Assembly: GCA_020846935.1 (NCBI GenBank)
Contig: JADLCY010000011.1
Coordinates: 62,001-126,000, forward strand
Reading direction: 5' to 3'
DNA: 64,000 nt
DNA from: Gemmatimonadaceae bacterium
GTDB taxonomy: Bacteria; Gemmatimonadota; Gemmatimonadetes; Gemmatimonadales; Gemmatimonadaceae
How positions within the stretch are numbered: position 1 is the stretch's first letter; every line of letters starts with the position of its first letter. The translations under genes and the position numbers were made by a program. Shown here piece after piece: positions 1 through 64,000 of the stretch. The notes under the pieces were generated by a model. It was not told where the DNA came from, made no database searches, and saw only the letters and a list, made by a program, of their open reading frames with translations.

Positions 1-1070
1 CTCTTCCTCGGCCATTGCGGCCAGGTGCGCACCAGGCCGCCCACGGCCTGCAGCCGGCGTTCGGCCAATCGATCGGCAGCCTCGTACGTCGGGATCCCGT
101 GCTCCCGCGCAATCTCGAACACGCCGAGTGTGGTGTCGTAGATCTCGTCGGCCTTGCGGAGCGCGCGTTGCGACGTCCATCCGGCGAGTTCGCTGTACAC
201 GTTGATCACGCCACCGGCGTTGGCCACGAAATCCGGCGCGTAGAGGATGCCGCGCTTCTCGATCTCGACGCCGTGGCGCTCCTCGAGCAGCTGGTTGTTG
301 GCCGCACCGGCGACGATTTCCACCTTGAGCGCGGGGATGGTGTCGTCGTTCAGAATGCCGCCAAGTGCGCAGGGGGCGAAGATGTCGGCCTGCACGCTGT
401 AGATCTGGTCGAGCTCGACGACGGCAGCGCCGAACTCCTCGACGGCGCGTTTGACGCGGTTGGGATCGATGTCGGTGACGACGAGCTTCGCGCCCTGGGC
501 GTGCAGCTCGCGGCACAGGTAGGTCCCGACGTGGCCAAGGCCCTGCACCGCGACGGTGCGGCCCGCGACTTCGTCGGATCCCCAGCGCTGACGCGCCGCG
601 GCCTGGATGGCGCGGAACACGCCGCGCGCGGTGACCGGCGACGGATCGCCCGACCGCGTGGCAAGACCGGCGACGTAGTCGGTCTCCATGTGCACGAAGT
701 CCATGTCGGCGGTGCTCGTCCCGACGTCCTCCGCAGTCACATAGCGGCCGCCAAGCGACTCCACGAACCGGCCGTGGGCGCGAAAGATCATCTCGCGCTT
801 CACCGTGCGATTGTCACCGATGATGACGGCCTTGCCCCCACCGAGATTGAGGCCGGCCACGGCGTTCTTGTACGTCATGCCGCGCGAAAGACGCAGTGCG
901 TCGACGATCGCGTCGTTGTCGCTCTGGTACTGCCAGAACCGCGTGCCGCCGAGCGCCGGGCCGAGGGTGGTATCGTGGATCGCGATGATACCGCGGTATC
1001 CGCTGGCCTTGTCGTGGCAGAGCACGAGCTGTTCGTGCCCCATGTCGGCAATGATGTCGAAGGACTTCAC
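1..1070 (-). CDS. Leucine (branched-chain amino acid) dehydrogenase, 3' end cut by window edge
   Basis: NAD-dependent oxidative deamination of Leu/Val/Ile to 2-keto acids. The reverse-strand translation opens [15 protein letters not shown] and carries [14 protein letters not shown], then [16 protein letters not shown] (substrate-binding and catalytic lysines), [11 protein letters not shown], the Rossmann motif VQGLGHVG and FAPCALGG. All are hallmarks of leucine dehydrogenase rather than hexameric glutamate dehydrogenase. The GTG at 1070 is chosen because it gives the same N-terminal length as known leucine dehydrogenases and no ATG lies nearby. About 356 residues are visible and there is no stop before the edge, so only a short C-terminal piece is missing. 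It is the last gene of the thiolase/HBD/acyl-CoA dehydrogenase operon, 46 nt after the acyl-CoA dehydrogenase stop, which fits branched-chain amino acid catabolism. Confidence 0.88.
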
Positions 1071-1116
1071 GATCTTCGGGTTGAAGGTGGGTGGTGCGTA
1101 CCGAGCGTGCGGGCGC

Positions 1117-2280
<1,164 letters not shown>

Positions 2281-2324
2281 CGGGAACGTGTGAGAGAGCG
2301 GAGCGCGAAGGTGCGCTCGAGCAA

Positions 2325-3173
2325 CTACGCGTAGCTGAAGAACCCGCGCCCCGACTTGCGACCGAGCCAACCCGCCGCCACGTACTTTCGGAGCAGCGGA
2401 CAGGGCCGGTACTTCGGGTCGCCCAGTCCGCCGTGGAGTACCTCGAGAATCGACAGGCACGTGTCGAGCCCGATCAGGTCGGCGAGCGCCAGCGGGCCCA
2501 TGGGGTGATTCATGCCGAGCTTCATGACGGTATCGATCGACTCCGCCGATCCGACGCCTTCCATGAGGCAATACACGGCCTCATTGATCATCGGCATCAG
2601 GATGCGGTTGGCCACGAAGCCCGGAAAGTCGTTGACCTCGACCGGCACCTTGCCGAGCGCCTTGCTCAGTTCGATGACGCGCGCCGTGGTCGCATCGCTG
2701 GTGGCGAGGCCGCGAATGACCTCGACGAGTTGCATGACCGGCACGGGGTTCATGAAGTGCATGCCGATCACGGACGCGGGCCGCTGGGTGCGCGCGGCGA
2801 TCTCGGTGATGGAGATCGAGCTGGTGTTGGTGGCGAGGATCGCGCCGGGTGCGGCGAGCCGATCGAGGTCGGCAAAGATGCGGAACTTGAGGTCGGCGTT
2901 TTCGGTCGCCGCCTCGATCGCGAGTCCCGCGGGCGCGACGGCGGCGAGGTCGGTGGCAACGGTGAGGCGAGCGAGCGCGGCATCCTTCGCGGCGGCGTCG
3001 AGCGCTCCCTTCTTGACCTGCCGGTCCATGTTCTTCTCGATGGTCGCGCGTCCGCGGGCCAGCGCGTCGGCCGACACGTCGATCATCGTCACGGGAAAGC
3101 CGCCCTGGGCAAACACGTGGGCGATGCCGTTCCCCATCTGTCCAGCGCCAATGACGGCGATGGTCTCGCTCAT
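2325..3173 (-). CDS. hbd: 3-hydroxybutyryl-CoA dehydrogenase
   Basis: NAD(P)-dependent interconversion of 3-hydroxybutyryl-CoA and acetoacetyl-CoA. The protein has 282 residues, the usual size. The N-terminal Rossmann motif is VIGAGQMGNGIAHVFA; NTSSISITEIA and GMHFMNPVPVMQLVEVI hold the catalytic serine and histidine region. The C-terminal dimerisation domain has NDFPGFVANRILMPMINEA and GLDTCLSILEVL. The ATG overlaps the stop of the preceding CPBP protease gene by 4 nt (ATGA), so the two are translationally coupled. With the thiolase upstream and the acyl-CoA dehydrogenase downstream it forms a C4-CoA (butyrate/PHB-type) module. Confidence 0.93.
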   Translation of the reverse strand: MSETIAVIGAGQMGNGIAHVFAQGGFPVTMIDVSADALARGRATIEKNMDRQVKKGALDAAAKDAALARLTVATDLAAVAPAGLAIEAATENADLKFRIFADLDRLAAPGAILATNTSSISITEIAARTQRPASVIGMHFMNPVPVMQLVEVIRGLATSDATTARVIELSKALGKVPVEVNDFPGFVANRILMPMINEAVYCLMEGVGSAESIDTVMKLGMNHPMGPLALADLIGLDTCLSILEVLHGGLGDPKYRPCPLLRKYVAAGWLGRKSGRGFFSYA

Positions 3174-4057
3174 GAGTCCACTCCGCGGCGACGTCGCCGC
3201 AACATGATGTAGATGCCTAACAACAAGCCACCGCCGGTCAGCAGGCCGGCTTCGGGTCCCCACGCTCCACCGGTGGCCCAATCCGGACCCGCGTCCACGG
3301 TACGGTAGTTCGGCGACCCCATGCCCACCCCGCTGACGGTCGCGTGCAGCACACCAGCCATGACGAAGTTCCAGGCCACGTGGGCGGCCCAGGCGGCGTA
3401 CAGGCTGTCCAGCGCCACCAGGATGCTGCCGAGAAAGATGCCGGCGAGCATGACGAGCGCGATGGATTGCCAGGTGGCGCCGGCGTTCTCGATGTGCAGC
3501 AGCCCAAAGACCACGCTGGTGACGACGATGGCGCGGCGCGCGCCGAGGGCGTCGCGAATCAGGCTGAACGCGTACCCACGCGTCAGCAGTTCCTCCCAGA
3601 GCGCGGCGGGCACGAGCACGGCCAGCGTCGCCAGAGCCGCGTGCCACCAGTCTCCCGGCGGCGAGGGCTCGATGCGCAACCAGCCGGCCAGCAGCAGGAT
3701 GGCCGATGGGCCGCCGACGGCGAAGCCGCCTAACGCCAGGCCCGCGAAGACCTGGCGCCAACCGAACTGCCCGCGACCGAGCCGCACGACGGCCCATCCG
3801 CGCGGTTCCATCGTGCGCAACGTCCACCAGTGTCCGACCAGCAGGCCGCCCGTCATCATCAGGTAGAACGCCGGGATGCGGGCGCCGAGCATGGTGTCGA
3901 TGGTCCCACCGAACGGCGACAAGGCCGCGCGAAAGCCCAGGATACCCGCCGCGGTAGCGAGGACAAACACGAGGAAGCGGTACCGGGCCGGGACGGACCG
4001 GCGCGGCGGGAGATCGGGGGCATCGGAGGTGCGGCCTTCGCCGGGGTCGCCCGTCAT
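3170..4057 (-). CDS. CPBP family intramembrane metalloprotease
   Basis: Predicted Abi/CAAX-like membrane protease of 295 residues. An N-terminal Pro/Arg-rich cytoplasmic stretch precedes several hydrophobic segments. The three family motifs are present in order: WEELLTRGY (EExxxR), FGLLHIENA (FxxxH) and [10 protein letters not shown] (HxxxN). A final membrane helix is followed by a basic RRRRRG tail. It sits inside the thiolase-HBD operon, 24 nt after the thiolase stop and overlapping the hbd start by 4 nt, an unexpected place for a protease. Its substrate cannot be read from sequence. Members of the family act in CAAX processing, bacteriocin self-immunity or regulated proteolysis. Confidence 0.88.
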
Positions 4058-4081
4058 CCGTTCGTCAGGCGGACCGCGCGA

Positions 4082-5284
4082 TCAGGCGCGCGACACGGAG
4101 AGCGCCACGGCGTCACCGCCGCCAAGGCACAGGGTGGCAAGTCCCCTGGTCGCCCCACGATCCGCCATCGCGTGCAGCAACGTCACCAGGACACGGGCCC
4201 CGCTCGCGCCGATGGGATGGCCGAGGGCGATCGCGCCGCCATTGACGTTCACGCGCGCCCAGTCCCAGCCCAGCGCGTCGCCGTCGGCCAGTGCCTGCGA
4301 CGCAAAGGCCTCGTTGGCTTCGATGAGGTCGTAGGCGCCGATCGTCGTCCCTTCCTTCTTCATGAGGTTCTGCACGGCCGTGACCGGGGCAAAGAAGAGT
4401 TCCTGCGGGTTCGTCGCCCCCGTCGCGTACGCGTCGATCCGGGCCATGACGGTGAGCCCATGGGCCTGCGCGTAGGCGAGTGAGGTGACCACCAGCGCGG
4501 CGCCGCCATCGTTCAGCGACGACGCATTGCCCGCGGTCACCGTGAGCGTCTTCGGGTCGGCACCGGGAAAGGCCGGGCGCAGGCGGCCTAACGACTCGAG
4601 GGTCGAGTCCTTGCGCGGCCCCTCGTCGGCCGCGACCACCGTCGGCCCCTTCTTCCCGGGAAGCTCGACCGGCACGATCTCGGCGGTGAACTTGCCGCCC
4701 TCCTGCGCCGCCACCGCCCTGGCGTGCGACTGCGCGGCCAGCTCGTCCTGGCGGCTGCGCGTCACGTTCGCGCGGGTCGCCGTGTATTCGGCGTGGCTGC
4801 CCATGTGCACGTTGCACGTCGCGCACCACAACCCATCGCGGATCATGCCGTCGACGACCGGGTGATCGCCGATCTTCACGCCGCCGCGGTAGCCATACAG
4901 ATAGTGCGGTGCGTTCGACATCGACTCCTGGCCCCCGGCCACCACGACCTGCTGGTCTCCGGCACGGATCGCCTGCGCGGCCAGCATCACGGCCTTGAGC
5001 CCCGAGCCGCACACCTTGTTGATCGTGACCGCCGAGACCGTCGCCGGAACGCCGGCCTTGAGCATGGCCTGACGCGCCGGCGCCTGGCCAGTGCCACCCT
5101 GCAGCACATGGCCCATGATCACTTCGCCGATCTCGCCCGCAGGCACCTTCGAGCGCTGCACGGCCTCGCGGATCGCCAGCGCGCCGAGTTCGGTAGCCTG
5201 CAGGGGGGCCAGTCCGCCAAGGTACCGACCGATCGGCGTTCGGGCGGCAGCAACAATGACGGGGATCCGGGACGTATCGGTCAT
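4082..5284 (-). CDS. Acetyl-CoA acetyltransferase (thiolase)
   Basis: Condenses two acetyl-CoA to acetoacetyl-CoA, or the reverse thiolysis (AtoB/PhaA type). The 400-residue protein has [18 protein letters not shown] with the nucleophilic cysteine near residue 90, [12 protein letters not shown], the [16 protein letters not shown] histidine motif and the C-terminal [12 protein letters not shown] cysteine motif. Start is the ATG at 5284 ([19 protein letters not shown]), the canonical N-terminus. It is the first gene of the minus-strand operon running to the window edge. The promoter should lie in 5285-5532, which it shares with the divergent histidine kinase. Confidence 0.95.
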
Positions 5285-5343
5285 GGAAAACAGGGCTATT
5301 CGGAGGTCAGAGGTCCTGCGGGAAACCTAAGGGAAGCACAGGC

Positions 5344-5355
5344 CAACTGCAGTTG
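5344..5355. promoter_or_regulatory. 12-bp palindrome in divergent thiolase/kinase intergenic region
   Basis: The sequence CAACTGCAGTTG is a perfect 12-bp palindrome about 60 nt upstream of the thiolase ATG. It lies in the gap between the divergent fatty-acid-type operon and the histidine kinase. It could be an operator for an acyl-CoA-responsive repressor, but a 6+6 palindrome is expected several times by chance in a window this long. No clear -35/-10 boxes were recognised. Confidence 0.2.
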
Positions 5356-5532
5356 CATCGATCCATCCAATGGCTGGCGCCCGTGCGCGTCGACAGGTCA
5401 ATTGACCCGAGCGTCGCGGTCGTCGTGTCACCATACGGCCTCCCACCCCTTCGTGAAGCGCCATCCGATCCGTCGTACCTCGCAGGACCTCGCCCGGGGT
5501 GTCTCCCCACGTGGCGAGGGCTGGCGACGCCG

Positions 5533-7686
5533 GTGAACGCCGCTGCGACGCTCCGGGCCTCACCTAACGAGCGTTCGGCCCGTGCGGCCGGGCAGCGTCC
5601 GGGGCCGTGGACGTTGCTGTTCTGCGCCAACGCGGCGTTCTACATCGTCCTGCGCGTCATTCGGCCGGCGGGCCTCGCCTGGCCGGTGTATGAGCAACTG
5701 GCCTTCCTGCCATTCAGTGGCGGTCTCGCCCTCGCCTTCCTTGTGGCGGCCCGGCGCCTTCCGTCAGATGGCCTGCGACGGAGCTTCCAGCTATACGCCG
5801 CGACGTTCGCGCTCACCGCAGTCGGTGCGATCGTCACGTGCCTGCAGCTGACGGTCTTCGACGTCGATCCCACGTATTCGTGGCCCAACCTCGCGTACCT
5901 GCTCGGGTACCCGCTGGCAGTGGCCGCGATCAGGGCAATCCCGTCGCCTCCAGCGGCCAGGGAGCGACGTCTCCGGACCCTGCTCGACACCGCGATCGCC
6001 GTCGTCGCCGCGGTCACGATCACATGGCTCGAGGTCGTGCGACCTTTGGCGGCAACCACCGATGGCTGGCAGCAGCGCGCCATCCTCTTTGCCTACCCGA
6101 TCGGTGACCTCGGTACGTTCGCGATCCTGGTCCCGCTGCTCCTCACGCTGAGGTTTCATGCCGACGCCGGCGTGCTCCGCCTCCTGACGTTTTCGCAGTT
6201 GGCCTACCTCGGCGGGGACCTTGGCTATCAGCTGGTGGACACGGGCATTGCCTCCGCGATGTCCCTGGCCGTCGATGGCCTCTTCCTCGTGGGGTATGTC
6301 GGCATGATGTGGGCGGTGGAGGCCGCCGCCCTGCGCCCCACCGAGGCGACGCGTGCCCTCGTACCGCCCACGACCGACGAACCACGCAACCCGCTCCCCA
6401 TCCTGCTTGGCTTCGTCGTATACGCACTCCTCATCGCCGAGGCGCGCGTCGAGGGCAGTTCCCTCCTTGCGCTCGCGCTCGCCGCGCTCGGCGTGACGAT
6501 CCTCGTTCTCGCGCGCGAGGCGCTCACGGAGCGCCTCAACCGCGGACTCGCGCGCAATCTTGCGGCAGCGCGGAGCGAGGCTCGCATCCGAAGCGTGGTG
6601 GGACAACTCGCCACCGGGGTGATCGTGTTCGACAGCGAGGGCCGCATCGCAGTGAGCAATCCGGCGGCGACCGCACTGCTCGATCGCAGCGAGGCCCAAC
6701 TGTCAGGTCAAACCGGGGCAAGCAGCACGTGGGATGTGGTGCACGACGATGGCACGCCGGCTCCCGATCCCTTCCAGGTCGTCGAGGACGCGCGGCGCCT
6801 CGGTCGGCAGGTGCGCGGATCCATGATCGGGCTCGCGCGGCCCGAGGGCGGTGATCGGCGCTGGCTCATCGTCGAGGCGGCGCCGCACACGACCGTCGAC
6901 GGCGTCGAGGTCGTCTGCACCATCCACGACGTCACAGAGCGCCGCGCGCGGGACGATCGGCTGCGGCGATCGCAGCGCATGGAAGCCGTCGGCCGACTCG
7001 CGGGAGGCGTGGCGCACGACTTCAACAACCTGTTGACGGCGATCAGTGGCTACGCATCGATGCTGCTCAACGGCCTGCGCCCGCAGGATCCGCGCGGCGA
7101 CGACGTGCGTGAAATCCTCAAGGCTTCGGACCGCGCCGCCACCCTCACGCAACAATTGCTCGCCTTCGGCGGGCGACAGCATCGACGCGTCGAAGTGCTC
7201 AACCTGAATGCGCTGGTTCAGAGCGCCACCCGGCTGCTCAGGAGCCTCGTCGGGCCGGGCATCAGCGTCCGATTTCAGTTCAACGAGCAACTGGCTCGCG
7301 TCCTCGTGGACCGCGGGCAGATCGAACAGGTGCTCGTGAACCTCGTGCTGAACGCACGCGACGCCATGAACCGGGACGGGACGATCGTCATCGCGACGGA
7401 TCGCGTTGCCCCGGACGACGCGCGCCTGCCACCGGGATTTCAGCTTCCGGAGGCCGGTGGCGTCGGACTCTCCGTCACCGATAGTGGCGAGGGCATGAGC
7501 GAAAGCGTCCGTCGGCGCGCCTTCGATCCGTTCTTCACGACGAAGGACGTGGGTCGAGGCTCGGGGCTCGGACTCTCGATCGTGTATGGGATCGTCGTCC
7601 AGAGCCGCGGCGAGGTGTGGATCGAGAGCGACGTAGGTCGCGGTACTCGGGTGCAGGTGGTGTTTCCCGTGCACTCGGATTCCTAG
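5533..7686 (+). CDS. Membrane sensor histidine kinase with PAS domain
   Basis: Orphan two-component sensor. The N-terminal half holds roughly eight to nine hydrophobic segments (for example FYIVLRVI, LALAFLVAA, TAIAVVAAVTITWL, FAILVPLLLTL). A PAS domain follows (IRSVVGQLATGVIVFDSEG to CTIHDVTERRARD). The kinase core has the H-box GRLAGGVAHDFNNLLTAISG, N-box NLVLNARDAM, G1 VTDSGEGM, F-box FDPFFTTK and G2 GSGLGLSIVYG. There is no C-terminal receiver domain, and no response regulator gene lies nearby. Start is uncertain: the frame is open from a TTG at 5353, but the first 60 residues lack membrane or domain character, so the GTG at 5533 is preferred. The signal sensed is unknown. Confidence 0.85.
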   Translation: MNAAATLRASPNERSARAAGQRPGPWTLLFCANAAFYIVLRVIRPAGLAWPVYEQLAFLPFSGGLALAFLVAARRLPSDGLRRSFQLYAATFALTAVGAIVTCLQLTVFDVDPTYSWPNLAYLLGYPLAVAAIRAIPSPPAARERRLRTLLDTAIAVVAAVTITWLEVVRPLAATTDGWQQRAILFAYPIGDLGTFAILVPLLLTLRFHADAGVLRLLTFSQLAYLGGDLGYQLVDTGIASAMSLAVDGLFLVGYVGMMWAVEAAALRPTEATRALVPPTTDEPRNPLPILLGFVVYALLIAEARVEGSSLLALALAALGVTILVLAREALTERLNRGLARNLAAARSEARIRSVVGQLATGVIVFDSEGRIAVSNPAATALLDRSEAQLSGQTGASSTWDVVHDDGTPAPDPFQVVEDARRLGRQVRGSMIGLARPEGGDRRWLIVEAAPHTTVDGVEVVCTIHDVTERRARDDRLRRSQRMEAVGRLAGGVAHDFNNLLTAISGYASMLLNGLRPQDPRGDDVREILKASDRAATLTQQLLAFGGRQHRRVEVLNLNALVQSATRLLRSLVGPGISVRFQFNEQLARVLVDRGQIEQVLVNLVLNARDAMNRDGTIVIATDRVAPDDARLPPGFQLPEAGGVGLSVTDSGEGMSESVRRRAFDPFFTTKDVGRGSGLGLSIVYGIVVQSRGEVWIESDVGRGTRVQVVFPVHSDS

Positions 7687-7776
7687 CGGAGTGTGGCGCC
7701 ACGCGAACGACCGCGCGCGGCCGGCGCGCCGCGGTGCCGTCCCGCATGCGTTGACGCGGGACGGCAGCACGCAGCC

Positions 7777-8328
7777 TCACGGGCAGTTCACGTTCGGATT
7801 CCACGGCGAAAACAGCCCCGCCGGATTGGTGGTGTGGAGCCAGACGTGCAGGCTCCAGTGTGGCACGGGCACCGGCGTGCCACCCACGTCAAACGGCTGG
7901 CCGCCGAACGTTGGCGCGGGTTGGCCCACATCGATCACGATGTACTCCACGGCGACGAGCACGAGCCGGCCGTTCACATCCGGCGCATAGAGCATCACCT
8001 CGGGCCGAGCGGGCTGATACACCGGGTCGACCAACGCGCCGTTCACGAAATGGTGACCCATTCCACCGAGCGTCGGATGTTCGACGCAGTGCGCGTCCTC
8101 GGCGTATCCGTCGGCGAGGGCAAGGCGCTTTGACTGGTACTTCGACGTGATCGCACGGATGTCCCGAGCCAGGTTGGCCGCCTTGTTCGCCGCGTCGGGT
8201 GACAACCGGCCGGTCGCGGCGTCATGGACGTGTTGTGCCATCGGGGCCGTACTTGATCGATCACAACTCGCCACGGCCAGGCCGAGCAGGACGGTGGAAC
8301 CCAGGCGCGTGAGCCACGAGACAGACAT
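7777..8328 (-). CDS. Secreted lipoprotein of unknown function
   Basis: The 183-residue protein has a lipoprotein signal (VLLGLAVASC, lipidated Cys about residue 22). The ATG at 8328 is fixed by a strong Shine-Dalgarno (GGGAGGT). The mature part has HCVEHPTLGGMGHHFVNGAL, RPEVMLYAPDVNGRLVLVAVEYIV and a C-terminal HWSLHVWLHTTNPAGLFSPW. This pattern is familiar from a widespread uncharacterised bacterial family with conserved His, Gly and aromatic residues. Function is not known. It is monocistronic, convergent with the histidine kinase and 122 nt downstream of the start-distal end of the transporter gene. Confidence 0.8.
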   Translation of the reverse strand: MSVSWLTRLGSTVLLGLAVASCDRSSTAPMAQHVHDAATGRLSPDAANKAANLARDIRAITSKYQSKRLALADGYAEDAHCVEHPTLGGMGHHFVNGALVDPVYQPARPEVMLYAPDVNGRLVLVAVEYIVIDVGQPAPTFGGQPFDVGGTPVPVPHWSLHVWLHTTNPAGLFSPWNPNVNCP

Positions 8329-8450
8329 TTGGGACCTCCCTGAATGCAGCGACATTCAGCGGCGCCGTACAGCGTCGGCCGGTTGGTCGCGGGGGCCCCA
8401 ATCATGCTGTGCAGGGCGCCGTCACGCAACACACCAACTGCCGGGCGCGC

Positions 8451-9722
8451 TCACCGCGCGGTGGGCAACACCAGGATCGTGCCCAGGATGGCCGGCCCGA
8501 CGATCACCATGGCGAGGCCCCACCGCGTGAGCCGTGAGCGCAGTCGAGGCCGGTCGTCCTCGTGCGCCGTCGCAAGGACCGTGGCGCCCGTGGTGGAATA
8601 GGGTGACACGTCAACGATCGACGAACAGATGCCGAGCGCGCTGATCATGGCCCACCCGGCGACATCGCCCTTCGCCACGAGCGGCAGCGCCAGCGGCACC
8701 ATGGCTGCCAGGATGCCCGTCGTGGACGCGAACGCCGACACGAGTCCACCGATCGCGCACAGCACGTAGGCGGCAACGATCGGCGCCGCCACGTGCGTCG
8801 CCGCGTTGCCCAGGAGGTCCACGGCCCCCATGCCCTGCAGCACGGTCACGAACGTGATCACGCCTCCCACCAACAGCACCGTCGACCAGTCGATCCGCGC
8901 AACCGCGGCCGTGCCGGACCTGGGGTCGAGCAGCGCCAGCACTGCCCCAAACGCGAAACACAGCACCCCGATGTCCGCGGTTGCTCCGGCGAGCGATGCC
9001 GCAGCGACCGTGATGACCAGCGCGATCATGCAGCCGACGGTCGCCAATTGCCGCCACTCCCACGGCCCTCGCGCCGCGCCTGTCCGCTGCATGAGGTCGC
9101 TCGCTGTGGCCTCGACACGCCGACGGAGCAGCGCCCGGCCACCGAACATCAGGTAGGCGGCGGCGAGCAGCACGAGATTGATCGCCACCGCCATGCCGAA
9201 GAGCGTCAACGGGTTGAGCGGAATGTTCGCCTGATGCGCCGTCCCGTAGGTGACGATGCCGAACAGGCTCGTTGGCGCAAACCCGCCGGCACTCTGCCCC
9301 GTCCCGATCGCGAGGCCCATCAGCACGGGATCGATGCGATGCCTGCGCGCGACCGGCATCGCGATCGCACAGGTAACGAGGCTGCCGATGGGCGAGCCCA
9401 TGGCCGAGAGCAAGGCCGTCAGCGAGAAGAACACCAGCGGGAGAGCCGCTGCGATGTGGCCAACACGTCCGAGAATCGCCTCGATCAGCCGATCGACGGT
9501 GTCGTTTTCCTGCGCGACGCCGAAGAAGTACGTCACCCCGGCAAGGAGCACCATGATGTTCACGGGAAAGCCGGCCACCACGTCCTTGAGCGGAAGTCCG
9601 GCCAGCCACATGCCAACGCCACACGCTGCGGCGAACATGACGACGCCGAGGTGGACGTTCCGCACGCTCGCCACGGCGAAGGCGGCGATGAACAGACCGA
9701 TGGCGACGAGTTGCAGCGTCAT
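8451..9722 (-). CDS. MatC-like dicarboxylate/anion transporter
   Basis: Inner-membrane carrier of 423 residues with about ten to twelve hydrophobic segments. MTLQLVAIGLF, NVHLGVVMFAAACGVGMWLAG and LKDVVAGFPVNIMVLLAGVTYFFG match the MatC (malonate carrier) N-terminal family of the ion-transporter superfamily. Two symmetrical signature regions follow: MGSPIGSLVTCAIA with GTGQSAGGFAPTSLFG, and ASTTGILAAMVPLALP with DVSPYSTTGATVLA. The start at 9722 is chosen by family alignment; an ATG at 9785 in the same frame is possible. No adjacent malonate or C4-acid metabolic genes identify the substrate. Confidence 0.82.
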   Translation of the reverse strand: MTLQLVAIGLFIAAFAVASVRNVHLGVVMFAAACGVGMWLAGLPLKDVVAGFPVNIMVLLAGVTYFFGVAQENDTVDRLIEAILGRVGHIAAALPLVFFSLTALLSAMGSPIGSLVTCAIAMPVARRHRIDPVLMGLAIGTGQSAGGFAPTSLFGIVTYGTAHQANIPLNPLTLFGMAVAINLVLLAAAYLMFGGRALLRRRVEATASDLMQRTGAARGPWEWRQLATVGCMIALVITVAAASLAGATADIGVLCFAFGAVLALLDPRSGTAAVARIDWSTVLLVGGVITFVTVLQGMGAVDLLGNAATHVAAPIVAAYVLCAIGGLVSAFASTTGILAAMVPLALPLVAKGDVAGWAMISALGICSSIVDVSPYSTTGATVLATAHEDDRPRLRSRLTRWGLAMVIVGPAILGTILVLPTAR

Positions 9723-9861
9723 CGGGTCGATGGATGCCGCATGAGCGAAATGACTCGGTTCGAAGACGCGGGATTCTGACGCCATTCCCCGATCATCGCG
9801 AGGGCCCGGCCGACCTTCGGACCGGGTCCCGTGGTGCTCGTGCGGATCTCCGCGCTCGCGC

Positions 9862-11226
9862 CTACACCGCGTCCGACAGCGACGTGAAGCTGAAGTCGCG
9901 AACGCGGATGGGCGGCATCGCGTCGCCACCGGCCGTGCGGACCGGGCGGCCGATCGCCTCCACGTTGTTCAGCATGAACAGGGGCGACTCGTTGAACCGG
10001 AAGTTCTTGATCGGACGCGCGACCTTCCCGTTCTCGATCAGGAACGTGCCGTCGCGTGTCAGTCCGGTGTAGACCAGGGTCCGTTGGTCGACCGCGCGGA
10101 TGTACCAGCAATGCGTCACGAGGATGCCGCGCGCCGTCGCCGCAATGAGTTCGTCGAGGCTCTGCGTTCCGCCATCGAGCCGCAGTGTATTGGCCCCGCC
10201 GGTCGGCGCCTTGCCCTGCCGACTCGCCCAGTATCGCGGATACGCGAGCTGCCGCAGCACACCGCCTTCGATCCACTGCTGCCTGCCTAACGGCATCCCC
10301 TCGGCATCGAACGGCGTGCCAAGGATGAGCGGATCGGCCGGATCGGACACCAGCGAGACGCGCTCATCCACGATGCGCTCGCCGACTTTGGTCCCTCCCC
10401 CGGCCTTCGCAAACGCGGACCGGCCCTCCTCGGCGGCCCGGGCCTGCAGCGCACCGGCCATCAGCGGCACGAGATCACTCGTCGCGTCGGGTTCGAGGAT
10501 CACGGTGTAACGACCCGGCTCCAGCGCCACCGGATTCCTCGACGCCCGCGCCTTGTCGATCGCTCGCTGGGCGACACCGCTGACGTCGAGCGCTGCCCAG
10601 TCGTTCGCCGTGGTGCCGGCCCAGCCGGAACCGGTGCCGTCGAGCGTGCGCGCGGTGAGCGTGTAGTTGGCGTCGGTACTCCGATGCCAGGCAAAGAGCC
10701 CTGCACTGTTGCCGATCGCGGTGGCCCGCGCCGTCGTCACCAGGAATCCGGCTACCGTGAGGTCGCGCGCCGCACGCGCGGGCGCGAGTGCGGCCAGCGC
10801 GGCTTTGGCACGGTCCTCGGCGCTGACGGCGGCCGTCGACTCGAACCAGGCCGGGACCGCGACGTACTGCTGTGGCCCCAACTCGCCCAGGTACTCGGGG
10901 TCTTCCGGTGCGAGTCGCGCAAGCGCCTCGGCTTGCTCGACGGCGCGTCGCAGCCCCTCGTCGGTGCGGCTGTTCGTCACGACGCTCGCTTTCCGCTTTC
11001 CAAAGACGCTCTGGATGCGAATGCTTGTGGTGGCGGACGTCCCCGCCGTGCTGATCTGGTTGGCCGCAAACCGGATGTTGGACTCGCGTGTGCTCTGCAG
11101 GTGGATGCGGATCGCGTCGGCCTTCGAGAAGCGGATGGCGCGTGCGATCAGGTCCTGCGCTTCCTCGCGGGTGAGCACGCCGTCAGGCGCCAGCACCGGT
11201 TCGATGAGTCGCTTCGGGAAGGACAT
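9862..11226 (-). CDS. tldE: TldE/PmbA-like metallopeptidase partner subunit
   Basis: The 454-residue PmbA/TldD family protein lacks the HExxxH metal site. It carries RIHLQSTRESNIRFAANQI at the N-terminus, GRYTVILEPDATSDLVPLM centrally, and the C-terminal LVYTGLTRDGTFLIENGKV, FRFNESPLFMLNNVEAIG and PIRVRDFSFTS typical of TldE. It starts 1 nt after the TldD stop (TGA-G-ATG), so expression is coupled and stoichiometric. TldD/TldE heterodimers degrade unfolded peptides and process antibacterial peptides such as microcin B17. No signal peptide is visible here, unlike its TldD partner. Confidence 0.9.
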   Translation of the reverse strand: MSFPKRLIEPVLAPDGVLTREEAQDLIARAIRFSKADAIRIHLQSTRESNIRFAANQISTAGTSATTSIRIQSVFGKRKASVVTNSRTDEGLRRAVEQAEALARLAPEDPEYLGELGPQQYVAVPAWFESTAAVSAEDRAKAALAALAPARAARDLTVAGFLVTTARATAIGNSAGLFAWHRSTDANYTLTARTLDGTGSGWAGTTANDWAALDVSGVAQRAIDKARASRNPVALEPGRYTVILEPDATSDLVPLMAGALQARAAEEGRSAFAKAGGGTKVGERIVDERVSLVSDPADPLILGTPFDAEGMPLGRQQWIEGGVLRQLAYPRYWASRQGKAPTGGANTLRLDGGTQSLDELIAATARGILVTHCWYIRAVDQRTLVYTGLTRDGTFLIENGKVARPIKNFRFNESPLFMLNNVEAIGRPVRTAGGDAMPPIRVRDFSFTSLSDAV

Positions 11227-11227
11227 C

Positions 11228-12838
11228 TCAGGCCCTCCCCGTGTTGATGACGTTCTGGTTCCGGAAACGCGCCGGTGGACACCCGTGGCTCACGGCGTTC
11301 GACTGCCCGGGCTGCCCCTTGCCGTCGTTGAAGGTGCCTCCGTGCATATAGCTCGACCGGCCGCCGAGCATGTCGAGCGAATTCCAGAACTCCGGGGATC
11401 GCATCTGATACGCAACGTCCTTGACCTGCCCGGTAATCCGTCCGTTCCGGATCTCGTAGCAAACCTGCGCGCCGAACTGGCCGTTGTAGCGCTGCTGGTC
11501 AATGGAGTACGACGCCCGGCCGATCATGGCGATCCCGCGGTCGGTCGCCGCGATCAGATCGTTCCACGAGAGGTCACGGTCACCGGGCTGCAGCGACACG
11601 TTTGGCATCCGCTGGAACTGCACGTCAGCCCATGACTGCGCGTACGAGCAGCCGTGCGACTGCACCGGCCTGCCCTGTTTCGTGTACCACCACTCGAGCC
11701 ACGGCGCCTGCTCGCGCGTCGTCTGGTAGTCGACGAACACGCCATCCTTCACGATGTGGAAGTCCTGTGGCTGGACGCCGTCGTCGTCGTAGCCGATGGT
11801 CGACAGGGCACCGCGTTCGGAACGGTTGCCGATCACGTTCATGAAGGCGGGGCCGAGCTTGAGTGCTCCGAGCACCTGTTCCGGCGGCGAGATGAACGAG
11901 GTTCCGGCGAGGTTGGCCTCGTAGCCCATCGCGCGGTCGAGCTCCGTTGCGTGCCCGATCGTCTCGTGGATGGTAAGGAAAAGCTGCGACGGATGCAGAA
12001 TGAGGTCGTAGCGGCCCACCTCCACCGATTTCGCCTTCAGCTTCTCGGCCGCCTCCTCACCCCATATCCGCGCGTTGGTGACGATGTCGGCCTCGAGGAC
12101 GTACTCCCAGCCGCGGCCCGCCGGTTGCACGACCTCGGGGCCGCGGGTGGCAAAGTCGCCGTTGCCGACAGCCGTACACGCCAGGGTGACCCAGCTGCGC
12201 ACGTAGTCCTGTGTGATCACCGATCCGTCCGTGTTGGCGTAGTTGCGCTCTTCCTTCACGAACGAGAGCCCGGAGTTCACGAAGCGGACGTTGGGCGCGC
12301 GGAGCGCCTCGGCATTGGCGCGGAGGAGGAGGTCCGCCTTCTGCTCGACCGGCACGGTGAACGGATCGATCTCGTAGGCGCTCTTCCACGTCACGTCCTT
12401 GTGGGCGGGAGCCTGCGCCAGGGTCACGCGCCGATCCTGCGCCACACGATTGGCTCTTGCCACCGCCACGGCTTCCTGCGCGGCGGTACCCACCCCCGGC
12501 CTGGTCAGTGCCTCGGTCGCCGCAAACCCCCAGCACCCGTCGACGAGTACCCGCACGCCGCACCCGATCGTGTCGGCATCCACGACGTCCGTGACCTGTC
12601 GTTCGCGCGTCTGAATGGAGTTGGCACGGTTTCGGGAGATGCGCACGTCTGCCCAGGTCGCACCCGCGCGCCGCGCGGCGTCGAGCGCCTCCATCATCAA
12701 CTCGCGTGTTGCAGGATCGGTGTAGAGGCCCCGCGTCTGCGGCCGTGGCGCACTGGCCGGGAGCCCCCGCGGACCGATGACGGCCGCCGTCACGGCCGCG
12801 GCCGAGCCTGTCTTGAGAAACGTTCGTCGTGTCGTCAT
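11228..12838 (-). CDS. tldD: TldD-like metalloprotease with Tat-type leader
   Basis: Catalytic subunit of the TldD/TldE peptidase. The 536-residue protein contains HETIGHATELDRAMGYEANL; the HExxxH zinc site lies at about residues 291-296. Upstream it has LMMEALDAARRAGATWADVRIS and DADTIGCGVRVLVDGCWGFA, and at the C-terminus GGRSSYMHGGTFNDGKGQPG. The N-terminus MTTRRTFLKTGSAAAVTAAV is a clear twin-arginine signal (RRTFLK), so export is predicted. The ATG at 12838 is chosen because it begins this leader. It is divergent from arginase across 183 nt. Confidence 0.9.
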   Translation of the reverse strand: MTTRRTFLKTGSAAAVTAAVIGPRGLPASAPRPQTRGLYTDPATRELMMEALDAARRAGATWADVRISRNRANSIQTRERQVTDVVDADTIGCGVRVLVDGCWGFAATEALTRPGVGTAAQEAVAVARANRVAQDRRVTLAQAPAHKDVTWKSAYEIDPFTVPVEQKADLLLRANAEALRAPNVRFVNSGLSFVKEERNYANTDGSVITQDYVRSWVTLACTAVGNGDFATRGPEVVQPAGRGWEYVLEADIVTNARIWGEEAAEKLKAKSVEVGRYDLILHPSQLFLTIHETIGHATELDRAMGYEANLAGTSFISPPEQVLGALKLGPAFMNVIGNRSERGALSTIGYDDDGVQPQDFHIVKDGVFVDYQTTREQAPWLEWWYTKQGRPVQSHGCSYAQSWADVQFQRMPNVSLQPGDRDLSWNDLIAATDRGIAMIGRASYSIDQQRYNGQFGAQVCYEIRNGRITGQVKDVAYQMRSPEFWNSLDMLGGRSSYMHGGTFNDGKGQPGQSNAVSHGCPPARFRNQNVINTGRA

Positions 12839-13021
12839 TCGAGGGTGTGCGGACGTGGGGATTCTGTCGCGTGGACCGCGGGGCCGCCATCGGCGCGTGG
12901 GCGCCGGGCTCCGCACGCCGCGGCGACAGGATATGCCGTCATGGTGGCATAGCCCACGCATGTGAGGCATGGGCATGCAGTGCCCTACCGCGTTAGGCCG
13001 GCCGCGGGTAGGCTTCGCGAC
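12839..13021. promoter_or_regulatory. Divergent tldD/arginase intergenic region
   Basis: This 183-nt region must hold promoters for both tldD (minus) and the arginase gene (plus). It contains short inverted repeats around 12934-12950 (ATGCC facing GGCAT) and 12958-12978 (GCATG facing CATGC). One copy of CGTTAGGC lies at 12991-12998, about 24 nt before the arginase ATG and the only non-coding copy of that octamer. No confident promoter boxes were seen. Confidence 0.3.
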
Positions 13022-13933
13022 ATGACCTCCGTACGACTCATCGGCGTTCCCATGGATCTCGGCGCGTCGCGCCGCGGCGTGGACATGGGACCATCCGCCG
13101 TCCGCTACACCGACCTCCGGGACCGCATCGAGAAGCTCGGCCATACGGTCGATGATGCCGGAAACATTGCGGTACCGTTTCGCGAAGATGCCGCCAAGGG
13201 GGCCCAGCGGGGCGCGCGTTACCTGGGCGCGATCACCGAGGTGTGTGTCGACGTCGCCGCGCACGTACGCGAGGCCCTGCAGGCGGGCCAGGTGCCGGTG
13301 GTGCTTGGCGGCGATCACGCCCTGGCCGCGGGTTCGGTGGCCGGCGCGGCCGCGCATCTCGCCACGCGCGACCAGCGCCTGGGGCTCGTCTGGATCGATG
13401 CGCACGGGGACCTCAACACACCCGCAACATCACGCTCGGGCAACGTGCACGGGATGCCGCTCGCGGCGCTGCTCGGCAATGGCGACCGCGCGATGGCCGG
13501 CATCGCGGGGTCGTCCGGCGCCGTGAAGCCGGGGCAGGTCGCGCTCGTGGGCCTCCGCGATCTCGACCAGTCCGAGCGCGCCCACATCGGCAAATGGAAC
13601 CTCGCGGCCTTCACCATGCGCGCCCTCGATGAGCGTGGTGTACGCGCCGTCATGGAGGAAGCCATCGCGATCGCCTCGCGCGACACCGGCGGCATCTGGG
13701 TCTCGTTCGACATGGACGTGATCGACCCCGACGAGGCGCCCGGCGTGGGTACGCCAGTGGCCGGCGGCATGACCTACCGCGAAGCGCACCTCGCGATGGA
13801 GATGCTCGCCGACACGGGACGCATCGTGGGGATCGATCTGGTCGAAGTGAATCCCGTGCTCGACGAACACAACCGCACCGCCGAGATCGCGTGCGAACTC
13901 ATCCTGAGCGCGCTCGGCAAGCGCATCCTCTGA
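13022..13933 (+). CDS. rocF: Arginase
   Basis: Hydrolyses L-arginine to L-ornithine and urea with a binuclear manganese centre. The 303-residue length is typical. VRLIGVPMDLGASRRGVDMGP is a canonical arginase N-terminus. Metal ligands lie in VVLGGDHALAAGS, VWIDAHGDLNTP and VSFDMDVIDPDEAPGVGTP, with NVHGMPLAALLG and the late DLVEVNPVLDEHNRTAE also conserved. The ATG at 13022 begins MTSVRLIG; earlier in-frame codons from 12962 are not family-like. The next gene, 13 nt downstream, is a LOR/SDH-type ornithine cyclodeaminase candidate, suggesting a two-step arginine-to-proline path. Confidence 0.95.
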   Translation: MTSVRLIGVPMDLGASRRGVDMGPSAVRYTDLRDRIEKLGHTVDDAGNIAVPFREDAAKGAQRGARYLGAITEVCVDVAAHVREALQAGQVPVVLGGDHALAAGSVAGAAAHLATRDQRLGLVWIDAHGDLNTPATSRSGNVHGMPLAALLGNGDRAMAGIAGSSGAVKPGQVALVGLRDLDQSERAHIGKWNLAAFTMRALDERGVRAVMEEAIAIASRDTGGIWVSFDMDVIDPDEAPGVGTPVAGGMTYREAHLAMEMLADTGRIVGIDLVEVNPVLDEHNRTAEIACELILSALGKRIL

Positions 13934-13946
13934 CGCCGCGACGCCC

Positions 13947-15056
13947 GTGACGACGCTGCGATACGTTCCGCCCGACTTCCAGGCGCCCGCCCTCCTGAAC
14001 GCACCGGCGGCGCGCACGGTGCCCGCCGAACGCGACGGCGTGCTCCCCGACGGTTTTTTTGCCACGACCAATCTTCCGACCTATGTGAAGGGACCCGACG
14101 GCACCTGGACAATGCCGAGGGAACCGCGCATGGACGGCGTGCTGGTGCGGGGGGACGACGGAGGCTGGTGGGTGCGCGAGGGACGTCGCGTGAAACGGGG
14201 CGACGCGGTCGTCGTCGGCAGCGCCGAAGACGGAAGCGATGGCGTCCTGGTACACGCCCGCGGCTTTCGCGCCGACGACGGCGTACACGGCGATTTCCAT
14301 TTCATGTCGAGCCAGGTCTCACGCGAGAAACCCATCGACTATCGACACATCGCGCGGATGCTGGTCGACGAGAAGCGGCGCGGCGGCCACGTGTTGTGGG
14401 TCACCGGGCCCGCGCTCGTGCATTCGCGGGCACGCGACAACCTCGTCTGGTTCATCCGCAACGGCTTCGTGCAGGCGCTGCTCGCCGGGAACGCCGTCGC
14501 GGTGCACGACATCGAGGCCGCGATCGTCGGCACCACGCTGGGCATGACAAACGCCGGCGAGCCCACCGACAACGGGCACGCCGCGCACATGCGGGCGATC
14601 AACGTCATCCGGCGCGCGGGCTCCATCGCCGCGGCGGTGCGCGAGGGGCTGCTCACCAACGGTATCATGCATGCGTGCATCGTGGAGGACGTCCCGTTCG
14701 TCCTCGGTGGATCGCTGCGGGATGACGGACCGCTCCCCGACGTCATCACCGATGCGATCGCGGCGCAGGACGCGACGCGCGAACACACCAGGCGCGCGAC
14801 CATGGCCGTGATGATCGCGACCGCCCTGCATTCCATCGCCGTCGGCAACATGCTGCCGGCCTACTACGAGGATCCGCGGCGCGGCATCGTCGAGTTGCCA
14901 ACGATCTGCGTCGACGCCAGCGAGTTCCTCGTGAGCAAGCTCAAGGATCGCGGCACGCATCAGGCGATTGGCGTCGTGACCAACGCGCAGGACTTCATGA
15001 GCATCCTGCAGGTGGCGGTCGAGCGCGAAATCCAGGTCGAGGCCGTGGACGGCTGA
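13947..15056 (+). CDS. LOR/SDH-type protein, probable ornithine cyclodeaminase
   Basis: The 369-residue protein matches the TIGR00300 (LOR/SDH bifunctional conserved region) family. It has GVLPDGFFATTNLPTYVKG, FHFMSSQVSREKPID, WVTGPALVHSRA, ALLAGNAVAVHDIEAAIVGT, HMRAINVIRRAGSIAAAV, FVLGGSLRDDGPLPDVITDA and ALHSIAVGNMLPAYY. Characterised relatives are the archaeal ornithine cyclodeaminase and the C-terminal domain of cyanobacterial AgrE/ArgZ, which convert ornithine to proline and ammonia with NAD. The usual N-terminal ~100 residues of the long form are absent. Start is GTG at 13947, 13 nt after arginase. Its pairing with arginase supports ornithine as substrate; this is inference. Confidence 0.78.
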   Translation: MTTLRYVPPDFQAPALLNAPAARTVPAERDGVLPDGFFATTNLPTYVKGPDGTWTMPREPRMDGVLVRGDDGGWWVREGRRVKRGDAVVVGSAEDGSDGVLVHARGFRADDGVHGDFHFMSSQVSREKPIDYRHIARMLVDEKRRGGHVLWVTGPALVHSRARDNLVWFIRNGFVQALLAGNAVAVHDIEAAIVGTTLGMTNAGEPTDNGHAAHMRAINVIRRAGSIAAAVREGLLTNGIMHACIVEDVPFVLGGSLRDDGPLPDVITDAIAAQDATREHTRRATMAVMIATALHSIAVGNMLPAYYEDPRRGIVELPTICVDASEFLVSKLKDRGTHQAIGVVTNAQDFMSILQVAVEREIQVEAVDG

Positions 15057-15072
15057 CGACGAACGAGGCGGG

Positions 15073-16122
15073 CTATGCCTCGCCCTTCAGCCGACGAAAC
15101 TGCGCATCCACGTCCGAGGGAACCAGGAGGTTGTCCGCGATGGCCGCGACCTCCTCGGCGTCGCGCCACACGCGTTCCAGTTCCTCCAGCTCTCCTTCCA
15201 TCGCGCGCCGCTCGGCGTCTTCGTGCAACGCCATCTCGAGCGCGAGGCGCTGGGGCGCCGGCAGGCTGAAGAGCCCGTACTTGTTGAACTCGCGCTGGCG
15301 CGACCTGGCGCGGCCTGGCGACACCCCGTCAGTCATGGACCGAATCAATCCGCCGCTCGCATGCGCCGCGTGCCGAAGGTAGCGCTCGCTGTCGCCGACC
15401 TCTTCGATCCGGCGCACGGCCTCGGCGACTTCGGCCTTTCGCCCTCCGTAGCGGTTGACGCTTGGCAGCACGATCGATGCGACGCGCTGCGCGTCGGCGC
15501 CCGTGAGCGCTGCCGCCCCGTTCCTGAACCGCAGGTGCAGGCCCAAGGTCCCGTCCTCGGCTGGCACAATCGACGATTCGGCCAGGTGTCGTCGTCGCAC
15601 GTCGACGATGTCGTTTCCAACGCGCACCCGAGCGACGACCGTGTTGGGCAGCCCGCGTACGATGTTGCGACCCACCTGTGCGAAGAGCCACCCGAACCCT
15701 CCGACAGCGACGCCAACGGTGGCGCCGCCCACCACGATCGCGGTCGCCGCGGCAAAGCCGCCGCCGGCCATGAGCATTGCGCGCGTACGCCGCCGACCGA
15801 ACTGGTCGCCATATCGCCACGCGACGAACTCCGGTCGCTGCGGGTTCCCGATGCGCACCAAAGTCGTCCCCTCGGGGAGCTTGGCCAGCCCGATGTTGTC
15901 CGTCGAGACCCGGCGTCGCGTACCTGTATAGAGGCGTTCGGCCTGCTCGATGGCCTCCCACCGTTCATCGAGCGGCGAGAGGTTCCAGCGCTCGCAGCTC
16001 ATGCACACGACCCAGAGCCTGCCTCGCGCCGGGTCGAACGCGAGTCGCTCGCCTACGGGGAACGCTTCGAGGGAGCTGTTTCGGCCCAGTGGCTTGTTGC
16101 AGAAGATGCAGGTCGAGAACAT
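15073..16122 (-). CDS. Zinc-ribbon membrane protein of unknown function
   Basis: The 349-residue protein is not recognised. The N-terminus MFSTCIFCNKPLGRNS with a second pair WVVCMSCERWNLS forms a CxxC...CxxC zinc ribbon in the first ~45 residues. A region ending DQFGRRRTRAMLMAGGG leads into one or two glycine/alanine/valine-rich hydrophobic segments (about residues 110-150). The rest is soluble, with an Arg/Glu-rich predicted helical C-terminus (GELEELERVWRDAEEVAA). Start is ATG 16122, the only start that includes the first cysteines. It is convergent with the ornithine gene (16 nt between stops) and divergent from the PadR gene. Confidence 0.7.
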   Translation of the reverse strand: MFSTCIFCNKPLGRNSSLEAFPVGERLAFDPARGRLWVVCMSCERWNLSPLDERWEAIEQAERLYTGTRRRVSTDNIGLAKLPEGTTLVRIGNPQRPEFVAWRYGDQFGRRRTRAMLMAGGGFAAATAIVVGGATVGVAVGGFGWLFAQVGRNIVRGLPNTVVARVRVGNDIVDVRRRHLAESSIVPAEDGTLGLHLRFRNGAAALTGADAQRVASIVLPSVNRYGGRKAEVAEAVRRIEEVGDSERYLRHAAHASGGLIRSMTDGVSPGRARSRQREFNKYGLFSLPAPQRLALEMALHEDAERRAMEGELEELERVWRDAEEVAAIADNLLVPSDVDAQFRRLKGEA

Positions 16123-16248
16123 GGCGGCGACCGTACCGGGCGGGGCACGGCGGATCGAGGTCGGGTACGACGGTAGTACTCCTACGAACGGGCGGCGTGC
16201 GAGTTCTGGCATCCGAAACCTATGTGCGCGGCGCACGTAGTCGGGGTC

Positions 16249-16572
16249 ATGCGACCCATCGAGTTCCAGATCCTGCTCACGCTGGCCGCCGGCGAGCGAC
16301 ATGGATACGCGATCATTGCCGACATCGAGGCGCGGAGCGCTGGGGCGATCGAGGTCGAGACCGGCACCCTGTACCGGGCGCTGCAACGCCTCCTGGAGCG
16401 TGACCTGGTCCGTCCGATGGTGCCGAGGCCGGCCGACCCGGACGGTGATGAACGGCGGCGGTACTACGCGATCACGCCGGCGGGTCGCCGGGCCGCCGGT
16501 GATGAAGCACGGCGCATGGCGGCGCTCGTCGATAGCGCTCGCGCCGCGCAGCTCCTCGGGGGCACGCCGTGA
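16249..16572 (+). CDS. PadR family transcriptional regulator
   Basis: Winged-helix repressor of 107 residues. MRPIEFQILLTLAAGERHGYAIIADIE, GTLYRALQRLLERDLVRP and RRYYAITPAGRRAA are the PadR N-terminal domain. An in-frame ATG at 16222 is an alternative start; 16249 is preferred for its canonical N-terminus and the upstream GGGGT. The stop overlaps the GTG start of the ADOP permease by 4 nt (GTGA). PadR-ADOP coupling is common in Acidobacteria and Gemmatimonadota and implies that the regulator controls the transporter. Confidence 0.88.
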   Translation: MRPIEFQILLTLAAGERHGYAIIADIEARSAGAIEVETGTLYRALQRLLERDLVRPMVPRPADPDGDERRRYYAITPAGRRAAGDEARRMAALVDSARAAQLLGGTP

Positions 16573-19226
16573 CGAGCCAAACCGTCGCGACATGGTGGGA
16601 CCGTGCCTACCGCGTCGCGCTCCGAGCGTTTCCCGACGACTTCCGCGCGCAGTGGGGTGAGGACATGCAGCGTGCGTTTGACGCTCGCGTGCGCGCGCAC
16701 CGCTCGGCGGTGGGCCGCGTGCCGGTTCGCCTGATCGCACGCGAACTCGGGGGCGTCGTGCGCGCCGGGATCGCTGAACACCTCCACTCCAACGCCAGGC
16801 AACTCCGCATGGTCCACGCCCAGGATGTCCGCTATGCCTTCCGCCTCCTGTTCCGCAGCCCCGGCTTCACCCTGCTGACCGTCCTCGTGCTCGCCGGCGG
16901 CCTCGGGCTCAGCACGTTCACGTTCTCATTCCTGCACACGGCGATGATCCGCGCCTTGCCGTTAGGCGACGGCGACCGGATCGTGCGCATCGATGGCCAG
17001 GTGAACGGACGGCGGCAGCCAGTCGATGTGGTGGATGTGGCGGCGCTGCGCACCTCGCTCGTCACGCTCACGGAGGTTGGTGGCTACAGCGACCGGGAGC
17101 TGGTGGTCGGTCGTGACGGCGACCGTCGGGTGGTGGATGCGACCGGCGCGGAGCCCGTGTTGTTCTCGGTGGCGCGCACACCGGCGCTGTTTGGTCGCAC
17201 GCTACTCCCCTCCGACGCCGAACCCGGCGCCGAGCCCGTGATCGTGCTCTCGTTTCGCACGTGGGAGGTTGTGTTCGGGGCCGACCGAGCGCTCCTCGAT
17301 ACGCGCGTCGCGATCAACGGCGTATCGACGCGGGTGGTCGGCATCATGCCGGAAGGCTTTGGTTTCCCGGTCGCATCAGAGGCGTGGGTGCCCCTCCCCG
17401 ACAGCCTTTTTCGCAGTACCACTCCGGGGCTCGCATCGGTGCGTCTCGTTGGCCGGCTTGGGTCAGAGGTCTCGCACGCCGCGGCCACCGCGGAGGTTGG
17501 CCCCCGACTCGCCCGCGCGCTCGTGGCGCGGGACACGTCGCTCCGCGCCGGCGCGGTAGGGGCGACTGTCGAGTCGTTCCCGGCCGTGCAGTTCGGTGAA
17601 GAACGCGCGCTGGTGTTTGCCTTGCTCAACCTGCTCGCCGCGCTGATCCTGCTGCTGGCGCTGGTGAACGTGACCAATCTGCTGCTCGCGCGCGCGAACG
17701 AACGGATCCGCGAGACGGCCGTGCGCCTCGCGCTGGGCGCGTCGGGTGGGCGACTGGTGATGCAGGGGATGTGGGAAACGGTGCTGCTGTGCCTGGCCGG
17801 CGGGATCGTCGGGACGGCGGGCGCCGCGTGGGGGCTGGCCGCGATCACGCAGTGGACCCGTGCGAACATGGAAGGCAACCTCGCCTTCTGGTGGGTGTGG
17901 CAGGTGGACCACGTCACACTCCTCGGCGCGGCGACCTTTGCCACGTTGGCCATCGCCATCCTCGGCAGCGTGGTCACCATGCGCGTCCTCCGCACCAACG
18001 TGCGAGAGGTGATGCAGGACGGGAGCGCACGATCCGGCTCCCGCAGCGAAGGTCGGCTGTCCCGCATGCTCGTCACCACGCAGGTCGCGACCGTCACCGT
18101 GTTGATGTTCTTCGGCGTCATGGCCGGAGTGATGGCGCGTCGGGTGGTCACGATCGATCCGGGATTCGTCACCGCGAGACTGCTGCAGGGCGCCCTGACG
18201 CCCCCCGAAGCCCGCTATCCGGGCGCCGCTCAGCGCGCCGCGCTGTTCCGCGACGCGCATGCGCGTCTGGGGACGCACGAGGCAATCGAGGGCGTCCTCT
18301 TTCGGCGGACCATGGCGGCGCGCTACAGCGGAGACGGCGCGTTTGCCCTGCGCGATGCACGTCGGTCGGGCGAGTCTCCCGATGCGAGCATCGTCGCCAC
18401 CCTCGGCGCCATGAAGACGCTGGGCATCGACGTCGTCGAAGGGCGTGAGTTCACCGATGGCGATGACGCGTCGCGGGCGAGCATCGCGCTGGTGAGCCGT
18501 TCACTCGCGGCGAAGTACTGGCCGGGCCGATCGCCGGTCGGCGACCAGGTGCGGCTTGGCGTCGTTGGAGACACCACCCAGTGGCGCACCATCGTCGGCG
18601 TCGTGAGCGACGTGCCGTACGGCAACCCGCTTTCGCGCGACCGGAGCCCCGATGCGCTCTACATCCCGTTGCTGCAATCGGGCACGACGAGTACCGCGAT
18701 GCTGATGCGCTACCGGACCAGCGAGGTGGCGGCCCGCGAGGCCATGCTGCAGACGTTGGGCGCACTCGATCCCCTGCTGATGCCGGAGAGCGTGCAGCCG
18801 TTCACCGAGGTGCTGCAAAAGACGGCGATGCTGGCGACCTCGGTCTCGAAGCTCTTCGGCGCCTGCTTCGCCTTCGCGCTCGTTCTTGCGCTGGTGGGCA
18901 CCTACGGCCTGATGTCGCGTGCGATCGGGCTTCGTCGACGCGAAATCGGCGTCCGACGCGCGCTCGGCGCCTCCGACGCCAGCGTCACGCGCCTCCTCCT
19001 GACGCAGGGCGGTCGGCAGCTGGGCATCGGTACCCTCATCGCTGCGCCGATCCTCGCGGCGGTGGGTTTCGGTTTCACGCGGTTCTTTCCGGTGAGTGCC
19101 TGGCTGACCGCGGCGGTCGGCCTCGGTGTGTCGCTGGCGATCGTAGCGGCCGTGCTCGCTGCGACCTGGGTTCCGGCGCGTCACGTCCTCCGTGTCACGC
19201 CTCGCGACGCCCTGTGGAGTGAATAG
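16569..19226 (+). CDS. ADOP-type (MacB-like) ABC transporter permease
   Basis: The 885-residue duplicated permease has a ~75-residue N-terminal soluble extension (YRVALRAFPDDFRAQWGEDM), as in the acidobacterial duplicated orphan permease family. Two MacB-PCD/FtsX units follow. The first has DVRYAFRLLFRSPGFTLLTV, a periplasmic domain, then LNLLAALILLLALVNVTNLLL and RETAVRLALGASGGRLVMQ. The second begins MLVTTQVATVTVLMFFGVMA and ends with FALVLALVGTYGLMSRAIG and REIGVRRALGASDASVTRLL. No ATPase gene is adjacent, as usual for ADOPs. Substrate unknown. The GTG start at 16569 is coupled to padR. Confidence 0.9.
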   Translation: MTSQTVATWWDRAYRVALRAFPDDFRAQWGEDMQRAFDARVRAHRSAVGRVPVRLIARELGGVVRAGIAEHLHSNARQLRMVHAQDVRYAFRLLFRSPGFTLLTVLVLAGGLGLSTFTFSFLHTAMIRALPLGDGDRIVRIDGQVNGRRQPVDVVDVAALRTSLVTLTEVGGYSDRELVVGRDGDRRVVDATGAEPVLFSVARTPALFGRTLLPSDAEPGAEPVIVLSFRTWEVVFGADRALLDTRVAINGVSTRVVGIMPEGFGFPVASEAWVPLPDSLFRSTTPGLASVRLVGRLGSEVSHAAATAEVGPRLARALVARDTSLRAGAVGATVESFPAVQFGEERALVFALLNLLAALILLLALVNVTNLLLARANERIRETAVRLALGASGGRLVMQGMWETVLLCLAGGIVGTAGAAWGLAAITQWTRANMEGNLAFWWVWQVDHVTLLGAATFATLAIAILGSVVTMRVLRTNVREVMQDGSARSGSRSEGRLSRMLVTTQVATVTVLMFFGVMAGVMARRVVTIDPGFVTARLLQGALTPPEARYPGAAQRAALFRDAHARLGTHEAIEGVLFRRTMAARYSGDGAFALRDARRSGESPDASIVATLGAMKTLGIDVVEGREFTDGDDASRASIALVSRSLAAKYWPGRSPVGDQVRLGVVGDTTQWRTIVGVVSDVPYGNPLSRDRSPDALYIPLLQSGTTSTAMLMRYRTSEVAAREAMLQTLGALDPLLMPESVQPFTEVLQKTAMLATSVSKLFGACFAFALVLALVGTYGLMSRAIGLRRREIGVRRALGASDASVTRLLLTQGGRQLGIGTLIAAPILAAVGFGFTRFFPVSAWLTAAVGLGVSLAIVAAVLAATWVPARHVLRVTPRDALWSE

Positions 19227-19327
19227 GCCGAATGTGCCGAGCGCCTTGCGCCGGACGCTCGCGCGCGGCATGGTGCGCGCGTCCGATCATCGCCGCACCG
19301 ACTGACCTCAATCACCGTCCCTACAAC

Positions 19328-19894
19328 ATGTCATTGGTCGAACTGCTTACCGATTCCGGCGGAGTCCAGTCTCTGGCGCGCGAACTTGGCCTCACCGAGT
19401 CTCAGGCCGCGTTGGGTGCCTCCGCACTGCTGCCGGCCATTCTCGGCGGCTTCAAGAAGCAGGCGCAGGCCGGCGGGCTCGGCGGCCTTGGTGGGCTGCT
19501 CGGCAAGCTGGGCGGCGGCAGCCTGCTCGACGAGGTTCTTTCGCGGAAGCCGACGGACATCGGACGCGGCAATGAGGTCCTCGGCGCCATCTTCGGCTCA
19601 AAAGACGTGAGCCGCGCCGTGGCAGAGAGCGCGTCTGCACGGTCGCGACTCGACCCCAGCGTGCTCAAGAAAATGCTGCCGTTGCTCGCGATGATCGTAT
19701 CCGGCTACATGGCAAAGGAGAGTGCACCACCCCAGACGGCTCACATCGGCGGATTCCTCGGCGAACTGCTTGGCGGCGGCGCTCCGCCGAAGGCTGGAGG
19801 CGGGCTTGCTGGCCTGGCGTCCATGCTGGATATGGATCGAGACGGGAACCCGCTCGACGACATCATGGGTATGGTCAGGGACGGCCAGCGATAG
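19328..19894 (+). CDS. DUF937 (YidB-like) protein
   Basis: The 188-residue protein MSLVELLTDSGGVQSLARELG has two low-complexity Gly/Leu-rich repeats (GGLGGLGGLLGKLGGG; LGELLGGGAPPKAGGGLAG) and ends with MLDMDRDGNPLDDIMGM. The N-terminal helices with a self-similar second half (SVLKKMLPLLAMIVSGYMAK) match the DUF937/YidB family. Function is unknown. The final acidic segment resembles an EF-hand-like DxDxDGxxxDD calcium loop. It follows the ADOP gene by 101 nt and may be separately expressed. Confidence 0.8.
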   Translation: MSLVELLTDSGGVQSLARELGLTESQAALGASALLPAILGGFKKQAQAGGLGGLGGLLGKLGGGSLLDEVLSRKPTDIGRGNEVLGAIFGSKDVSRAVAESASARSRLDPSVLKKMLPLLAMIVSGYMAKESAPPQTAHIGGFLGELLGGGAPPKAGGGLAGLASMLDMDRDGNPLDDIMGMVRDGQR

Positions 19895-20039
19895 CCGGCG
19901 TTCCAGGATTGTTGCTGCTCAGTGGGGAACAGCCGACGAACTCAGGTCCAGGGCTCACACCGGTCGCCTGCCGTTCGACGCGCTTGCGCTGCGCCATGGC
20001 TCAGGCGCAGCGCGCGACAACAGGTTCGGTGCAGGTCGA

Positions 20040-20951
20040 TCAGCGGATGCGGAGACCCAGCCTGTGCGCTCCACCGGAGCGGAGCTGTTCCCAGCCGTAG
20101 TCCAGGGCAAATCGATCGATTGTCAACCCACCGCCTAACGTCATCGGCCGTTGCACGTTGAGTTCGGCGCGCCGGACTCCGGCCCGGCCCGCGACGGCGA
20201 TCCCTTCGATCGGCACCCACGACACCTCGGCGGCGAGGTTTCCCGAGACCAGTCCGTCGCGGCGGACGGCGGCGCCGCCGAGCACATTGATATCGATCCA
20301 TGGGCCGATCGGTATCGCCAATCCGCTCAGGCCGGCCGCGAGGCGCAACGGCACGTCCGCCGGGTCCGAACCAACGACGTCGATGGACTGCCCGATGTTC
20401 TGCAGCGCCACGCCCAGCGTCATGTTGCGCCAGAAGGCATCACGTGCCGCGCCAACGCTGACTGCGGCGGCGCTCGCCCGCTGGAGGTCCACCCGCTCTT
20501 CGAGGTACGTAGCGGCGGCACCCCATCGCCACCCCTTCCACGCCGTGGACATCGCGAGAGCGGCTGTCATCGAGGCCCCGGCGCCTGTTCCCCTGGTGAC
20601 GAGCACCTCGTCGGTGATCGGGTGCTCGCCGGCGACCGGCACGCTGGCGTAGTCGAGGTACGAGACGGCAATGCCGACACCGAACGCACCGATCGGCGTC
20701 GTGGTCGCGACCGTGCCGGCGCGCGCACCGCTGGCGTAGTGTGCGAGCGTGACGCTGGTGGCGGCGGCGGTCCCGGCGAGCGATGGGTTGCCTAACGCGG
20801 ACTCCGGCTCGCGGGTCCCGAGGTTCAGTCCGCCCAGTGCGGCCGTTCGGGCGCTGAGCGGAAGTTGCACGGCGAGCGGCGCGTACGTGGTGCGCTGTGC
20901 ACCGACCGGGGCGGTGACCAATGCAAGCAGGAGCAGGGTGCCGCGGTTCAT
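20040..20951 (-). CDS. PorV/PorQ-like outer-membrane beta-barrel protein
   Basis: The 303-residue protein has a signal peptide (MNRGTLLLLALVTAPVGAQ) and then amphipathic beta-strand-rich sequence. LSARTAALGGLNLGTREPESALGNPSL is typical of PorV/PorQ and UPF0164 barrel proteins. Later motifs are FGVGIAVSYLDYASVP, LGVALQNIGQSID and LGGGLTIDRFALDYGWE. The ATG at 20951 overlaps the stop of the upstream hydrolase by 4 nt (ATGA). In gliding or T9SS bacteria PorV-type proteins shuttle exported proteins; here the role is inferred only as outer membrane. It carries two copies of CGTTAGGC. Confidence 0.75.
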   Translation of the reverse strand: MNRGTLLLLALVTAPVGAQRTTYAPLAVQLPLSARTAALGGLNLGTREPESALGNPSLAGTAAATSVTLAHYASGARAGTVATTTPIGAFGVGIAVSYLDYASVPVAGEHPITDEVLVTRGTGAGASMTAALAMSTAWKGWRWGAAATYLEERVDLQRASAAAVSVGAARDAFWRNMTLGVALQNIGQSIDVVGSDPADVPLRLAAGLSGLAIPIGPWIDINVLGGAAVRRDGLVSGNLAAEVSWVPIEGIAVAGRAGVRRAELNVQRPMTLGGGLTIDRFALDYGWEQLRSGGAHRLGLRIR

Positions 20952-22921
20952 CGGCCGGCCTCCCCGGGCGCGCTCGTGAAGAACTCGGGGCGCATGTGGG
21001 AGAATCCGATGTTGTCGAGCAGCACGGTGCCGGCCTCGGTCCGGTCGAAGAGCCATCGCACGGTCACGAGGCGCGACGGGTCAAAGCCCGGCGCGGCACG
21101 CTCGAAGTCCGCGAGCGGAATGGTGAACGTCTGCAGGACCACTTCATACGTCGTTGAAAAACGCTGCTTGTCGCGCCCCGCGCGTCGGTAGACGAACGCC
21201 TCCAATGGACGCCGCACGGGGCCGTAGGTGGACAGGGCGACCCGGGCCGAACGACCATCGGCGTCCACCGCCACGACGCTGAGATCCATCGGCGTGGTGT
21301 CCGGTGTCGCCTTGGGCGTCGGGGGCCGTCGCGCCGGCGCGCGCTTCGAGGTGGAGTCGGCCTTCCTGGTGGTGTCGCGCGCCGGTTGTCGCCGTCCCGG
21401 TGTGCCCTCCAACGGCGCCATCGAGAACACGAGCGAGGTTCCGGGGTCGAGCGCCAGGGCCCGACGCACCGAGTCGCCTAACGTGAGACCGAACGCGGCC
21501 GGTCGACCGCGCCTCGTGGTATCGTCGCCGGCGATCCGGTTGTTCCAGGCGAGCGTCACGGCGTTGTGCTGCATGTTGCTGCCGCGATTGCGGAAGGGGA
21601 CCAGGCTCTCCTTCCACGTGGCCAGCGAGTCGCCGGCGAGCGTCACACCAGGGCCGCCGGTCGTCACGTCTACATCGTCCTCGAAGTCCGCCACGGGCGT
21701 AAACCGGCTGTCCTGGAAACGCGTGACATACATCGTCTTCGGAAGCCAGCGGCCCGCGGTGCGGTGGTCGCGGAAGAGCGGCAGGTACTCCTGCTTTCCC
21801 TTGAGCGTCGCCTCGAGGAAGGCCGAGATCACGACTTCGGCAAATCGACGCTGTTCCGCCTGGGTCATGAATCCGCGAAGGTCCAGCGAGCGGCGCGATC
21901 GAGGGCCCCCATCGGTGCTGCCCCACACGGTGTTCCACTGGCCGTGGTTCGCCCTGTAGACATAGAACGCGGACTTGAAGTAGTCGCCCTTTCCCGTGTA
22001 GCGGATCCGCTCGTACTGCGTGAGGCCGGAAAAGCTGGACACGTCGCCGTCGTGCGACCCGTGCATCAGCAGGTAGTTGTAGTCGGCGAGCGGCGTCCCC
22101 TTCTCCATCGGTCGGTACTGGCCATCGACCGGCGCAATCGCCACCAGCGACTTGATGTCGAAGTTGAAGTCGAAGGTCGTGTTGCCGTCATCGGGATAGT
22201 GCCGCAGTCGATTGAACATCCCCGCGACCGCGACAGCCTCGCCGCCGCGGGAGTGCCCCATGAGCGCGATGTTGTGCATGTCCACCCGCCCCTGCAGCGG
22301 CGATCCCGCCGAGTCGTTGAACCGCTTCCACGCCTGCAGGTGCTTGAGGAGCATCCAACCGCGCGCGTCGTTCTCCCCGCGCATGAACCCGTTCAGGAAG
22401 TTCTCGTCGACCGACGCGAGGATGAAGCCGCGCGACGCGAGCAGCTCGCCCAGGTAGCCGTAACCCGGATCCGAGAACTCGGCCATGTTGTGGTTGCCGT
22501 GCACGATCAGCACGAGCGGATATGGCCCCGCACCATCGGGATACCAGACGCGCCCATTGACCGGCAGCCTGGAGAAGTCGAAGCCCCAGAAGTCCTTTCG
22601 GATCTTTGCCTGCTGCGGATCTGGGGCGGAGGCAAACTTCGTCCCGTCGACGGTTGCGGTCCTGATGGTGACGGAATCGCGAAACTCGGCGCGCCGACGA
22701 TCGGTCCCGCTGCCGTAATACAGGCGCTTCACGCCGAGCGAACCCTTGAGCGACGGATCCGGCGCGTCGAGCGACAGCCCGGAGAGCACGCTCCCGCTGT
22801 CGTCCCTGGAGAGCTTGAGCGGCGCCACGACGCAGGCCGCCAACGCGGCGGCGGCCGCAATCCACGCGACGTGGCGAACACGAATGGAGAGCACGGCAGA
22901 CACGAACGACCTCGCGTGCAC
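20948..22921 (-). CDS. Lipid-anchored alpha/beta hydrolase (PAF-acetylhydrolase/chlorophyllase-like)
   Basis: A protein of about 657 residues with hydrophobic leader and lipobox (WIAAAAALAACVV). The hydrolase core has VLIVHGNHNMAEF (oxyanion region), ALMGHSRGGEAVAVAGMFN (nucleophile Ser), a late YLLMHGSHDGDVS and YRANHGQWNTVWG (Asp/His). The distal half is a second beta-rich domain (FEDDVDVTTGGPGVTLAGDS) resembling a carbohydrate-binding-like module, with a Pro/Lys/Thr linker. Start is ambiguous: GTG codons at 22921, 22903 and 22894 all precede the leader. Coupled by ATGA to the PorV-like gene. Substrate unknown. Confidence 0.78.
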   Translation of the reverse strand: MHARSFVSAVLSIRVRHVAWIAAAAALAACVVAPLKLSRDDSGSVLSGLSLDAPDPSLKGSLGVKRLYYGSGTDRRRAEFRDSVTIRTATVDGTKFASAPDPQQAKIRKDFWGFDFSRLPVNGRVWYPDGAGPYPLVLIVHGNHNMAEFSDPGYGYLGELLASRGFILASVDENFLNGFMRGENDARGWMLLKHLQAWKRFNDSAGSPLQGRVDMHNIALMGHSRGGEAVAVAGMFNRLRHYPDDGNTTFDFNFDIKSLVAIAPVDGQYRPMEKGTPLADYNYLLMHGSHDGDVSSFSGLTQYERIRYTGKGDYFKSAFYVYRANHGQWNTVWGSTDGGPRSRRSLDLRGFMTQAEQRRFAEVVISAFLEATLKGKQEYLPLFRDHRTAGRWLPKTMYVTRFQDSRFTPVADFEDDVDVTTGGPGVTLAGDSLATWKESLVPFRNRGSNMQHNAVTLAWNNRIAGDDTTRRGRPAAFGLTLGDSVRRALALDPGTSLVFSMAPLEGTPGRRQPARDTTRKADSTSKRAPARRPPTPKATPDTTPMDLSVVAVDADGRSARVALSTYGPVRRPLEAFVYRRAGRDKQRFSTTYEVVLQTFTIPLADFERAAPGFDPSRLVTVRWLFDRTEAGTVLLDNIGFSHMRPEFFTSAPGEAGR

Positions 22922-23040
22922 TGAGGTGATGAGACGGCGGCCCCACGGGAGCCGAGAACGTTTGACACCGGAACCGCGTGGAAGGTGTGGCCGCGCCACG
23001 CATGCGGGAAGCGCGGGCCACCTTCCCGCGCCGGCGTCGT

Positions 23041-24282
23041 TCAGCTTCGCGCTGGTCGTGCCACGGCCACGAGAAACGGCACGGCGGACAGGGCAGCAAC
23101 GAACGCGAGCGCGGCATAGCTCCAGGTGCCGACGATGACGCCGGAGAGCGCGCCCGCCGTGGCGCCGGCGATGCCCATGCTGAAGTCCGACAGGCCCTGC
23201 GCCGAGGCCCGCATCTCCACCGGGACCGAGGCACTGAGGAGTGTGGAGCCCGCCACCATCGTCGACGACCACCCGAGGCCAAGGAGCATGAGTCCGGCGG
23301 CGAGCCGCGTGGTATCGTGGCCCGCTGTTCCGGCCAGGGCACACGCCCCGATGAGGAACAGGAGCCCGGCGAGGATCACCCGGCGACCGCCCACGCGATC
23401 GGTCATCCAGCCAACGATCGGGGAGAACGCGTACATGCCGGCGATGTGGAAGCTCAACACGATCCCAACGATGCGCAGCGTGTCGGTTGGCCCATGGCCG
23501 CCACCGCGGATATGCACCGGGGTCATGGCCATCACGCCCACCATGATGAGGTGGCCGACGGCGACCGCGATCATCCCGAGCCTGGCCGTCGAGTGCGACG
23601 ACACCACGCCGAATGCGGCGCGCAGCCCGACGCGACGCGGCGCGGGAGGGACCGCGTCGCCCAGCGCCGCCTGGCGGGCGAGCACCGCCGGGTCAGGGTG
23701 CATGACGAGCGAGATCACCACGGCCGCGATCACGAAGAGCACGGCCGAAAGCGCAAACGGGCCGGCGAGCGTGGGAACGCCGCGCCCGCTGAGCGCAGCA
23801 CCGGCAAAGGCGGTGAGGTTGGGGCCCGCCACGGCCCCCAGCGTGGTCGCCCACACGATCAGCGACAGGTGCCGACCACGCAGCGCCGGTGGCGCCAGGT
23901 CGACCGCCGCATAGCGCGCCTGCATGTTCGCGGTTGTCGCGGCGCCAAAGAGGAAGAAGCCGGGAAATAGCAGGGCCGCGGAACTGCGCATCGCGGCCGC
24001 GACGACGACCACGGAACCGATCGCGGCCACCAGATAGGTCGAGGCGAGGCTCGGGCGACGACCGCGCCGCTGCACGATCGCGGTGGCCGGCAACGCGAGC
24101 AGCGCCGCGCCAACCACCACGCTGCTCTGGGCAAGGCCCGAGGCGCCCGTCCCCACGAGGTCGGCGGCGAGCAGGGCGCCGACGCTGGCACCGATGGCCA
24201 CCCCGACCCCGCTGATGATCTGCGTGACAAACAGGAGGCGCAGCGTGCGACGCTGCGCCACGGCAATGAGCGAGTCCGTCAC
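23041..24282 (-). CDS. MFS transporter
   Basis: Major facilitator of 413 residues with 12 hydrophobic segments. LLFVTQIISGVGVAIGASVGALLAADL is TM1-2, and the A-type loop is VQRRGRRPSLASTYL. The mid-loop (HPDPAVLARQAALG) separates two six-helix halves, and the second-half loop is GWMTDRVGGRRVILAGLL. Start is the GTG at 24282, 7 nt downstream of the DUF2911 gene stop, so the two may be co-transcribed. Neither the substrate nor the efflux direction can be stated. Confidence 0.85.
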   Translation of the reverse strand: MTDSLIAVAQRRTLRLLFVTQIISGVGVAIGASVGALLAADLVGTGASGLAQSSVVVGAALLALPATAIVQRRGRRPSLASTYLVAAIGSVVVVAAAMRSSAALLFPGFFLFGAATTANMQARYAAVDLAPPALRGRHLSLIVWATTLGAVAGPNLTAFAGAALSGRGVPTLAGPFALSAVLFVIAAVVISLVMHPDPAVLARQAALGDAVPPAPRRVGLRAAFGVVSSHSTARLGMIAVAVGHLIMVGVMAMTPVHIRGGGHGPTDTLRIVGIVLSFHIAGMYAFSPIVGWMTDRVGGRRVILAGLLFLIGACALAGTAGHDTTRLAAGLMLLGLGWSSTMVAGSTLLSASVPVEMRASAQGLSDFSMGIAGATAGALSGVIVGTWSYAALAFVAALSAVPFLVAVARPARS

Positions 24283-24289
24283 ACGCTGC

Positions 24290-25417
24290 CTAACGTGCCA
24301 GCACCTGGAACCCGACGCTGGCCTTGCGGTCGCCCCACGCCAGCTCGATGACGCCCCGCGCCCCGTTCAAGGGACGGATCGTGATGGTGAGGTCCTCGAC
24401 GAAGGCGTCGGTCGGCGAGAGCTCGAGCGGTGCGCGTCCCAGATCGTGCGACGCATCGTACTGCGTGCCCCACTGCCCGGTTTGGCTGTTCACGATGAGG
24501 ACGGCGCCGCTGGGCGTGAGCTGCGTCCACAGCGAGTAGAGGCCCGCGGGCACATGCAACCCACCGAGCTGGATCGGACGCGAGGTGGCCAGCAGCGTCG
24601 CCTCGTTGGCTCCGGTGCGCCAGATGGAGTCCATCGGGATCAGGGCCCCGCCCCACACCGTTCGCCCGCGGACCGCCGGGCTCCCGTAGCTGATCATGAT
24701 GGGCGCCTGCGTGATGGACGCCTGCGCCACCTGTCGCGGTGACAGCACGCCGGTGGGTCGCATGCGTCGGGCCAGCGCGTCCATGTCGATCCGACCCGTC
24801 GTGCGCTGCGCGATGGCCTTGTTCGTCGTGTACGCCCCGCTGAGGCCGATCAACCCTCCCCGCCCATCAAACACCAGCGACATGGCGTAGGGTGCGCCGC
24901 GCAGGCGGACCGTGTCGCCACGAAAGGCCTCGATCCCGAGGTACCCAACGCCGTTGCCGGCGAGCGCGATCGACGGAACCGAATCATGAGGGGTGCGCGC
25001 TCGCAGCAGTTCCAGCGGAGCATAGACAAAGATCGGCAGCGCCGGAAAGGCATTGGGCGCGGCGAAGGTCCGCGAGACCTGGCTGTCGGCGAACACCAGG
25101 GTCCGAGTGGCCGAGTCGCCCCGGAAGGCAAACCGGTACTCCAGCGGCGTGTTTGGCAGCGCGCTGCCATCAGCTGCCGTGCGGCGCACCGTCGCGGCCG
25201 TCACGCGGCCGTTTGCCACCGTCAGCACATACTGCGTCCGCACAACCGCGGCCCCGCCGCGCGTCACCATGTCGCCGTGAAAGCGGGTCGGCGTGCGGGT
25301 GAATTGCTCCACCGCGACGGTGTCACGCCCCAGGCGGTATACGAGCGTCCCGTCCTGGGCGGCGGCCGGAGCAGCGAGCAGCAGCAGAGCAATTGGAAGA
25401 ACGGGGAGTCGGCGCAT
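24290..25417 (-). CDS. Secreted DUF2911 domain protein
   Basis: The 375-residue protein has a signal peptide (MRRLPVLPIALLLLAAPAAA). The first ~220 residues are beta-rich and unassigned. The C-terminal part has VRGRTVWGGALIPMDSIWRTGANEATLL, GLYSLWTQLTPSGAVLIVN and LTITIRPLNGARGVIELAWGD, characteristic of DUF2911. Function unknown. Start ATG 25417. Only 46 nt separate it from the divergent esterase, so their promoters overlap. The stop codon lies inside CGTTAGGC (24288-24295). Confidence 0.85.
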   Translation of the reverse strand: MRRLPVLPIALLLLAAPAAAQDGTLVYRLGRDTVAVEQFTRTPTRFHGDMVTRGGAAVVRTQYVLTVANGRVTAATVRRTAADGSALPNTPLEYRFAFRGDSATRTLVFADSQVSRTFAAPNAFPALPIFVYAPLELLRARTPHDSVPSIALAGNGVGYLGIEAFRGDTVRLRGAPYAMSLVFDGRGGLIGLSGAYTTNKAIAQRTTGRIDMDALARRMRPTGVLSPRQVAQASITQAPIMISYGSPAVRGRTVWGGALIPMDSIWRTGANEATLLATSRPIQLGGLHVPAGLYSLWTQLTPSGAVLIVNSQTGQWGTQYDASHDLGRAPLELSPTDAFVEDLTITIRPLNGARGVIELAWGDRKASVGFQVLAR

Positions 25418-25463
25418 GAGAAGGTTGGGGTCCGATTCGAGGTCTGCAATGTATCTTGCACCG

Positions 25464-27131
25464 ATGCAACCCACACGCTTCCTCGCGTCCCTCGCGCTGC
25501 TCGTTCCCGCGATCGGACCCGCCCAAACGGTCCGCGTCTCGTTCCCTGCCTCGACGCGCGCCGAACCGATCACCGGGCGCGCCTTTCTCTTCCTCGCACG
25601 CACGGATCGCCGTGAACCCCGCCTCCAGGCAGGAGCCCAATCGGGCAGTGAACCGTTTTTCGGCATCGACGTCGAGAACCTGAAGCCGGGCGCGGCGGTC
25701 ACCTTCGACGCGCGCGTGCCGGGGTTCCCGGTGGCAACCCTCGCGCAGCTGCCTGCGGGCGACTATTTCGCGCAGGCGCTGATCCTGCCCTACACGCAGT
25801 TTGCGCGCGCCGATGGGCACACGATCTGGGCGCACATGGACGCCGGCGAGGGTCAACGGTTCAACGTCTCACCCGGGTCGCTGATCTCCGCGCCGGTGAA
25901 GGTGCGCTGGGACCCGGGCGCGCGGGCGCCCATCGCGCTGACGGCCAACCGTCTTGTGCCTCCCGTCGCCGCGGCACCCGAAACCGAGTGGGTCAAGCGC
26001 TTCAGGATCCGCTCGAACCTCGCCAGCCGGTTCTGGGGGCACGACATGATGCTCGGTGCCGTCGTGCTGCTCCCGAAAGGTTACGCGGACGAACCGTCGC
26101 GACGGTACCCGGTGGTCTACACGATCGGCCACTACAGCGACCGCGCGCCCTTTGGCTTCACGTTCGATGGGTGCGACAAACCGGAAGATGCCGCCGCCCG
26201 TGCGGCACGCCTCGCGCGGACCAACCGCGAACCGGGTTGCGAGTTCCAGCAGGCCTGGACCTCGGGCCGGGTTCCGCCGTTCATTGCGGTGTTCATCCAG
26301 CACACCACGCCCTTCTACGACGACAGTTACGCCCTGAACTCCGCGAACAACGGACCGTATGGAGATGCGATCACGCAGGAGCTGATCCCCGAGATCGATC
26401 GACGATTCCGCACGCTCGCGGCACCCTACGCCCGCGTGCTCACCGGCGGATCGACCGGGGGCTGGGACGTGCTCGGCCTGCAGCTGCACTATCCTGACGT
26501 GTTCGGCGGTGCGTGGTCGCTCTACCCCGATCAGCTCGATTTCCGGAACTACCAGTTCGGCGACATCTACGCCGATACGAATGCCTTCGTGCGGGCAAAC
26601 GGTTCGTGGCTTCCGCGCGAGATCCCGTCCAGTCGATCGGCCGAGGGCCTGACCGAGCTGACAGTGCGCGAGGAGAACCAGGCCGAGGCCGTGATCGCCT
26701 CGCGCGGGCGATCCGGCGGTCAGTGGGATGGCTGGCAGGCGGCCTGGGCCCCGGTGGGGCCCGATGGATACCCGGCGGCCCTCTGGGACAAGCGCACCGG
26801 CCACATCGATCGCACGGTGGCCGAGTCCATGCGCGCGCGGGGCTACGACCTCCGCGCGTACGCCGAGGCGAACTGGAGCCGGATCGGCCCGTCGCTGGTG
26901 GGCAAGCTGCACGTGGCCGTTGGCGACATGGACAACTACTTCCTGAACCTCGGCGTGTACCGCTTCGAGGAGTTCCTCGAAAGCACGAAGCAGCCGGGCA
27001 AGGGTCCGTACTACGCCGGGCAGTTCTGGTACGGACGGCCGCTCAAGCCCCACGGCTGGCAGCCGTGGACAAACCAGGAGTTGTTGCGCCTGATGCAGGC
27101 GCAGGTGGAGCGGAACGCGCCGAAGCCCTAG
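25464..27131 (+). CDS. Secreted esterase-like hydrolase
   Basis: The 555-residue protein has a signal peptide (MQPTRFLASLALLVPAIGPAQ). After a beta-rich N-terminal domain (residues 20-170), an alpha/beta hydrolase of the putative esterase (Fes/EstD-like) family begins MLGAVVLLPKGYADEPSRRYPVVYTIGHY. The nucleophile region is RVLTGGSTGGWDVLGLQLHYPDVFG, and KLHVAVGDMDNYFLNLGVY supplies the acidic residue. The ATG at 25464 is preferred; an ATG at 25449 is in frame. Divergent from the DUF2911 gene. Likely periplasmic or secreted; substrate unknown. Confidence 0.8.
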   Translation: MQPTRFLASLALLVPAIGPAQTVRVSFPASTRAEPITGRAFLFLARTDRREPRLQAGAQSGSEPFFGIDVENLKPGAAVTFDARVPGFPVATLAQLPAGDYFAQALILPYTQFARADGHTIWAHMDAGEGQRFNVSPGSLISAPVKVRWDPGARAPIALTANRLVPPVAAAPETEWVKRFRIRSNLASRFWGHDMMLGAVVLLPKGYADEPSRRYPVVYTIGHYSDRAPFGFTFDGCDKPEDAAARAARLARTNREPGCEFQQAWTSGRVPPFIAVFIQHTTPFYDDSYALNSANNGPYGDAITQELIPEIDRRFRTLAAPYARVLTGGSTGGWDVLGLQLHYPDVFGGAWSLYPDQLDFRNYQFGDIYADTNAFVRANGSWLPREIPSSRSAEGLTELTVREENQAEAVIASRGRSGGQWDGWQAAWAPVGPDGYPAALWDKRTGHIDRTVAESMRARGYDLRAYAEANWSRIGPSLVGKLHVAVGDMDNYFLNLGVYRFEEFLESTKQPGKGPYYAGQFWYGRPLKPHGWQPWTNQELLRLMQAQVERNAPKP

Positions 27132-27271
27132 TTCGGATTCGGCGCCGGCAACACAGCAGGGTCGTTGCGCGCGCCCTGGCCCGAGGGCCGAGGACCGTCA
27201 GGTGTCACTGGAGTGCCTGCGGGTTTCACCGGGCTTGCCATGCTGCTGCTGATCGGTGGTCCGCCGACGGG

Positions 27272-29212
27272 TCACGACGTTGGTTGGCCCGTGGCGACCG
27301 GCGGGAGAGCGCGCGTGCGAATCTCCTCGCTCACCCGCGCGACGAACGCATCGACGCCGATGACCTCCTGCTTGCGGCCCTGCCCGCGTTCGCGCACGGC
27401 GATGGTCCCGGACTCGGCCTCGCGCTTCCCGACGACCGCCATGTACGGAACCTTCATCAGTTCCCCTTCGCGGATGCGGTAGTTGAGCGTGTCGCTCCGG
27501 GCATCGAGGTGCGCACGGATCCCTGCCGCCTTCATGCGGCTCGTGATCTCCTGCGCCGTGGTCGCGAGGTCGTCGGAGATCGGCAACACGCGCACCTGCT
27601 CCGGCGCGAGCCACACCGGGAACGCTCCGGCGAAATGCTCGATGAGAATCGCGATGAACCGCTCGATCGATCCGCTCACCGCGCGGTGAATCACCACGGG
27701 CCGATGCGACGTGTTGTCCTCGCCGACGTATTGCAGGTCAAAGCGTTCAGGCGCGGCGTAGTCGAGCTGGATCGTGCCAAGCTGCCAGGCGCGTCCCAGC
27801 GAGTCCTGCACGTCGAAGTCGATCTTGGGTCCGTAGAAGGCGCCGTCGCCGGGCTTGTGCTCATATGGCTTGCCGGTTGCCCTGAGTGCCGACTCAAGCG
27901 CCGCCTCGGCGCGGTCCCACATGGCGTCTTCGCCGATCCGCACCTCGGGCCTCGTGGCGAACTTGAGCGTCGCCGTCAGGCCAAACGCATCGTAGTACCC
28001 GAGGATGAAGTCCATCAGGAACTGCACTTCCTGGGCGATCTGGCTCTCCATGAGGAAGACGTGGCAGTCGTCCTGCGCAAACTGCCGAACGCGCGTCAGC
28101 CCGGAGAGCGCACCCGTGAGTTCGTTCCGGTGCAGCACGTCGAACGTCACGTATCGCAGGGGCAGTTCGCGGTACGAGTGCTTCTTCGTGTTGTAGAGGA
28201 TGTAGTGCGAGGGACAGTTCATCGGCTTGAGTGAACTGTCGTGCTCCCCGGTTTCCTTGTTGAGGACCAGGAACATGTTCTCGCGATACTTCCCCCAGTG
28301 CCCGGACTGCTCCCAGAGCAGCTTGTTGTACAACAGCGGCGTGCGAATCTCCTGAAACGCCTCGCGCTGTCGCTCGCGAACGAACTCGGTGATCGTGTTG
28401 TAGAGAATCGTGCCGCGCTCGGTCCAGAACGCGGCGCCCGGCGAGACCTGCGAGAAGAGGAACAGGTCGAGCGATCGACCGAGCACCCGATGGTCGCGTC
28501 GCTTCGCCTCCTCGATGCGGAAGATGTACGCGTCGAGATCCTCCTTCTTCCACCACGCGGTCGCATAGATGCGCTGCAGCATCTGGCGCTTTTCGTCGCC
28601 GCGCCAGTACGCACCGGCCGTATGCAGGAGCTTGAAGTGCCGGAGATAGGACGTGTCGGGAACGTGCGGCCCGCGACAGAGATCGATGAACGGGCCATCG
28701 GTATACGTCGAGATCACCTCGTCGGCGCCGAGGTCGGCGATGCGCTCGAGCTTGAGCGGGTCGTCGGCAAAGCGCCGCAGGGCCTCGGCCCGATCGATCT
28801 CTTCACGCACGAACGGGTACTTCTCCGCGACCACCTTCTTCATCTCCGCCTCGAACCCCTCGAGATCCTCCGGAGTGAAGGGCCGGTCCACTTCGAAGTC
28901 GTAGTAGAAGCCATCTTCGATGGCGGGACCGAAGCCGATCTTTGCGTCCGGCCGCAAGCGGCGCACGGCGGTCGCGAGGATGTGGGCGCCGGAGTGTCGC
29001 AGGACCGCGAGCGAGTCCGCGTCACGGTCGGTCAGCACGCGAAAGGGACCGGCGGCGCGCAGCGGCGTCCCGAGGTCGAGGATCTCCCCGTTCACGGTCA
29101 CAGCGATGGCGGCCTTGAGCAGCCGTTCGCCGATGGAGGCGACGACGTCACGGGCTGGCGTGCCGGGTGCGACTTCGCGAGTGGAGCCGTCGGGGAGCGT
29201 CAGGACAAGCAT
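27272..29212 (-). CDS. thrS: Threonyl-tRNA synthetase
   Basis: Charges tRNA-Thr. The 646-residue protein has an N-terminal TGS domain (1-60), a SAD editing domain with HSGAH (73-77) and LCRGPHVPDT, and a class II core with motif 1 near FQEIRTPLLYNKLLWEQSGHW. The zinc/active-site region is LKPMNCPSHYILYNT, with YRELPLRYVTFDVLHRNE and motif 3 YVGEDNTSHRPVVIHRAVSGS. The C-terminal anticodon-binding domain has VLPISDDLATTAQEI. Start ATG 29212 (MLVLTLPDGSTREV). A 50-codon membrane protein gene ends 39 nt upstream on the same strand. Confidence 0.97.
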   Translation of the reverse strand: MLVLTLPDGSTREVAPGTPARDVVASIGERLLKAAIAVTVNGEILDLGTPLRAAGPFRVLTDRDADSLAVLRHSGAHILATAVRRLRPDAKIGFGPAIEDGFYYDFEVDRPFTPEDLEGFEAEMKKVVAEKYPFVREEIDRAEALRRFADDPLKLERIADLGADEVISTYTDGPFIDLCRGPHVPDTSYLRHFKLLHTAGAYWRGDEKRQMLQRIYATAWWKKEDLDAYIFRIEEAKRRDHRVLGRSLDLFLFSQVSPGAAFWTERGTILYNTITEFVRERQREAFQEIRTPLLYNKLLWEQSGHWGKYRENMFLVLNKETGEHDSSLKPMNCPSHYILYNTKKHSYRELPLRYVTFDVLHRNELTGALSGLTRVRQFAQDDCHVFLMESQIAQEVQFLMDFILGYYDAFGLTATLKFATRPEVRIGEDAMWDRAEAALESALRATGKPYEHKPGDGAFYGPKIDFDVQDSLGRAWQLGTIQLDYAAPERFDLQYVGEDNTSHRPVVIHRAVSGSIERFIAILIEHFAGAFPVWLAPEQVRVLPISDDLATTAQEITSRMKAAGIRAHLDARSDTLNYRIREGELMKVPYMAVVGKREAESGTIAVRERGQGRKQEVIGVDAFVARVSEEIRTRALPPVATGQPTS

Positions 29213-29251
29213 TGGAGCGGGAGTGCGTGTGAGCGGAAGCGCGTCGGTCGC

Positions 29252-29404
29252 CTAACGCAGCGTCTCGAGTACCGGCACGAGCCTGGGGCCAAGCCGGAGC
29301 ACTGCGATCGCCCCACCGAGGACCACGGCCGCGATCACGGTCCACGCCAACCACCAGCGGGTCCGTGACTCCTGAGGAGGGTCCTCGGCCTGTCGACGCG
29401 ACAT
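29252..29404 (-). CDS. Small single-pass membrane protein (50 aa)
   Basis: An open frame of 51 codons starts at ATG 29404 (MSRRQAEDPPQ) with a polar N-terminus. A Trp-led hydrophobic segment (WWLAWTVIAAVVLGGAIAVL) and a short tail RLGPRLVPVLETLR follow. It lies directly upstream of thrS on the same strand with 39 nt between, so it is probably in the thrS transcript. The stop codon lies in CGT-TAG-GC. No homology is recognised; topology and codon use support a real gene. Confidence 0.55.
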   Translation of the reverse strand: MSRRQAEDPPQESRTRWWLAWTVIAAVVLGGAIAVLRLGPRLVPVLETLR

Positions 29405-29695
29405 ACGCGCAAGTTAGGCAGGTCGGCGCGGTGGAGCGAGAGGGTCGCCCCGCGAGGGCCGCGCGAGCGCGCGACCATGACTCCTCCGGGTGTGGACGCG
29501 CCGGTACGCGCGCGCAGGGGGGACCGAGTGCAGGGCGGACCGTGCGCATCAACCGCCGCACCCCCGTCGCGCGCGCGCGACCAGGGAGGACCGGACGCCA
29601 CTCGGCGGGTTATCACACGCGTGACGCACCCGCTCCGTCGCCACGCGCCAGCCCTCCCTCGTCCGTCCCCTTCCCGACCGTCTAGATTCTTCCCG
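29405..29695. other. Divergent thrS-side/valS intergenic region, 291 nt
   Basis: Very GC-rich spacer between the small-membrane-protein/thrS unit and valS, with several alternating CG runs (around 29465-29475 and 29565-29580). AGGGTCGCCCCGCG at 29441-29454 resembles the conserved T-box sequence, but no specifier or terminator structure could be assigned. A GTTAGGC core lies at 29413-29419. The region is presumably the promoter and 5' leader for both aminoacyl-tRNA synthetase transcripts. Confidence 0.3.
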
Positions 29696-32470
29696 ATGGA
29701 GAGCACCCGCGACATTCAGGAACTGCCCGCTCAATTCGACCCCGGCGAGGTTGAACCCGAACTGTACGGCCGCTGGGAGGACGCCGGCGTCTTTCGGGCG
29801 TCGGCCGACCGCTCCCAGCGGAACGGCGGCGAGCGCCCGCCCTACGTGATTGTGATCCCTCCGCCCAACGTGACGGCCGTCCTGCACATGGGGCACGGGC
29901 TGAACAACACGGTCCAGGACGTGGTGATCCGGTGGCGTCGCATGTGTGGCGACGAAGCGCTGTGGATCCCGGGAACGGACCATGCGGGCATCGCGACACA
30001 GAACGTCGTGGAAAAACTTCTGGCGAAGGAGGGCAAGACCCGCTTCGACATCGGGCGCGAGGCCTTCATCGCGCGCACGACCAGCTTTGTCGAGGAGACC
30101 GGGGGGACGATTCTCCAGCAGCTGCGTGCGATCGGCGCCTCGGCCGACTGGTCCCGCACCGCGTACACGCTCTCGCCGCAGCTCTCGCGTGCCGTGCGTG
30201 AGGCGTTCGTGCGCCTCTATGAGAAGGGGCTGATCTATCGCGGACATCGCGTCATCCACTGGTGCCCTCGCTGCCTCACGTCGCTCTCCGACGAGGAAGC
30301 CGAGCATCACGAGACCACCGGAAAGCTCTACCATGTGCGCTACCCGCTGACGCCCGCCAACGCGACGGAGGCGCCGCGCTCGATCACGGTGGCGACCACC
30401 CGTCCTGAAACGATGCTGGGCGACGTGGCCGTGGCCGTGCACCCGGACGATGAGCGTTACCGCGACCTCATCGGGCGCACCGTGCGATTGCCGATCTCGA
30501 ACATCGAGATCCCGGTGATCGCCGACACCTACACGGACCCGGCCTTCGGCTCCGGGGCGGTGAAGATCACGCCGGCGCACGACGCCAACGACTTCGAGGT
30601 CGGCCAGCGCCACGGCCTGCCGATGCCGATCGTGATGGCGCCGACCGGGATCATGCAGGAGATGCAGGACGCGGCGGGTCGCGTGCCGGCCGATCTCGCC
30701 GGCCTGGATCGCATGGACGCGCGCGCCGAGATCGTGCGGCGCCTCGAGGCGCTCGGACATCTCGTGAAGGTCGAACCGCACCAGCACTCCATCCGTCAGT
30801 GCTACCGCTGCGACACGGTCGTCGAGCCGCGTCTCTCGGAGCAGTGGTTCGTGCGCATGAAGCCCCTCGCCGAACCGGCGTTGCGCGCGGTGCGCGAGCG
30901 GAGCGTCCGCATCCTGCCCGAGCGATGGGAAGCGGTCTACGTGAACTGGCTCGAGGGCATTCGCGACTGGAACATCTCCCGCCAGCTGTGGTGGGGGCAT
31001 CGCATCCCGGTGTGGTACTGTGATGCGTGCGGCAAGGTCACGGCCAGCCAGGTCGACGTGACGACGTGCCCGTCGTGCTCGGGTCCGGTGCGGCAGGACG
31101 AGGACGTGCTCGACACCTGGTTCTCGTCAGGCCTCTGGCCTTTCTCCACGTTAGGCTGGCCGGACGACACCGCGGACCTCAAGGCGTTCTACCCCACGGA
31201 CCTGCTGGTGACGGCGCCGGAGATCCTGTTCTTCTGGGTGGCGCGGATGATCATGACGGGGTACGCCTTCATGGGCGAGGCGCCGTTCCACACAGTGTAC
31301 CTGCATGGCACCGTGCGCGACACGAATCACGTCAAGATGTCGAAGTCGCTGGGCAACGGCATCGATCCGCTGGACGTGGTCTCGCAGTTCGGGGCCGACG
31401 CGCTGCGCTACACGGTCATTGCCGGCATGGGGCTTGGCGCGGACACGATCCTCGACCCGCGCGACCTCGACCGCTCGTTTGCGCCCGGCCGGAACTTCGT
31501 CACCAAGCTATGGAACATCGGGCGGTTCCTGCTGACGAACGTGGGCACGTCGGCGGTGGACACGATCGATGACATCGGCGCCGAGCACCTGACGAGCGCC
31601 GATACCTGGATCCTCGGCCGGCTGGACGCCGCGATAGCCGCCTGCAACAACGCGTTGGGGCCCGCGCGCCCGGACGGACATGCGTGGACGGAAGGCGAAC
31701 GCTACGCCGGACTCCGTCTGAACGAATACACGGAGGCGGCCCGTGGCTTTGTGTGGAGCGAACTCGCCGACTGGTACCTCGAGGCGGTGAAGGCGCGTCT
31801 CGGCACGCCGGGCGATGACCGCGAGGTCGCGCGCGCGGTGCTCGTATACTGCTTCGACGCCGCGCTCAGGCTCCTGCACCCCATCGTCCCCTTCGTGACC
31901 GAGGCGCTCTGGCAGCGACTCCCAATCCCTGGTCGCGCGGTGGACGCGTTCGTCGCCACGTCCGCGTGGCCCATGCCGCGCCCGGTGCCTGGCGACTCCG
32001 CTGCCTTCGACGTGATCCGACAGGCCGTCAGTGCGATCCGGCAGGTTCGATCCGATTACAGCATCACGCCCGGCAAGAGCATCGCCGGCGCTGTCCGACC
32101 CTCGAGCGCTGCCGCGCGCGCCGTGCTCGCGGCCGAACTCGGCACCATCGAGCGCCTGTCCCGCTGCGCCCTGTCGCTGGTCGATACCACGCCGGATGGC
32201 GCGGCCGCTCACCAGGTGCTCACTGACGGGACGGAGATCGTCCTGCCGCTCGCCGGCATGATCGATGTGGAGAAGGAATGCGCGCGACTCAGCGCCGAAG
32301 TGGAGAACCTCGACAAGCAACTGGCGGGACTTCGGTCGCGGCTGGCAAACGAGAACTTCGTTTCGCGGGCCAAGCCGGAAGTGGTGGAAGGCGAACGCGT
32401 CCGCGAACGCGAATGGACGGCGCGCCGCGAACAGCTGGCCGCCCGGATCGCCTCGCTGTGCGGGGCCTGA
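29696..32470 (+). CDS. valS: Valyl-tRNA synthetase
   Basis: Charges tRNA-Val. The 924-residue class I synthetase has the HIGH-type motif PPPNVTAVLHMGHGLN near residue 60, GTDHAGIATQ and zinc-type cysteine pairs (HWCPRCLTSL; WYCDACGKV with TCPSCSG). The editing CP1 domain has TTRPETMLGDVAVAVHP, and KMSKSLGNGIDP lies near residue 547. A C-terminal coiled coil begins MIDVEKECARLSAEVENLDKQ, the valyl tRNA-synthetase arm. Start ATG 29696 (MESTRDIQELPAQFDP); the open frame upstream is compositionally biased and non-homologous. It leads a co-directional series to purH. Confidence 0.97.
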   Translation: MESTRDIQELPAQFDPGEVEPELYGRWEDAGVFRASADRSQRNGGERPPYVIVIPPPNVTAVLHMGHGLNNTVQDVVIRWRRMCGDEALWIPGTDHAGIATQNVVEKLLAKEGKTRFDIGREAFIARTTSFVEETGGTILQQLRAIGASADWSRTAYTLSPQLSRAVREAFVRLYEKGLIYRGHRVIHWCPRCLTSLSDEEAEHHETTGKLYHVRYPLTPANATEAPRSITVATTRPETMLGDVAVAVHPDDERYRDLIGRTVRLPISNIEIPVIADTYTDPAFGSGAVKITPAHDANDFEVGQRHGLPMPIVMAPTGIMQEMQDAAGRVPADLAGLDRMDARAEIVRRLEALGHLVKVEPHQHSIRQCYRCDTVVEPRLSEQWFVRMKPLAEPALRAVRERSVRILPERWEAVYVNWLEGIRDWNISRQLWWGHRIPVWYCDACGKVTASQVDVTTCPSCSGPVRQDEDVLDTWFSSGLWPFSTLGWPDDTADLKAFYPTDLLVTAPEILFFWVARMIMTGYAFMGEAPFHTVYLHGTVRDTNHVKMSKSLGNGIDPLDVVSQFGADALRYTVIAGMGLGADTILDPRDLDRSFAPGRNFVTKLWNIGRFLLTNVGTSAVDTIDDIGAEHLTSADTWILGRLDAAIAACNNALGPARPDGHAWTEGERYAGLRLNEYTEAARGFVWSELADWYLEAVKARLGTPGDDREVARAVLVYCFDAALRLLHPIVPFVTEALWQRLPIPGRAVDAFVATSAWPMPRPVPGDSAAFDVIRQAVSAIRQVRSDYSITPGKSIAGAVRPSSAAARAVLAAELGTIERLSRCALSLVDTTPDGAAAHQVLTDGTEIVLPLAGMIDVEKECARLSAEVENLDKQLAGLRSRLANENFVSRAKPEVVEGERVREREWTARREQLAARIASLCGA

Positions 32471-33732
32471 TCCTCGCCGCGTGGTGCCTGGCGGCGTGTG
32501 CCTCGCCGGGCACGCCGCCCGGTGGCCCCGTAGACGAAGATCCGCCGGCGATCCTGCGTATCCGACCCGACAGCAATGCGGTCAACGTACGGCCGGGTGG
32601 CCTCGACATCGCCTTCGATGAGGTCATCAGCGAACGGCCACAGGGTGCACCGTCCCTTGCCGAGTTGTTCCTGATCTCGCCGAGCCGCGGCCGCAACCAG
32701 ATCGAGTGGCATCGGAACCGCGTCGAAGTTCGACCGCGAGGTGGCTTCAAGCCAAACACCACGTATCGCGTCACCATGTTGCCGGGGCTCACGGACCTCG
32801 ACGGCAACGTGGACTCGTCAGGCATGACGTTCGTGTTCTCCACCGGACCTGCCCTGGCAACCGGGGTCATTTCCGGGCGCGTCTTCGACTGGATGGAGGA
32901 GCGGCCGGCGCGCGGCGCGACGGTCGAGGCGATCGTGCTGCCTGACTCCTCACGCTACCTCGCGGTGGCCGATTCGCTTGGCCACTACGAACTGCACAAC
33001 CTCGCACCGGGCACCTACGTCCTGCGGGGCATCATCGACCAGAACCGCAACCGCGACCTCGATCCGCGCGAGCCGTTCGACACGATGTCGGTCACGCTCA
33101 GCGATTCGCTCGTCCGCCCGCTGCATGCCATCCTTCGCGACACGATCGGCCCGGCGCTCGAGCGTGTCGAGATCGTGGATTCGCTGCAATTGCGGCTGCG
33201 ATTCGATCGCGCACTGGACACGGCGCTCGTGGTGACGCCCTCCCTCTTCACGATCAAGCTGCGCGACTCGAGCGTCGTCCCGATCCGCTCGGCCATCGGC
33301 GGACGGGCGTACAAGCGGCAGCAGGACGACTCCGCCCGGTCCAAAGCCGTGCAGGATTCGATTCGCGCGGCCAACGATACGTCGCGGCGCGTCGACTCGG
33401 CGCGCGTGCGCCAACAGGCGGCGGCCGCCGCGGCGGCCCGTGCCGCTGCTGCGCGCGCGGCGGCCGCGGCGAGAGCGCGCGGCCTCCCCGTACCCGACAC
33501 GACGCCGCCCCCAAAGCCCAGCGTGCGCATTCCGGACAACGAGGTAATCGTCACGCTTGAAGCGCCGATGCCACCGAACACCGCCTTCCGGGTGCGCGCC
33601 GAGGGCATGCGGTCCATTGTGGGTCGCAGCCGCAGCACCGAGCGTCAGCAAGTGACGCCGCGCGCTGCCCCCGTCGATACGACCAGGGCGCGCCGTGACA
33701 CGACGGGCGCCCCGGGGCGAGGCCGCGCGTGA
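32458..33732 (+). CDS. Ig-like domain lipoprotein
   Basis: The 424-residue protein has leader VRGLILAAWCLAACASPG with lipobox LAAC. An N-terminal Ig_5/SbsA-like fold follows (AVNVRPGGLDIAFDEVIS to YRVTMLPGLTDLDGNVD), then a carboxypeptidase-regulatory-like repeat (GVISGRVFDWMEERPARGATVE to NLAPGTYVLRGIIDQNRN). An Ala/Arg low-complexity block (about 33415-33480) precedes a second Ig-like strand set. The GTG start at 32458 overlaps the valS stop by 13 nt and is required to include the lipobox. The stop overlaps the selA GTG (GTGA). Probably an outer-membrane surface or scaffolding protein; function unknown. Confidence 0.8.
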   Translation: MRGLILAAWCLAACASPGTPPGGPVDEDPPAILRIRPDSNAVNVRPGGLDIAFDEVISERPQGAPSLAELFLISPSRGRNQIEWHRNRVEVRPRGGFKPNTTYRVTMLPGLTDLDGNVDSSGMTFVFSTGPALATGVISGRVFDWMEERPARGATVEAIVLPDSSRYLAVADSLGHYELHNLAPGTYVLRGIIDQNRNRDLDPREPFDTMSVTLSDSLVRPLHAILRDTIGPALERVEIVDSLQLRLRFDRALDTALVVTPSLFTIKLRDSSVVPIRSAIGGRAYKRQQDDSARSKAVQDSIRAANDTSRRVDSARVRQQAAAAAAARAAAARAAAAARARGLPVPDTTPPPKPSVRIPDNEVIVTLEAPMPPNTAFRVRAEGMRSIVGRSRSTERQQVTPRAAPVDTTRARRDTTGAPGRGRA

Positions 33733-35090
33733 CCGAGCCCTCACGCCGCGACCTTCCGGCGGTTGGGACGCTCCTCGGGCATCCCGACGTGCGACCGCTG
33801 CTCACTCGCGCGCCACGCTCGGCCGTGACCGCGGCGATCCGAGGTGTGATCGACGACGTGCGGCGCGGCGCCGTGACGCCTCCACGCACGGAGCATGAAT
33901 GGAGTGAGCGCGTGGCCGAGGCGCTGGAGCGTGGCGAGCGCCCGTCGCTCCGACGCGTGCTCAACGGCACGGGCGTCGTGCTGCACACCAACCTCGGACG
34001 CGCGCCGCTGTCGCGGGCCGCGATCGAGGCCATCAGCGCCACCGCGGCCGGCGCGTCCAACCTGGAGTACGACCTCGCGTCCGGTTCGCGAGGATCCCGC
34101 GACGTGCATGCGGTGCAGCTGCTGCGCGAGCTGACCGGAGCAGAGGATGCGCTGGTAACGAACAACTGCGCGGCGGCGCTGGTCCTCGCGCTCCGCACCA
34201 TCGCTGCGGGCCGCGAGGCCATCATCTCGCGCGGAGAACTCATCGAGATCGGGGGCAGCTTCCGCGTCCCCGACATCATGGCCGAGAGCGGAGCCAGACT
34301 GCGCGAGGTGGGGACGACCAACCGCACGCACCTCGACGACTACCGGCGCGCCATTGGCGGCGAGACGGGCGTGATCGTCAAGGTGCATCGCTCAAACTTT
34401 GCGCAGCAGGGGTACGTGGCCGACGCGACACTGCGCGATCTCGCGCCGGTCGCCCGCGAGGCCGGCGTGCCGCTGCTGCACGACTTTGGCTCCGGATTGA
34501 TGGCCGACCTGTCCGCCTTTGGGCTGGGCGGCGAGCCACAGGCGCGCGACGCGATCCGCGACGGCGCCGACCTCGTGGTCATGAGCGGCGACAAGCTGCT
34601 CGGCGGCCCGCAGGTCGGGATCGTGCTCGGCCGGGCGGATCTCGTGAGCCGCTGCCGTCGCCATCCTCTCGCGCGTGCGCTCCGCGTGGACAAACTGCGC
34701 CTGGCTGCCCTGGAGGCAACGCTACGGCCGTATCGGGAGCCGTCGACCGTTCACGAGGCGATCCCCGTGCTGACCATGCTCACTGCGCCCGTCGCGTCGA
34801 TCCGGGCCCGGGCGATGACGATGGCGAGTGAGCTGCGGGACGCCGGGCTGCCGGCCGCCGTCGTGGACAGCGAAGCCACGGTGGGAGGCGGTGCGTTTCC
34901 GACCGCCCGAATCGCGTCGAGTGCGGTCGCGCTCGCCGGTGGCGCCGACGCGCTGGATGATCGCCTGCGCCGCGCGCCGCTCCCGCTCGTGGGGCGCATT
35001 GCCGATGGCCGATTGCTCATTGATCTGCGCTCGCTGGGCCCGGACGAAGACGCCCTGGCCACCGGTGCGATCGTGACCGCTCAGCGTTAG
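33729..35090 (+). CDS. selA: L-seryl-tRNA(Sec) selenium transferase
   Basis: PLP enzyme that converts seryl-tRNA(Sec) to selenocysteyl-tRNA(Sec) using selenophosphate. The 453-residue length is standard. N-terminal domain: LPAVGTLLGHPDVRPLLTRAP. Core: VLNGTGVVLHTNLGRAPLS, EYDLASGSRGSRD, TNNCAAALVLAL, LLHDFGSGLM and VVMSGDKLLGGPQVG, with the PLP lysine near residue 289. The GTG start overlaps the lipoprotein stop by 4 nt. selB, selD and selC are not in this window and no in-frame UGA selenoprotein was recognised. The stop lies in CGTTAGGC, 2 nt before the next ATG. Confidence 0.95.
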   Translation: MTEPSRRDLPAVGTLLGHPDVRPLLTRAPRSAVTAAIRGVIDDVRRGAVTPPRTEHEWSERVAEALERGERPSLRRVLNGTGVVLHTNLGRAPLSRAAIEAISATAAGASNLEYDLASGSRGSRDVHAVQLLRELTGAEDALVTNNCAAALVLALRTIAAGREAIISRGELIEIGGSFRVPDIMAESGARLREVGTTNRTHLDDYRRAIGGETGVIVKVHRSNFAQQGYVADATLRDLAPVAREAGVPLLHDFGSGLMADLSAFGLGGEPQARDAIRDGADLVVMSGDKLLGGPQVGIVLGRADLVSRCRRHPLARALRVDKLRLAALEATLRPYREPSTVHEAIPVLTMLTAPVASIRARAMTMASELRDAGLPAAVVDSEATVGGGAFPTARIASSAVALAGGADALDDRLRRAPLPLVGRIADGRLLIDLRSLGPDEDALATGAIVTAQR

Positions 35091-35092
35091 GC

Positions 35093-35644
35093 ATGCGGCC
35101 GGCCGCGTTTCTCGATCGCGATGGCACGATCATCGCCGACGCCCACTACCTCGCCGACGCCTCGCGTGTGCATGCGATGCCCGGCGCCGCGGAGGCGCTC
35201 CGCCGCCTCCACGCGCGCGGCGTGGTCCTCGTCATCGTCACCAACCAGAGCGGCATCGCGCAGCGCCTCATCACCGCCGCACAGTATGACGCCGTCCGCC
35301 GGCGCGTCGAGTCGCTGTTTGCGCTCGAGGGCGCACCGATCGCCGGTTCGTGGCATTGTCCGCACTATCCCTCGATCAGCGGCCCGTGCGAGTGTCGCAA
35401 GCCGCTCACCGGCATGTACCGCGATGCCGCCAAGGCACTCGACCTGGCGATGGATCGCTCGCTCTACGTGGGCGACCGCCGCCGCGACGTGGAGCCCTCG
35501 CTGACCCTGGGTGGCTACGGTGTGCTGGTGCCGGCGCCCGACACGCCGGAGGCCGATGTGATCTGGGCCCGCGGACACGCCGACATCGCCGACTCGCTGG
35601 AAGAGGCGGCGCAGCGCTACCTGGACTGGCTGGATCGCTCGTGA
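35093..35644 (+). CDS. gmhB: HAD-IIIA phosphatase, D-glycero-D-manno-heptose 1,7-bisphosphate 7-phosphatase type
   Basis: The 183-residue HAD enzyme has motif I AAFLDRDGTIIAD, motif II VIVTNQSGIAQRL, the zinc-binding loop HCPHYPSISGPCECRKP and motif IV YVGDRRRDVEPS. These define the GmhB/histidinol-phosphatase group. The likely role is dephosphorylation of heptose bisphosphate for LPS inner core or nucleotide-heptose synthesis, in the cytoplasm. The start is 2 nt after the selA stop. The exact sugar substrate is inferred from the family, since no other heptose genes are nearby. Confidence 0.82.
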   Translation: MRPAAFLDRDGTIIADAHYLADASRVHAMPGAAEALRRLHARGVVLVIVTNQSGIAQRLITAAQYDAVRRRVESLFALEGAPIAGSWHCPHYPSISGPCECRKPLTGMYRDAAKALDLAMDRSLYVGDRRRDVEPSLTLGGYGVLVPAPDTPEADVIWARGHADIADSLEEAAQRYLDWLDRS

Positions 35645-35696
35645 CTCCCCGCGTGCCCTGTCACCTCCCGACAGGGACGGCTACAATGCGCAGGCC

Positions 35697-36377
35697 ATGA
35701 CTGCACGCATCGCCGTCCTCGCGTCCGGGGGCGGATCGAACCTCCAGGCCATCCTCGACCACTTCGCGGCGCTTGCCGATCGGGCGCCGGGCCGCGTCGT
35801 GCTCGTGGCCTCGGACCGGCCGAACGCGCTGGCGCTCGAACGTGGCCGGCGTGCGGGAGCCACAGCCATCGCGCTCAACGAGGCCGCTCGCACCGCGGGA
35901 TTACGCGACCTGCTGGAAGCACATGCGATCACCCATGTCGCCCTCGCCGGCTACCTCCGTCAGGTCCCGGCCGACGTAACGACCGCCTGGCACGGTCGCA
36001 TGCTGAACGTGCACCCGGCCCTGCTGCCGGCGTTTGGTGGCAAGGGCATGTATGGCCACCGCGTCCACGAGGCCGTCGTCGCATGCGGCGTCCGCGTCAC
36101 TGGCGCCACGGTCCACTTCGTGGACGACCAGTACGACCATGGCGCCGTGATCGCGCAGTGGCCCGTACCCGTCTTTCCCGGTGACACGGCGGCCACGGTC
36201 GCCGTGCGCGTGCTTGAAGTGGAGCACCAGCTGTTCCCGCCCGTCGTTGCCGCCGTCGCGGCCGGACGCATCACGCTGGACGCGAGCGGCCGCGTGACCG
36301 GGCTCCGCACGCCAATGCTGTTTGCCCATTTCGCGGCGAGCGACGCCAGCGGCGCCGCGGACGCCGCGCCCTGGTAA
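35697..36377 (+). CDS. purN: Phosphoribosylglycinamide formyltransferase
   Basis: Third step of de novo purine synthesis: transfers formyl from 10-formyl-THF to GAR. The 226-residue protein has IAVLASGGGSNLQAILDHF (phosphate loop), the catalytic NVHPALLPAFGGKGMYG (Asn/His), VTGATVHFVDDQYDHGAVIAQW (catalytic Asp) and PVFPGDTAATVAVRVLEVEHQL. The C-terminus is extended by about 15 residues rich in Ala. It precedes purH by 44 nt, a classical purine cluster order. Confidence 0.96.
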   Translation: MTARIAVLASGGGSNLQAILDHFAALADRAPGRVVLVASDRPNALALERGRRAGATAIALNEAARTAGLRDLLEAHAITHVALAGYLRQVPADVTTAWHGRMLNVHPALLPAFGGKGMYGHRVHEAVVACGVRVTGATVHFVDDQYDHGAVIAQWPVPVFPGDTAATVAVRVLEVEHQLFPPVVAAVAAGRITLDASGRVTGLRTPMLFAHFAASDASGAADAAPW

Positions 36378-36421
36378 GCCTTCGGATCCGCGCCGCTTCC
36401 CACTCATTCCCCTTCGCCCCC

Positions 36422-37951
36422 TTGCGCGCCCTGCTCTCCGTTTCCGACAAGTCCGGCCTGGTGGAGTTTGCGACCCGACTCGCATCATTGGGCTGGGAAT
36501 TGCTTTCCACCGGTGGTACCGCGCGCGCACTGCGCGATGCCGGGCTCGCGGTGCGTGACGTCGCCGACGTCACGGGGTTTCCCGAAATGCTCGATGGCCG
36601 TGTCAAGACGCTGCACCCGGCCGTACACGGTGGTTTGCTCGCCCGTCGCGATCTGCCAGCCCATATGGAGGCGCTCTCCGCGCACGGTATAGCGCCGATC
36701 GACATGGTGGTGGTGAACCTCTACCCCTTTCGTGAGACCGCGGCGAAACCGGGCGTTCACGCCGAAGAGGTCATCGAACAGATCGACATCGGCGGTCCGT
36801 CGATGCTGCGCAGCGCGGCCAAGAACCACGACGCGGTGTGGGTCGTGGTCGATCCCTCGGACTATGCGCGCGTCCTGGCGTCAATCACGGCAGGCGACGC
36901 CGACCTCGATCTGCGTCGCCTGCTGGCCGAGAAGGTATTTGCGCACACCGCGGCCTACGATGCCGCCATTGCATCGTGGTTCGCCGCGTCGCGTCAGGAG
37001 CGTTTTCCGGCCAACATCACGGTGCCGCTCAGCCTCGGCACGTCGCTGCGCTACGGTGAAAATCCGGGGCAGGATGCGGCGTTCTACGTCGAGCGTCCGG
37101 GCGAAGGTCTCGACGCCCTCGTCCAGCGCGGCGGCAAGGAACTCTCGTTCAACAACCTGCTCGATCTCGAAGGCGCGCTCCTCGCCACCGATCCATTCAG
37201 CGACCTGGCCGCGTGCGCGATCATCAAGCATACGACGCCCTGCGGCATCGGCGTCGCGAGCACGGCGCTCGACGCGTACCACAAGGCGCTCGCCTGCGAC
37301 CCGGTCTCGGCGTTCGGCTCGGTCATTTCGTTCACGGTGCCTGTGGACGGCGATACCGCCGAGGCTATCTCGTCGTTGTTCGTGGAATGCATCGTGGCCC
37401 CGTCCTTCAGCGAGGAGGCGGTCGAGATTCTTGGGCGCAAGAAGAACCTGCGTGTGCTCGAGGGACGCGCCCGATGGTCGTCCGGCATGCTCGACCTCAA
37501 GCGCGTGCGCGGAGGCGTGCTGGTGCAGGAACGTTCGCCCACGGCCCTCGGCGATGCGACATGGAAGGTCGTCACACGTCGACAGCCGACCGCCAGGGAG
37601 CACGCCGATCTGCTCTTTGCCTGGCGAGCGGTAAGCAGCGTGAAGTCCAACGCGATCGTGCTGGCCCGGGACGGCGCCACCATCGGGATCGGCGCCGGTC
37701 AGATGTCGCGCGTGGACGCGGCGTTCCTTGCCGTCCACAAGGCGAAGACCGTCGGTCACGACACCGCCGGCGCTGCCCTCGGATCCGACGCCTTCTTTCC
37801 CTTCCGGGATTCGATCGACGGGGTGGCAGATGCCGGAATCACCGCCATCGTGCAGCCCGGCGGCTCGGTGCGCGACGCGGAGGTCATCGCCGCCGCTGAT
37901 GAAAAGGGGATCGCGATGGCGTTCACCGGGCAGCGCCTCTTTCGCCACTAA
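36422..37951 (+). CDS. purH: Bifunctional AICAR formyltransferase/IMP cyclohydrolase
   Basis: Last two steps of IMP synthesis. The 509-residue protein has an N-terminal cyclohydrolase ([69 protein letters not shown]). The C-terminal formyltransferase has [63 protein letters not shown] and [16 protein letters not shown]. The only start that keeps the canonical N-terminus is TTG at 36422. The DUF1697 gene starts 2 nt after its stop. Confidence 0.97.
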
Positions 37952-37953
37952 CG

Positions 37954-38496
37954 ATGCGCTGCGTTGCCTTCCTCCGGGCAATCAATGTCGGCACCCATGT
38001 GGTGACCATGGACCGCTTGCGATCACTGTTCGTGGACATGGGCTACGCCGACGCCCAGACGTTCCTGGCCAGCGGCAACGTGATCTTCACGGCACGCGCA
38101 CCGCGGGAAGCCGATATCGAACAGAAGGTCAGCGCTGCGCTGGAGGCCGCCCTCGGCTATGGCGTGCCTACGTTCATGCGTACGCGGGAAGCACTCGCCG
38201 CGGTGTGTGCGGCCACGCCCTTCCCAGCGCAGGACATGCGTGATGCCGTCGCCCTCAACGTCGGGTTCCTCGCCGCCACCCTCGGCAAGGACGCGATCGC
38301 GCGGATGAAGTCCTATGACACGGACCTCGACCGCTTCGCCACGATCGGTCGCGAGTTCTACTGGATGAGCCGCACGCGCATGAGCGAGTCGCCCTTCTTC
38401 AAGGTGAAGTTCGAGAAGGCGTTCGGGGTGAATGTCACGTTCCGCACGATGTCGATGCTCCAGCGGCTGGCGGCGAAGTACCCCAGCCGGGACTGA
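37954..38496 (+). CDS. DUF1697 family protein
   Basis: The 180-residue cytoplasmic protein MRCVAFLRAINVGTHVVTMD has the DUF1697 pattern: GYADAQTFLASGNVIF, then VPTFMRTREALAAVCAATPF, LNVGFLA and the C-terminal FATIGREFYWMSRTRMSESPF with NVTFRTMSMLQRLAAKY. The family is widespread and of unknown function. It starts 2 nt after purH and is probably the last gene of the valS-purH run. Confidence 0.9.
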   Translation: MRCVAFLRAINVGTHVVTMDRLRSLFVDMGYADAQTFLASGNVIFTARAPREADIEQKVSAALEAALGYGVPTFMRTREALAAVCAATPFPAQDMRDAVALNVGFLAATLGKDAIARMKSYDTDLDRFATIGREFYWMSRTRMSESPFFKVKFEKAFGVNVTFRTMSMLQRLAAKYPSRD

Positions 38497-38648
38497 TCCC
38501 CACGCTTCGGCAGCGCACGGCTGAGGGCGCCGAGAATTCCCGGACGGATCCGCCTTGGTCGCGCACCCTCACAGCTCATCTCAAGCGGGTAGCGCGGGGC
38601 GCTCATTGAGAGGACGTTTGTTCGCTCATTCACGGCGAGGCCGCCGTC

Positions 38649-39125
38649 ATGACCGGAGTCCGTGTGCTCGTTGGCACGCGAAAAGGTGCTTTCGTCCTGG
38701 CCGCCGACGGTCCTCGTCGGGACCGGCAGGTGAGCGGCCCGCACATCGCCGGATGGGAGATGTACCACCTCAATGGCTCACCGGCAGAGCCGAAACGCGT
38801 GTATGCGTCGCAGTCGAGCGGGTGGTTCGGGCAGCTCTTCCAACGCTCGAACGACGGCGGCGAGACGTGGGAGCCGGTGGGCAACGAGTCCACGTATCGT
38901 GGGACACCGGGAACGCACCAGTGGTACGACGGCACGCCGCACCTGTGGAGGTTTGCGCGTGTATGGCATCTGGAGCCCTCGCACTCGGATCCCGACACCT
39001 TCGACGCGTACATCGCGCGATGTCACGCACGTGCGGGCGTCGAAAGGTGGGGATCGGTCGCCGAACGTTCGAGTGCTTCCGCACCACCGTCCAGGTTAAG
39101 CCGTGCCGCCTTCACAAGGAGATAG
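38649..39125 (+). pseudogene. Truncated WD40/BNR-repeat (sialidase-like) protein gene
   Basis: The reading frame starts [21 protein letters not shown] and continues through [50 protein letters not shown] and [22 protein letters not shown]. This is the N-terminal third of a well-known exo-alpha-sialidase-like beta-propeller family of about 370 residues. Homology stops near residue 118 (about 39000), after SDPDTFDAY. The remaining ~40 codons are out-of-family sequence that runs antisense into the 3' end of the ECF sigma gene on the other strand. This looks like a deletion or insertion breakpoint, so the gene is most likely non-functional. Confidence 0.8.
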
Positions 39126-40339
39126 TCGCGTTCGGGTCGACTGGTCGTGCGTTCCGCGGCGGCTCGGTAGTGGCGCATCGCCGCCTGAAGGTCTCCCAGC
39201 ATCTCGCAGAGGTGCCCGCGAACTGCATCCAGACGGTAGTGGCTGCTGATTCGAGGGTCGCCGTCCAGAGGCCGCAAGTGTTCCAGGCCGGCCGCGGCGC
39301 CATGCACCATGGCCACAGCCACGGCCTGGTTGAGCACGACGACGGGGTTGTCGGAGAGCCGGCACAGCAGTTCGTACAGCGCGAGGATCTGTGCCCAATC
39401 GGTCGCCGCGAAATCGTGGGCCTCGTCGTGCAACGCCGCGATGGCCGCCTGCACCTGGTACGGACCCACCCGGCCTCGCGACAGCGCCGCGGAGACCAGG
39501 GCCACCCCCTCGTCGATGAGGCCGCGGTTCCAACGCGACCGATCCTGCTCGTCGAGCGGGATGAGCGATCCCTGCGCATCCGTGCGTGCTTCGCGGCGCG
39601 CGTCGGTGAGGAGCATCAGCGCCAGCAGGCCCGAGACCTCCGCGTCGTCAGGCAGCGCGGCGTGCAGACCACGACCCAGACGAATCGCTTCGCTCGACAA
39701 GTCGGTCCGCTGCAACACATCCCCGGCGGTGCTGGTGTACCCCTCATTGAAGGTCAGGTAGAGCACCTGCAGCACGGCCGCAACCCGCAGTGTCCGCTCA
39801 GCACCGGACGGCGGCGCAAACGGCACACCGGATGCACGGATCGACTGTTTGGCGCGGCTGATGCGCTGTGCCATCGTCGATTCGGGGACAAGGAATGCCC
39901 TGGCGATTTCCGCGGTCGTGAGTCCGCCCACCGCGCGGAGCGTCAGTGCGATCGCCGACGGGGGCGTGAGGGACGGATGACAACACATGAACAGCAGCCC
40001 CGGTGAATCATCGTCCTGCACCGCCGGCTCGTCCGGGGCCGGCGCGAACGGCGCGTCGATCGCCTCCTGTGTCGCCGCGGCCTCCTCGCGCCGGCGGCGT
40101 GCCGCCTCGCTCCGCCAGTGATCGCTCAGTCGCCGAGACGCCACCTGATAGAGCCAGCCGCGCGGGTTCTCCGGGACACCGTCGGCCGGCCACTGCGACG
40201 AGGCGGCAATCAGCGCCTCCTGCACCGCATCTTCGGCCGCCGCGAAGTCCCCATGACGGCGCACGAGCACGCCGAGAATCTGAGGCGTGAGATCGCGAAG
40301 CAGGTGCGTCACATCGGCACCCGCGTGCAAGGCGCTCAC
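39023..40339 (-). CDS. ECF42-type RNA polymerase sigma factor with C-terminal TPR region
   Basis: The 438-residue ECF sigma factor has sigma-2 ([40 protein letters not shown]), [21 protein letters not shown], and sigma-4 helix-turn-helix [20 protein letters not shown] with SRAKQSIR. A long helical C-terminus follows with [38 protein letters not shown] and [15 protein letters not shown]. Sigma factors with this TPR-like extension next to a DGPF protein define the ECF42 group, which lacks a classical anti-sigma factor. The GTG start at 40339 overlaps the DGPF gene stop (GTGA). Confidence 0.93.
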
Positions 40340-40737
40340 CCCTCGGTACGCGGCGCGCTCATGACCTGTCGCACCTCGATCGCCATGTTCAGCGGCTGTC
40401 CGCCCTTTCCCGGCGCGGCCGACGCCTTTGCCGCCAGCTCCCACGCGCGCTCCACGCGATCCACATCCACGATCCAGTAGCCCGCGAGGAACTCCTTGGA
40501 CTCCGGGAACGGTCCATCCGAGACGACAGGGAGCCCGTTGCTGCCCGCGCGCACGATGCGCGCCTCACCGGGAGACGCCAGTCCCTCGGCCGCGACAAAC
40601 TCACCCTGCTCGACGAGGTCCTTGTTGTACCGGTGCATGAACGCAATGTGCGCCGTGATATCGTCAGGCGACCAGCTGGAAATCTGGTGGTCGGCGTTCG
40701 CGCGGCCAGGCGCGTGCATCATCATCATGAACTTCAT
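40336..40737 (-). CDS. DGPF (YCII-related) domain protein
   Basis: The 133-residue single-domain protein MKFMMMMHAPGRANADHQIS contains the signature VVSDGPFPESKEFLAGYWIVDVD and a C-terminal AIEVRQVMSA. It belongs to the YCII-related/DGPF family, the conserved partner and usual target gene of ECF42 sigma factors. It is first in the two-gene unit and is translationally coupled to the sigma gene. Its biochemical role is unknown; YCII folds resemble small dimeric ferredoxin-like enzymes. Confidence 0.9.
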   Translation of the reverse strand: MKFMMMMHAPGRANADHQISSWSPDDITAHIAFMHRYNKDLVEQGEFVAAEGLASPGEARIVRAGSNGLPVVSDGPFPESKEFLAGYWIVDVDRVERAWELAAKASAAPGKGGQPLNMAIEVRQVMSAPRTEG

Positions 40738-40792
40738 GTCGACACTCGGTGATCAGTGATGGTGAAGCTGCCTGGGATTCTGGTGTTCGCGG

Positions 40793-42580
40793 CTACGAAC
40801 GCGGCAGCGGTGGAATCGTGATCGTTGCCGGCGAGGCCGCGAGCGCTTCGTAGGCACACAGGACGATCTCGAGGTCGCGACGGGTCGCCGAGGCGGGAAG
40901 CGATGGCGCGCGCTCCTCGACGATCGCGCTCAGGAACTCCCGCATCTCGCCCTGATAGCCGGTACGGATCGGCCCGCGCAGGCGCGTACGGACGCGTTGG
41001 TGCTCAGGCTTCATCAGGCGATCGCGCAGCGCGTAGGGTCGCACGTACGAAAGCAGGCGCGTGAGCGGACGCATCGCGGCCGGAAACCAATCGACGCAAG
41101 GATCGTTCGGCCAAAGGTGGATCGTGCCGCGATCGCCGAGCACGACAAGGTCCGGCAGGTGGCCGCGACTCGTGGCCCAGCTCGTGAGCAGGTGCGCCTC
41201 CCATCCCAATCGGCTGGCGAACGTGACCTGTGCGCTGTCCTCCGCTTCCATGCGCACATCGATCTGCATCGCACGCGAGGCACGGACCGCGTCCGGCTCA
41301 CCCATGAGCAGCCGAAGGGCATGCACATAGTGCACGCCGATGTCCATGAGAACGCCACCACCCATTCGCTCACGTTGGGCCGCCCAGCCTGTGCTTCGGC
41401 GGTACCCGCCCGCGTGGGCCAGCAGGTAGAGCGGCTCGCCAATGTCCCCCTGCCGGATGCGCCTGACCGCCTCCGCGATGCCGGGCCGAAAATGCATGTC
41501 TTCGGCGCACATCAGGATGGTTCCCGCGCGTCGGGCGGCATCGATCATCGCGTCGGCATCGGCCAGCGACGTGGCGATCGGCTTTTCCACGAGGGCGTGT
41601 TTCCCTGCTACGGCCGCGCGCTGCGCCGCGGAGGCATGGAGATCATGGGGGATGGCGAGCGTGAGACCCTGGATGCGCGGGTCGGCGAGCGCGGCGTCGA
41701 GGCCGGTGAAGTGGCCCGCAAGCCCCAGTTTGGCAGCCAGGCGCGCCGTCCGGTCGGCATCGCGGCCGCAGAGATAGAGGCGCGCCGACGGGTTGGCCTC
41801 ACGCAGCAACCGGAGGTGGAAGGTGCCCCACCCCAGCCCCACCACGCAGATATGCATCTCGCGCCGCAGCACCGCGGGCGCACGGCTCGGCGCGATGGCG
41901 CGTCCGGTGTCTGAAGCACCGTGCGCGAGCACGCGAGCGGCCTGTTCGAGCGTGACTCCGCCCTCGTCGAACGTGCGCCTGGCAATGTCGGGGGGTGGCG
42001 GCGGTCGCAGGCGTGAGCGCGCCTTCCTGAGCAGATGCCAGAGCCCCGTCTCCGCGAGCACGCGCCTGAACGTGTGACTCAACACCGGAAACCGGCTCTG
42101 TGTGCCCGAGATCCGCGAGAACATGAGCGGGCGCTCGCCGCGCCGCCGCGCATTCGGCACCGCGTCGATCACGCGGCCCACGATGAGCGTGTGATCGCCC
42201 ACGTCATGGATGGATTCCACCTCGCAGAATACGCTGCGCAGCGCGGCGGGCAGCCACGCCACGCCGTGCCGCTCCTCCAGGTCGACGTCGAGCACCGCCG
42301 CCTTGGTTGGTTCGCGGCGTCGGAGGCCCATGAGGCGGAGCCCGAGGTCGCGATCGGCAGCCCCAAGCACGTTGACCGCAAAGCGACCGGTGCGGCGGAT
42401 GTTGCCCACGATCGGATACAGCGCGTTCGGGTTGATGGCCACCCGGGGCGGTGTGACGCTGACGTGGGCGAATGTCGCCGTGAGATAGACCTCGGCATCC
42501 TCCACACTCCCCGAGGAGAGCACCGCGCACACGTTCTGCGTGCGCGTGTCCCAGATGTCACGCGAGGGCCAGCGCATCAT
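40793..42580 (-). CDS. Flavin reductase-like domain fused to Gfo/Idh/MocA oxidoreductase
   Basis: One uninterrupted 595-residue frame holds two enzymes. Residues 1-165 are a flavin-reductase/flavoredoxin-type FMN domain (TATFAHVSVTPPRVAINPN, GRFAVNVLGAADRDLGLRLMG, VESIHDVGDHTLIVGRVIDA). A Pro-rich linker (LRPPPPPDIARR) follows. From about residue 242 there is a Gfo/Idh/MocA NAD(P) domain (MHICVVGLGWGTFHLRLL, HALVEKPIATSLADADAM, MCAEDMHFRPGIAEAVRRI) and its C-terminal domain (GGGVLMDIGVHYVHALRLLMG). The start ATGATG at 42580 overlaps the stop of the upstream flavin reductase. An internal start at the MHICVVG methionine is conceivable. Reaction unknown. Confidence 0.85.
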   Translation of the reverse strand: MMRWPSRDIWDTRTQNVCAVLSSGSVEDAEVYLTATFAHVSVTPPRVAINPNALYPIVGNIRRTGRFAVNVLGAADRDLGLRLMGLRRREPTKAAVLDVDLEERHGVAWLPAALRSVFCEVESIHDVGDHTLIVGRVIDAVPNARRRGERPLMFSRISGTQSRFPVLSHTFRRVLAETGLWHLLRKARSRLRPPPPPDIARRTFDEGGVTLEQAARVLAHGASDTGRAIAPSRAPAVLRREMHICVVGLGWGTFHLRLLREANPSARLYLCGRDADRTARLAAKLGLAGHFTGLDAALADPRIQGLTLAIPHDLHASAAQRAAVAGKHALVEKPIATSLADADAMIDAARRAGTILMCAEDMHFRPGIAEAVRRIRQGDIGEPLYLLAHAGGYRRSTGWAAQRERMGGGVLMDIGVHYVHALRLLMGEPDAVRASRAMQIDVRMEAEDSAQVTFASRLGWEAHLLTSWATSRGHLPDLVVLGDRGTIHLWPNDPCVDWFPAAMRPLTRLLSYVRPYALRDRLMKPEHQRVRTRLRGPIRTGYQGEMREFLSAIVEERAPSLPASATRRDLEIVLCAYEALAASPATITIPPLPRS

Positions 42581-43044
42581 CCGCGCAGATCGGCCACGAG
42601 GAGGTGACGCCGGAACTTCCGCCGGCTGTCGAACTCGCCAAAGAGGATCGTGCCGAGAAAGATCGTGTGATCCCCCACGGGAATTCGATCGTAGACCTCG
42701 CACGCCGTGCAGGTCAACGCGCCATCGAGGAACCAGAACGGGCTCCGGGGCGCGCGGAGGGAGAGGCCGGCGCACTTGTCCAGCTCGCGCCCCGACACGG
42801 TGCCACAGGTGCGCGCGACGTCGCCCTGGTCGGCGGCGAGCAGTGACAGGCTGAAGGTGCCACCAACGAGCAGGAGTTCGTGCGTGCGACTCGTGGTGGC
42901 GACGGAAACCCACAGTGCCGTCGGGTGGTGCGCCAGCTCCGAGAAGCACGAGACCGTCATGGCGTTGCGTTCGCCGCCGGTCTCCGTCACGAGTAGTCCA
43001 ACAACGCCATCGAGGAGGGCGCCCTCTACGTACGGAGACTTCAT
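42577..43044 (-). CDS. Flavin reductase family protein
   Basis: The 155-residue FMN-binding split-barrel protein has GALLDGVVGLLVTETGGERNAMTVSCFSEL (split here by family pattern), TALWVSVATTSRTHELLLVGGTFSLSLLA and CEVYDRIPVGDHTIFLGTILFG. It likely reduces flavin with NAD(P)H or serves as the reductase partner of another flavoenzyme. ATG 43044 is preferred; a GTG at 43077 is in frame. The stop overlaps the ATG of the fused flavin reductase-Gfo/Idh/MocA gene, so two flavin-reductase domains are made from adjacent coupled genes. Confidence 0.85.
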   Translation of the reverse strand: MKSPYVEGALLDGVVGLLVTETGGERNAMTVSCFSELAHHPTALWVSVATTSRTHELLLVGGTFSLSLLAADQGDVARTCGTVSGRELDKCAGLSLRAPRSPFWFLDGALTCTACEVYDRIPVGDHTIFLGTILFGEFDSRRKFRRHLLVADLRG

Positions 43045-43188
43045 GCCGATCGGGTGGCCATGTGGCGCAATCTGCACAACGAATTGCAGGCCTTCAACCT
43101 CGGCTAACGGCGGGTTGTCACTCGCGCCAGATGCAGTACACCGCCTTCCTCTGCACGGTACCGGGCCGCAAGCTGCGCTGAGCCCGGA

Positions 43189-44391
43189 CTACCGCGGCCA
43201 CCCCTCCTGCGGCAGGCGGGTTGTGATCCGCAACGCGTTCTGGAAGTACACCTTCTTGAGCACCTCGTCAGGCAGGTCGATCCCGTAAAGCTTCCAGAAC
43301 GCGTGGTAGTCGCGATAGTAGTCGAAGTAGTCATCGCGCGTCTCGAAGACGCGCCAGTAGTACGGGTACTCTTCCGGTTGGAACGAGTCCTTGCCGAAGA
43401 GGATGCGGTCCTGGAACCTGACGAAGAAGTCGTGCGCCGCCCGTGGTTGGCGACCGATGTCGTAGAGGACCGCACCAACTTCGGAGTACAGGTTGGGGTT
43501 TCCGTCCATCATTCGCCCGAGACGGGCGAGATCGTTGGCATGCCAGCCCAGGTGCGCGATCACGAACGTCGTCTTCGGGTTGCGCCGGACGAGGTTGTCG
43601 CGCTCCTCCATGAGCTGCTCGAACGACGGATACTGATCCGCCGGATAGCGCCGCCCGGGAAACAGGGCCAGCTCGAGCCAGCGCTCGTTGTTGTAGTCGA
43701 TGGGCTGCCAGAACTCCTGCGGGTCTGCGGTATGAATAAAGACCGGAAGTCGCAGCCGTGCGGCCGCGGCCCACACGGGATCCAGTTCGGGATCGTCGAT
43801 GCGCAGCCGTGTTCCATCGGCCTTTCGCGTCGAGAGGCCAAAACCCTTGCCGATCTCGCCGATCCCCACGGCCCCTGCCGCAACATCAGCCTCGAGCTGC
43901 TCGACCGCCTTCGCCGCCCAGCCCGGCCCCACGTTCCGAAAGTCGATGCCGGTCAGGATGCGTACGCGATCCTTCATCGTGGGCGACGCCTTCACCAGGT
44001 CTATCTGCCGCTTGAGCTGATCGCCCGACGTGTTGTTCGCGGCGATGATCATTCGCACGTTGAGGCCATCCAGCGCCTGGCCGAGCTGCGCCAGTCCCTC
44101 GGCGCTCTGCAGGTACGCACCGCCGGGGTGTCCGTGGTAGTCGATGGCCGGGAACTTTGCCTTCGGCACCGGATGCTCCGGCGCCTTGAGCGTGTTGCGC
44201 GGCCGATAGTCCACGATGCTCGGCGCGGGCATGGTGGGGGCCTGGCAGTTGCGCGGACGCACCTCGGTCATCCCGGCCGGGCACTGTTCTCCCGGCTTGA
44301 TCTGTGTCCCCTGCCCACCGCCCACCTGCGCGAACGGGACCCGGGGGACAGCGACCATCGAAGCGAGCAGGACGAGGTGGTGCGCGCGCAT
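43189..44391 (-). CDS. Secreted amidohydrolase (metal-dependent hydrolase)
   Basis: The 400-residue protein has a signal peptide (MRAHHLVLLASMVAVPRVPFAQ) and a Cys-containing spacer (GEQCPAGMTEVRPRNCQAP). An amidohydrolase-2 TIM barrel follows: AIDYHGHPGG (HxH metal site), GIDFRNVGPGW, VFIHTADPQEFW, FVIAHLGWHANDLARLGRMM and ILFGKDSFQPEEYPYYW (terminal Asp). It is periplasmic by its leader. The reaction is unknown; the fold fits decarboxylase or hydrolase activity on a small ring or lactone substrate. It lies 144 nt upstream of the flavin reductase pair and may share its regulation. Confidence 0.85.
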   Translation of the reverse strand: MRAHHLVLLASMVAVPRVPFAQVGGGQGTQIKPGEQCPAGMTEVRPRNCQAPTMPAPSIVDYRPRNTLKAPEHPVPKAKFPAIDYHGHPGGAYLQSAEGLAQLGQALDGLNVRMIIAANNTSGDQLKRQIDLVKASPTMKDRVRILTGIDFRNVGPGWAAKAVEQLEADVAAGAVGIGEIGKGFGLSTRKADGTRLRIDDPELDPVWAAAARLRLPVFIHTADPQEFWQPIDYNNERWLELALFPGRRYPADQYPSFEQLMEERDNLVRRNPKTTFVIAHLGWHANDLARLGRMMDGNPNLYSEVGAVLYDIGRQPRAAHDFFVRFQDRILFGKDSFQPEEYPYYWRVFETRDDYFDYYRDYHAFWKLYGIDLPDEVLKKVYFQNALRITTRLPQEGWPR

Positions 44392-44611
44392 GGAGGCTCC
44401 GCGAAAGGAGGAAACGAATCGCTGAAATCAGGTCTGTGGTCAGGCCCGGCGGAAGCTCCAACGGTACCGCCGGCACGGACCCATCATGTGACCAAGGGCT
44501 TGAGGCTGGACGAGCCGTATGCCTTCAACGCCGTACCCGCGGTAGCTTCCCATCGGTCCCTTCACAATGGCGTTGACACATGAATGCACTGGACTTTCTG
44601 GGAGCGCGAAG

Positions 44612-44833
44612 GTGAGTCCTGCGCCATCGGCTGCCTCGGTCCTGGGGCTCGCGATCGGTGCGCTCATGGCGGTACTGGGCGTGACGATCGCCCTGCGCCT
44701 CCTTGCCCTTGGCCGCGACCCGCTCACCGGCACGGCGGGGCTGGACTACGCGTTCTCAGCGTTCTTCATCCTTCGTGGCGCCCTCCAGTACCGTCGCTGG
44801 CGGCTCGCGCGCGAGCGCGCCGAGCCTTTCTAG
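44612..44833 (+). CDS. Small membrane protein of unknown function
   Basis: The 73-residue protein has two hydrophobic segments, AASVLGLAIGALMAVLGVTIALRLL and AGLDYAFSAFFILRGALQY, and a basic tail RRWRLARERAEPF. The GTG at 44612 has GGGAGCG about 8 nt upstream; an ATG at 44567 would add 15 polar residues. No family is recognised. It is transcribed alone, divergent from the amidohydrolase. Confidence 0.55.
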   Translation: MSPAPSAASVLGLAIGALMAVLGVTIALRLLALGRDPLTGTAGLDYAFSAFFILRGALQYRRWRLARERAEPF

Positions 44834-45072
44834 CCAGGGGAGTCAGGCTGCCGGAGGCACTGGCGCGTGGCGACGCGACGATCGTGGCTGACGGCGGGAG
44901 GCTCGCGCGGCCCTCCGCGTTGCGCCTTTCCCTTGAATGCTGGACGCAGCACTTCAGCGATGTGAAATGCTGAGCAGGCCAGGGTCCGGTGTCTGCACGG
45001 AGCATCTCAGACTTGCCGAGGTGAAAGTCAGCCTCACACGATGTGTCTGATCTGAAGCGCCGCGTACGGCGC
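44834..45072. other. Convergent intergenic region with stem-loops
   Basis: This 239-nt gap lies between the small membrane protein gene and the convergent GH3 gene. CAGCACTTCA at about 44947 faces TGAAATGCTG across a 6-nt loop (one mismatch). Further on, TCAGAC near 45008 pairs with GTCTGA near 45045, enclosing ACACGATGTGT. No T-run follows, so these may be weak terminators or a small structured RNA. The region is less GC-rich than its surroundings. Confidence 0.3.
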
Positions 45073-46860
45073 CTAACGTCGAATTCCGTCCCCGCGTGTG
45101 AAGAACCCCGGCAACGACACGGGCGCCACACCCGTGATCGGCGCGCTGCCGAGCAGGGCGGCTGCCGCGGCGCGTTCACTGGCGTCTGCTACCGTGTAGG
45201 TCACCAGGTAGGCAGCCGCTGACGGCACCTGACGAATGAGATAGGGGTTGCCGAAGGCCACGAACGCGACCCGCGCACCGCCGACTGCGGAGTCGGCGCG
45301 TGCGATGTTGGCCAGCCACGTGGCGATGGGCGTGGGAATGGCGGGCCGCCCTTCGCCCTCGATGCGTCGCACGTAGGCGGCGATCACGATGCGTTCGGCG
45401 CGGGTGATCGCCGGTGCAAGGGCGTCGAGCTGTGATTGGGCCGTTTGAGGCGAGATCCGAACGACACGCACCGTGCTGTCGGCGGCCCGCATGGCCGACG
45501 AGAACACCCGTCCCGCGCGCAGCTCCGTCTCCGGGAGATACTGAATCACGAGGGTTCTTCGCGGCGCGAGGGGCACGAGCGATCCGCGATTCCGAAGCAG
45601 CGTGATGGCGCGCTGGGCGATGTCGGCGGCCAGTGCGCGATGGGCCGGGGAGCCAACCACCGCGCGCAGCGTGTCGAGCGGAACCTGGGGATGGAACGCC
45701 ACGCCGCTTCGCGCTTTGAGTTCGAGCACTCGCCGGACGGACTGATCGATGCGCTCCCGCGAGATCACGCCGCGTTCAACCGCCGAGAGGACCGCGTCGA
45801 TGGCCCGTGTCGGGTCGCCGGGCTTGAGCAGCACATCGGCACCGGCCTGCACGGCGAGTACGCTGCTTTCGGCGACTCCATAGCCCTTGCCCACGCCGTC
45901 CATGGTCATGGCGTCCGTGATCGCGACTCCGCGGAAGCCGAGCGAGTCCCGCAGAAGACCGGTCATTACCCGTGGTGCAAGGGTTGCGGGCGTGCCCGAA
46001 TCCATGATGGCCGGGAGCGCGATGTGCGCCGACATCACCATTGGAACGCCGGCAGCGATCGACGCGCGGAACGGCGCCAACTCCACGGTGCGGAGTCGCG
46101 CCCAGTCGGCGTGCACCACGGGGAGCCCGACGTGCGAGTCAACGTCGGTGTCGCCGTGCCCCGGGAAGTGTTTCGCCGTGGCCACGGCCCCGGCTTCCAG
46201 CGACCCTTGCACAAACAGGGCTGAGAGGCGCGCGACACGCGCCGGATCCTCTCCGAACGATCGCGTGTTTATGACGGGATTGGAGGGATTGTTATTGACG
46301 TCGACGGTGGGAGCAAAGTTGATGTGGATGCCGACAGCTCTGGCTTCCTCACCAATGGCCCGCCCGACGTCGCGGGCATCTTCATCGCGGCCGGTCGCGG
46401 CGATGGCCATCGCCGTCGGAAAGACCGTCGCGCCGCCGGCATCCAGGAGGTAGTGCGTGAACACGCCACCCTCCAGCCTGCCTAACGACGGCTCGAGGTC
46501 AGCCGACGCGAGCAAGGGCACGGGCGCGAGGTGCTGGAAGGCGTTGAGCTTGGTCGCGACCTCCATCGGCGTGCCGAGCGACATGCTCACCTGTCCGATG
46601 CCATCGTCCACGATCCAGCGCCGCACCTCGGCAAACGTCGAATCGCCGGTACTCGTGTAGTCGCCGAGTACCCAAACCGCGACCATCTGGCCGATCTTCT
46701 GCCTGAGCGTCAGCGATTGCAGCGTGCGATCGACCCAGTCGCGCTGGGCCCGCGTGAGCGGAACGCGAGGATCCAGCGAGGAGGCGGCCTGGACGGGCGC
46801 AACGCCCGCCGGAACGCTCGGCGCACACGCGAGGGCCGACGCGGTGAACACGCCATGCAT
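45073..46860 (-). CDS. Glycoside hydrolase family 3, beta-N-acetylhexosaminidase-like
   Basis: A lipoprotein or exported GH3 enzyme of 595 residues. The leader ends SALACAPS. The catalytic barrel has LRQKIGQMVAVWVLGD, LLASADLEPSLGRL, VGIHINFAPTVDVNNNP and the NagZ-type signature TAKHFPGHGDTDVDSH. The nucleophile Asp lies in FRGVAITDAMTMDGVG. The C-terminal alpha/beta sandwich (RAITLLRNRGSLVPLAP) follows, which short proteobacterial NagZ lack. It likely cleaves GlcNAc from muropeptides or chitin-like glycans in the periplasm. The start ATG 46860 could be GTG 46863. The stop lies in CGTTAGGC. Confidence 0.85.
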   Translation of the reverse strand: MHGVFTASALACAPSVPAGVAPVQAASSLDPRVPLTRAQRDWVDRTLQSLTLRQKIGQMVAVWVLGDYTSTGDSTFAEVRRWIVDDGIGQVSMSLGTPMEVATKLNAFQHLAPVPLLASADLEPSLGRLEGGVFTHYLLDAGGATVFPTAMAIAATGRDEDARDVGRAIGEEARAVGIHINFAPTVDVNNNPSNPVINTRSFGEDPARVARLSALFVQGSLEAGAVATAKHFPGHGDTDVDSHVGLPVVHADWARLRTVELAPFRASIAAGVPMVMSAHIALPAIMDSGTPATLAPRVMTGLLRDSLGFRGVAITDAMTMDGVGKGYGVAESSVLAVQAGADVLLKPGDPTRAIDAVLSAVERGVISRERIDQSVRRVLELKARSGVAFHPQVPLDTLRAVVGSPAHRALAADIAQRAITLLRNRGSLVPLAPRRTLVIQYLPETELRAGRVFSSAMRAADSTVRVVRISPQTAQSQLDALAPAITRAERIVIAAYVRRIEGEGRPAIPTPIATWLANIARADSAVGGARVAFVAFGNPYLIRQVPSAAAYLVTYTVADASERAAAAALLGSAPITGVAPVSLPGFFTRGDGIRR

Positions 46861-47180
46861 CACGCGCCTTGTCCACCATGCTCGACGCCCGCGACTATGC
46901 TGCGTCTCGGACAGGGGCCACGGCCCGCCATGATCAGGCGTACGCGTTGACCATGGGCCCGAGCACGCACGGTCAGGAGTGCCGGTTCGCGTTGGTCTCA
47001 TATCCGCAAATGGTACAAGGCGGCGCGGGCCGCGACCACACGGCCGGTGCGGACGGGTCTGGTCGGTGTCCCGCTTTCGGAGCCGTGGCAGGAGTCGTTG
47101 CTGTCGCGTACGGAGGACGATTCGTCAGGTCGACTGTGGGCGCGTCGGGCGCGTCGCGGGCACGCCCGAAGGTCCCGCGA

Positions 47181-47606
47181 TCAGGCGGGTGGCACCGGCG
47201 TCGTCAGCGGACCCGGTCGATCACACACGAACGTCGCAGTGAAGTGCGCCGAGTCCGTTGCGCTCGCATTTGCGCCCACCTGGTGGATGTCGGTGGGGCG
47301 CTCGAAGAAGACCTGCCCCGCGGTGTACACCGAGTCCGGCTCGCCACGGACGCCCATGCGCATGGCACCGCTCACAACGTAGACCGTGACCGCGCACCCA
47401 TGCCGATGGGGCGTCGATCCGCCACCGGGCCCGTATCTCACGTCCACGACCTTCACGTTGAGCTGCCGACCATCCATCGCCGGCAGCGCGCGGTCGAAGA
47501 TGACCGCACTCTTCGCTCCCTGGGCCTTCGCGAAGGAGGTCACGACCGCGGCCACCACGAGGGCAAGGCCGGCAGCCGAACGCACGGGGAGAATACGTCG
47601 ACGCAT
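47181..47606 (-). CDS. Secreted cupin-domain protein
   Basis: The 141-residue protein has a signal peptide (MRRRILPVRSAAGLALVVAAVV, cleavage after AKA). A small cupin follows: VKVVDVRYGPGGGSTPHRHGCAVTVYVVSGAM (metal-binding His pair) and YTAGQVFFERPTDIHQVGANAS. A single-domain periplasmic cupin of this kind is often annotated as cupin_2; ligand or reaction unknown. An ATG at 47618 is an alternative start. It lies 80 nt downstream of the S9 peptidase stop-distal gene boundary on the same side. Confidence 0.78.
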   Translation of the reverse strand: MRRRILPVRSAAGLALVVAAVVTSFAKAQGAKSAVIFDRALPAMDGRQLNVKVVDVRYGPGGGSTPHRHGCAVTVYVVSGAMRMGVRGEPDSVYTAGQVFFERPTDIHQVGANASATDSAHFTATFVCDRPGPLTTPVPPA

Positions 47607-47698
47607 GAGGGGCGGCATCCGGAGGAGAAGACTCCTGATGATGCCGCCCCCGCCGCTCGATGTCCAACGTCGTCCGCCCGCAACGGACCCGGGAGACG

Positions 47699-50197
47699 CT
47701 ATCGGATCTCCGCACCACTGCGGTAGTAGTCGCCCAGCAGGTGTTCGGCGAAGTACTCCATCATCGCGCGGTTGAAGTACGGCTGATAGTCCCCGTATCC
47801 GTGCGGCTTGCCGGGCAACAGCATGAAGTCGAACCGTTTGTTGGCCTTGATGAGGGCGTTCACGAGCCGGATCGTGCCTCCGGGATGCACGTTGTTGTCC
47901 ATGTCTCCCGTGGCGAGCAGGATCCTGCCCTTGAGGTTCGGGGCCAGCTCGATGTTGGTGGGCACCTTGATCTCGTATCGGACGCTGTCATCGACGATCG
48001 TGGTGTCGAGCGTGACGGGTGCCCCGCCCACGCCGCTGCCGGAGGCGGCTCGGCGTCCGCGCGCCGCGCCGGAGCCGGCCACCACCGCCTTCAGGCCGTG
48101 ATACTGCTCGCTCCAGTTCTGATTGTAGATGTTGTTGTCGTGGTTTCCCGAGCTCGACACACCGACCTTGAAGAACTCGTTGTACGGCGGAAGCATCAAC
48201 GCCGCTCCGGTAAGGAAGCCGCCGCCCGAGTGTCCGTAGATCCCGACCTTCTCGATGTCGATGAACGCGTGGCGCGCCGCCAGCTGTTCGATGCCTGCCT
48301 TCTTGTCGGCGAGGGCGTAGTCGCGGAGGTTGAAGTACGAGAAGTTCTGATACGCATTGGAGCGCAGCGGATTCCCTCCCCGGTTGCCGATCTGGATCAC
48401 GATGAATCCGAGCTGCGCCAACTGCTGCTGCGTGCCACCCGGGTTGAACGCGACGTTCACCTGCTCCGTCTGCGGGCCGGGATACACGCTGGCGATGATC
48501 GGATACTTCTTCGTCGAATCGAAGTCGAAGGGTTTCCACATGTTGCCGTAGATGTCGGTCACCCCGTCGGCGGCTTTCACCACGAACGTCGTGGGCGGCT
48601 TCCATCCCATCGACGTGAGCTGGGAGAGATCCATCTGCTCGAGCGGCATGACCACGCGGCCGGTGACGTCGCGCAACACCGACGTCGGCGGGAGGTCAGG
48701 GCGCGACCAGCTGTCGACCACGAACTTCTTGCTGGGTGAGATCGTGAAGCTGTGGTCTCCGTCTCCTTCGTCGAGCCGACTGAAGCCCGAGCCGTCAGCA
48801 TTCACCTTGTAGAGGTGGCGCTGGTACACGTTCTCGCCCGGCTCCCGCCCCACCCCGCTCACGTAGATCACCCCCGCGGTCGAGTCGATCTGCGGGATCT
48901 GATCGGCGCGCCACGCGCCCGCGGTCAACGGCCGACGGTACGCGCCGTTGTGGTCGTACAGGTAGTAGTGGCCCCAACCGGAGCGCTCCGACCACCAGAC
49001 AATGTCACCGCCGGCCTTCGCATACCGGGGCGGCTGCCATTCGAGATTGGCGTTCTCCACGGACTCGGTGATCAGCACCTTGATCGCGTTGCTCGCCAGG
49101 TCGACTTCGATGAGCTCGAGCGCACGCTGCGGGCGATCGCGGCGCACCACGCGCAACGCCTGCGATCCGGTGGCGAAATGCACGTTGAGGAGCCGCTGGT
49201 CCTTCCACTTGCGAACGTTGACGGGCCTGACCGACGACTCGCCGCGACGGAACGCGTACAGCTCCGTCTGGGCCACGTTCTCCTCGCCGGGCATTGCGTA
49301 GGTGTATGAACTGAGCGTTGGACGCGGTTCGGCGAGCACGTTCACGAGATACAGTTCCTTGACCTTGCGCTGGTCCTGGCGCTGCACGGCAAACGCGCGC
49401 GAGTCCGGGGACCACACGACGTTCGCGCGAACGCGCGGGTCGCGGTTCCGCCCGCCCTGGCCTTGCGTGGAATCGTCCTGCTGCACCTGCGTGGTGTCGC
49501 GAAAACCGAACGAGCGATTTTTTTCGCCATCCGTCGAGATCTTCACCGTATCCGACCTGCCCTTCTCGACCAGATACAGGTTGTGATCTCTCGCAAACAC
49601 GAACGCGGTCGAGTCGGGGGACCAATTGCGGAAGTCGCCTTGCGGGGGGCCGAATGGGCCGCCACCCCCACCGCCACCGCCGCCCTGCTGCCGCTCCTCG
49701 CGCTCCTCGTCAGGCGGAATCGAGTCCCCGCGCGGTGGCCGTCCGATATTGCGAATCGTCTCCCCCGCCAGACTCCACTCGTAGCGCGTGGAGTCCACGG
49801 TGAATCGGATGTTGCGGTGGTCCCTGGTGAACGAGACCGTCGCAAACGGCAGGCGATTGGGGTCGTACGGCCGACGGTGGGCCGTGGCCAGTGCGGCCGC
49901 GAGCTTCACGTGATCGAAGAGCGGCCGCTTGACGCGCGTGGGCGGATATACGAGGTAGAACGTGTTGCCCGTGCGATCGCGCCAGTTGTACCACAGCGAG
50001 TCGCTCCGGCCGATGAACCGCGCCTGCACCGTGGTGCTGTAAGTGACGCGGCGCATGGTTTCGGCATTGAACTTCTCCGCCAGTTCCCAGTTGGCGCGCG
50101 CGCCGGGCGCGCGCACGGTCTGGGCCGGGAGCAGCGCCGGCGCAAACAAGGCAAGCGCCACGGCGAACACCGGGCGGCAGGGAATCGTGGGATGCAT
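47699..50197 (-). CDS. S9 family dipeptidyl-peptidase IV-like prolyl oligopeptidase
   Basis: Exported serine peptidase of 832 residues with signal peptide (VFAVALALFAPALLPAQ). An N-terminal DPP4-type beta-propeller (about 60-560) contains WSPDSTAFVFARDHNLYLV and SPDSRAFAVQRQD. The C-terminal alpha/beta hydrolase has YPIIASVYPGPQ, nucleophile IYGHSGGGFLTGAALM (Ser about 655), LLATGDMDNNVHPGG (Asp) and LLPGKPHGYGDY (His). A run of nine glycines lies in the propeller, encoded at 49658-49684. The start ATG 50197 has GAGGT about 9 nt upstream. It probably degrades oligopeptides in the periplasm. Confidence 0.92.
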   Translation of the reverse strand: MHPTIPCRPVFAVALALFAPALLPAQTVRAPGARANWELAEKFNAETMRRVTYSTTVQARFIGRSDSLWYNWRDRTGNTFYLVYPPTRVKRPLFDHVKLAAALATAHRRPYDPNRLPFATVSFTRDHRNIRFTVDSTRYEWSLAGETIRNIGRPPRGDSIPPDEEREERQQGGGGGGGGGPFGPPQGDFRNWSPDSTAFVFARDHNLYLVEKGRSDTVKISTDGEKNRSFGFRDTTQVQQDDSTQGQGGRNRDPRVRANVVWSPDSRAFAVQRQDQRKVKELYLVNVLAEPRPTLSSYTYAMPGEENVAQTELYAFRRGESSVRPVNVRKWKDQRLLNVHFATGSQALRVVRRDRPQRALELIEVDLASNAIKVLITESVENANLEWQPPRYAKAGGDIVWWSERSGWGHYYLYDHNGAYRRPLTAGAWRADQIPQIDSTAGVIYVSGVGREPGENVYQRHLYKVNADGSGFSRLDEGDGDHSFTISPSKKFVVDSWSRPDLPPTSVLRDVTGRVVMPLEQMDLSQLTSMGWKPPTTFVVKAADGVTDIYGNMWKPFDFDSTKKYPIIASVYPGPQTEQVNVAFNPGGTQQQLAQLGFIVIQIGNRGGNPLRSNAYQNFSYFNLRDYALADKKAGIEQLAARHAFIDIEKVGIYGHSGGGFLTGAALMLPPYNEFFKVGVSSSGNHDNNIYNQNWSEQYHGLKAVVAGSGAARGRRAASGSGVGGAPVTLDTTIVDDSVRYEIKVPTNIELAPNLKGRILLATGDMDNNVHPGGTIRLVNALIKANKRFDFMLLPGKPHGYGDYQPYFNRAMMEYFAEHLLGDYYRSGAEIR

Positions 50198-50518
50198 GGT
50201 GCAGGACCTCGGGACCGGGAGGAGTTGGGCGTGGCCGCGTGGCAGGTCGGCGGCGCAACCGCACAGATGTGCCACGTTGCACAGCGCCCGTCCAGTGGCC
50301 CATGGCACCGCTCGTGCGGATCTCGGGGCGAGACAGCGCCGCACAACGCCCCGACGCACCTCCCCGGTTCGCGATGTCGCCGAGCTGGTCGATCCCCGGC
50401 GATCGCCGCCTGCCCGCCGGCGAAGGTGATCCTCGCGAGTTTCGACGGGACCAGGACCTTCCGGTCGTTACCGCTGCGCGCCGGGGCCTGACGCGCCGCA
50501 AGACCGCGCATCGAGAGC
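50198..50518. other. Intergenic region of 321 nt, no gene recognised
   Basis: This spacer lies upstream of the S9 peptidase and downstream of the PAP2 phosphatase gene (both minus strand). Open frames here have no family motifs and unconvincing amino-acid composition. It should contain the S9 peptidase promoter. I saw no clear terminator hairpin with a T-run, repeat or RNA gene. Confidence 0.4.
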
Positions 50519-51241
50519 CTAACGAGTCGACCGGCGGTGCGCGTGCGCGACGACTCGGCGGCCGATGAAGGTCCCCACGCCCGCCCCCACGATCACGTCA
50601 CTTGCCCAATGCCGGTCCTCGTACATCCGCGATGCGCCAATGGCCACGGCCCCGGCATAGAGAAGCGGACGAACGATGCGTGCCGCCCTGGGACGCGACC
50701 GCCCAAGTTCGGCGCTGAACGCCGACGCGGCCGCAAACGCCACCGTCGTGTGCCCCGAAGGCATCGACGACCAGTCCTCCTTGTATCCACGGAACGGCGC
50801 GAACTCGTCACCGTCGGCAACGATCGCGTAGGGTCGGGCCCGCCCCACCACGTACTTGATCGCGCTCGTCACCACGCCGCCGAGCGCGATGGCTTCCGTC
50901 GCGTGCCACCCGGCGTCAGTCAACCCGGGCCGGTCGGTCGCCCAACCCGCCACGGACACACCCGCGGAGAGGATGAGCGCGCCGTAACTGCTCCCGACCA
51001 CTCGGGCGACATCCGCCGTGCGCGCCATGGCGCGATCGCTCTGCAGGCGCGGCGACTGCATCGAGTGCTTGAGGCGATTGTCGAACGGACCCACGAGCGT
51101 CGCGCCGAACAGCGCCCCCAGGACGACGGTCCCCTCGAACCGGGGGCGCCACTCGCGGCCGGTCGCCACCGAGTCCTGCGCGGCAACCGGCATGTTCAGC
51201 AGTACGACGCTCGCAGCAACGACAGCAGTTCCCCAGCTCAT
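50519..51241 (-). CDS. PAP2 superfamily phosphatase
   Basis: The 240-residue membrane-associated protein has a signal-like N-terminus (MSWGTAVVAASVVLLNMPVAAQ). The three PAP2 motifs are in order: KYVVGRARPY, SMPSGHTTVAFAAASAFSAE and SRMYEDRHWASDVIVGAGVG. It likely dephosphorylates lipid phosphates such as undecaprenyl-PP or phosphatidic acid on the periplasmic side. ATG 51241 is chosen because it opens the leader. The TAG stop is within CGTTAGGC. Confidence 0.88.
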   Translation of the reverse strand: MSWGTAVVAASVVLLNMPVAAQDSVATGREWRPRFEGTVVLGALFGATLVGPFDNRLKHSMQSPRLQSDRAMARTADVARVVGSSYGALILSAGVSVAGWATDRPGLTDAGWHATEAIALGGVVTSAIKYVVGRARPYAIVADGDEFAPFRGYKEDWSSMPSGHTTVAFAAASAFSAELGRSRPRAARIVRPLLYAGAVAIGASRMYEDRHWASDVIVGAGVGTFIGRRVVAHAHRRSTR

Positions 51242-51522
51242 GCGCACGAGTCGGTGCGGGATACCCGATAGTACCACGTCCGGGGGCAATTGGCACGACC
51301 CACCATCGCGACATGCTTGTCGGTGGTGCGCGCCACGTGAATGGATGGTCCGAAGTGCAGCGGAGTTCCACGGATCATCCGGCGCCTCCACGATCCGGAC
51401 CTCCGCCCCACCGAGGTCGACGGGCGTCGGATCGGCATCGCACGCGTTCCGGACGCACGCGTCGCGCATCGTTAGGTCGCCTTCCTTGTGAGCGCGCACC
51501 AGCGCCGGTACGTTCTCACGCC

Positions 51523-52020
51523 ATGACCCCACGCAACGTCGCCGCGATCGGCCTGACCCTGGTGTCCCTGGGCCTCCTCTGGCCCGGCCTGACGGACCCG
51601 GTCCTCACCATCACCGCGTCGATCACGGTCCTCGGCCAGACGCGCGAGGTGTTCCGGCAAACCCAGAGCATCGTGGAGTCGGTGCAGAACCTGCATCGCG
51701 CCGGCAACACGTTTGTAGCCGGACTGATCCTCCTGTTCAGCATCACCGTGCCGCTCATCAAGGTCGCCCTGCTGGTCGCCATGCTTGCCGTGCGCCGTAC
51801 GGCGTCCAGGCGCCGCCTGCACGCCATCGTCAACTCGGTCAGCAAGTGGGCCATGGCCGATGTGTTCGTGGTCGGCGTCTTCATCGCCTACCTGGCGGCG
51901 AGGGCCACCGACAACCTCGGTGCGGTGGCCGAGCGCGGCTTCTACTTCTTTGCCGCGTATTGCCTCACGTCGAACCTCGCGTTCCAGCTCCTCGAGGTCC
52001 CGGTCGATCACGCGTCGTGA
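51523..52020 (+). CDS. Single-domain paraquat-inducible protein A (PqiA)-like membrane protein
   Basis: The 165-residue inner-membrane protein has three to four helices: AAIGLTLVSLGLLWPGL, VAGLILLFSITVPLIKVALL, SKWAMADVFVVGVFIAYLA and the final ERGFYFFAAYCLTSNLAF. The pattern matches one PqiA repeat; classical PqiA has two with zinc cysteines, which are missing here. PqiA works with MCE protein PqiB in lipid transport, but no MCE gene is nearby. Start ATG 51523. CGTTAGGT, a variant of the recurrent octamer, lies at 51470-51477 in its upstream region. Confidence 0.8.
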   Translation: MTPRNVAAIGLTLVSLGLLWPGLTDPVLTITASITVLGQTREVFRQTQSIVESVQNLHRAGNTFVAGLILLFSITVPLIKVALLVAMLAVRRTASRRRLHAIVNSVSKWAMADVFVVGVFIAYLAARATDNLGAVAERGFYFFAAYCLTSNLAFQLLEVPVDHAS

Positions 52021-52023
52021 ATC

Positions 52024-53721
52024 TCAGAGATTCCGCCGCGTGAGTTCTTCCACCGCATGGTGGCACGCGCGTGCCGTGAGTGCCATGTAGGTCAGGGAGG
52101 GATTCTGGCAACCGCTCGACGTCATGCACGCGCCGTCCGTGATGAACAGGTTGGGCACGTCCCACGCCTGGTTCCAGCCGTTGAGCACCGACGTCCGGGC
52201 ATCGCGGCCCATGCGCGCCGTGCCCATCTCGTGGTTGGCGTTCCCCGGAGTACTGGGGCCACGCGTGGACTGGACGATGTTGCGCGCGCCTGCCGCCTCG
52301 AGCAGTTCGGCCGCCGCCACGTTCATGTCGCGATGAATGGCCAGCTCGTTGTCGCTCCAGGCACAGGTGATGTGGAGTGACGGGATGCCCCACGCGTCGA
52401 CGAGCGACGGATGGACGGTCGCCCGGTTCGTCGGCCTCGGGAGCATTTCGCCGTAGCCGTTGAACGCCATGGTCCACGGCCCCAGTTGCGTGAGCCGCGC
52501 CTTGAGAGCGACACCGATGCCCGGCGCACGGAGCGCGGCCTGCCACCCGGCCCGATTCGCGCCGCCCTGGAATCCGAAACCACGCACGAAGGCCGCCTTG
52601 TTGCCGCCGATGTTCCGGAAACGGGGCACGTAGATGCCGTTGGGCCGCTGGCCGATCACTTCGCGATCGGACCACTGCGCAAACTCGCCCGACGCACCGC
52701 CGTTCTTGATGTGGTCCATGAGGTTGCGACCCACCTGGTCGCTCGAGTTCGCGAGGCCACCAGGGAACTCGCGGGTCGCCGAGTTGAGCAGCAGCCGCGC
52801 CGTCTCGATCGCCGAGGCGCACAGGAACACCAGACGGCCGGTGAACTCCAGCTCCGCACGCGACTGCGCATCAACGACGCGAACGCCGGTCACGCGCCGT
52901 CGCGCGGGATCGTAGACGAGCCCACGCACGATGCTCCACGGTCGCAGCGTCAACCGCCCCGTGGCCTGCGCCGCCGGCAGGGTGGCATTCACGCTGCTGA
53001 AATACGACCTGGTGATGCATCCTCGCTGACAGGGACCGCAGTAGTGGCACGCGCCCCGCGCGCCGCGAGCCTCGGTGAGGACGGCCACGCGTCCGATCGT
53101 GAGCACGCGCTCGCGCCCATAGCGTTGCGCCATGCGGTCGCGCACATGCTGTTCGGCGATGTTGAACGCCATCGGCGGGAGGAACACGCCATCCGGGAGC
53201 TGCCGCAATTGTTCGGCGCGCCCGCTCACGCCGATGAAGCGCTCGACGCGGTCGTACCACGGCGCGAGGTCCGCGTAGCGGATCGGCCAGTCCACCGCGA
53301 TGCCGTCGCGCGCGTTTGCCTCGAAGTCGAGGTCGCTCATGCGGTAGACCTGCCGGCCCCATATGATCGACTTCCCGCCCACCTGTCGGGCGCGGAACCA
53401 GTCGAACGGAGTGTTGGCAGGCGTGCTGTAGGGGTTGTCGACGTCGTCAGTCCAGAAGCGGTGACTCACCTCGTCGAAGGAGACCGACCGCTGCTGCTCC
53501 GCCTGACGACGCGCCACGTAGCGCCGATCGCCGAGTCCACGAAAGCGCATCTCGAACGGCGCGCGGTGCTCGGCGTAGTCGCGCGACGGATCGATCGGGC
53601 GCCCGGCCTCGAGCACGAGCGTGCGCAACCCGAGTTCGGTCAGCTCCTTCGCCGCCCAGCCACCGGTCATGCCGGAGCCAACGACGATCGCGTCGAAGTC
53701 CGTGGTGCGCGCCTGGGTCAC
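52024..53721 (-). CDS. GMC-family FAD oxidoreductase with CxxCxxCxxxC cluster
   Basis: The 565-residue flavoenzyme begins after GTG 53721 (VTQARTTDFDAIVVGSG). It has FAD motif VVGSGMTGGWAAKELTELG, VGGKSIIWGRQVYRMSDLDFE and a C-terminal GMC_oxred_C domain with NHEMGTARMGRDARTSV and LFITDGACMTSSGCQNPSL. CHYCGPCQRGC near residues 222-232 has four cysteines in ferredoxin-like spacing, consistent with an Fe-S relay. It is preceded by a gluconate 2-dehydrogenase subunit 3 homologue (TGA-GGCC-GTG) and a TIM-barrel epimerase. The complex probably oxidises a sugar or polyol; no cytochrome gene is present here. An ATG at 53757 is a less likely start. Confidence 0.9.
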   Translation of the reverse strand: MTQARTTDFDAIVVGSGMTGGWAAKELTELGLRTLVLEAGRPIDPSRDYAEHRAPFEMRFRGLGDRRYVARRQAEQQRSVSFDEVSHRFWTDDVDNPYSTPANTPFDWFRARQVGGKSIIWGRQVYRMSDLDFEANARDGIAVDWPIRYADLAPWYDRVERFIGVSGRAEQLRQLPDGVFLPPMAFNIAEQHVRDRMAQRYGRERVLTIGRVAVLTEARGARGACHYCGPCQRGCITRSYFSSVNATLPAAQATGRLTLRPWSIVRGLVYDPARRRVTGVRVVDAQSRAELEFTGRLVFLCASAIETARLLLNSATREFPGGLANSSDQVGRNLMDHIKNGGASGEFAQWSDREVIGQRPNGIYVPRFRNIGGNKAAFVRGFGFQGGANRAGWQAALRAPGIGVALKARLTQLGPWTMAFNGYGEMLPRPTNRATVHPSLVDAWGIPSLHITCAWSDNELAIHRDMNVAAAELLEAAGARNIVQSTRGPSTPGNANHEMGTARMGRDARTSVLNGWNQAWDVPNLFITDGACMTSSGCQNPSLTYMALTARACHHAVEELTRRNL

Positions 53722-53725
53722 GGCC

Positions 53726-54292
53726 TCAGCCTCTCCGGCGCATGGGGGCGTTGCCATCGTACCGCATCGGCAGTGGCCACGCCGCAAGCGTGCGCCGCAT
53801 CCCGACCTCGGACGTGCAGTAACCCCAGACCGTGAGATACTTGAGCATCGCGAACCAGTGATCGTTGGCGCTCGCGTCCCGTGCCGACCGCAGGCGCTCC
53901 ACCTCGGCGTCGAACGTCTGGAGCCGGGAGACCTGCTGCGACTCCGTGCAGGCCACGAACACCCTGCCGTGCGCGGCGCGTGCCGCGGCATCGAGCGCGA
54001 CCAGGCCGGCGGTGAAGCGCGCGCGGTCGGCGTCCGGGTACCAGTCCGCCAGCATCGTATCGATGAACGCCGTCACGTCGGCGTCGGTGGCGCCGGGCGT
54101 CGCGGTCGCCGGGATGATGCGTTCCGCGGCGACCGCGACCACCCGTTGCTGCGCCGCATCGAGGGCGCGACCCGCGCGTGCCTGACGATGCACGTCGGCG
54201 CCGAGCGTCTCCAGGTCGTGGAGGCTCAGTCGGTGGAAGGCCGCGAGGCCACCGCTGGCGACCATCCACTGGAGCAGCGCGCGGCGTTCCAT
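53726..54292 (-). CDS. Gluconate 2-dehydrogenase subunit 3 family protein
   Basis: The 188-residue small subunit has an N-terminus MERRALLQWMVASGGLAAF that resembles a twin-arginine leader. The mature part has VVAVAAERIIPATATPGATDADVTAFIDTML and HWFAMLKYLTVWGYCTSEVGM, the family pattern in which the small subunit carries the GMC partner through the Tat pathway. Its ATG overlaps the epimerase stop by one base (TGATG), and it ends 4 nt before the GMC gene, so the three form one operon. Confidence 0.88.
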   Translation of the reverse strand: MERRALLQWMVASGGLAAFHRLSLHDLETLGADVHRQARAGRALDAAQQRVVAVAAERIIPATATPGATDADVTAFIDTMLADWYPDADRARFTAGLVALDAAARAAHGRVFVACTESQQVSRLQTFDAEVERLRSARDASANDHWFAMLKYLTVWGYCTSEVGMRRTLAAWPLPMRYDGNAPMRRRG

Positions 54293-55161
54293 CAGGGGAC
54301 GAGCCCGATCGATTGCAGGTACTGCCGCGACGTGAGCGCACAGTCCCGCGGGGTGCGGCCGGCGTCGGGTACGCTATCGAGTTCCACGATGATCCAGCCG
54401 TTCCAGTCCGCCGCGGCCAACGCCCTCACGATTCCCTTCACGTCCACGGTACCCTTTCCGAGTTCGACGAAGCGCGGCCCACGCGCGGCAGCGCTCGGTG
54501 CCGCGAGATCCTTGAGATGCATGAAGAGCAGGCGCTCGCGATACTGCGCGATGGCGCCCACCGGATCTCCGCCCGCGGCCTGCCAGTGCGCCGTATCGAG
54601 CTGGAGCTTCACATAGCGCGCATCGGCGGCGTCCAGCACGCGGGCCACGTCCTCGGGCGACTGCCCGAGGTTCCCCATGTGGTTGTGGTAGCCTAACGAC
54701 ACGCCGAGGTCGGCCACCCGACGCCCCAGTTCCGTGAGGAGGCGGCCCATGCGGGTATAGTCGGCGGAAGCCGGCGGCCGGCCGACCGGTCGCTCGTCCA
54801 CCACCTGGAGGTAGAGACCGCCTGCGTCGCGCAGGAACCGCGCGTGCCTGAGGTGGAGCGCGAGATCGGCCGCTTCGTGCTGTGGATCGAGCCGCACGAG
54901 CCCGCTCGAGAGTGCGACGAACGTCAACTCCTTCGCGGCCAGCAGCTCCCGCAGCGCATCCGGCCGACTTTCCCAGGAGGCGAGCGTGGTCGCCCGCAGC
55001 TGAATGCCCCGGTAGTCGAGGTCCGCGATGTCGTTGATCGCCGCGTTGTCGTTGCTGCCCCACGTGATCGCGGCGTAGCCCACGCGCGGCGCGACCGTCC
55101 GCCTGAACAATCCTGACGCGGACATCGCGGCCAAACCCTTGAGCACCTGGCGACGATGCAT
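54292..55161 (-). CDS. Sugar phosphate isomerase/epimerase (xylose-isomerase-like TIM barrel)
   Basis: The 289-residue protein starts MHRRQVLKGLAAMSASGLFR, a Tat-like leader, so it may be periplasmic. The AP-endonuclease-2/xylose isomerase-like barrel has VGYAAITWGSNDNAAINDIA, DYRGIQLRATTLASWE, VSLGYHNHMGNLGQSPEDV, YVKLQLDTAHWQAAGGD and LLFMHLKDLAAPS; the His/Glu/Asp residues are metal ligand positions. First gene of the operon with gluconate-2-DH subunit 3 and the GMC oxidoreductase. Together these suggest oxidation and epimerisation of a keto-sugar; the substrate is not known. Confidence 0.85.
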   Translation of the reverse strand: MHRRQVLKGLAAMSASGLFRRTVAPRVGYAAITWGSNDNAAINDIADLDYRGIQLRATTLASWESRPDALRELLAAKELTFVALSSGLVRLDPQHEAADLALHLRHARFLRDAGGLYLQVVDERPVGRPPASADYTRMGRLLTELGRRVADLGVSLGYHNHMGNLGQSPEDVARVLDAADARYVKLQLDTAHWQAAGGDPVGAIAQYRERLLFMHLKDLAAPSAAARGPRFVELGKGTVDVKGIVRALAAADWNGWIIVELDSVPDAGRTPRDCALTSRQYLQSIGLVP

Positions 55162-55434
55162 GCGCGAACATAAGTCGCGCCTGCGTTTGCGCCAGAGTTC
55201 GGATCGCGGACGACCAACCAGGGCGCGGGATGAGCCGCGTTCCACCCGGACTTGCGACGGCTGCCAGCCGGTTGACCCAGCGCCATGGGCGCGTTCTCTC
55301 AGGAGCAGGTTCCTCCGGCGGCGCTTTCGCGTGGGGGGGCGATGCATACCTTGCGGGTCGTCCGTCGTCGACGGACACGACCGACCGCGCGCGATGCGCG
55401 CCTCCGCACGACGCAACTGTTCACCCCCTGCGCC

Positions 55435-56157
55435 ATGCCTGCTTCAGGCACCATCCGCGACGTTCTGGGCCAGCTCGAAGCGGCGGGGACGCAACGCACC
55501 CGCGAGGGAATGGCCCGCTTCGGCATCGTCGCCCCCCGCGCGTTCGGCGTCTCGCTCACCGATATCCAGAAGATCGCCAAGCGTGTCGGTCGGGACCACG
55601 AGCTCGCGCTTGGCCTCTGGAAGACCGGCTGGTACGAGGCACGGCTCCTCGCCGCGTTCGTCGACGACCCGGCGTGCGTCTCCGCGTCGCAGATGGATGC
55701 CTGGGCGCGCGACTTCGACAACTGGGCCGTCTGCGACACGCTCTGCTTCAAGCTGTTTGATCGGACGCCACACGCCTGGAAGAAGGTGCATCAGTGGGCG
55801 CCAAGGTCGCAGGAGTTCGTTCGACGGGGCGCGTTCGCCCTGGTGGCAAGCCTCGGGGTGCACGACCGCGTGGCGAGCGACGCGCAGTTTCTCGCCACGC
55901 TGCCGCTCATCGAGCGATACGCGACGGACGAACGGAACTTCGTGAAGAAGGGCGTGAGCTGGGCGCTGCGTGTGGTTGGACGGCGCAGTCGGGCGCTGCA
56001 CGGCCCCGCACTTGCTCTCGCTCGACGGCTCGGCGACTCCGACGACGCCGCGGCGCGGTGGATCGGCAAGGACGCGTCCCGCGAGCTGGAGGGCGCGGTG
56101 GTGAAGCGCCACCTCGCGCGCAAAGCCGCTGCCGCCGGGAGACGAGCGCGACGCTGA
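55435..56157 (+). CDS. AlkD-like DNA alkylation repair enzyme
   Basis: The 240-residue HEAT-repeat DNA glycosylase begins MPASGTIRDVLGQLEAAG. The repeat units include RFGIVAPRAFGVSLTDIQKIAKRVG, LALGLWKTGWYEARLLAAFV, FDNWAVCDTLCFKLFDRTP and ERNFVKKGVSWALRVVGRRS, as in AlkD/AlkC-type enzymes that excise N3/N7-alkylated purines. ATG 55435 fits the family N-terminus. The gene stands alone with 273 nt upstream, without other repair genes nearby. Confidence 0.9.
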   Translation: MPASGTIRDVLGQLEAAGTQRTREGMARFGIVAPRAFGVSLTDIQKIAKRVGRDHELALGLWKTGWYEARLLAAFVDDPACVSASQMDAWARDFDNWAVCDTLCFKLFDRTPHAWKKVHQWAPRSQEFVRRGAFALVASLGVHDRVASDAQFLATLPLIERYATDERNFVKKGVSWALRVVGRRSRALHGPALALARRLGDSDDAAARWIGKDASRELEGAVVKRHLARKAAAAGRRARR

Positions 56158-56368
56158 CGATTTCGGATGCGGTCGCGAACCCTTCCCCACTCGCGTTTTT
56201 GCCCGGCCGTGCGCTGGCATCTTGCTCCCAGGTCTCGCGCCCCTCTTCGGCGTTGGGTCACCCAACGCCCCCTCTTCTGACCGCTCGCCCGGCCGCGGGC
56301 CGTCCGGTTAGCTTCTTGAGTTCCCGCCGGGCCTCCGGATCCGCGGGGCCCAAACCCACCCGTCCGCC

Positions 56369-58672
56369 ATGGCATCCGCAGCTTCTGTCGAACTCGACTA
56401 CCGCCCGTCGTACCTCGCGGCAACCGTAGCCGGGGCGCTCGTCCTCGTCCTGTACGTCCTCACGCTGGGGCCGTCGACCGCCATGTGGGACACGAGCGAA
56501 TACATCGCGGCCGCCTATACCATGGGACTCCCGCACCCACCCGGGAACCCGTTCTTCGTGCTCCTCGGGCGGTTCTTCACGATCCTGCCCATCGCACCGT
56601 CGGTCGCCGCGCGCGTGAACCTCCTCGCCGCCCTCTGCAGTGCGGTCTCGGCGGGCATGTGGTTCCTCATCACCGAGCGGGTTCTGGTCAGCTGGTTCGC
56701 CGAACGGTGGCAGCGCATCGTGGGCGGCAGCGTGGCCGCCCTGATCGGCGCCACCGCGTTTACGGTCTGGAGCCAGTCCGTCGTGAACGAGAAGGTGTAC
56801 ACGGTGGCGCTCGCGGGCGTGGCGCTCATTGCCTGGCTCACCGTGCGCTGGTGCGACGATCCCGACGGACCCAAGGCGGACCGCATCCTCATCCTGATCG
56901 CGTACATCCTGGGCCTGGGGTATGCCAACCACATGGCCGGCATGCTCGCCGCGCCGGCGGTCGGGCTGGCCGTCCTCATTCGACGGCCCGCGACGCTGCT
57001 GCGTTGGCGGCTCATCCTCATGGGAGTGGTGGCGGTGGTCATCGGTATGACGCCCTTCGCCACGCAACCCATCCGCGCGGCCTATCAGCCGCTGATCAAC
57101 GAGGGCGAGCCCACGGGCTGTACCAATGGCCTCAAGTTCGACTGCACCTTCAGCAAGAAGACCTGGGACAACTTCAAGTACAACTTCAATCGAGAGCAAT
57201 ACGGCAAGCCCCCGGTGACCGAGCGCAACGCACCGTTCACCGCGCAGGTCGGCATGTGGTGGCTCTACTTCAAGTGGCAGTGGTGGCGCGACCCATACGG
57301 GACCAACCAGCCGTTGCAGGCAGTTCTCGCCGCGCTGTTCCTCGTGCTTGGACTGTTTGGCGGCTGGGTGCACTGGAAACGTGACAAACAGTCGTTCTGG
57401 TTCTTCGGGCCGCTCATGTTCACCATGACGCTGCTGCTCATCTACTACCTGAACTTCAAGTACGGAGCGTCCCAGGCGCCACAGCTCGGAGACGCGGTGG
57501 ATCGTGAGGTCCGCGACCGCGACTACTTCTACCTCTGGAGTTTCTCGGCGTGGAGCGTCTGGGCCTCCCTCGGCCTCGTGTTCGTGTGGGAGACCGTCGC
57601 GTCTCTGCTCGGGAGCGACCCGGTCAAGCTGGGCAAGGAAACGCTCGAACTCCCGCGGCGACGCAGCTGGATGCTCGCGGCCCCCGTGTTGCTGGTGGCC
57701 TGTGTGCCGATGGTCGGCAACTGGGGAGCCTCGACGCGCAAGGGCGACGACACCACCCTCGCGTTTGCCTACGACCTGCTCAACTCGGTGGAACCGTACG
57801 GCGTCCTCGTGACGGTGGGCGACAACGACACGTTCCCGCTCTGGTACGCGCAGGAGGTGGAGGGCATTCGCCAGGACGTCGTGATCGCCAACACGTCGCT
57901 GCTCAACACCGACTGGTACACGCGACAGCTCATCCGCAACCCGATCCGTGAGTACGACGCGGCCAGGGGGCCGGCGATCTACCGCGGCCAGAGCTGGAAG
58001 AAGCCGGCGACGCCACCGGTCAGGATGACGCTGGACCAGGCCGACTCGATCCCGCTCGCCTATCAGCTCCCCGATACCGTGGGCTTCGAGGCGTGTGGGA
58101 CGATTGCCGCGCGCATCGAACCTCGCGTGCTGACGCGCGCCGACATCGTCGTACTGCAGATGATGAAGGACAACTGCGGCGAGCGGCCCATCTACTTCTC
58201 CCGCACGGCCGGCAGCTACGGCCGCGAACTCGGCGTCGAGGCCTATCTCGTGACGCAGGGGCTTGCACGCAAGCTGCTGCCCAGCGTGCCCTCGCCGACC
58301 GGCCAGGATCCCCTGCTCGTGCCCGGCGAAGGGTTTGTCGCCGTGGCGCGCACCAAGGCCCTCTGGGAAGACGTCTTCCGCGGCAAGGCGTCGTTCATCC
58401 GCAAGGATGGTTGGGTCGACAAGCCGTCGGTCGGCATTCCCGCCCTCTACGTGCAGACCGGGTTCATGATCTACGACATGTTGCACACCACCGGAGACCG
58501 GCAGGGAGCGGCCAAGGCGCTCGAGGACGCAAAGCAGATCGCACAGGCCACGCGCATCGCGGAGTTCTTCAACTTTGCTGCCGCCGAGTCGCTGGCGATT
58601 CCGCCCGACGCCAAGGGCGACGTCAGCCCGGTGGTTCCGCTCGACCTCGGGAAGGACAGCGGCAAGAAGTAG
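56369..58672 (+). CDS. DUF2723 polytopic membrane protein (GT-C-like)
   Basis: The 767-residue inner-membrane protein has about ten helices and a large soluble C-terminal part. The N-terminus PSYLAATVAGALVLVLYVLTLGPSTAMWDTSEYIAAAYTMGLPHPPGNP is the DUF2723 signature, where the aspartate in the first loop resembles the GT-C catalytic Asp. Later features are GLGYANHMAGMLAAPAVGL, APQLGDAVDREVRDRDYFYLW and VTVGDNDTFPLWYAQEVEGIRQDV. It probably transfers sugars from polyprenyl carriers; direct evidence is lacking. The coding end is followed by a strong bidirectional terminator. Confidence 0.86.
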   Translation: MASAASVELDYRPSYLAATVAGALVLVLYVLTLGPSTAMWDTSEYIAAAYTMGLPHPPGNPFFVLLGRFFTILPIAPSVAARVNLLAALCSAVSAGMWFLITERVLVSWFAERWQRIVGGSVAALIGATAFTVWSQSVVNEKVYTVALAGVALIAWLTVRWCDDPDGPKADRILILIAYILGLGYANHMAGMLAAPAVGLAVLIRRPATLLRWRLILMGVVAVVIGMTPFATQPIRAAYQPLINEGEPTGCTNGLKFDCTFSKKTWDNFKYNFNREQYGKPPVTERNAPFTAQVGMWWLYFKWQWWRDPYGTNQPLQAVLAALFLVLGLFGGWVHWKRDKQSFWFFGPLMFTMTLLLIYYLNFKYGASQAPQLGDAVDREVRDRDYFYLWSFSAWSVWASLGLVFVWETVASLLGSDPVKLGKETLELPRRRSWMLAAPVLLVACVPMVGNWGASTRKGDDTTLAFAYDLLNSVEPYGVLVTVGDNDTFPLWYAQEVEGIRQDVVIANTSLLNTDWYTRQLIRNPIREYDAARGPAIYRGQSWKKPATPPVRMTLDQADSIPLAYQLPDTVGFEACGTIAARIEPRVLTRADIVVLQMMKDNCGERPIYFSRTAGSYGRELGVEAYLVTQGLARKLLPSVPSPTGQDPLLVPGEGFVAVARTKALWEDVFRGKASFIRKDGWVDKPSVGIPALYVQTGFMIYDMLHTTGDRQGAAKALEDAKQIAQATRIAEFFNFAAAESLAIPPDAKGDVSPVVPLDLGKDSGKK

Positions 58673-58682
58673 CACATGCCTT

Positions 58683-58721
58683 GACTGAGGCTCGCCGGTC
58701 ACGCCCGGCCGAGCCTCAGTC
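58683..58721. terminator. Bidirectional intrinsic-type hairpin
   Basis: A perfect 12-bp inverted repeat (GACTGAGGCTCG facing CGAGCCTCAGTC), extended by CCGG/CCGG, encloses a short loop. It lies 11 nt after the DUF2723 stop and overlaps the last codons of the convergent symporter gene (58716 onward). It can end both transcripts. There is no long T-run. Confidence 0.75.
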
Positions 58722-60008
58722 CGCTGCGGACTCCGGCGTTCGCGCTGCCGCGTCCGCGCGCGTCGCCACCAGCGCCGTCGCGGCCACGTCGCCCGTGACG
58801 TTGACCACTGTGGCGCACATGTCAGGGATGAGATCGACGGCGATGAGCACGCCGATTCCCTCCGCCGGCAGCCCGATCGCGGTGAACAGAGGCGTCAGCA
58901 GAAGAAAGGCCCCACGCGGAACCCCAGGCGCCGCAAACGACAGAAAGACGGAGGCCGCCGCGACGATCGCCAGCGATTGTGCGCCCACGTCGATGCCGTA
59001 GAACCGGCCGATGAACAGCACGCCGACGATCCAGGCGACGGGGGCGGCGGGCTTGAAGATCGACACTGCGAGCGGCAACACGAAGCCGCTCACGCGCGCG
59101 GGAATCGCCAGCGCGTCCGCGCTTGCCACCATCGCCGGCAGCGACGCCACCGACGAACTGCAGCTCACGCCGATCAGTTGCGTCGGCAACACCGCGCGAG
59201 AGAACGCCAACAGTCCCATGCCGCCCGCCACGCGCACGATCGCATGGAACATCAGCGTCGCCAGTGCGCACGTCGCGGCGAAGGCTGCGATGTAGAAGCC
59301 CACCGCGCCCACCAACGACGTTCCGGCCTGCGCAGCGAGCGGCATCACCAGCGCGAACACCGCGACCGGCGCCAAGGCGATGATCCATCGGACGAGGTGC
59401 AACATCGCATCCCCGAGCGCCGCGAAGAACCGCACCAGCGGCTCGCGCGTATGAGGCGCGCTGTGCGCCACGGCGAGGCCCAGCAGCGCCGTGAAGAGAA
59501 TCAGCGAAACCATGTTCCCGCTCGCCGCCGCAGCGACCGGATTGGTCGGTATGAGCGACGTAAACCAGTCCACCACGCCGACGCCCGCGGCACCGCCGGC
59601 CGCGACGTCACGCGCCGCCTCGGCTGCGCCCGGAGGCAACGCGATCCGTCCCACCGCGTCTGCCGGGAACCAGGCGAAGATCGCCGGGGCGACCAGCAGC
59701 GTCAGCAGCGCGCTGGCCATGAGCAGCGCCCCAAACACGAGCAGGGTGCGTCGCCCCAGCGCTCCCACGGCCCGCAGATCCGACACCGAGGCGATCCCCG
59801 TGATGAGGAGCGAGACCACGAGCGGAATGACCGTCATCCGGATGGCGTTCACCCACAGCGTGCCGATGGGCTGCAACACCGCGGACAGCCGGATCGCAAA
59901 CGCACCATCGACCGCGGCGACCCCGATGCCAACCGCCACCCCGAGCCCAAGCGCGGCGAGCACGCGCCCGCCGTCGGACCACGCGCCCCACCAGGCATGA
60001 CGGATCAT
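58716..60008 (-). CDS. Dicarboxylate/amino acid:cation symporter (DAACS)
   Basis: The 430-residue transporter has about eight helices and two hairpins. LWVNAIRMTVIPLVVSLLITG is the TM2-3 region. The serine-rich hairpin motif is GVSCSSSVASLPAMVAS, followed by FVLPLAVSIFKPAAPVAW. A late DLIPDMCATVVNVTGDVAATALV is in the TM8 substrate-binding position. It moves Glu/Asp or C4-dicarboxylates with Na+ or H+. The ATG overlaps the stop of the upstream TPR protein by 4 nt (ATGA), and its 3' end is inside the terminator hairpin. Confidence 0.9.
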   Translation of the reverse strand: MIRHAWWGAWSDGGRVLAALGLGVAVGIGVAAVDGAFAIRLSAVLQPIGTLWVNAIRMTVIPLVVSLLITGIASVSDLRAVGALGRRTLLVFGALLMASALLTLLVAPAIFAWFPADAVGRIALPPGAAEAARDVAAGGAAGVGVVDWFTSLIPTNPVAAAASGNMVSLILFTALLGLAVAHSAPHTREPLVRFFAALGDAMLHLVRWIIALAPVAVFALVMPLAAQAGTSLVGAVGFYIAAFAATCALATLMFHAIVRVAGGMGLLAFSRAVLPTQLIGVSCSSSVASLPAMVASADALAIPARVSGFVLPLAVSIFKPAAPVAWIVGVLFIGRFYGIDVGAQSLAIVAAASVFLSFAAPGVPRGAFLLLTPLFTAIGLPAEGIGVLIAVDLIPDMCATVVNVTGDVAATALVATRADAAARTPESAAD

Positions 60009-61807
60009 CCGGTGCAGAGCGTGGCCACCTGCTGCGCAACGACAGGCTCCAGCTGATCCAGGTACGCGAGGTACTGGCGCGCCGCATCCGCCGCCACGGC
60101 CGCACCGGCGGTGATCTTTTCACGAGCGACGGGCAGGAACTCGCTCGCCAGCCGCGAGAGGTCGCACGCCCTGACCACCGGGGCCTCCGTGGCAGCGCTC
60201 TGCGAGATGGACAACGCGGTCGCGCCAACCAGGAAGTGCGACTGTGGCGTCCCCTGGATCGAATCGGCGAGCGCGAGGAAACGGAACGCCGTCTGATAGT
60301 CCGTGCGTTGTCTTGTGCCGTTCGCAGCCCGATACAGGGCGTTGCCGCGCGCGAGGGCAAACGCGGCGACGCTGGCCGGAGATTCACCTCCTGCAAGCGC
60401 GCGCCGCGTACTCACCAGCGCACTATCGAGCAGCCCCTGATCCACCTGCGCCTGCGCCTGCGCCTGCGCGAGCTGGCCCTGCCCGATCCGGGGATCGAGC
60501 GTCGTTGCCTTCTGCAGCGAAGCCAGGGCGTCGGCATTCTTCCCGACGCGTCGCTGCTCCTGCGCCCGCAACAGATGCAGCTCGGCAACCTCGGGAAAGC
60601 GGGCGACCCCGCGGTCGATGGCAGCCCGACCGTCGGCCTGCACGAGATCGGCGTAGAGGAGATACAACCGTCCGTCGTGCGGGAACCGCGACACGGCACC
60701 GGCGGCCACGGCAATGGCACGGATCGTATCGCCGGCCGATCGGTACGCGCTGGCCAGGCGGAACGCGAAGGCGCCGTCACGGACCGATGCGGAGTCCAAT
60801 GCGGCCAGTCGATCGCCAATCACGGTCGCGGCACGCCAATCGTGCACGGCAAGGAGGACCTGCCACCGTTGGCGCAGCAGGTCCAGGTCACCAGGGTTAC
60901 GGTCGCTGAGCGTGACCACGAGCGGCGCGGCCGCGGCCGCGTTGCCTCCCCGCAGGAGGGCGCCAACCACGCGCCGCGAGAGGTCGACGTCGAGCGAATC
61001 CGACGCGGCGAGCCGGAGCCACATACGCGCAGCGTTCGTGGAGTCGCCCAGCGCATCGTATGACCGCGCGGCGCCATCCAGGCCCCAATAGGCGGTGGGC
61101 TGCGCGGCAAGGATCTGTTGCGCCTCCGCCAACACGTGCCGCGCGTCCGCGCCGATGGCCATCAGCCCGCCCACGATGCACGACCGGAGCAGCACCGGAG
61201 TCGGCAACGTCGCGGCCACGCGCCGAGCCTCGTCGAGCGCGGCTTCCGACTTTCCGTCACGAATCCCGTTCTCGCAACGGCGCAGCGGATTCAGTTGCTG
61301 ACGCACCCGTTCCATCGCCGCGGCGACGAGAGTTCCCGCGGAGTCCGCCGTCGGCGCCTCGACCTCCGGGATGTGCTGCACCAGGCGCCGGTCGCGGGTG
61401 AGCTGCAGCCACGCCTCGACCCTGACCGTGCCCGCACCGCGCTCCACGCGTGCGTTGATGATCTCATCCGCGCGGTGGTACTTCGCGAGCTGCCTGACAA
61501 GAACGCTGTCCACCGCGCCGATGGCGATGCTCGAACGCTCGAGCGTCTGCTCCATGGCATATTCGCCGACCACGGAAACCTCGCGCTTCTTGTAGTGGCG
61601 CTGGATGCGAGCGCGCACGACGTCGGCCACCGTATTACCGAGCCGTCGATCCCGGGCCTCGAACGGCGGCACGAGGATGACCTGCGTGGTGAACGTCTGC
61701 TGGGCGCGCAGCGCACCCGGCACGATCAGCCACGCAGCAACGCAGGCGGCAAACAGACGAGCGCTCCATGACGGTCGGCAGCGTTCCGCGACAACGCGCA
61801 GGAGCAC
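60005..61807 (-). CDS. Exported TPR-repeat protein
   Basis: A protein of about 600 residues. The leader (SARLFAACVAAWLIVPGALRAQ) is followed by a CsgG-like/adenylate-cyclase-associated N-terminal region (TTQVILVPPFEARDRRLGNTVADVV), then TPR-type helical repeats to the end (AKYHRADEIINARVERG, YLLYADLVQADGRAAIDRG, ADALASLQKATTLDPRIG). QAQAQAQ is encoded by a tandem CCTGCG repeat (60445-60468). GTG 61807 is chosen as the start because it gives a compact leader; an ATG at 61888 is also in frame. Coupled to the DAACS gene (ATGA). Function unknown. Confidence 0.75.
   Translation of the reverse strand: MLLRVVAERCRPSWSARLFAACVAAWLIVPGALRAQQTFTTQVILVPPFEARDRRLGNTVADVVRARIQRHYKKREVSVVGEYAMEQTLERSSIAIGAVDSVLVRQLAKYHRADEIINARVERGAGTVRVEAWLQLTRDRRLVQHIPEVEAPTADSAGTLVAAAMERVRQQLNPLRRCENGIRDGKSEAALDEARRVAATLPTPVLLRSCIVGGLMAIGADARHVLAEAQQILAAQPTAYWGLDGAARSYDALGDSTNAARMWLRLAASDSLDVDLSRRVVGALLRGGNAAAAAPLVVTLSDRNPGDLDLLRQRWQVLLAVHDWRAATVIGDRLAALDSASVRDGAFAFRLASAYRSAGDTIRAIAVAAGAVSRFPHDGRLYLLYADLVQADGRAAIDRGVARFPEVAELHLLRAQEQRRVGKNADALASLQKATTLDPRIGQGQLAQAQAQAQVDQGLLDSALVSTRRALAGGESPASVAAFALARGNALYRAANGTRQRTDYQTAFRFLALADSIQGTPQSHFLVGATALSISQSAATEAPVVRACDLSRLASEFLPVAREKITAGAAVAADAARQYLAYLDQLEPVVAQQVATLCTG
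60445..60468. repeat. Tandem hexanucleotide repeat (CCTGCG)4
   Basis: Four perfect copies of CCTGCG lie inside the TPR protein gene, encoding Gln-Ala repeats on the minus strand. Changes in copy number would alter protein length but not frame. Confidence 0.85.
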
Positions 61808-62018
61808 CCTGGCCTGCTGGGTTTGCGGTTGCTGCGAGTTGACCCGTCGTGCGCGTCGCACGGCCGGACTGGAACCAGGGCAAGGCATCTCGACCGGGGG
61901 GGGCGTCGGGCGACGGGTGACGGGCACGTACCCAGTACGGACCCTCGGCGACGGAGGACAGTGCTCGGGCGGCGCAGGGCTTTGCCGCCGGGCGCAGGGA
62001 GGTAATACTCCGGTACCG

Positions 62019-62102
62019 GGAGGGCTAGTCTAATGGTAAGGCACCGGTCTTGAAAACCGGCGCGCAGAGATGCGCTTGTGGGTTCGAGTCCCACGCCCTC
62101 CG
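62019..62102 (+). tRNA. tRNA-Ser (anticodon UGA)
   Basis: An 84-nt cloverleaf. Acceptor stem GGAGGGC pairs with GCCCTCC, with discriminator G. The anticodon stem CCGGT/ACCGG holds the loop CTTGAAA, so the anticodon is TGA (reads UCA, serine). A long variable arm GCGCA-GAGA-TGCGC and T-arm GTGGG-TTCGAGT-CCCAC follow. The long variable arm fits the class II tRNA-Ser. CCA is not encoded. It is not tRNA-Sec, whose anticodon would be TCA. Confidence 0.96.
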
Positions 62103-62239
62103 TCTCGTCCCACAGCCCGCGCGACGCGTGGGGCGCCGACGTCGCAGACGAAGGGGCGTGACGGTGACGATGCCGCCTTCAGCGGCCGCGCCCGGCAGCG
62201 GCATGCTGGAGGTGCCTCCCTGGCCGGAGAGCCTGGCCG

Positions 62240-64000
62240 TCAGCGAGTGACCGTCAGCGTGATGGTCAACGTCTTTGACAGCGACGTCGCACCGCTCCCC
62301 GAAGCCGCCGTCACGACGATCGGATAGGTACCCGCCGCCGTGCCACCGGTGAGCACCGGAGGCGCCGTCGTGTTGCTCTCGCCCCCACCTCCGCACGACG
62401 CCAGCAGCCCCATGGCGACCGCGGCCACGGCCAGGCCTCGGCATCGCGATCGCGCGAACATGACAACCCCCGAAAGCAGCACCACGACCAGCACGATGGA
62501 GTCGCCTTCGGTACCGGTCCACGTGGTGATCATGCCGGAGCTTCCCCGCGTGGGCGCCGTCGTGGTGATCGTCAGCGTGGTCGACAGCGCAGCCCCGTTA
62601 GGCGTGACCGTCGGCGGAGCAAAGGCGCAGGCCGTCGTGGGCGGCAACCCCGCGCACGCGAAGCTCACCGCCTGGGTGAAGCCACCGCTGGGGGTCACGG
62701 TCAGGCTCGCGGTGACGCTCTGTCCCGCGGCTACCGAGGTGGCCACGGGACTCGAGGTCGTGAACGTGAAGTCCGCTACGGCCGGCGCCGGACGCAACGG
62801 CGTGCAGGGCACCTGGTTGGTCGTATCGCACAGCTTCACCAGGTAGGGCCGCGTCTCCCCGCTGGGCGTACGCGGGCCGATCCCGTCGCCAACGATGTAC
62901 TGCCCATCCTGGCTGATCGCCGACGCCGTTACGAGGGAGACGCCGGTCATCCGGAAGCCCTGATCGATCAGCACCTGGCGCAGCTCCCGGATGCTCGCCG
63001 ACTCCGTCCAGATGAAGGCCGTACCCGCTCCGTATCGCTGGACCGGGTTGAAGCTCAGCGGCCCCGCCGAGGAGATTCCGACGACAACCTTCCCGTTGTC
63101 GCTGACGCCCGTCGCGACTGCGTGTGTGTGCCCCGCCAGGGGACCAATGGCTTGCATCCCCCCGGATGAGGTCCAGCGGAACGCGCGACTTCCGTTGGTG
63201 GAGCTGTTGCCAACCCGGACTTCGACGCCCCCCTGACCTACGATCGTGCTGCCATCCGCCGATACGCGCGTCGCGATGCTGAAGTATCCCGGCGCGAGCG
63301 CCCCGAGGTTCTGGAACCCGCCGGCGGCCGTCCATCGAAAGGCACCGGAGCGAAATCCGGTGAAGGACTGCGGATCGGCAAAGGTCGCGTCCCCGACAAT
63401 GACATCGCCCGCCGCACTGATGCCGGTGGCCCGCGAGTCCCGCCCGGCGCCCGCAGGAGGAGCCATGGCGACCATTCCCGCCGCGGTCCAGCGAAATGCG
63501 TGCTGCGTCGCTCCCGACCCTACCTGCGAAACGCCGACGACCACACTGCCATCCGCGCTCGTCGCCGTCGCCATCGAGGTCCGGCTGGCGTTGTTCGAAG
63601 GATCGAGCGTCCCGAGATCCACGAGGCCTCCGGCCCGCGTCCAGCGAAACGCATGGAACGGTGTGAAGTCGCCGCGATCGGCAAAGCCCACCACCACGTC
63701 ATCCGCCGCGCGTGACGACCCGAAGGCCGCGCTCCCCGCCGACCCTGTCGACCCGCCACCAATCGCCATGGCTCCACCACTCACGCTCGCCTGATTGGGA
63801 GTCAGCAGCTGCTCGATCTCGTAAAGGCTTCGGTCGGTGACCGGGTCGCACTTGCCGAGGTGGGGCTGCCAGCGACCGCTGGTATTGGCGCGCTGCAGGT
63901 CGTTCCCGATCATAAAGAGCACGCGGGGGCTGACCAACGTCAGCGTGTTCCTGGTGGCGTCCGGCCGCAGGTAGAGATCGTCGAACATCTGGTATAGCTG
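62240..64000 (-). CDS. HAF-repeat extracellular protein with Ig-like and CGGG tail, 5' end cut by window edge
   Basis: The frame remains open to the window edge (codons before the first Met at 63988 are QLYQ), so the start probably lies beyond it; at least 586 residues are seen. Tandem HAF-type repeats of about 45-60 residues occur: ADDVVVGFADRGDFTPFHAFRW, DGSVVVGVSQVGSGATQHAFRW, AAGDVIVGDATFADPQSF, ADGSTIVGQGGVEVRVGN and DNGKVVVGISSAGPLSF. An Ig-like region (VTASLTVTPSGGFTQAVSFAC) follows. After a hydrophobic segment (SIVLVVVLLSGVVMFARS) and LLASCGGGGESN, another Ig-like strand set ends the protein. This layout recurs in acidobacterial-style surface proteins. Confidence 0.78.
   Translation of the reverse strand, partial: QLYQMFDDLYLRPDATRNTLTLVSPRVLFMIGNDLQRANTSGRWQPHLGKCDPVTDRSLYEIEQLLTPNQASVSGGAMAIGGGSTGSAGSAAFGSSRAADDVVVGFADRGDFTPFHAFRWTRAGGLVDLGTLDPSNNASRTSMATATSADGSVVVGVSQVGSGATQHAFRWTAAGMVAMAPPAGAGRDSRATGISAAGDVIVGDATFADPQSFTGFRSGAFRWTAAGGFQNLGALAPGYFSIATRVSADGSTIVGQGGVEVRVGNSSTNGSRAFRWTSSGGMQAIGPLAGHTHAVATGVSDNGKVVVGISSAGPLSFNPVQRYGAGTAFIWTESASIRELRQVLIDQGFRMTGVSLVTASAISQDGQYIVGDGIGPRTPSGETRPYLVKLCDTTNQVPCTPLRPAPAVADFTFTTSSPVATSVAAGQSVTASLTVTPSGGFTQAVSFACAGLPPTTACAFAPPTVTPNGAALSTTLTITTTAPTRGSSGMITTWTGTEGDSIVLVVVLLSGVVMFARSRCRGLAVAAVAMGLLASCGGGGESNTTAPPVLTGGTAAGTYPIVVTAASGSGATSLSKTLTITLTVTR

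Follow-up and report, generated by a model that had tools for sequence, protein, structure and literature searches.

In certain soil bacteria of the family Gemmatimonadaceae, a flavin-reductase domain joined through a proline-rich linker to a Gfo/Idh/MocA domain forms a real and conserved protein fusion, which is always paired with a stand-alone flavin reductase. In the window, the whole stretch of 64,000 nucleotides that was analysed, the two genes lie on the minus strand, the stand-alone reductase (FR1, 155 amino acids) being followed by the 595-residue fusion (FR2, linker and Gfo domain), and they share an ATGA (Table 1). Our preferred reading, held tentatively at a probability of about 0.35, is of a single NAD(P)/flavin redox enzyme with one subunit from each of the overlapping genes; the substrate of its Gfo domain would be sugar-like, and the reductases would exchange hydrides with flavin.

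Table 1. Features of the two-gene unit and its upstream neighbour; positions are those of the window.
Feature	Position	Strand	Evidence and remarks
Amidohydrolase (PF04909, Amidohydro_2), signal-peptide-like N-terminus	43189-44391	(-)	144 bp upstream of FR1
FR1, leading gene of the pair, for a stand-alone short-chain flavin reductase	42577-43044	(-)	PF01613, 95 bits
ATGA overlap, where FR1 ends and the start codon of the fusion lies	42577-42580	(-)	Same overlap in both relatives
Fusion protein FR2-linker-Gfo/Idh/MocA, 595 aa	40793-42580	(-)	Pfam; unbroken relatives, 79% and 48% identical; purifying selection
FR2 domain, residues 19-156	42113-42526	(-)	PF01613: 71 bits as an isolated domain, 68 bits within the whole protein
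Linker, residues 157-241, with predicted helices followed by PPPPP and the conserved RTFDEGGVTLEQ	41858-42112	(-)	Without a Pfam family
Gfo Rossmann domain, residues 243-358, with short GLGWG and EKP (K333)	41507-41854	(-)	PF01408 (GFO_IDH_MocA), 65 bits
Gfo C-terminal domain, residues 370-580, with D413-x3-H417	40841-41473	(-)	PF22725, 76 bits; PF02894, 49 bits

All Pfam domains of FR1 and of the fusion score above their curated cut-offs (27 bits for PF01613). Both FR1 and FR2 belong to PF01613, with matches in the relatives too, and the assignment to the Gfo/Idh/MocA family is given by the Rossmann domain (PF01408) together with the C-terminal alpha/beta domain, also in the relatives; the latter is matched by GFO_IDH_MocA_C3 (PF22725) at residues 370-487 and by GFO_IDH_MocA_C (PF02894) at residues 374-580. 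The proline run of the linker occupies residues 193-197. Pfam, the coordinates and the ATGA overlap are all in agreement with the layout described in an earlier note on this DNA, namely a stand-alone reductase overlapping by a few bases a 595-residue protein made of a reductase, a Pro-rich linker and a Gfo domain. The coupling of the two genes, also proposed there, is kept in three species with the identical overlap, and from this overlap we infer that translation of FR1 and the fusion is probably coupled. A scan for promoters and terminators at the unit gave results near chance level.

Relatives of the whole fusion are present in a second genome of the same genus (G003, 79% identity) and in a genome of another Gemmatimonadaceae genus (G400, 48% identity). 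In both, the FR1 gene is located directly 5' of the fusion gene and is 80% and 45% identical, respectively, to FR1 of the window. The two G003 proteins are the same as those in JACMLI010000158.1 of Gemmatimonadaceae bacterium ES-bin-29. Comparison of the window with G003 gave a dN/dS of ~0.10 for FR1 (dN 0.14, dS 1.41), ~0.19 for FR2 (dN 0.17, dS 0.93), ~0.34 for the linker (dN 0.33, dS 0.96) and ~0.09 for the Gfo domain (dN 0.12, dS 1.25). Since these values are low across all four parts, the entire frame is translated and selected. A sequencing error that joins two genes, which the earlier note had named as a possible flaw, is ruled out by the unbroken fusion in three separate assemblies; likewise, with purifying selection acting on both FR2 and the linker, an internal Met before the Gfo domain does not start the sole product. 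With three conserved copies and purifying selection throughout, the reading of the frame as two genes joined by an assembly or sequencing error is rejected as exceedingly improbable.

The unit is rare within the Gemmatimonadota samples that were searched. A profile of FR2 and the linker identified the fusion in 3 of 179 Gemmatimonadaceae genomes, among them two of the five genomes in the genus of the window, and the same three fusions were recovered from the order-level sample of 288 genomes. In the phylum sample (395 genomes) one fusion was found, the window's own, and neither G003 nor G400 was among the matches. The Gfo profile separates the fusions (at least 647 bits) from all other Gemmatimonadota proteins found (144 bits or less). 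A mobile or plasmid origin was considered and rejected, the fusion being absent from 72,556 plasmids and 50,697 phage records; no relatives of FR1 or FR2 were found in viral contigs. A wider scan of genome contigs with two peptide patterns matched ES-bin-29 only, and these patterns are so narrow that the lone match says nothing on absence from other phyla.

In the Gfo domain, K333 (of the EKP motif), D413 and H417, which we take to be catalytic residues of the Gfo/Idh/MocA family, are invariant in all three fusions. The glycine motif (GxGxxG) reads GVGQWG in G400, whereas the window (GLGWG, 41825-41839) and G003 (GTGWG) have one residue fewer; therefore NAD(P) binding is not certain. The best sequence and fold matches of the domain are glucose-fructose oxidoreductase (GFOR), levoglucosan dehydrogenase and aldose-aldose oxidoreductase. 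Its nearest relative found is a stand-alone protein of 344 amino acids encoded on a viral contig (IMGVR_UViG_3300045240_000178, 1456-2490), with ~42% identity and a score of 264 bits, the next match reaching 179. In the tree, the phage protein and the fusions form a clade (100/99) within which the fusions alone are grouped (100/91), the phage branch being long. The phage gene, a candidate auxiliary metabolic gene, lies among integrase, exonuclease and topoisomerase genes, and PF01613 was not found in the record of this contig.

FR1 and FR2 are distant homologues (29% identity over 121 residues). They group together in a small tree, though with weak bootstrap support (53/94) and long branches, and might or might not be tandem duplicates. 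The motifs of HpaC-like reductases have been defined (PMC11795597) and include a C-terminal GDH; in ThdF its His is in contact with flavin or nicotinamide. In our alignment every FR1 and every FR2 of the three species has GDHT. The (S/T/C)xxPP motif is found in FR2 of the window (SVTPP) and of G400 (SLYPP); FR2 of G003 has SLSPA, and FR1 carries LAHHP or VSHYP instead. In BorF the FAD contacts are T62, N64 and S65 (PMC13327496). FR1 keeps a flavin-contact segment (MTVSCF, T-x-S-x-F) which, as compared to the T-x-N-S of BorF, has Asn replaced by Ser and Ser by Cys or Phe; this T-V-S-C/F segment resembles that of other reductases in the alignment. In FR2 of all three fusions one residue is deleted from the isoalloxazine-contacting segment (LTAT-F or MSGN-F), the gap falling at BorF Ser65, beside Asn64, at a place whose exact position is alignment-dependent. 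FR1 therefore looks like a conventional flavin binder and FR2 like an altered one. Both of the flavin domains claimed in the earlier note do match PF01613, but this deletion makes flavin binding by FR2 uncertain.

The earlier note had also pointed to a secreted amidohydrolase just upstream. The PF04909 domain and the signal-peptide-like N-terminus are in line with this, and the gene is possibly co-transcribed with the pair, but the family of the neighbour is not conserved in the relatives: the same-strand upstream gene encodes a PF01425 amidase in G003 and a PF01804 penicillin acylase in G400. An amide hydrolase is thus present beside all three units, each from a different family. The category was picked after the data were seen, hence this adjacency is only a lead, and the compound processed by the pathway may be one that amide cleavage sets free. 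PF01425 has 7-8 matches per unit-bearing genome; the chance that one of them falls no more than two genes from the unit is ~0.5-0.7% per genome, assuming ~4,300-5,300 genes in total. On the G400 contig (C329, 8760-13239) short overlaps link three consecutive genes: the penicillin acylase stop overlaps the inferred FR1 start (GTGA), and FR1 overlaps the fusion through ATGA; downstream of this chain are another PF01425 amidase, two genes from the fusion, and a 421-residue protein without an assignment.

No oxygenase was identified among the genes beside the unit in the window, G003 or G400. Two oxygenase families, HpaB and bacterial luciferase, were searched for; HpaB is absent from all three unit-bearing genomes, and the window's genome has one luciferase-family gene, on another contig. 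Downstream of the unit (39023-40737) are genes for a YCII-domain protein and then a sigma-70-family (ECF-like) factor with DUF6596. A 158-residue ORF on the plus strand (38649-39125) may be a truncated gene: judged by eye, its start is like that of a BNR/sialidase-like repeat protein, but it stops early and runs into the sigma-factor gene.

In the coupled redox enzyme that we favour, the Gfo domain would use NAD(P) to oxidise (or, in the reverse direction, reduce) a cyclic polyol or a sugar-like compound, and a split barrel, probably an FR1 and FR2 pair because this fold works as a dimer, would move hydride between the NAD(P)H made by the Gfo domain and FMN or FAD. The nucleotide would be re-oxidised locally and the electrons passed on to oxygen or another acceptor. 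The main flavin site would be in FR1, with its canonical flavin-contact segment, and FR2 would serve as an anchor to the dehydrogenase. Electron transfer, which the earlier note had already suggested as intramolecular, heterodimerisation and the substrate are what we infer for the unit, and several observations are in favour: the pair and its overlap recur in three species with all parts under purifying selection, the Gfo catalytic residues and the GDH of both reductases are retained, FR2 is changed at the BorF S65 position while the FR1 segment is kept save for two substitutions, the nearest solved Gfo relatives act on sugars and no oxygenase was identified adjoining the unit. Against this stand the short glycine motif in the window and G003, and the low confidence of the structure models outside the Gfo domain. 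The AlphaFold model of the fusion (mean pLDDT 65.8) is confident in the Gfo domain only, with FR2 mostly below 65 and much of the linker below 50, and that of FR1 is unusable (pLDDT 34). The modelling suggested in the earlier note as a way of seeing whether the two cofactor sites face each other was thus informative for the Gfo domain only.

A more specific form of the proposal combines an obligate FR1/FR2 heterodimeric split barrel having unequal flavin sites with a sugar-acting Gfo domain. Such a protein would be a self-contained sugar:flavin oxidoreductase with internal NAD(P) recycling, in effect an oxidase assembled by combining a dehydrogenase with a flavin reductase. The mixed barrel is proposed because FR1 is conventional, FR2 is altered and the two are constantly coupled; we consider this specific form unlikely.

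The main rival to the coupled redox enzyme is a fusion of pathway steps without electron coupling, where the reductases supply free reduced flavin to a monooxygenase from another locus, with the Gfo domain catalysing a later or separate step, for example one that follows amide hydrolysis in the same catabolic pathway. The best NCBIfam flavin-reductase model for FR2 is HsaB, a monooxygenase reductase, of four plasmid loci related to FR2 that were inspected, three adjoin HpaB-like or LLM monooxygenases, and the amide hydrolase adjoining all three units would suit such a pathway. However, a monooxygenase was identified beside none of the three units, HpaB is missing from the three genomes and the single luciferase-family gene of the window's genome is on a different contig; moreover, two reductase copies and a covalent fusion are left unexplained. 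We regard this rival as a genuine possibility, if a somewhat unlikely one.

It is rather unlikely that FR2 is a degenerate, non-catalytic split barrel acting solely as a docking or dimerisation module which brings FR1 to the Gfo domain. The flavin-contact deletion in all three fusions would fit such a role, as would an FR1 always encoded directly before the fusion with a 4-nt overlap, but FR2 keeps GDH and mostly SxxPP and its dN/dS is low (0.19); isoalloxazine binding in this fold is mainly by backbone atoms (PMC13327496), so flavin binding may survive. Improbable, in our estimate, is a chance fusion of two independent enzymes that brings no advantage beyond co-regulation or a fixed stoichiometry. 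The linker is less constrained than the domains (dN/dS 0.34), of low confidence in the model and possibly flexible, and the Gfo clade also occurs unfused in a phage, all of which this reading would accommodate. It is opposed by the linker itself, whose length, PPPPP and RTFDEGG are largely kept between the window and G003 and partly in G400, and by the fact that no unfused bacterial member of the Gfo clade was found among the 288 order-level or the 395 phylum-level genomes.

Our search, which was confined to the published literature, found no description of a flavin reductase-Gfo fusion, in agreement with the earlier note, to which this domain order was not known as a described architecture. 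We file the protein as a new architecture from two known families, flavin reductase and Gfo/Idh/MocA. If the coupling is true, nature has here connected a pyridine-nucleotide dehydrogenase to a flavin reductase within a single chain, which would make the design attractive for cofactor-recycling biocatalysts, and the FR1/FR2 pair would allow ideas on how split-barrel heterodimers evolve to be tested. Should it be false, what remains is still a domain architecture new to both of these very large families, and one whose distribution is rare and sharply bounded.

Among known systems, the HpaC-like short-chain reductases of PF01613 (HsaB, PheA2, StyB, BorF and ThdF) have this family assignment and the GDH motif in common with FR1 and FR2. 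However, these named members stand alone and serve an oxygenase or halogenase, whereas here one copy is fused to a Gfo domain and a second is coupled to it, an oxygenase neighbour is lacking, FR1 is without SxxPP and FR2 is missing a residue of the flavin-contact segment. GFOR, aldose-aldose oxidoreductase and levoglucosan dehydrogenase share both complete Gfo domains and the EKP lysine with the fusion at ~20-24% identity; the fusion differs in its Rossmann glycine motif, one residue short, and it alone has a flavin-reductase domain ahead of the Gfo domain. We rejected an assignment as GFOR because His (H417) stands at the D-x3-(H/Y) position where GFOR has Tyr (MDIGIY). The stand-alone phage protein belongs to the same Gfo clade and shares the distinctive C-terminus of the fusions and, with those of the window and G003, a short GxxWG motif (GTKWG), but it lacks a flavin-reductase domain and its neighbours are phage genes. 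Cyanobacterial flavodiiron proteins (PMC4390876) likewise contain a flavin-reductase-like domain as one module in a fusion with further redox modules, but their partner domains and chemistry differ from those of the fusion described here.
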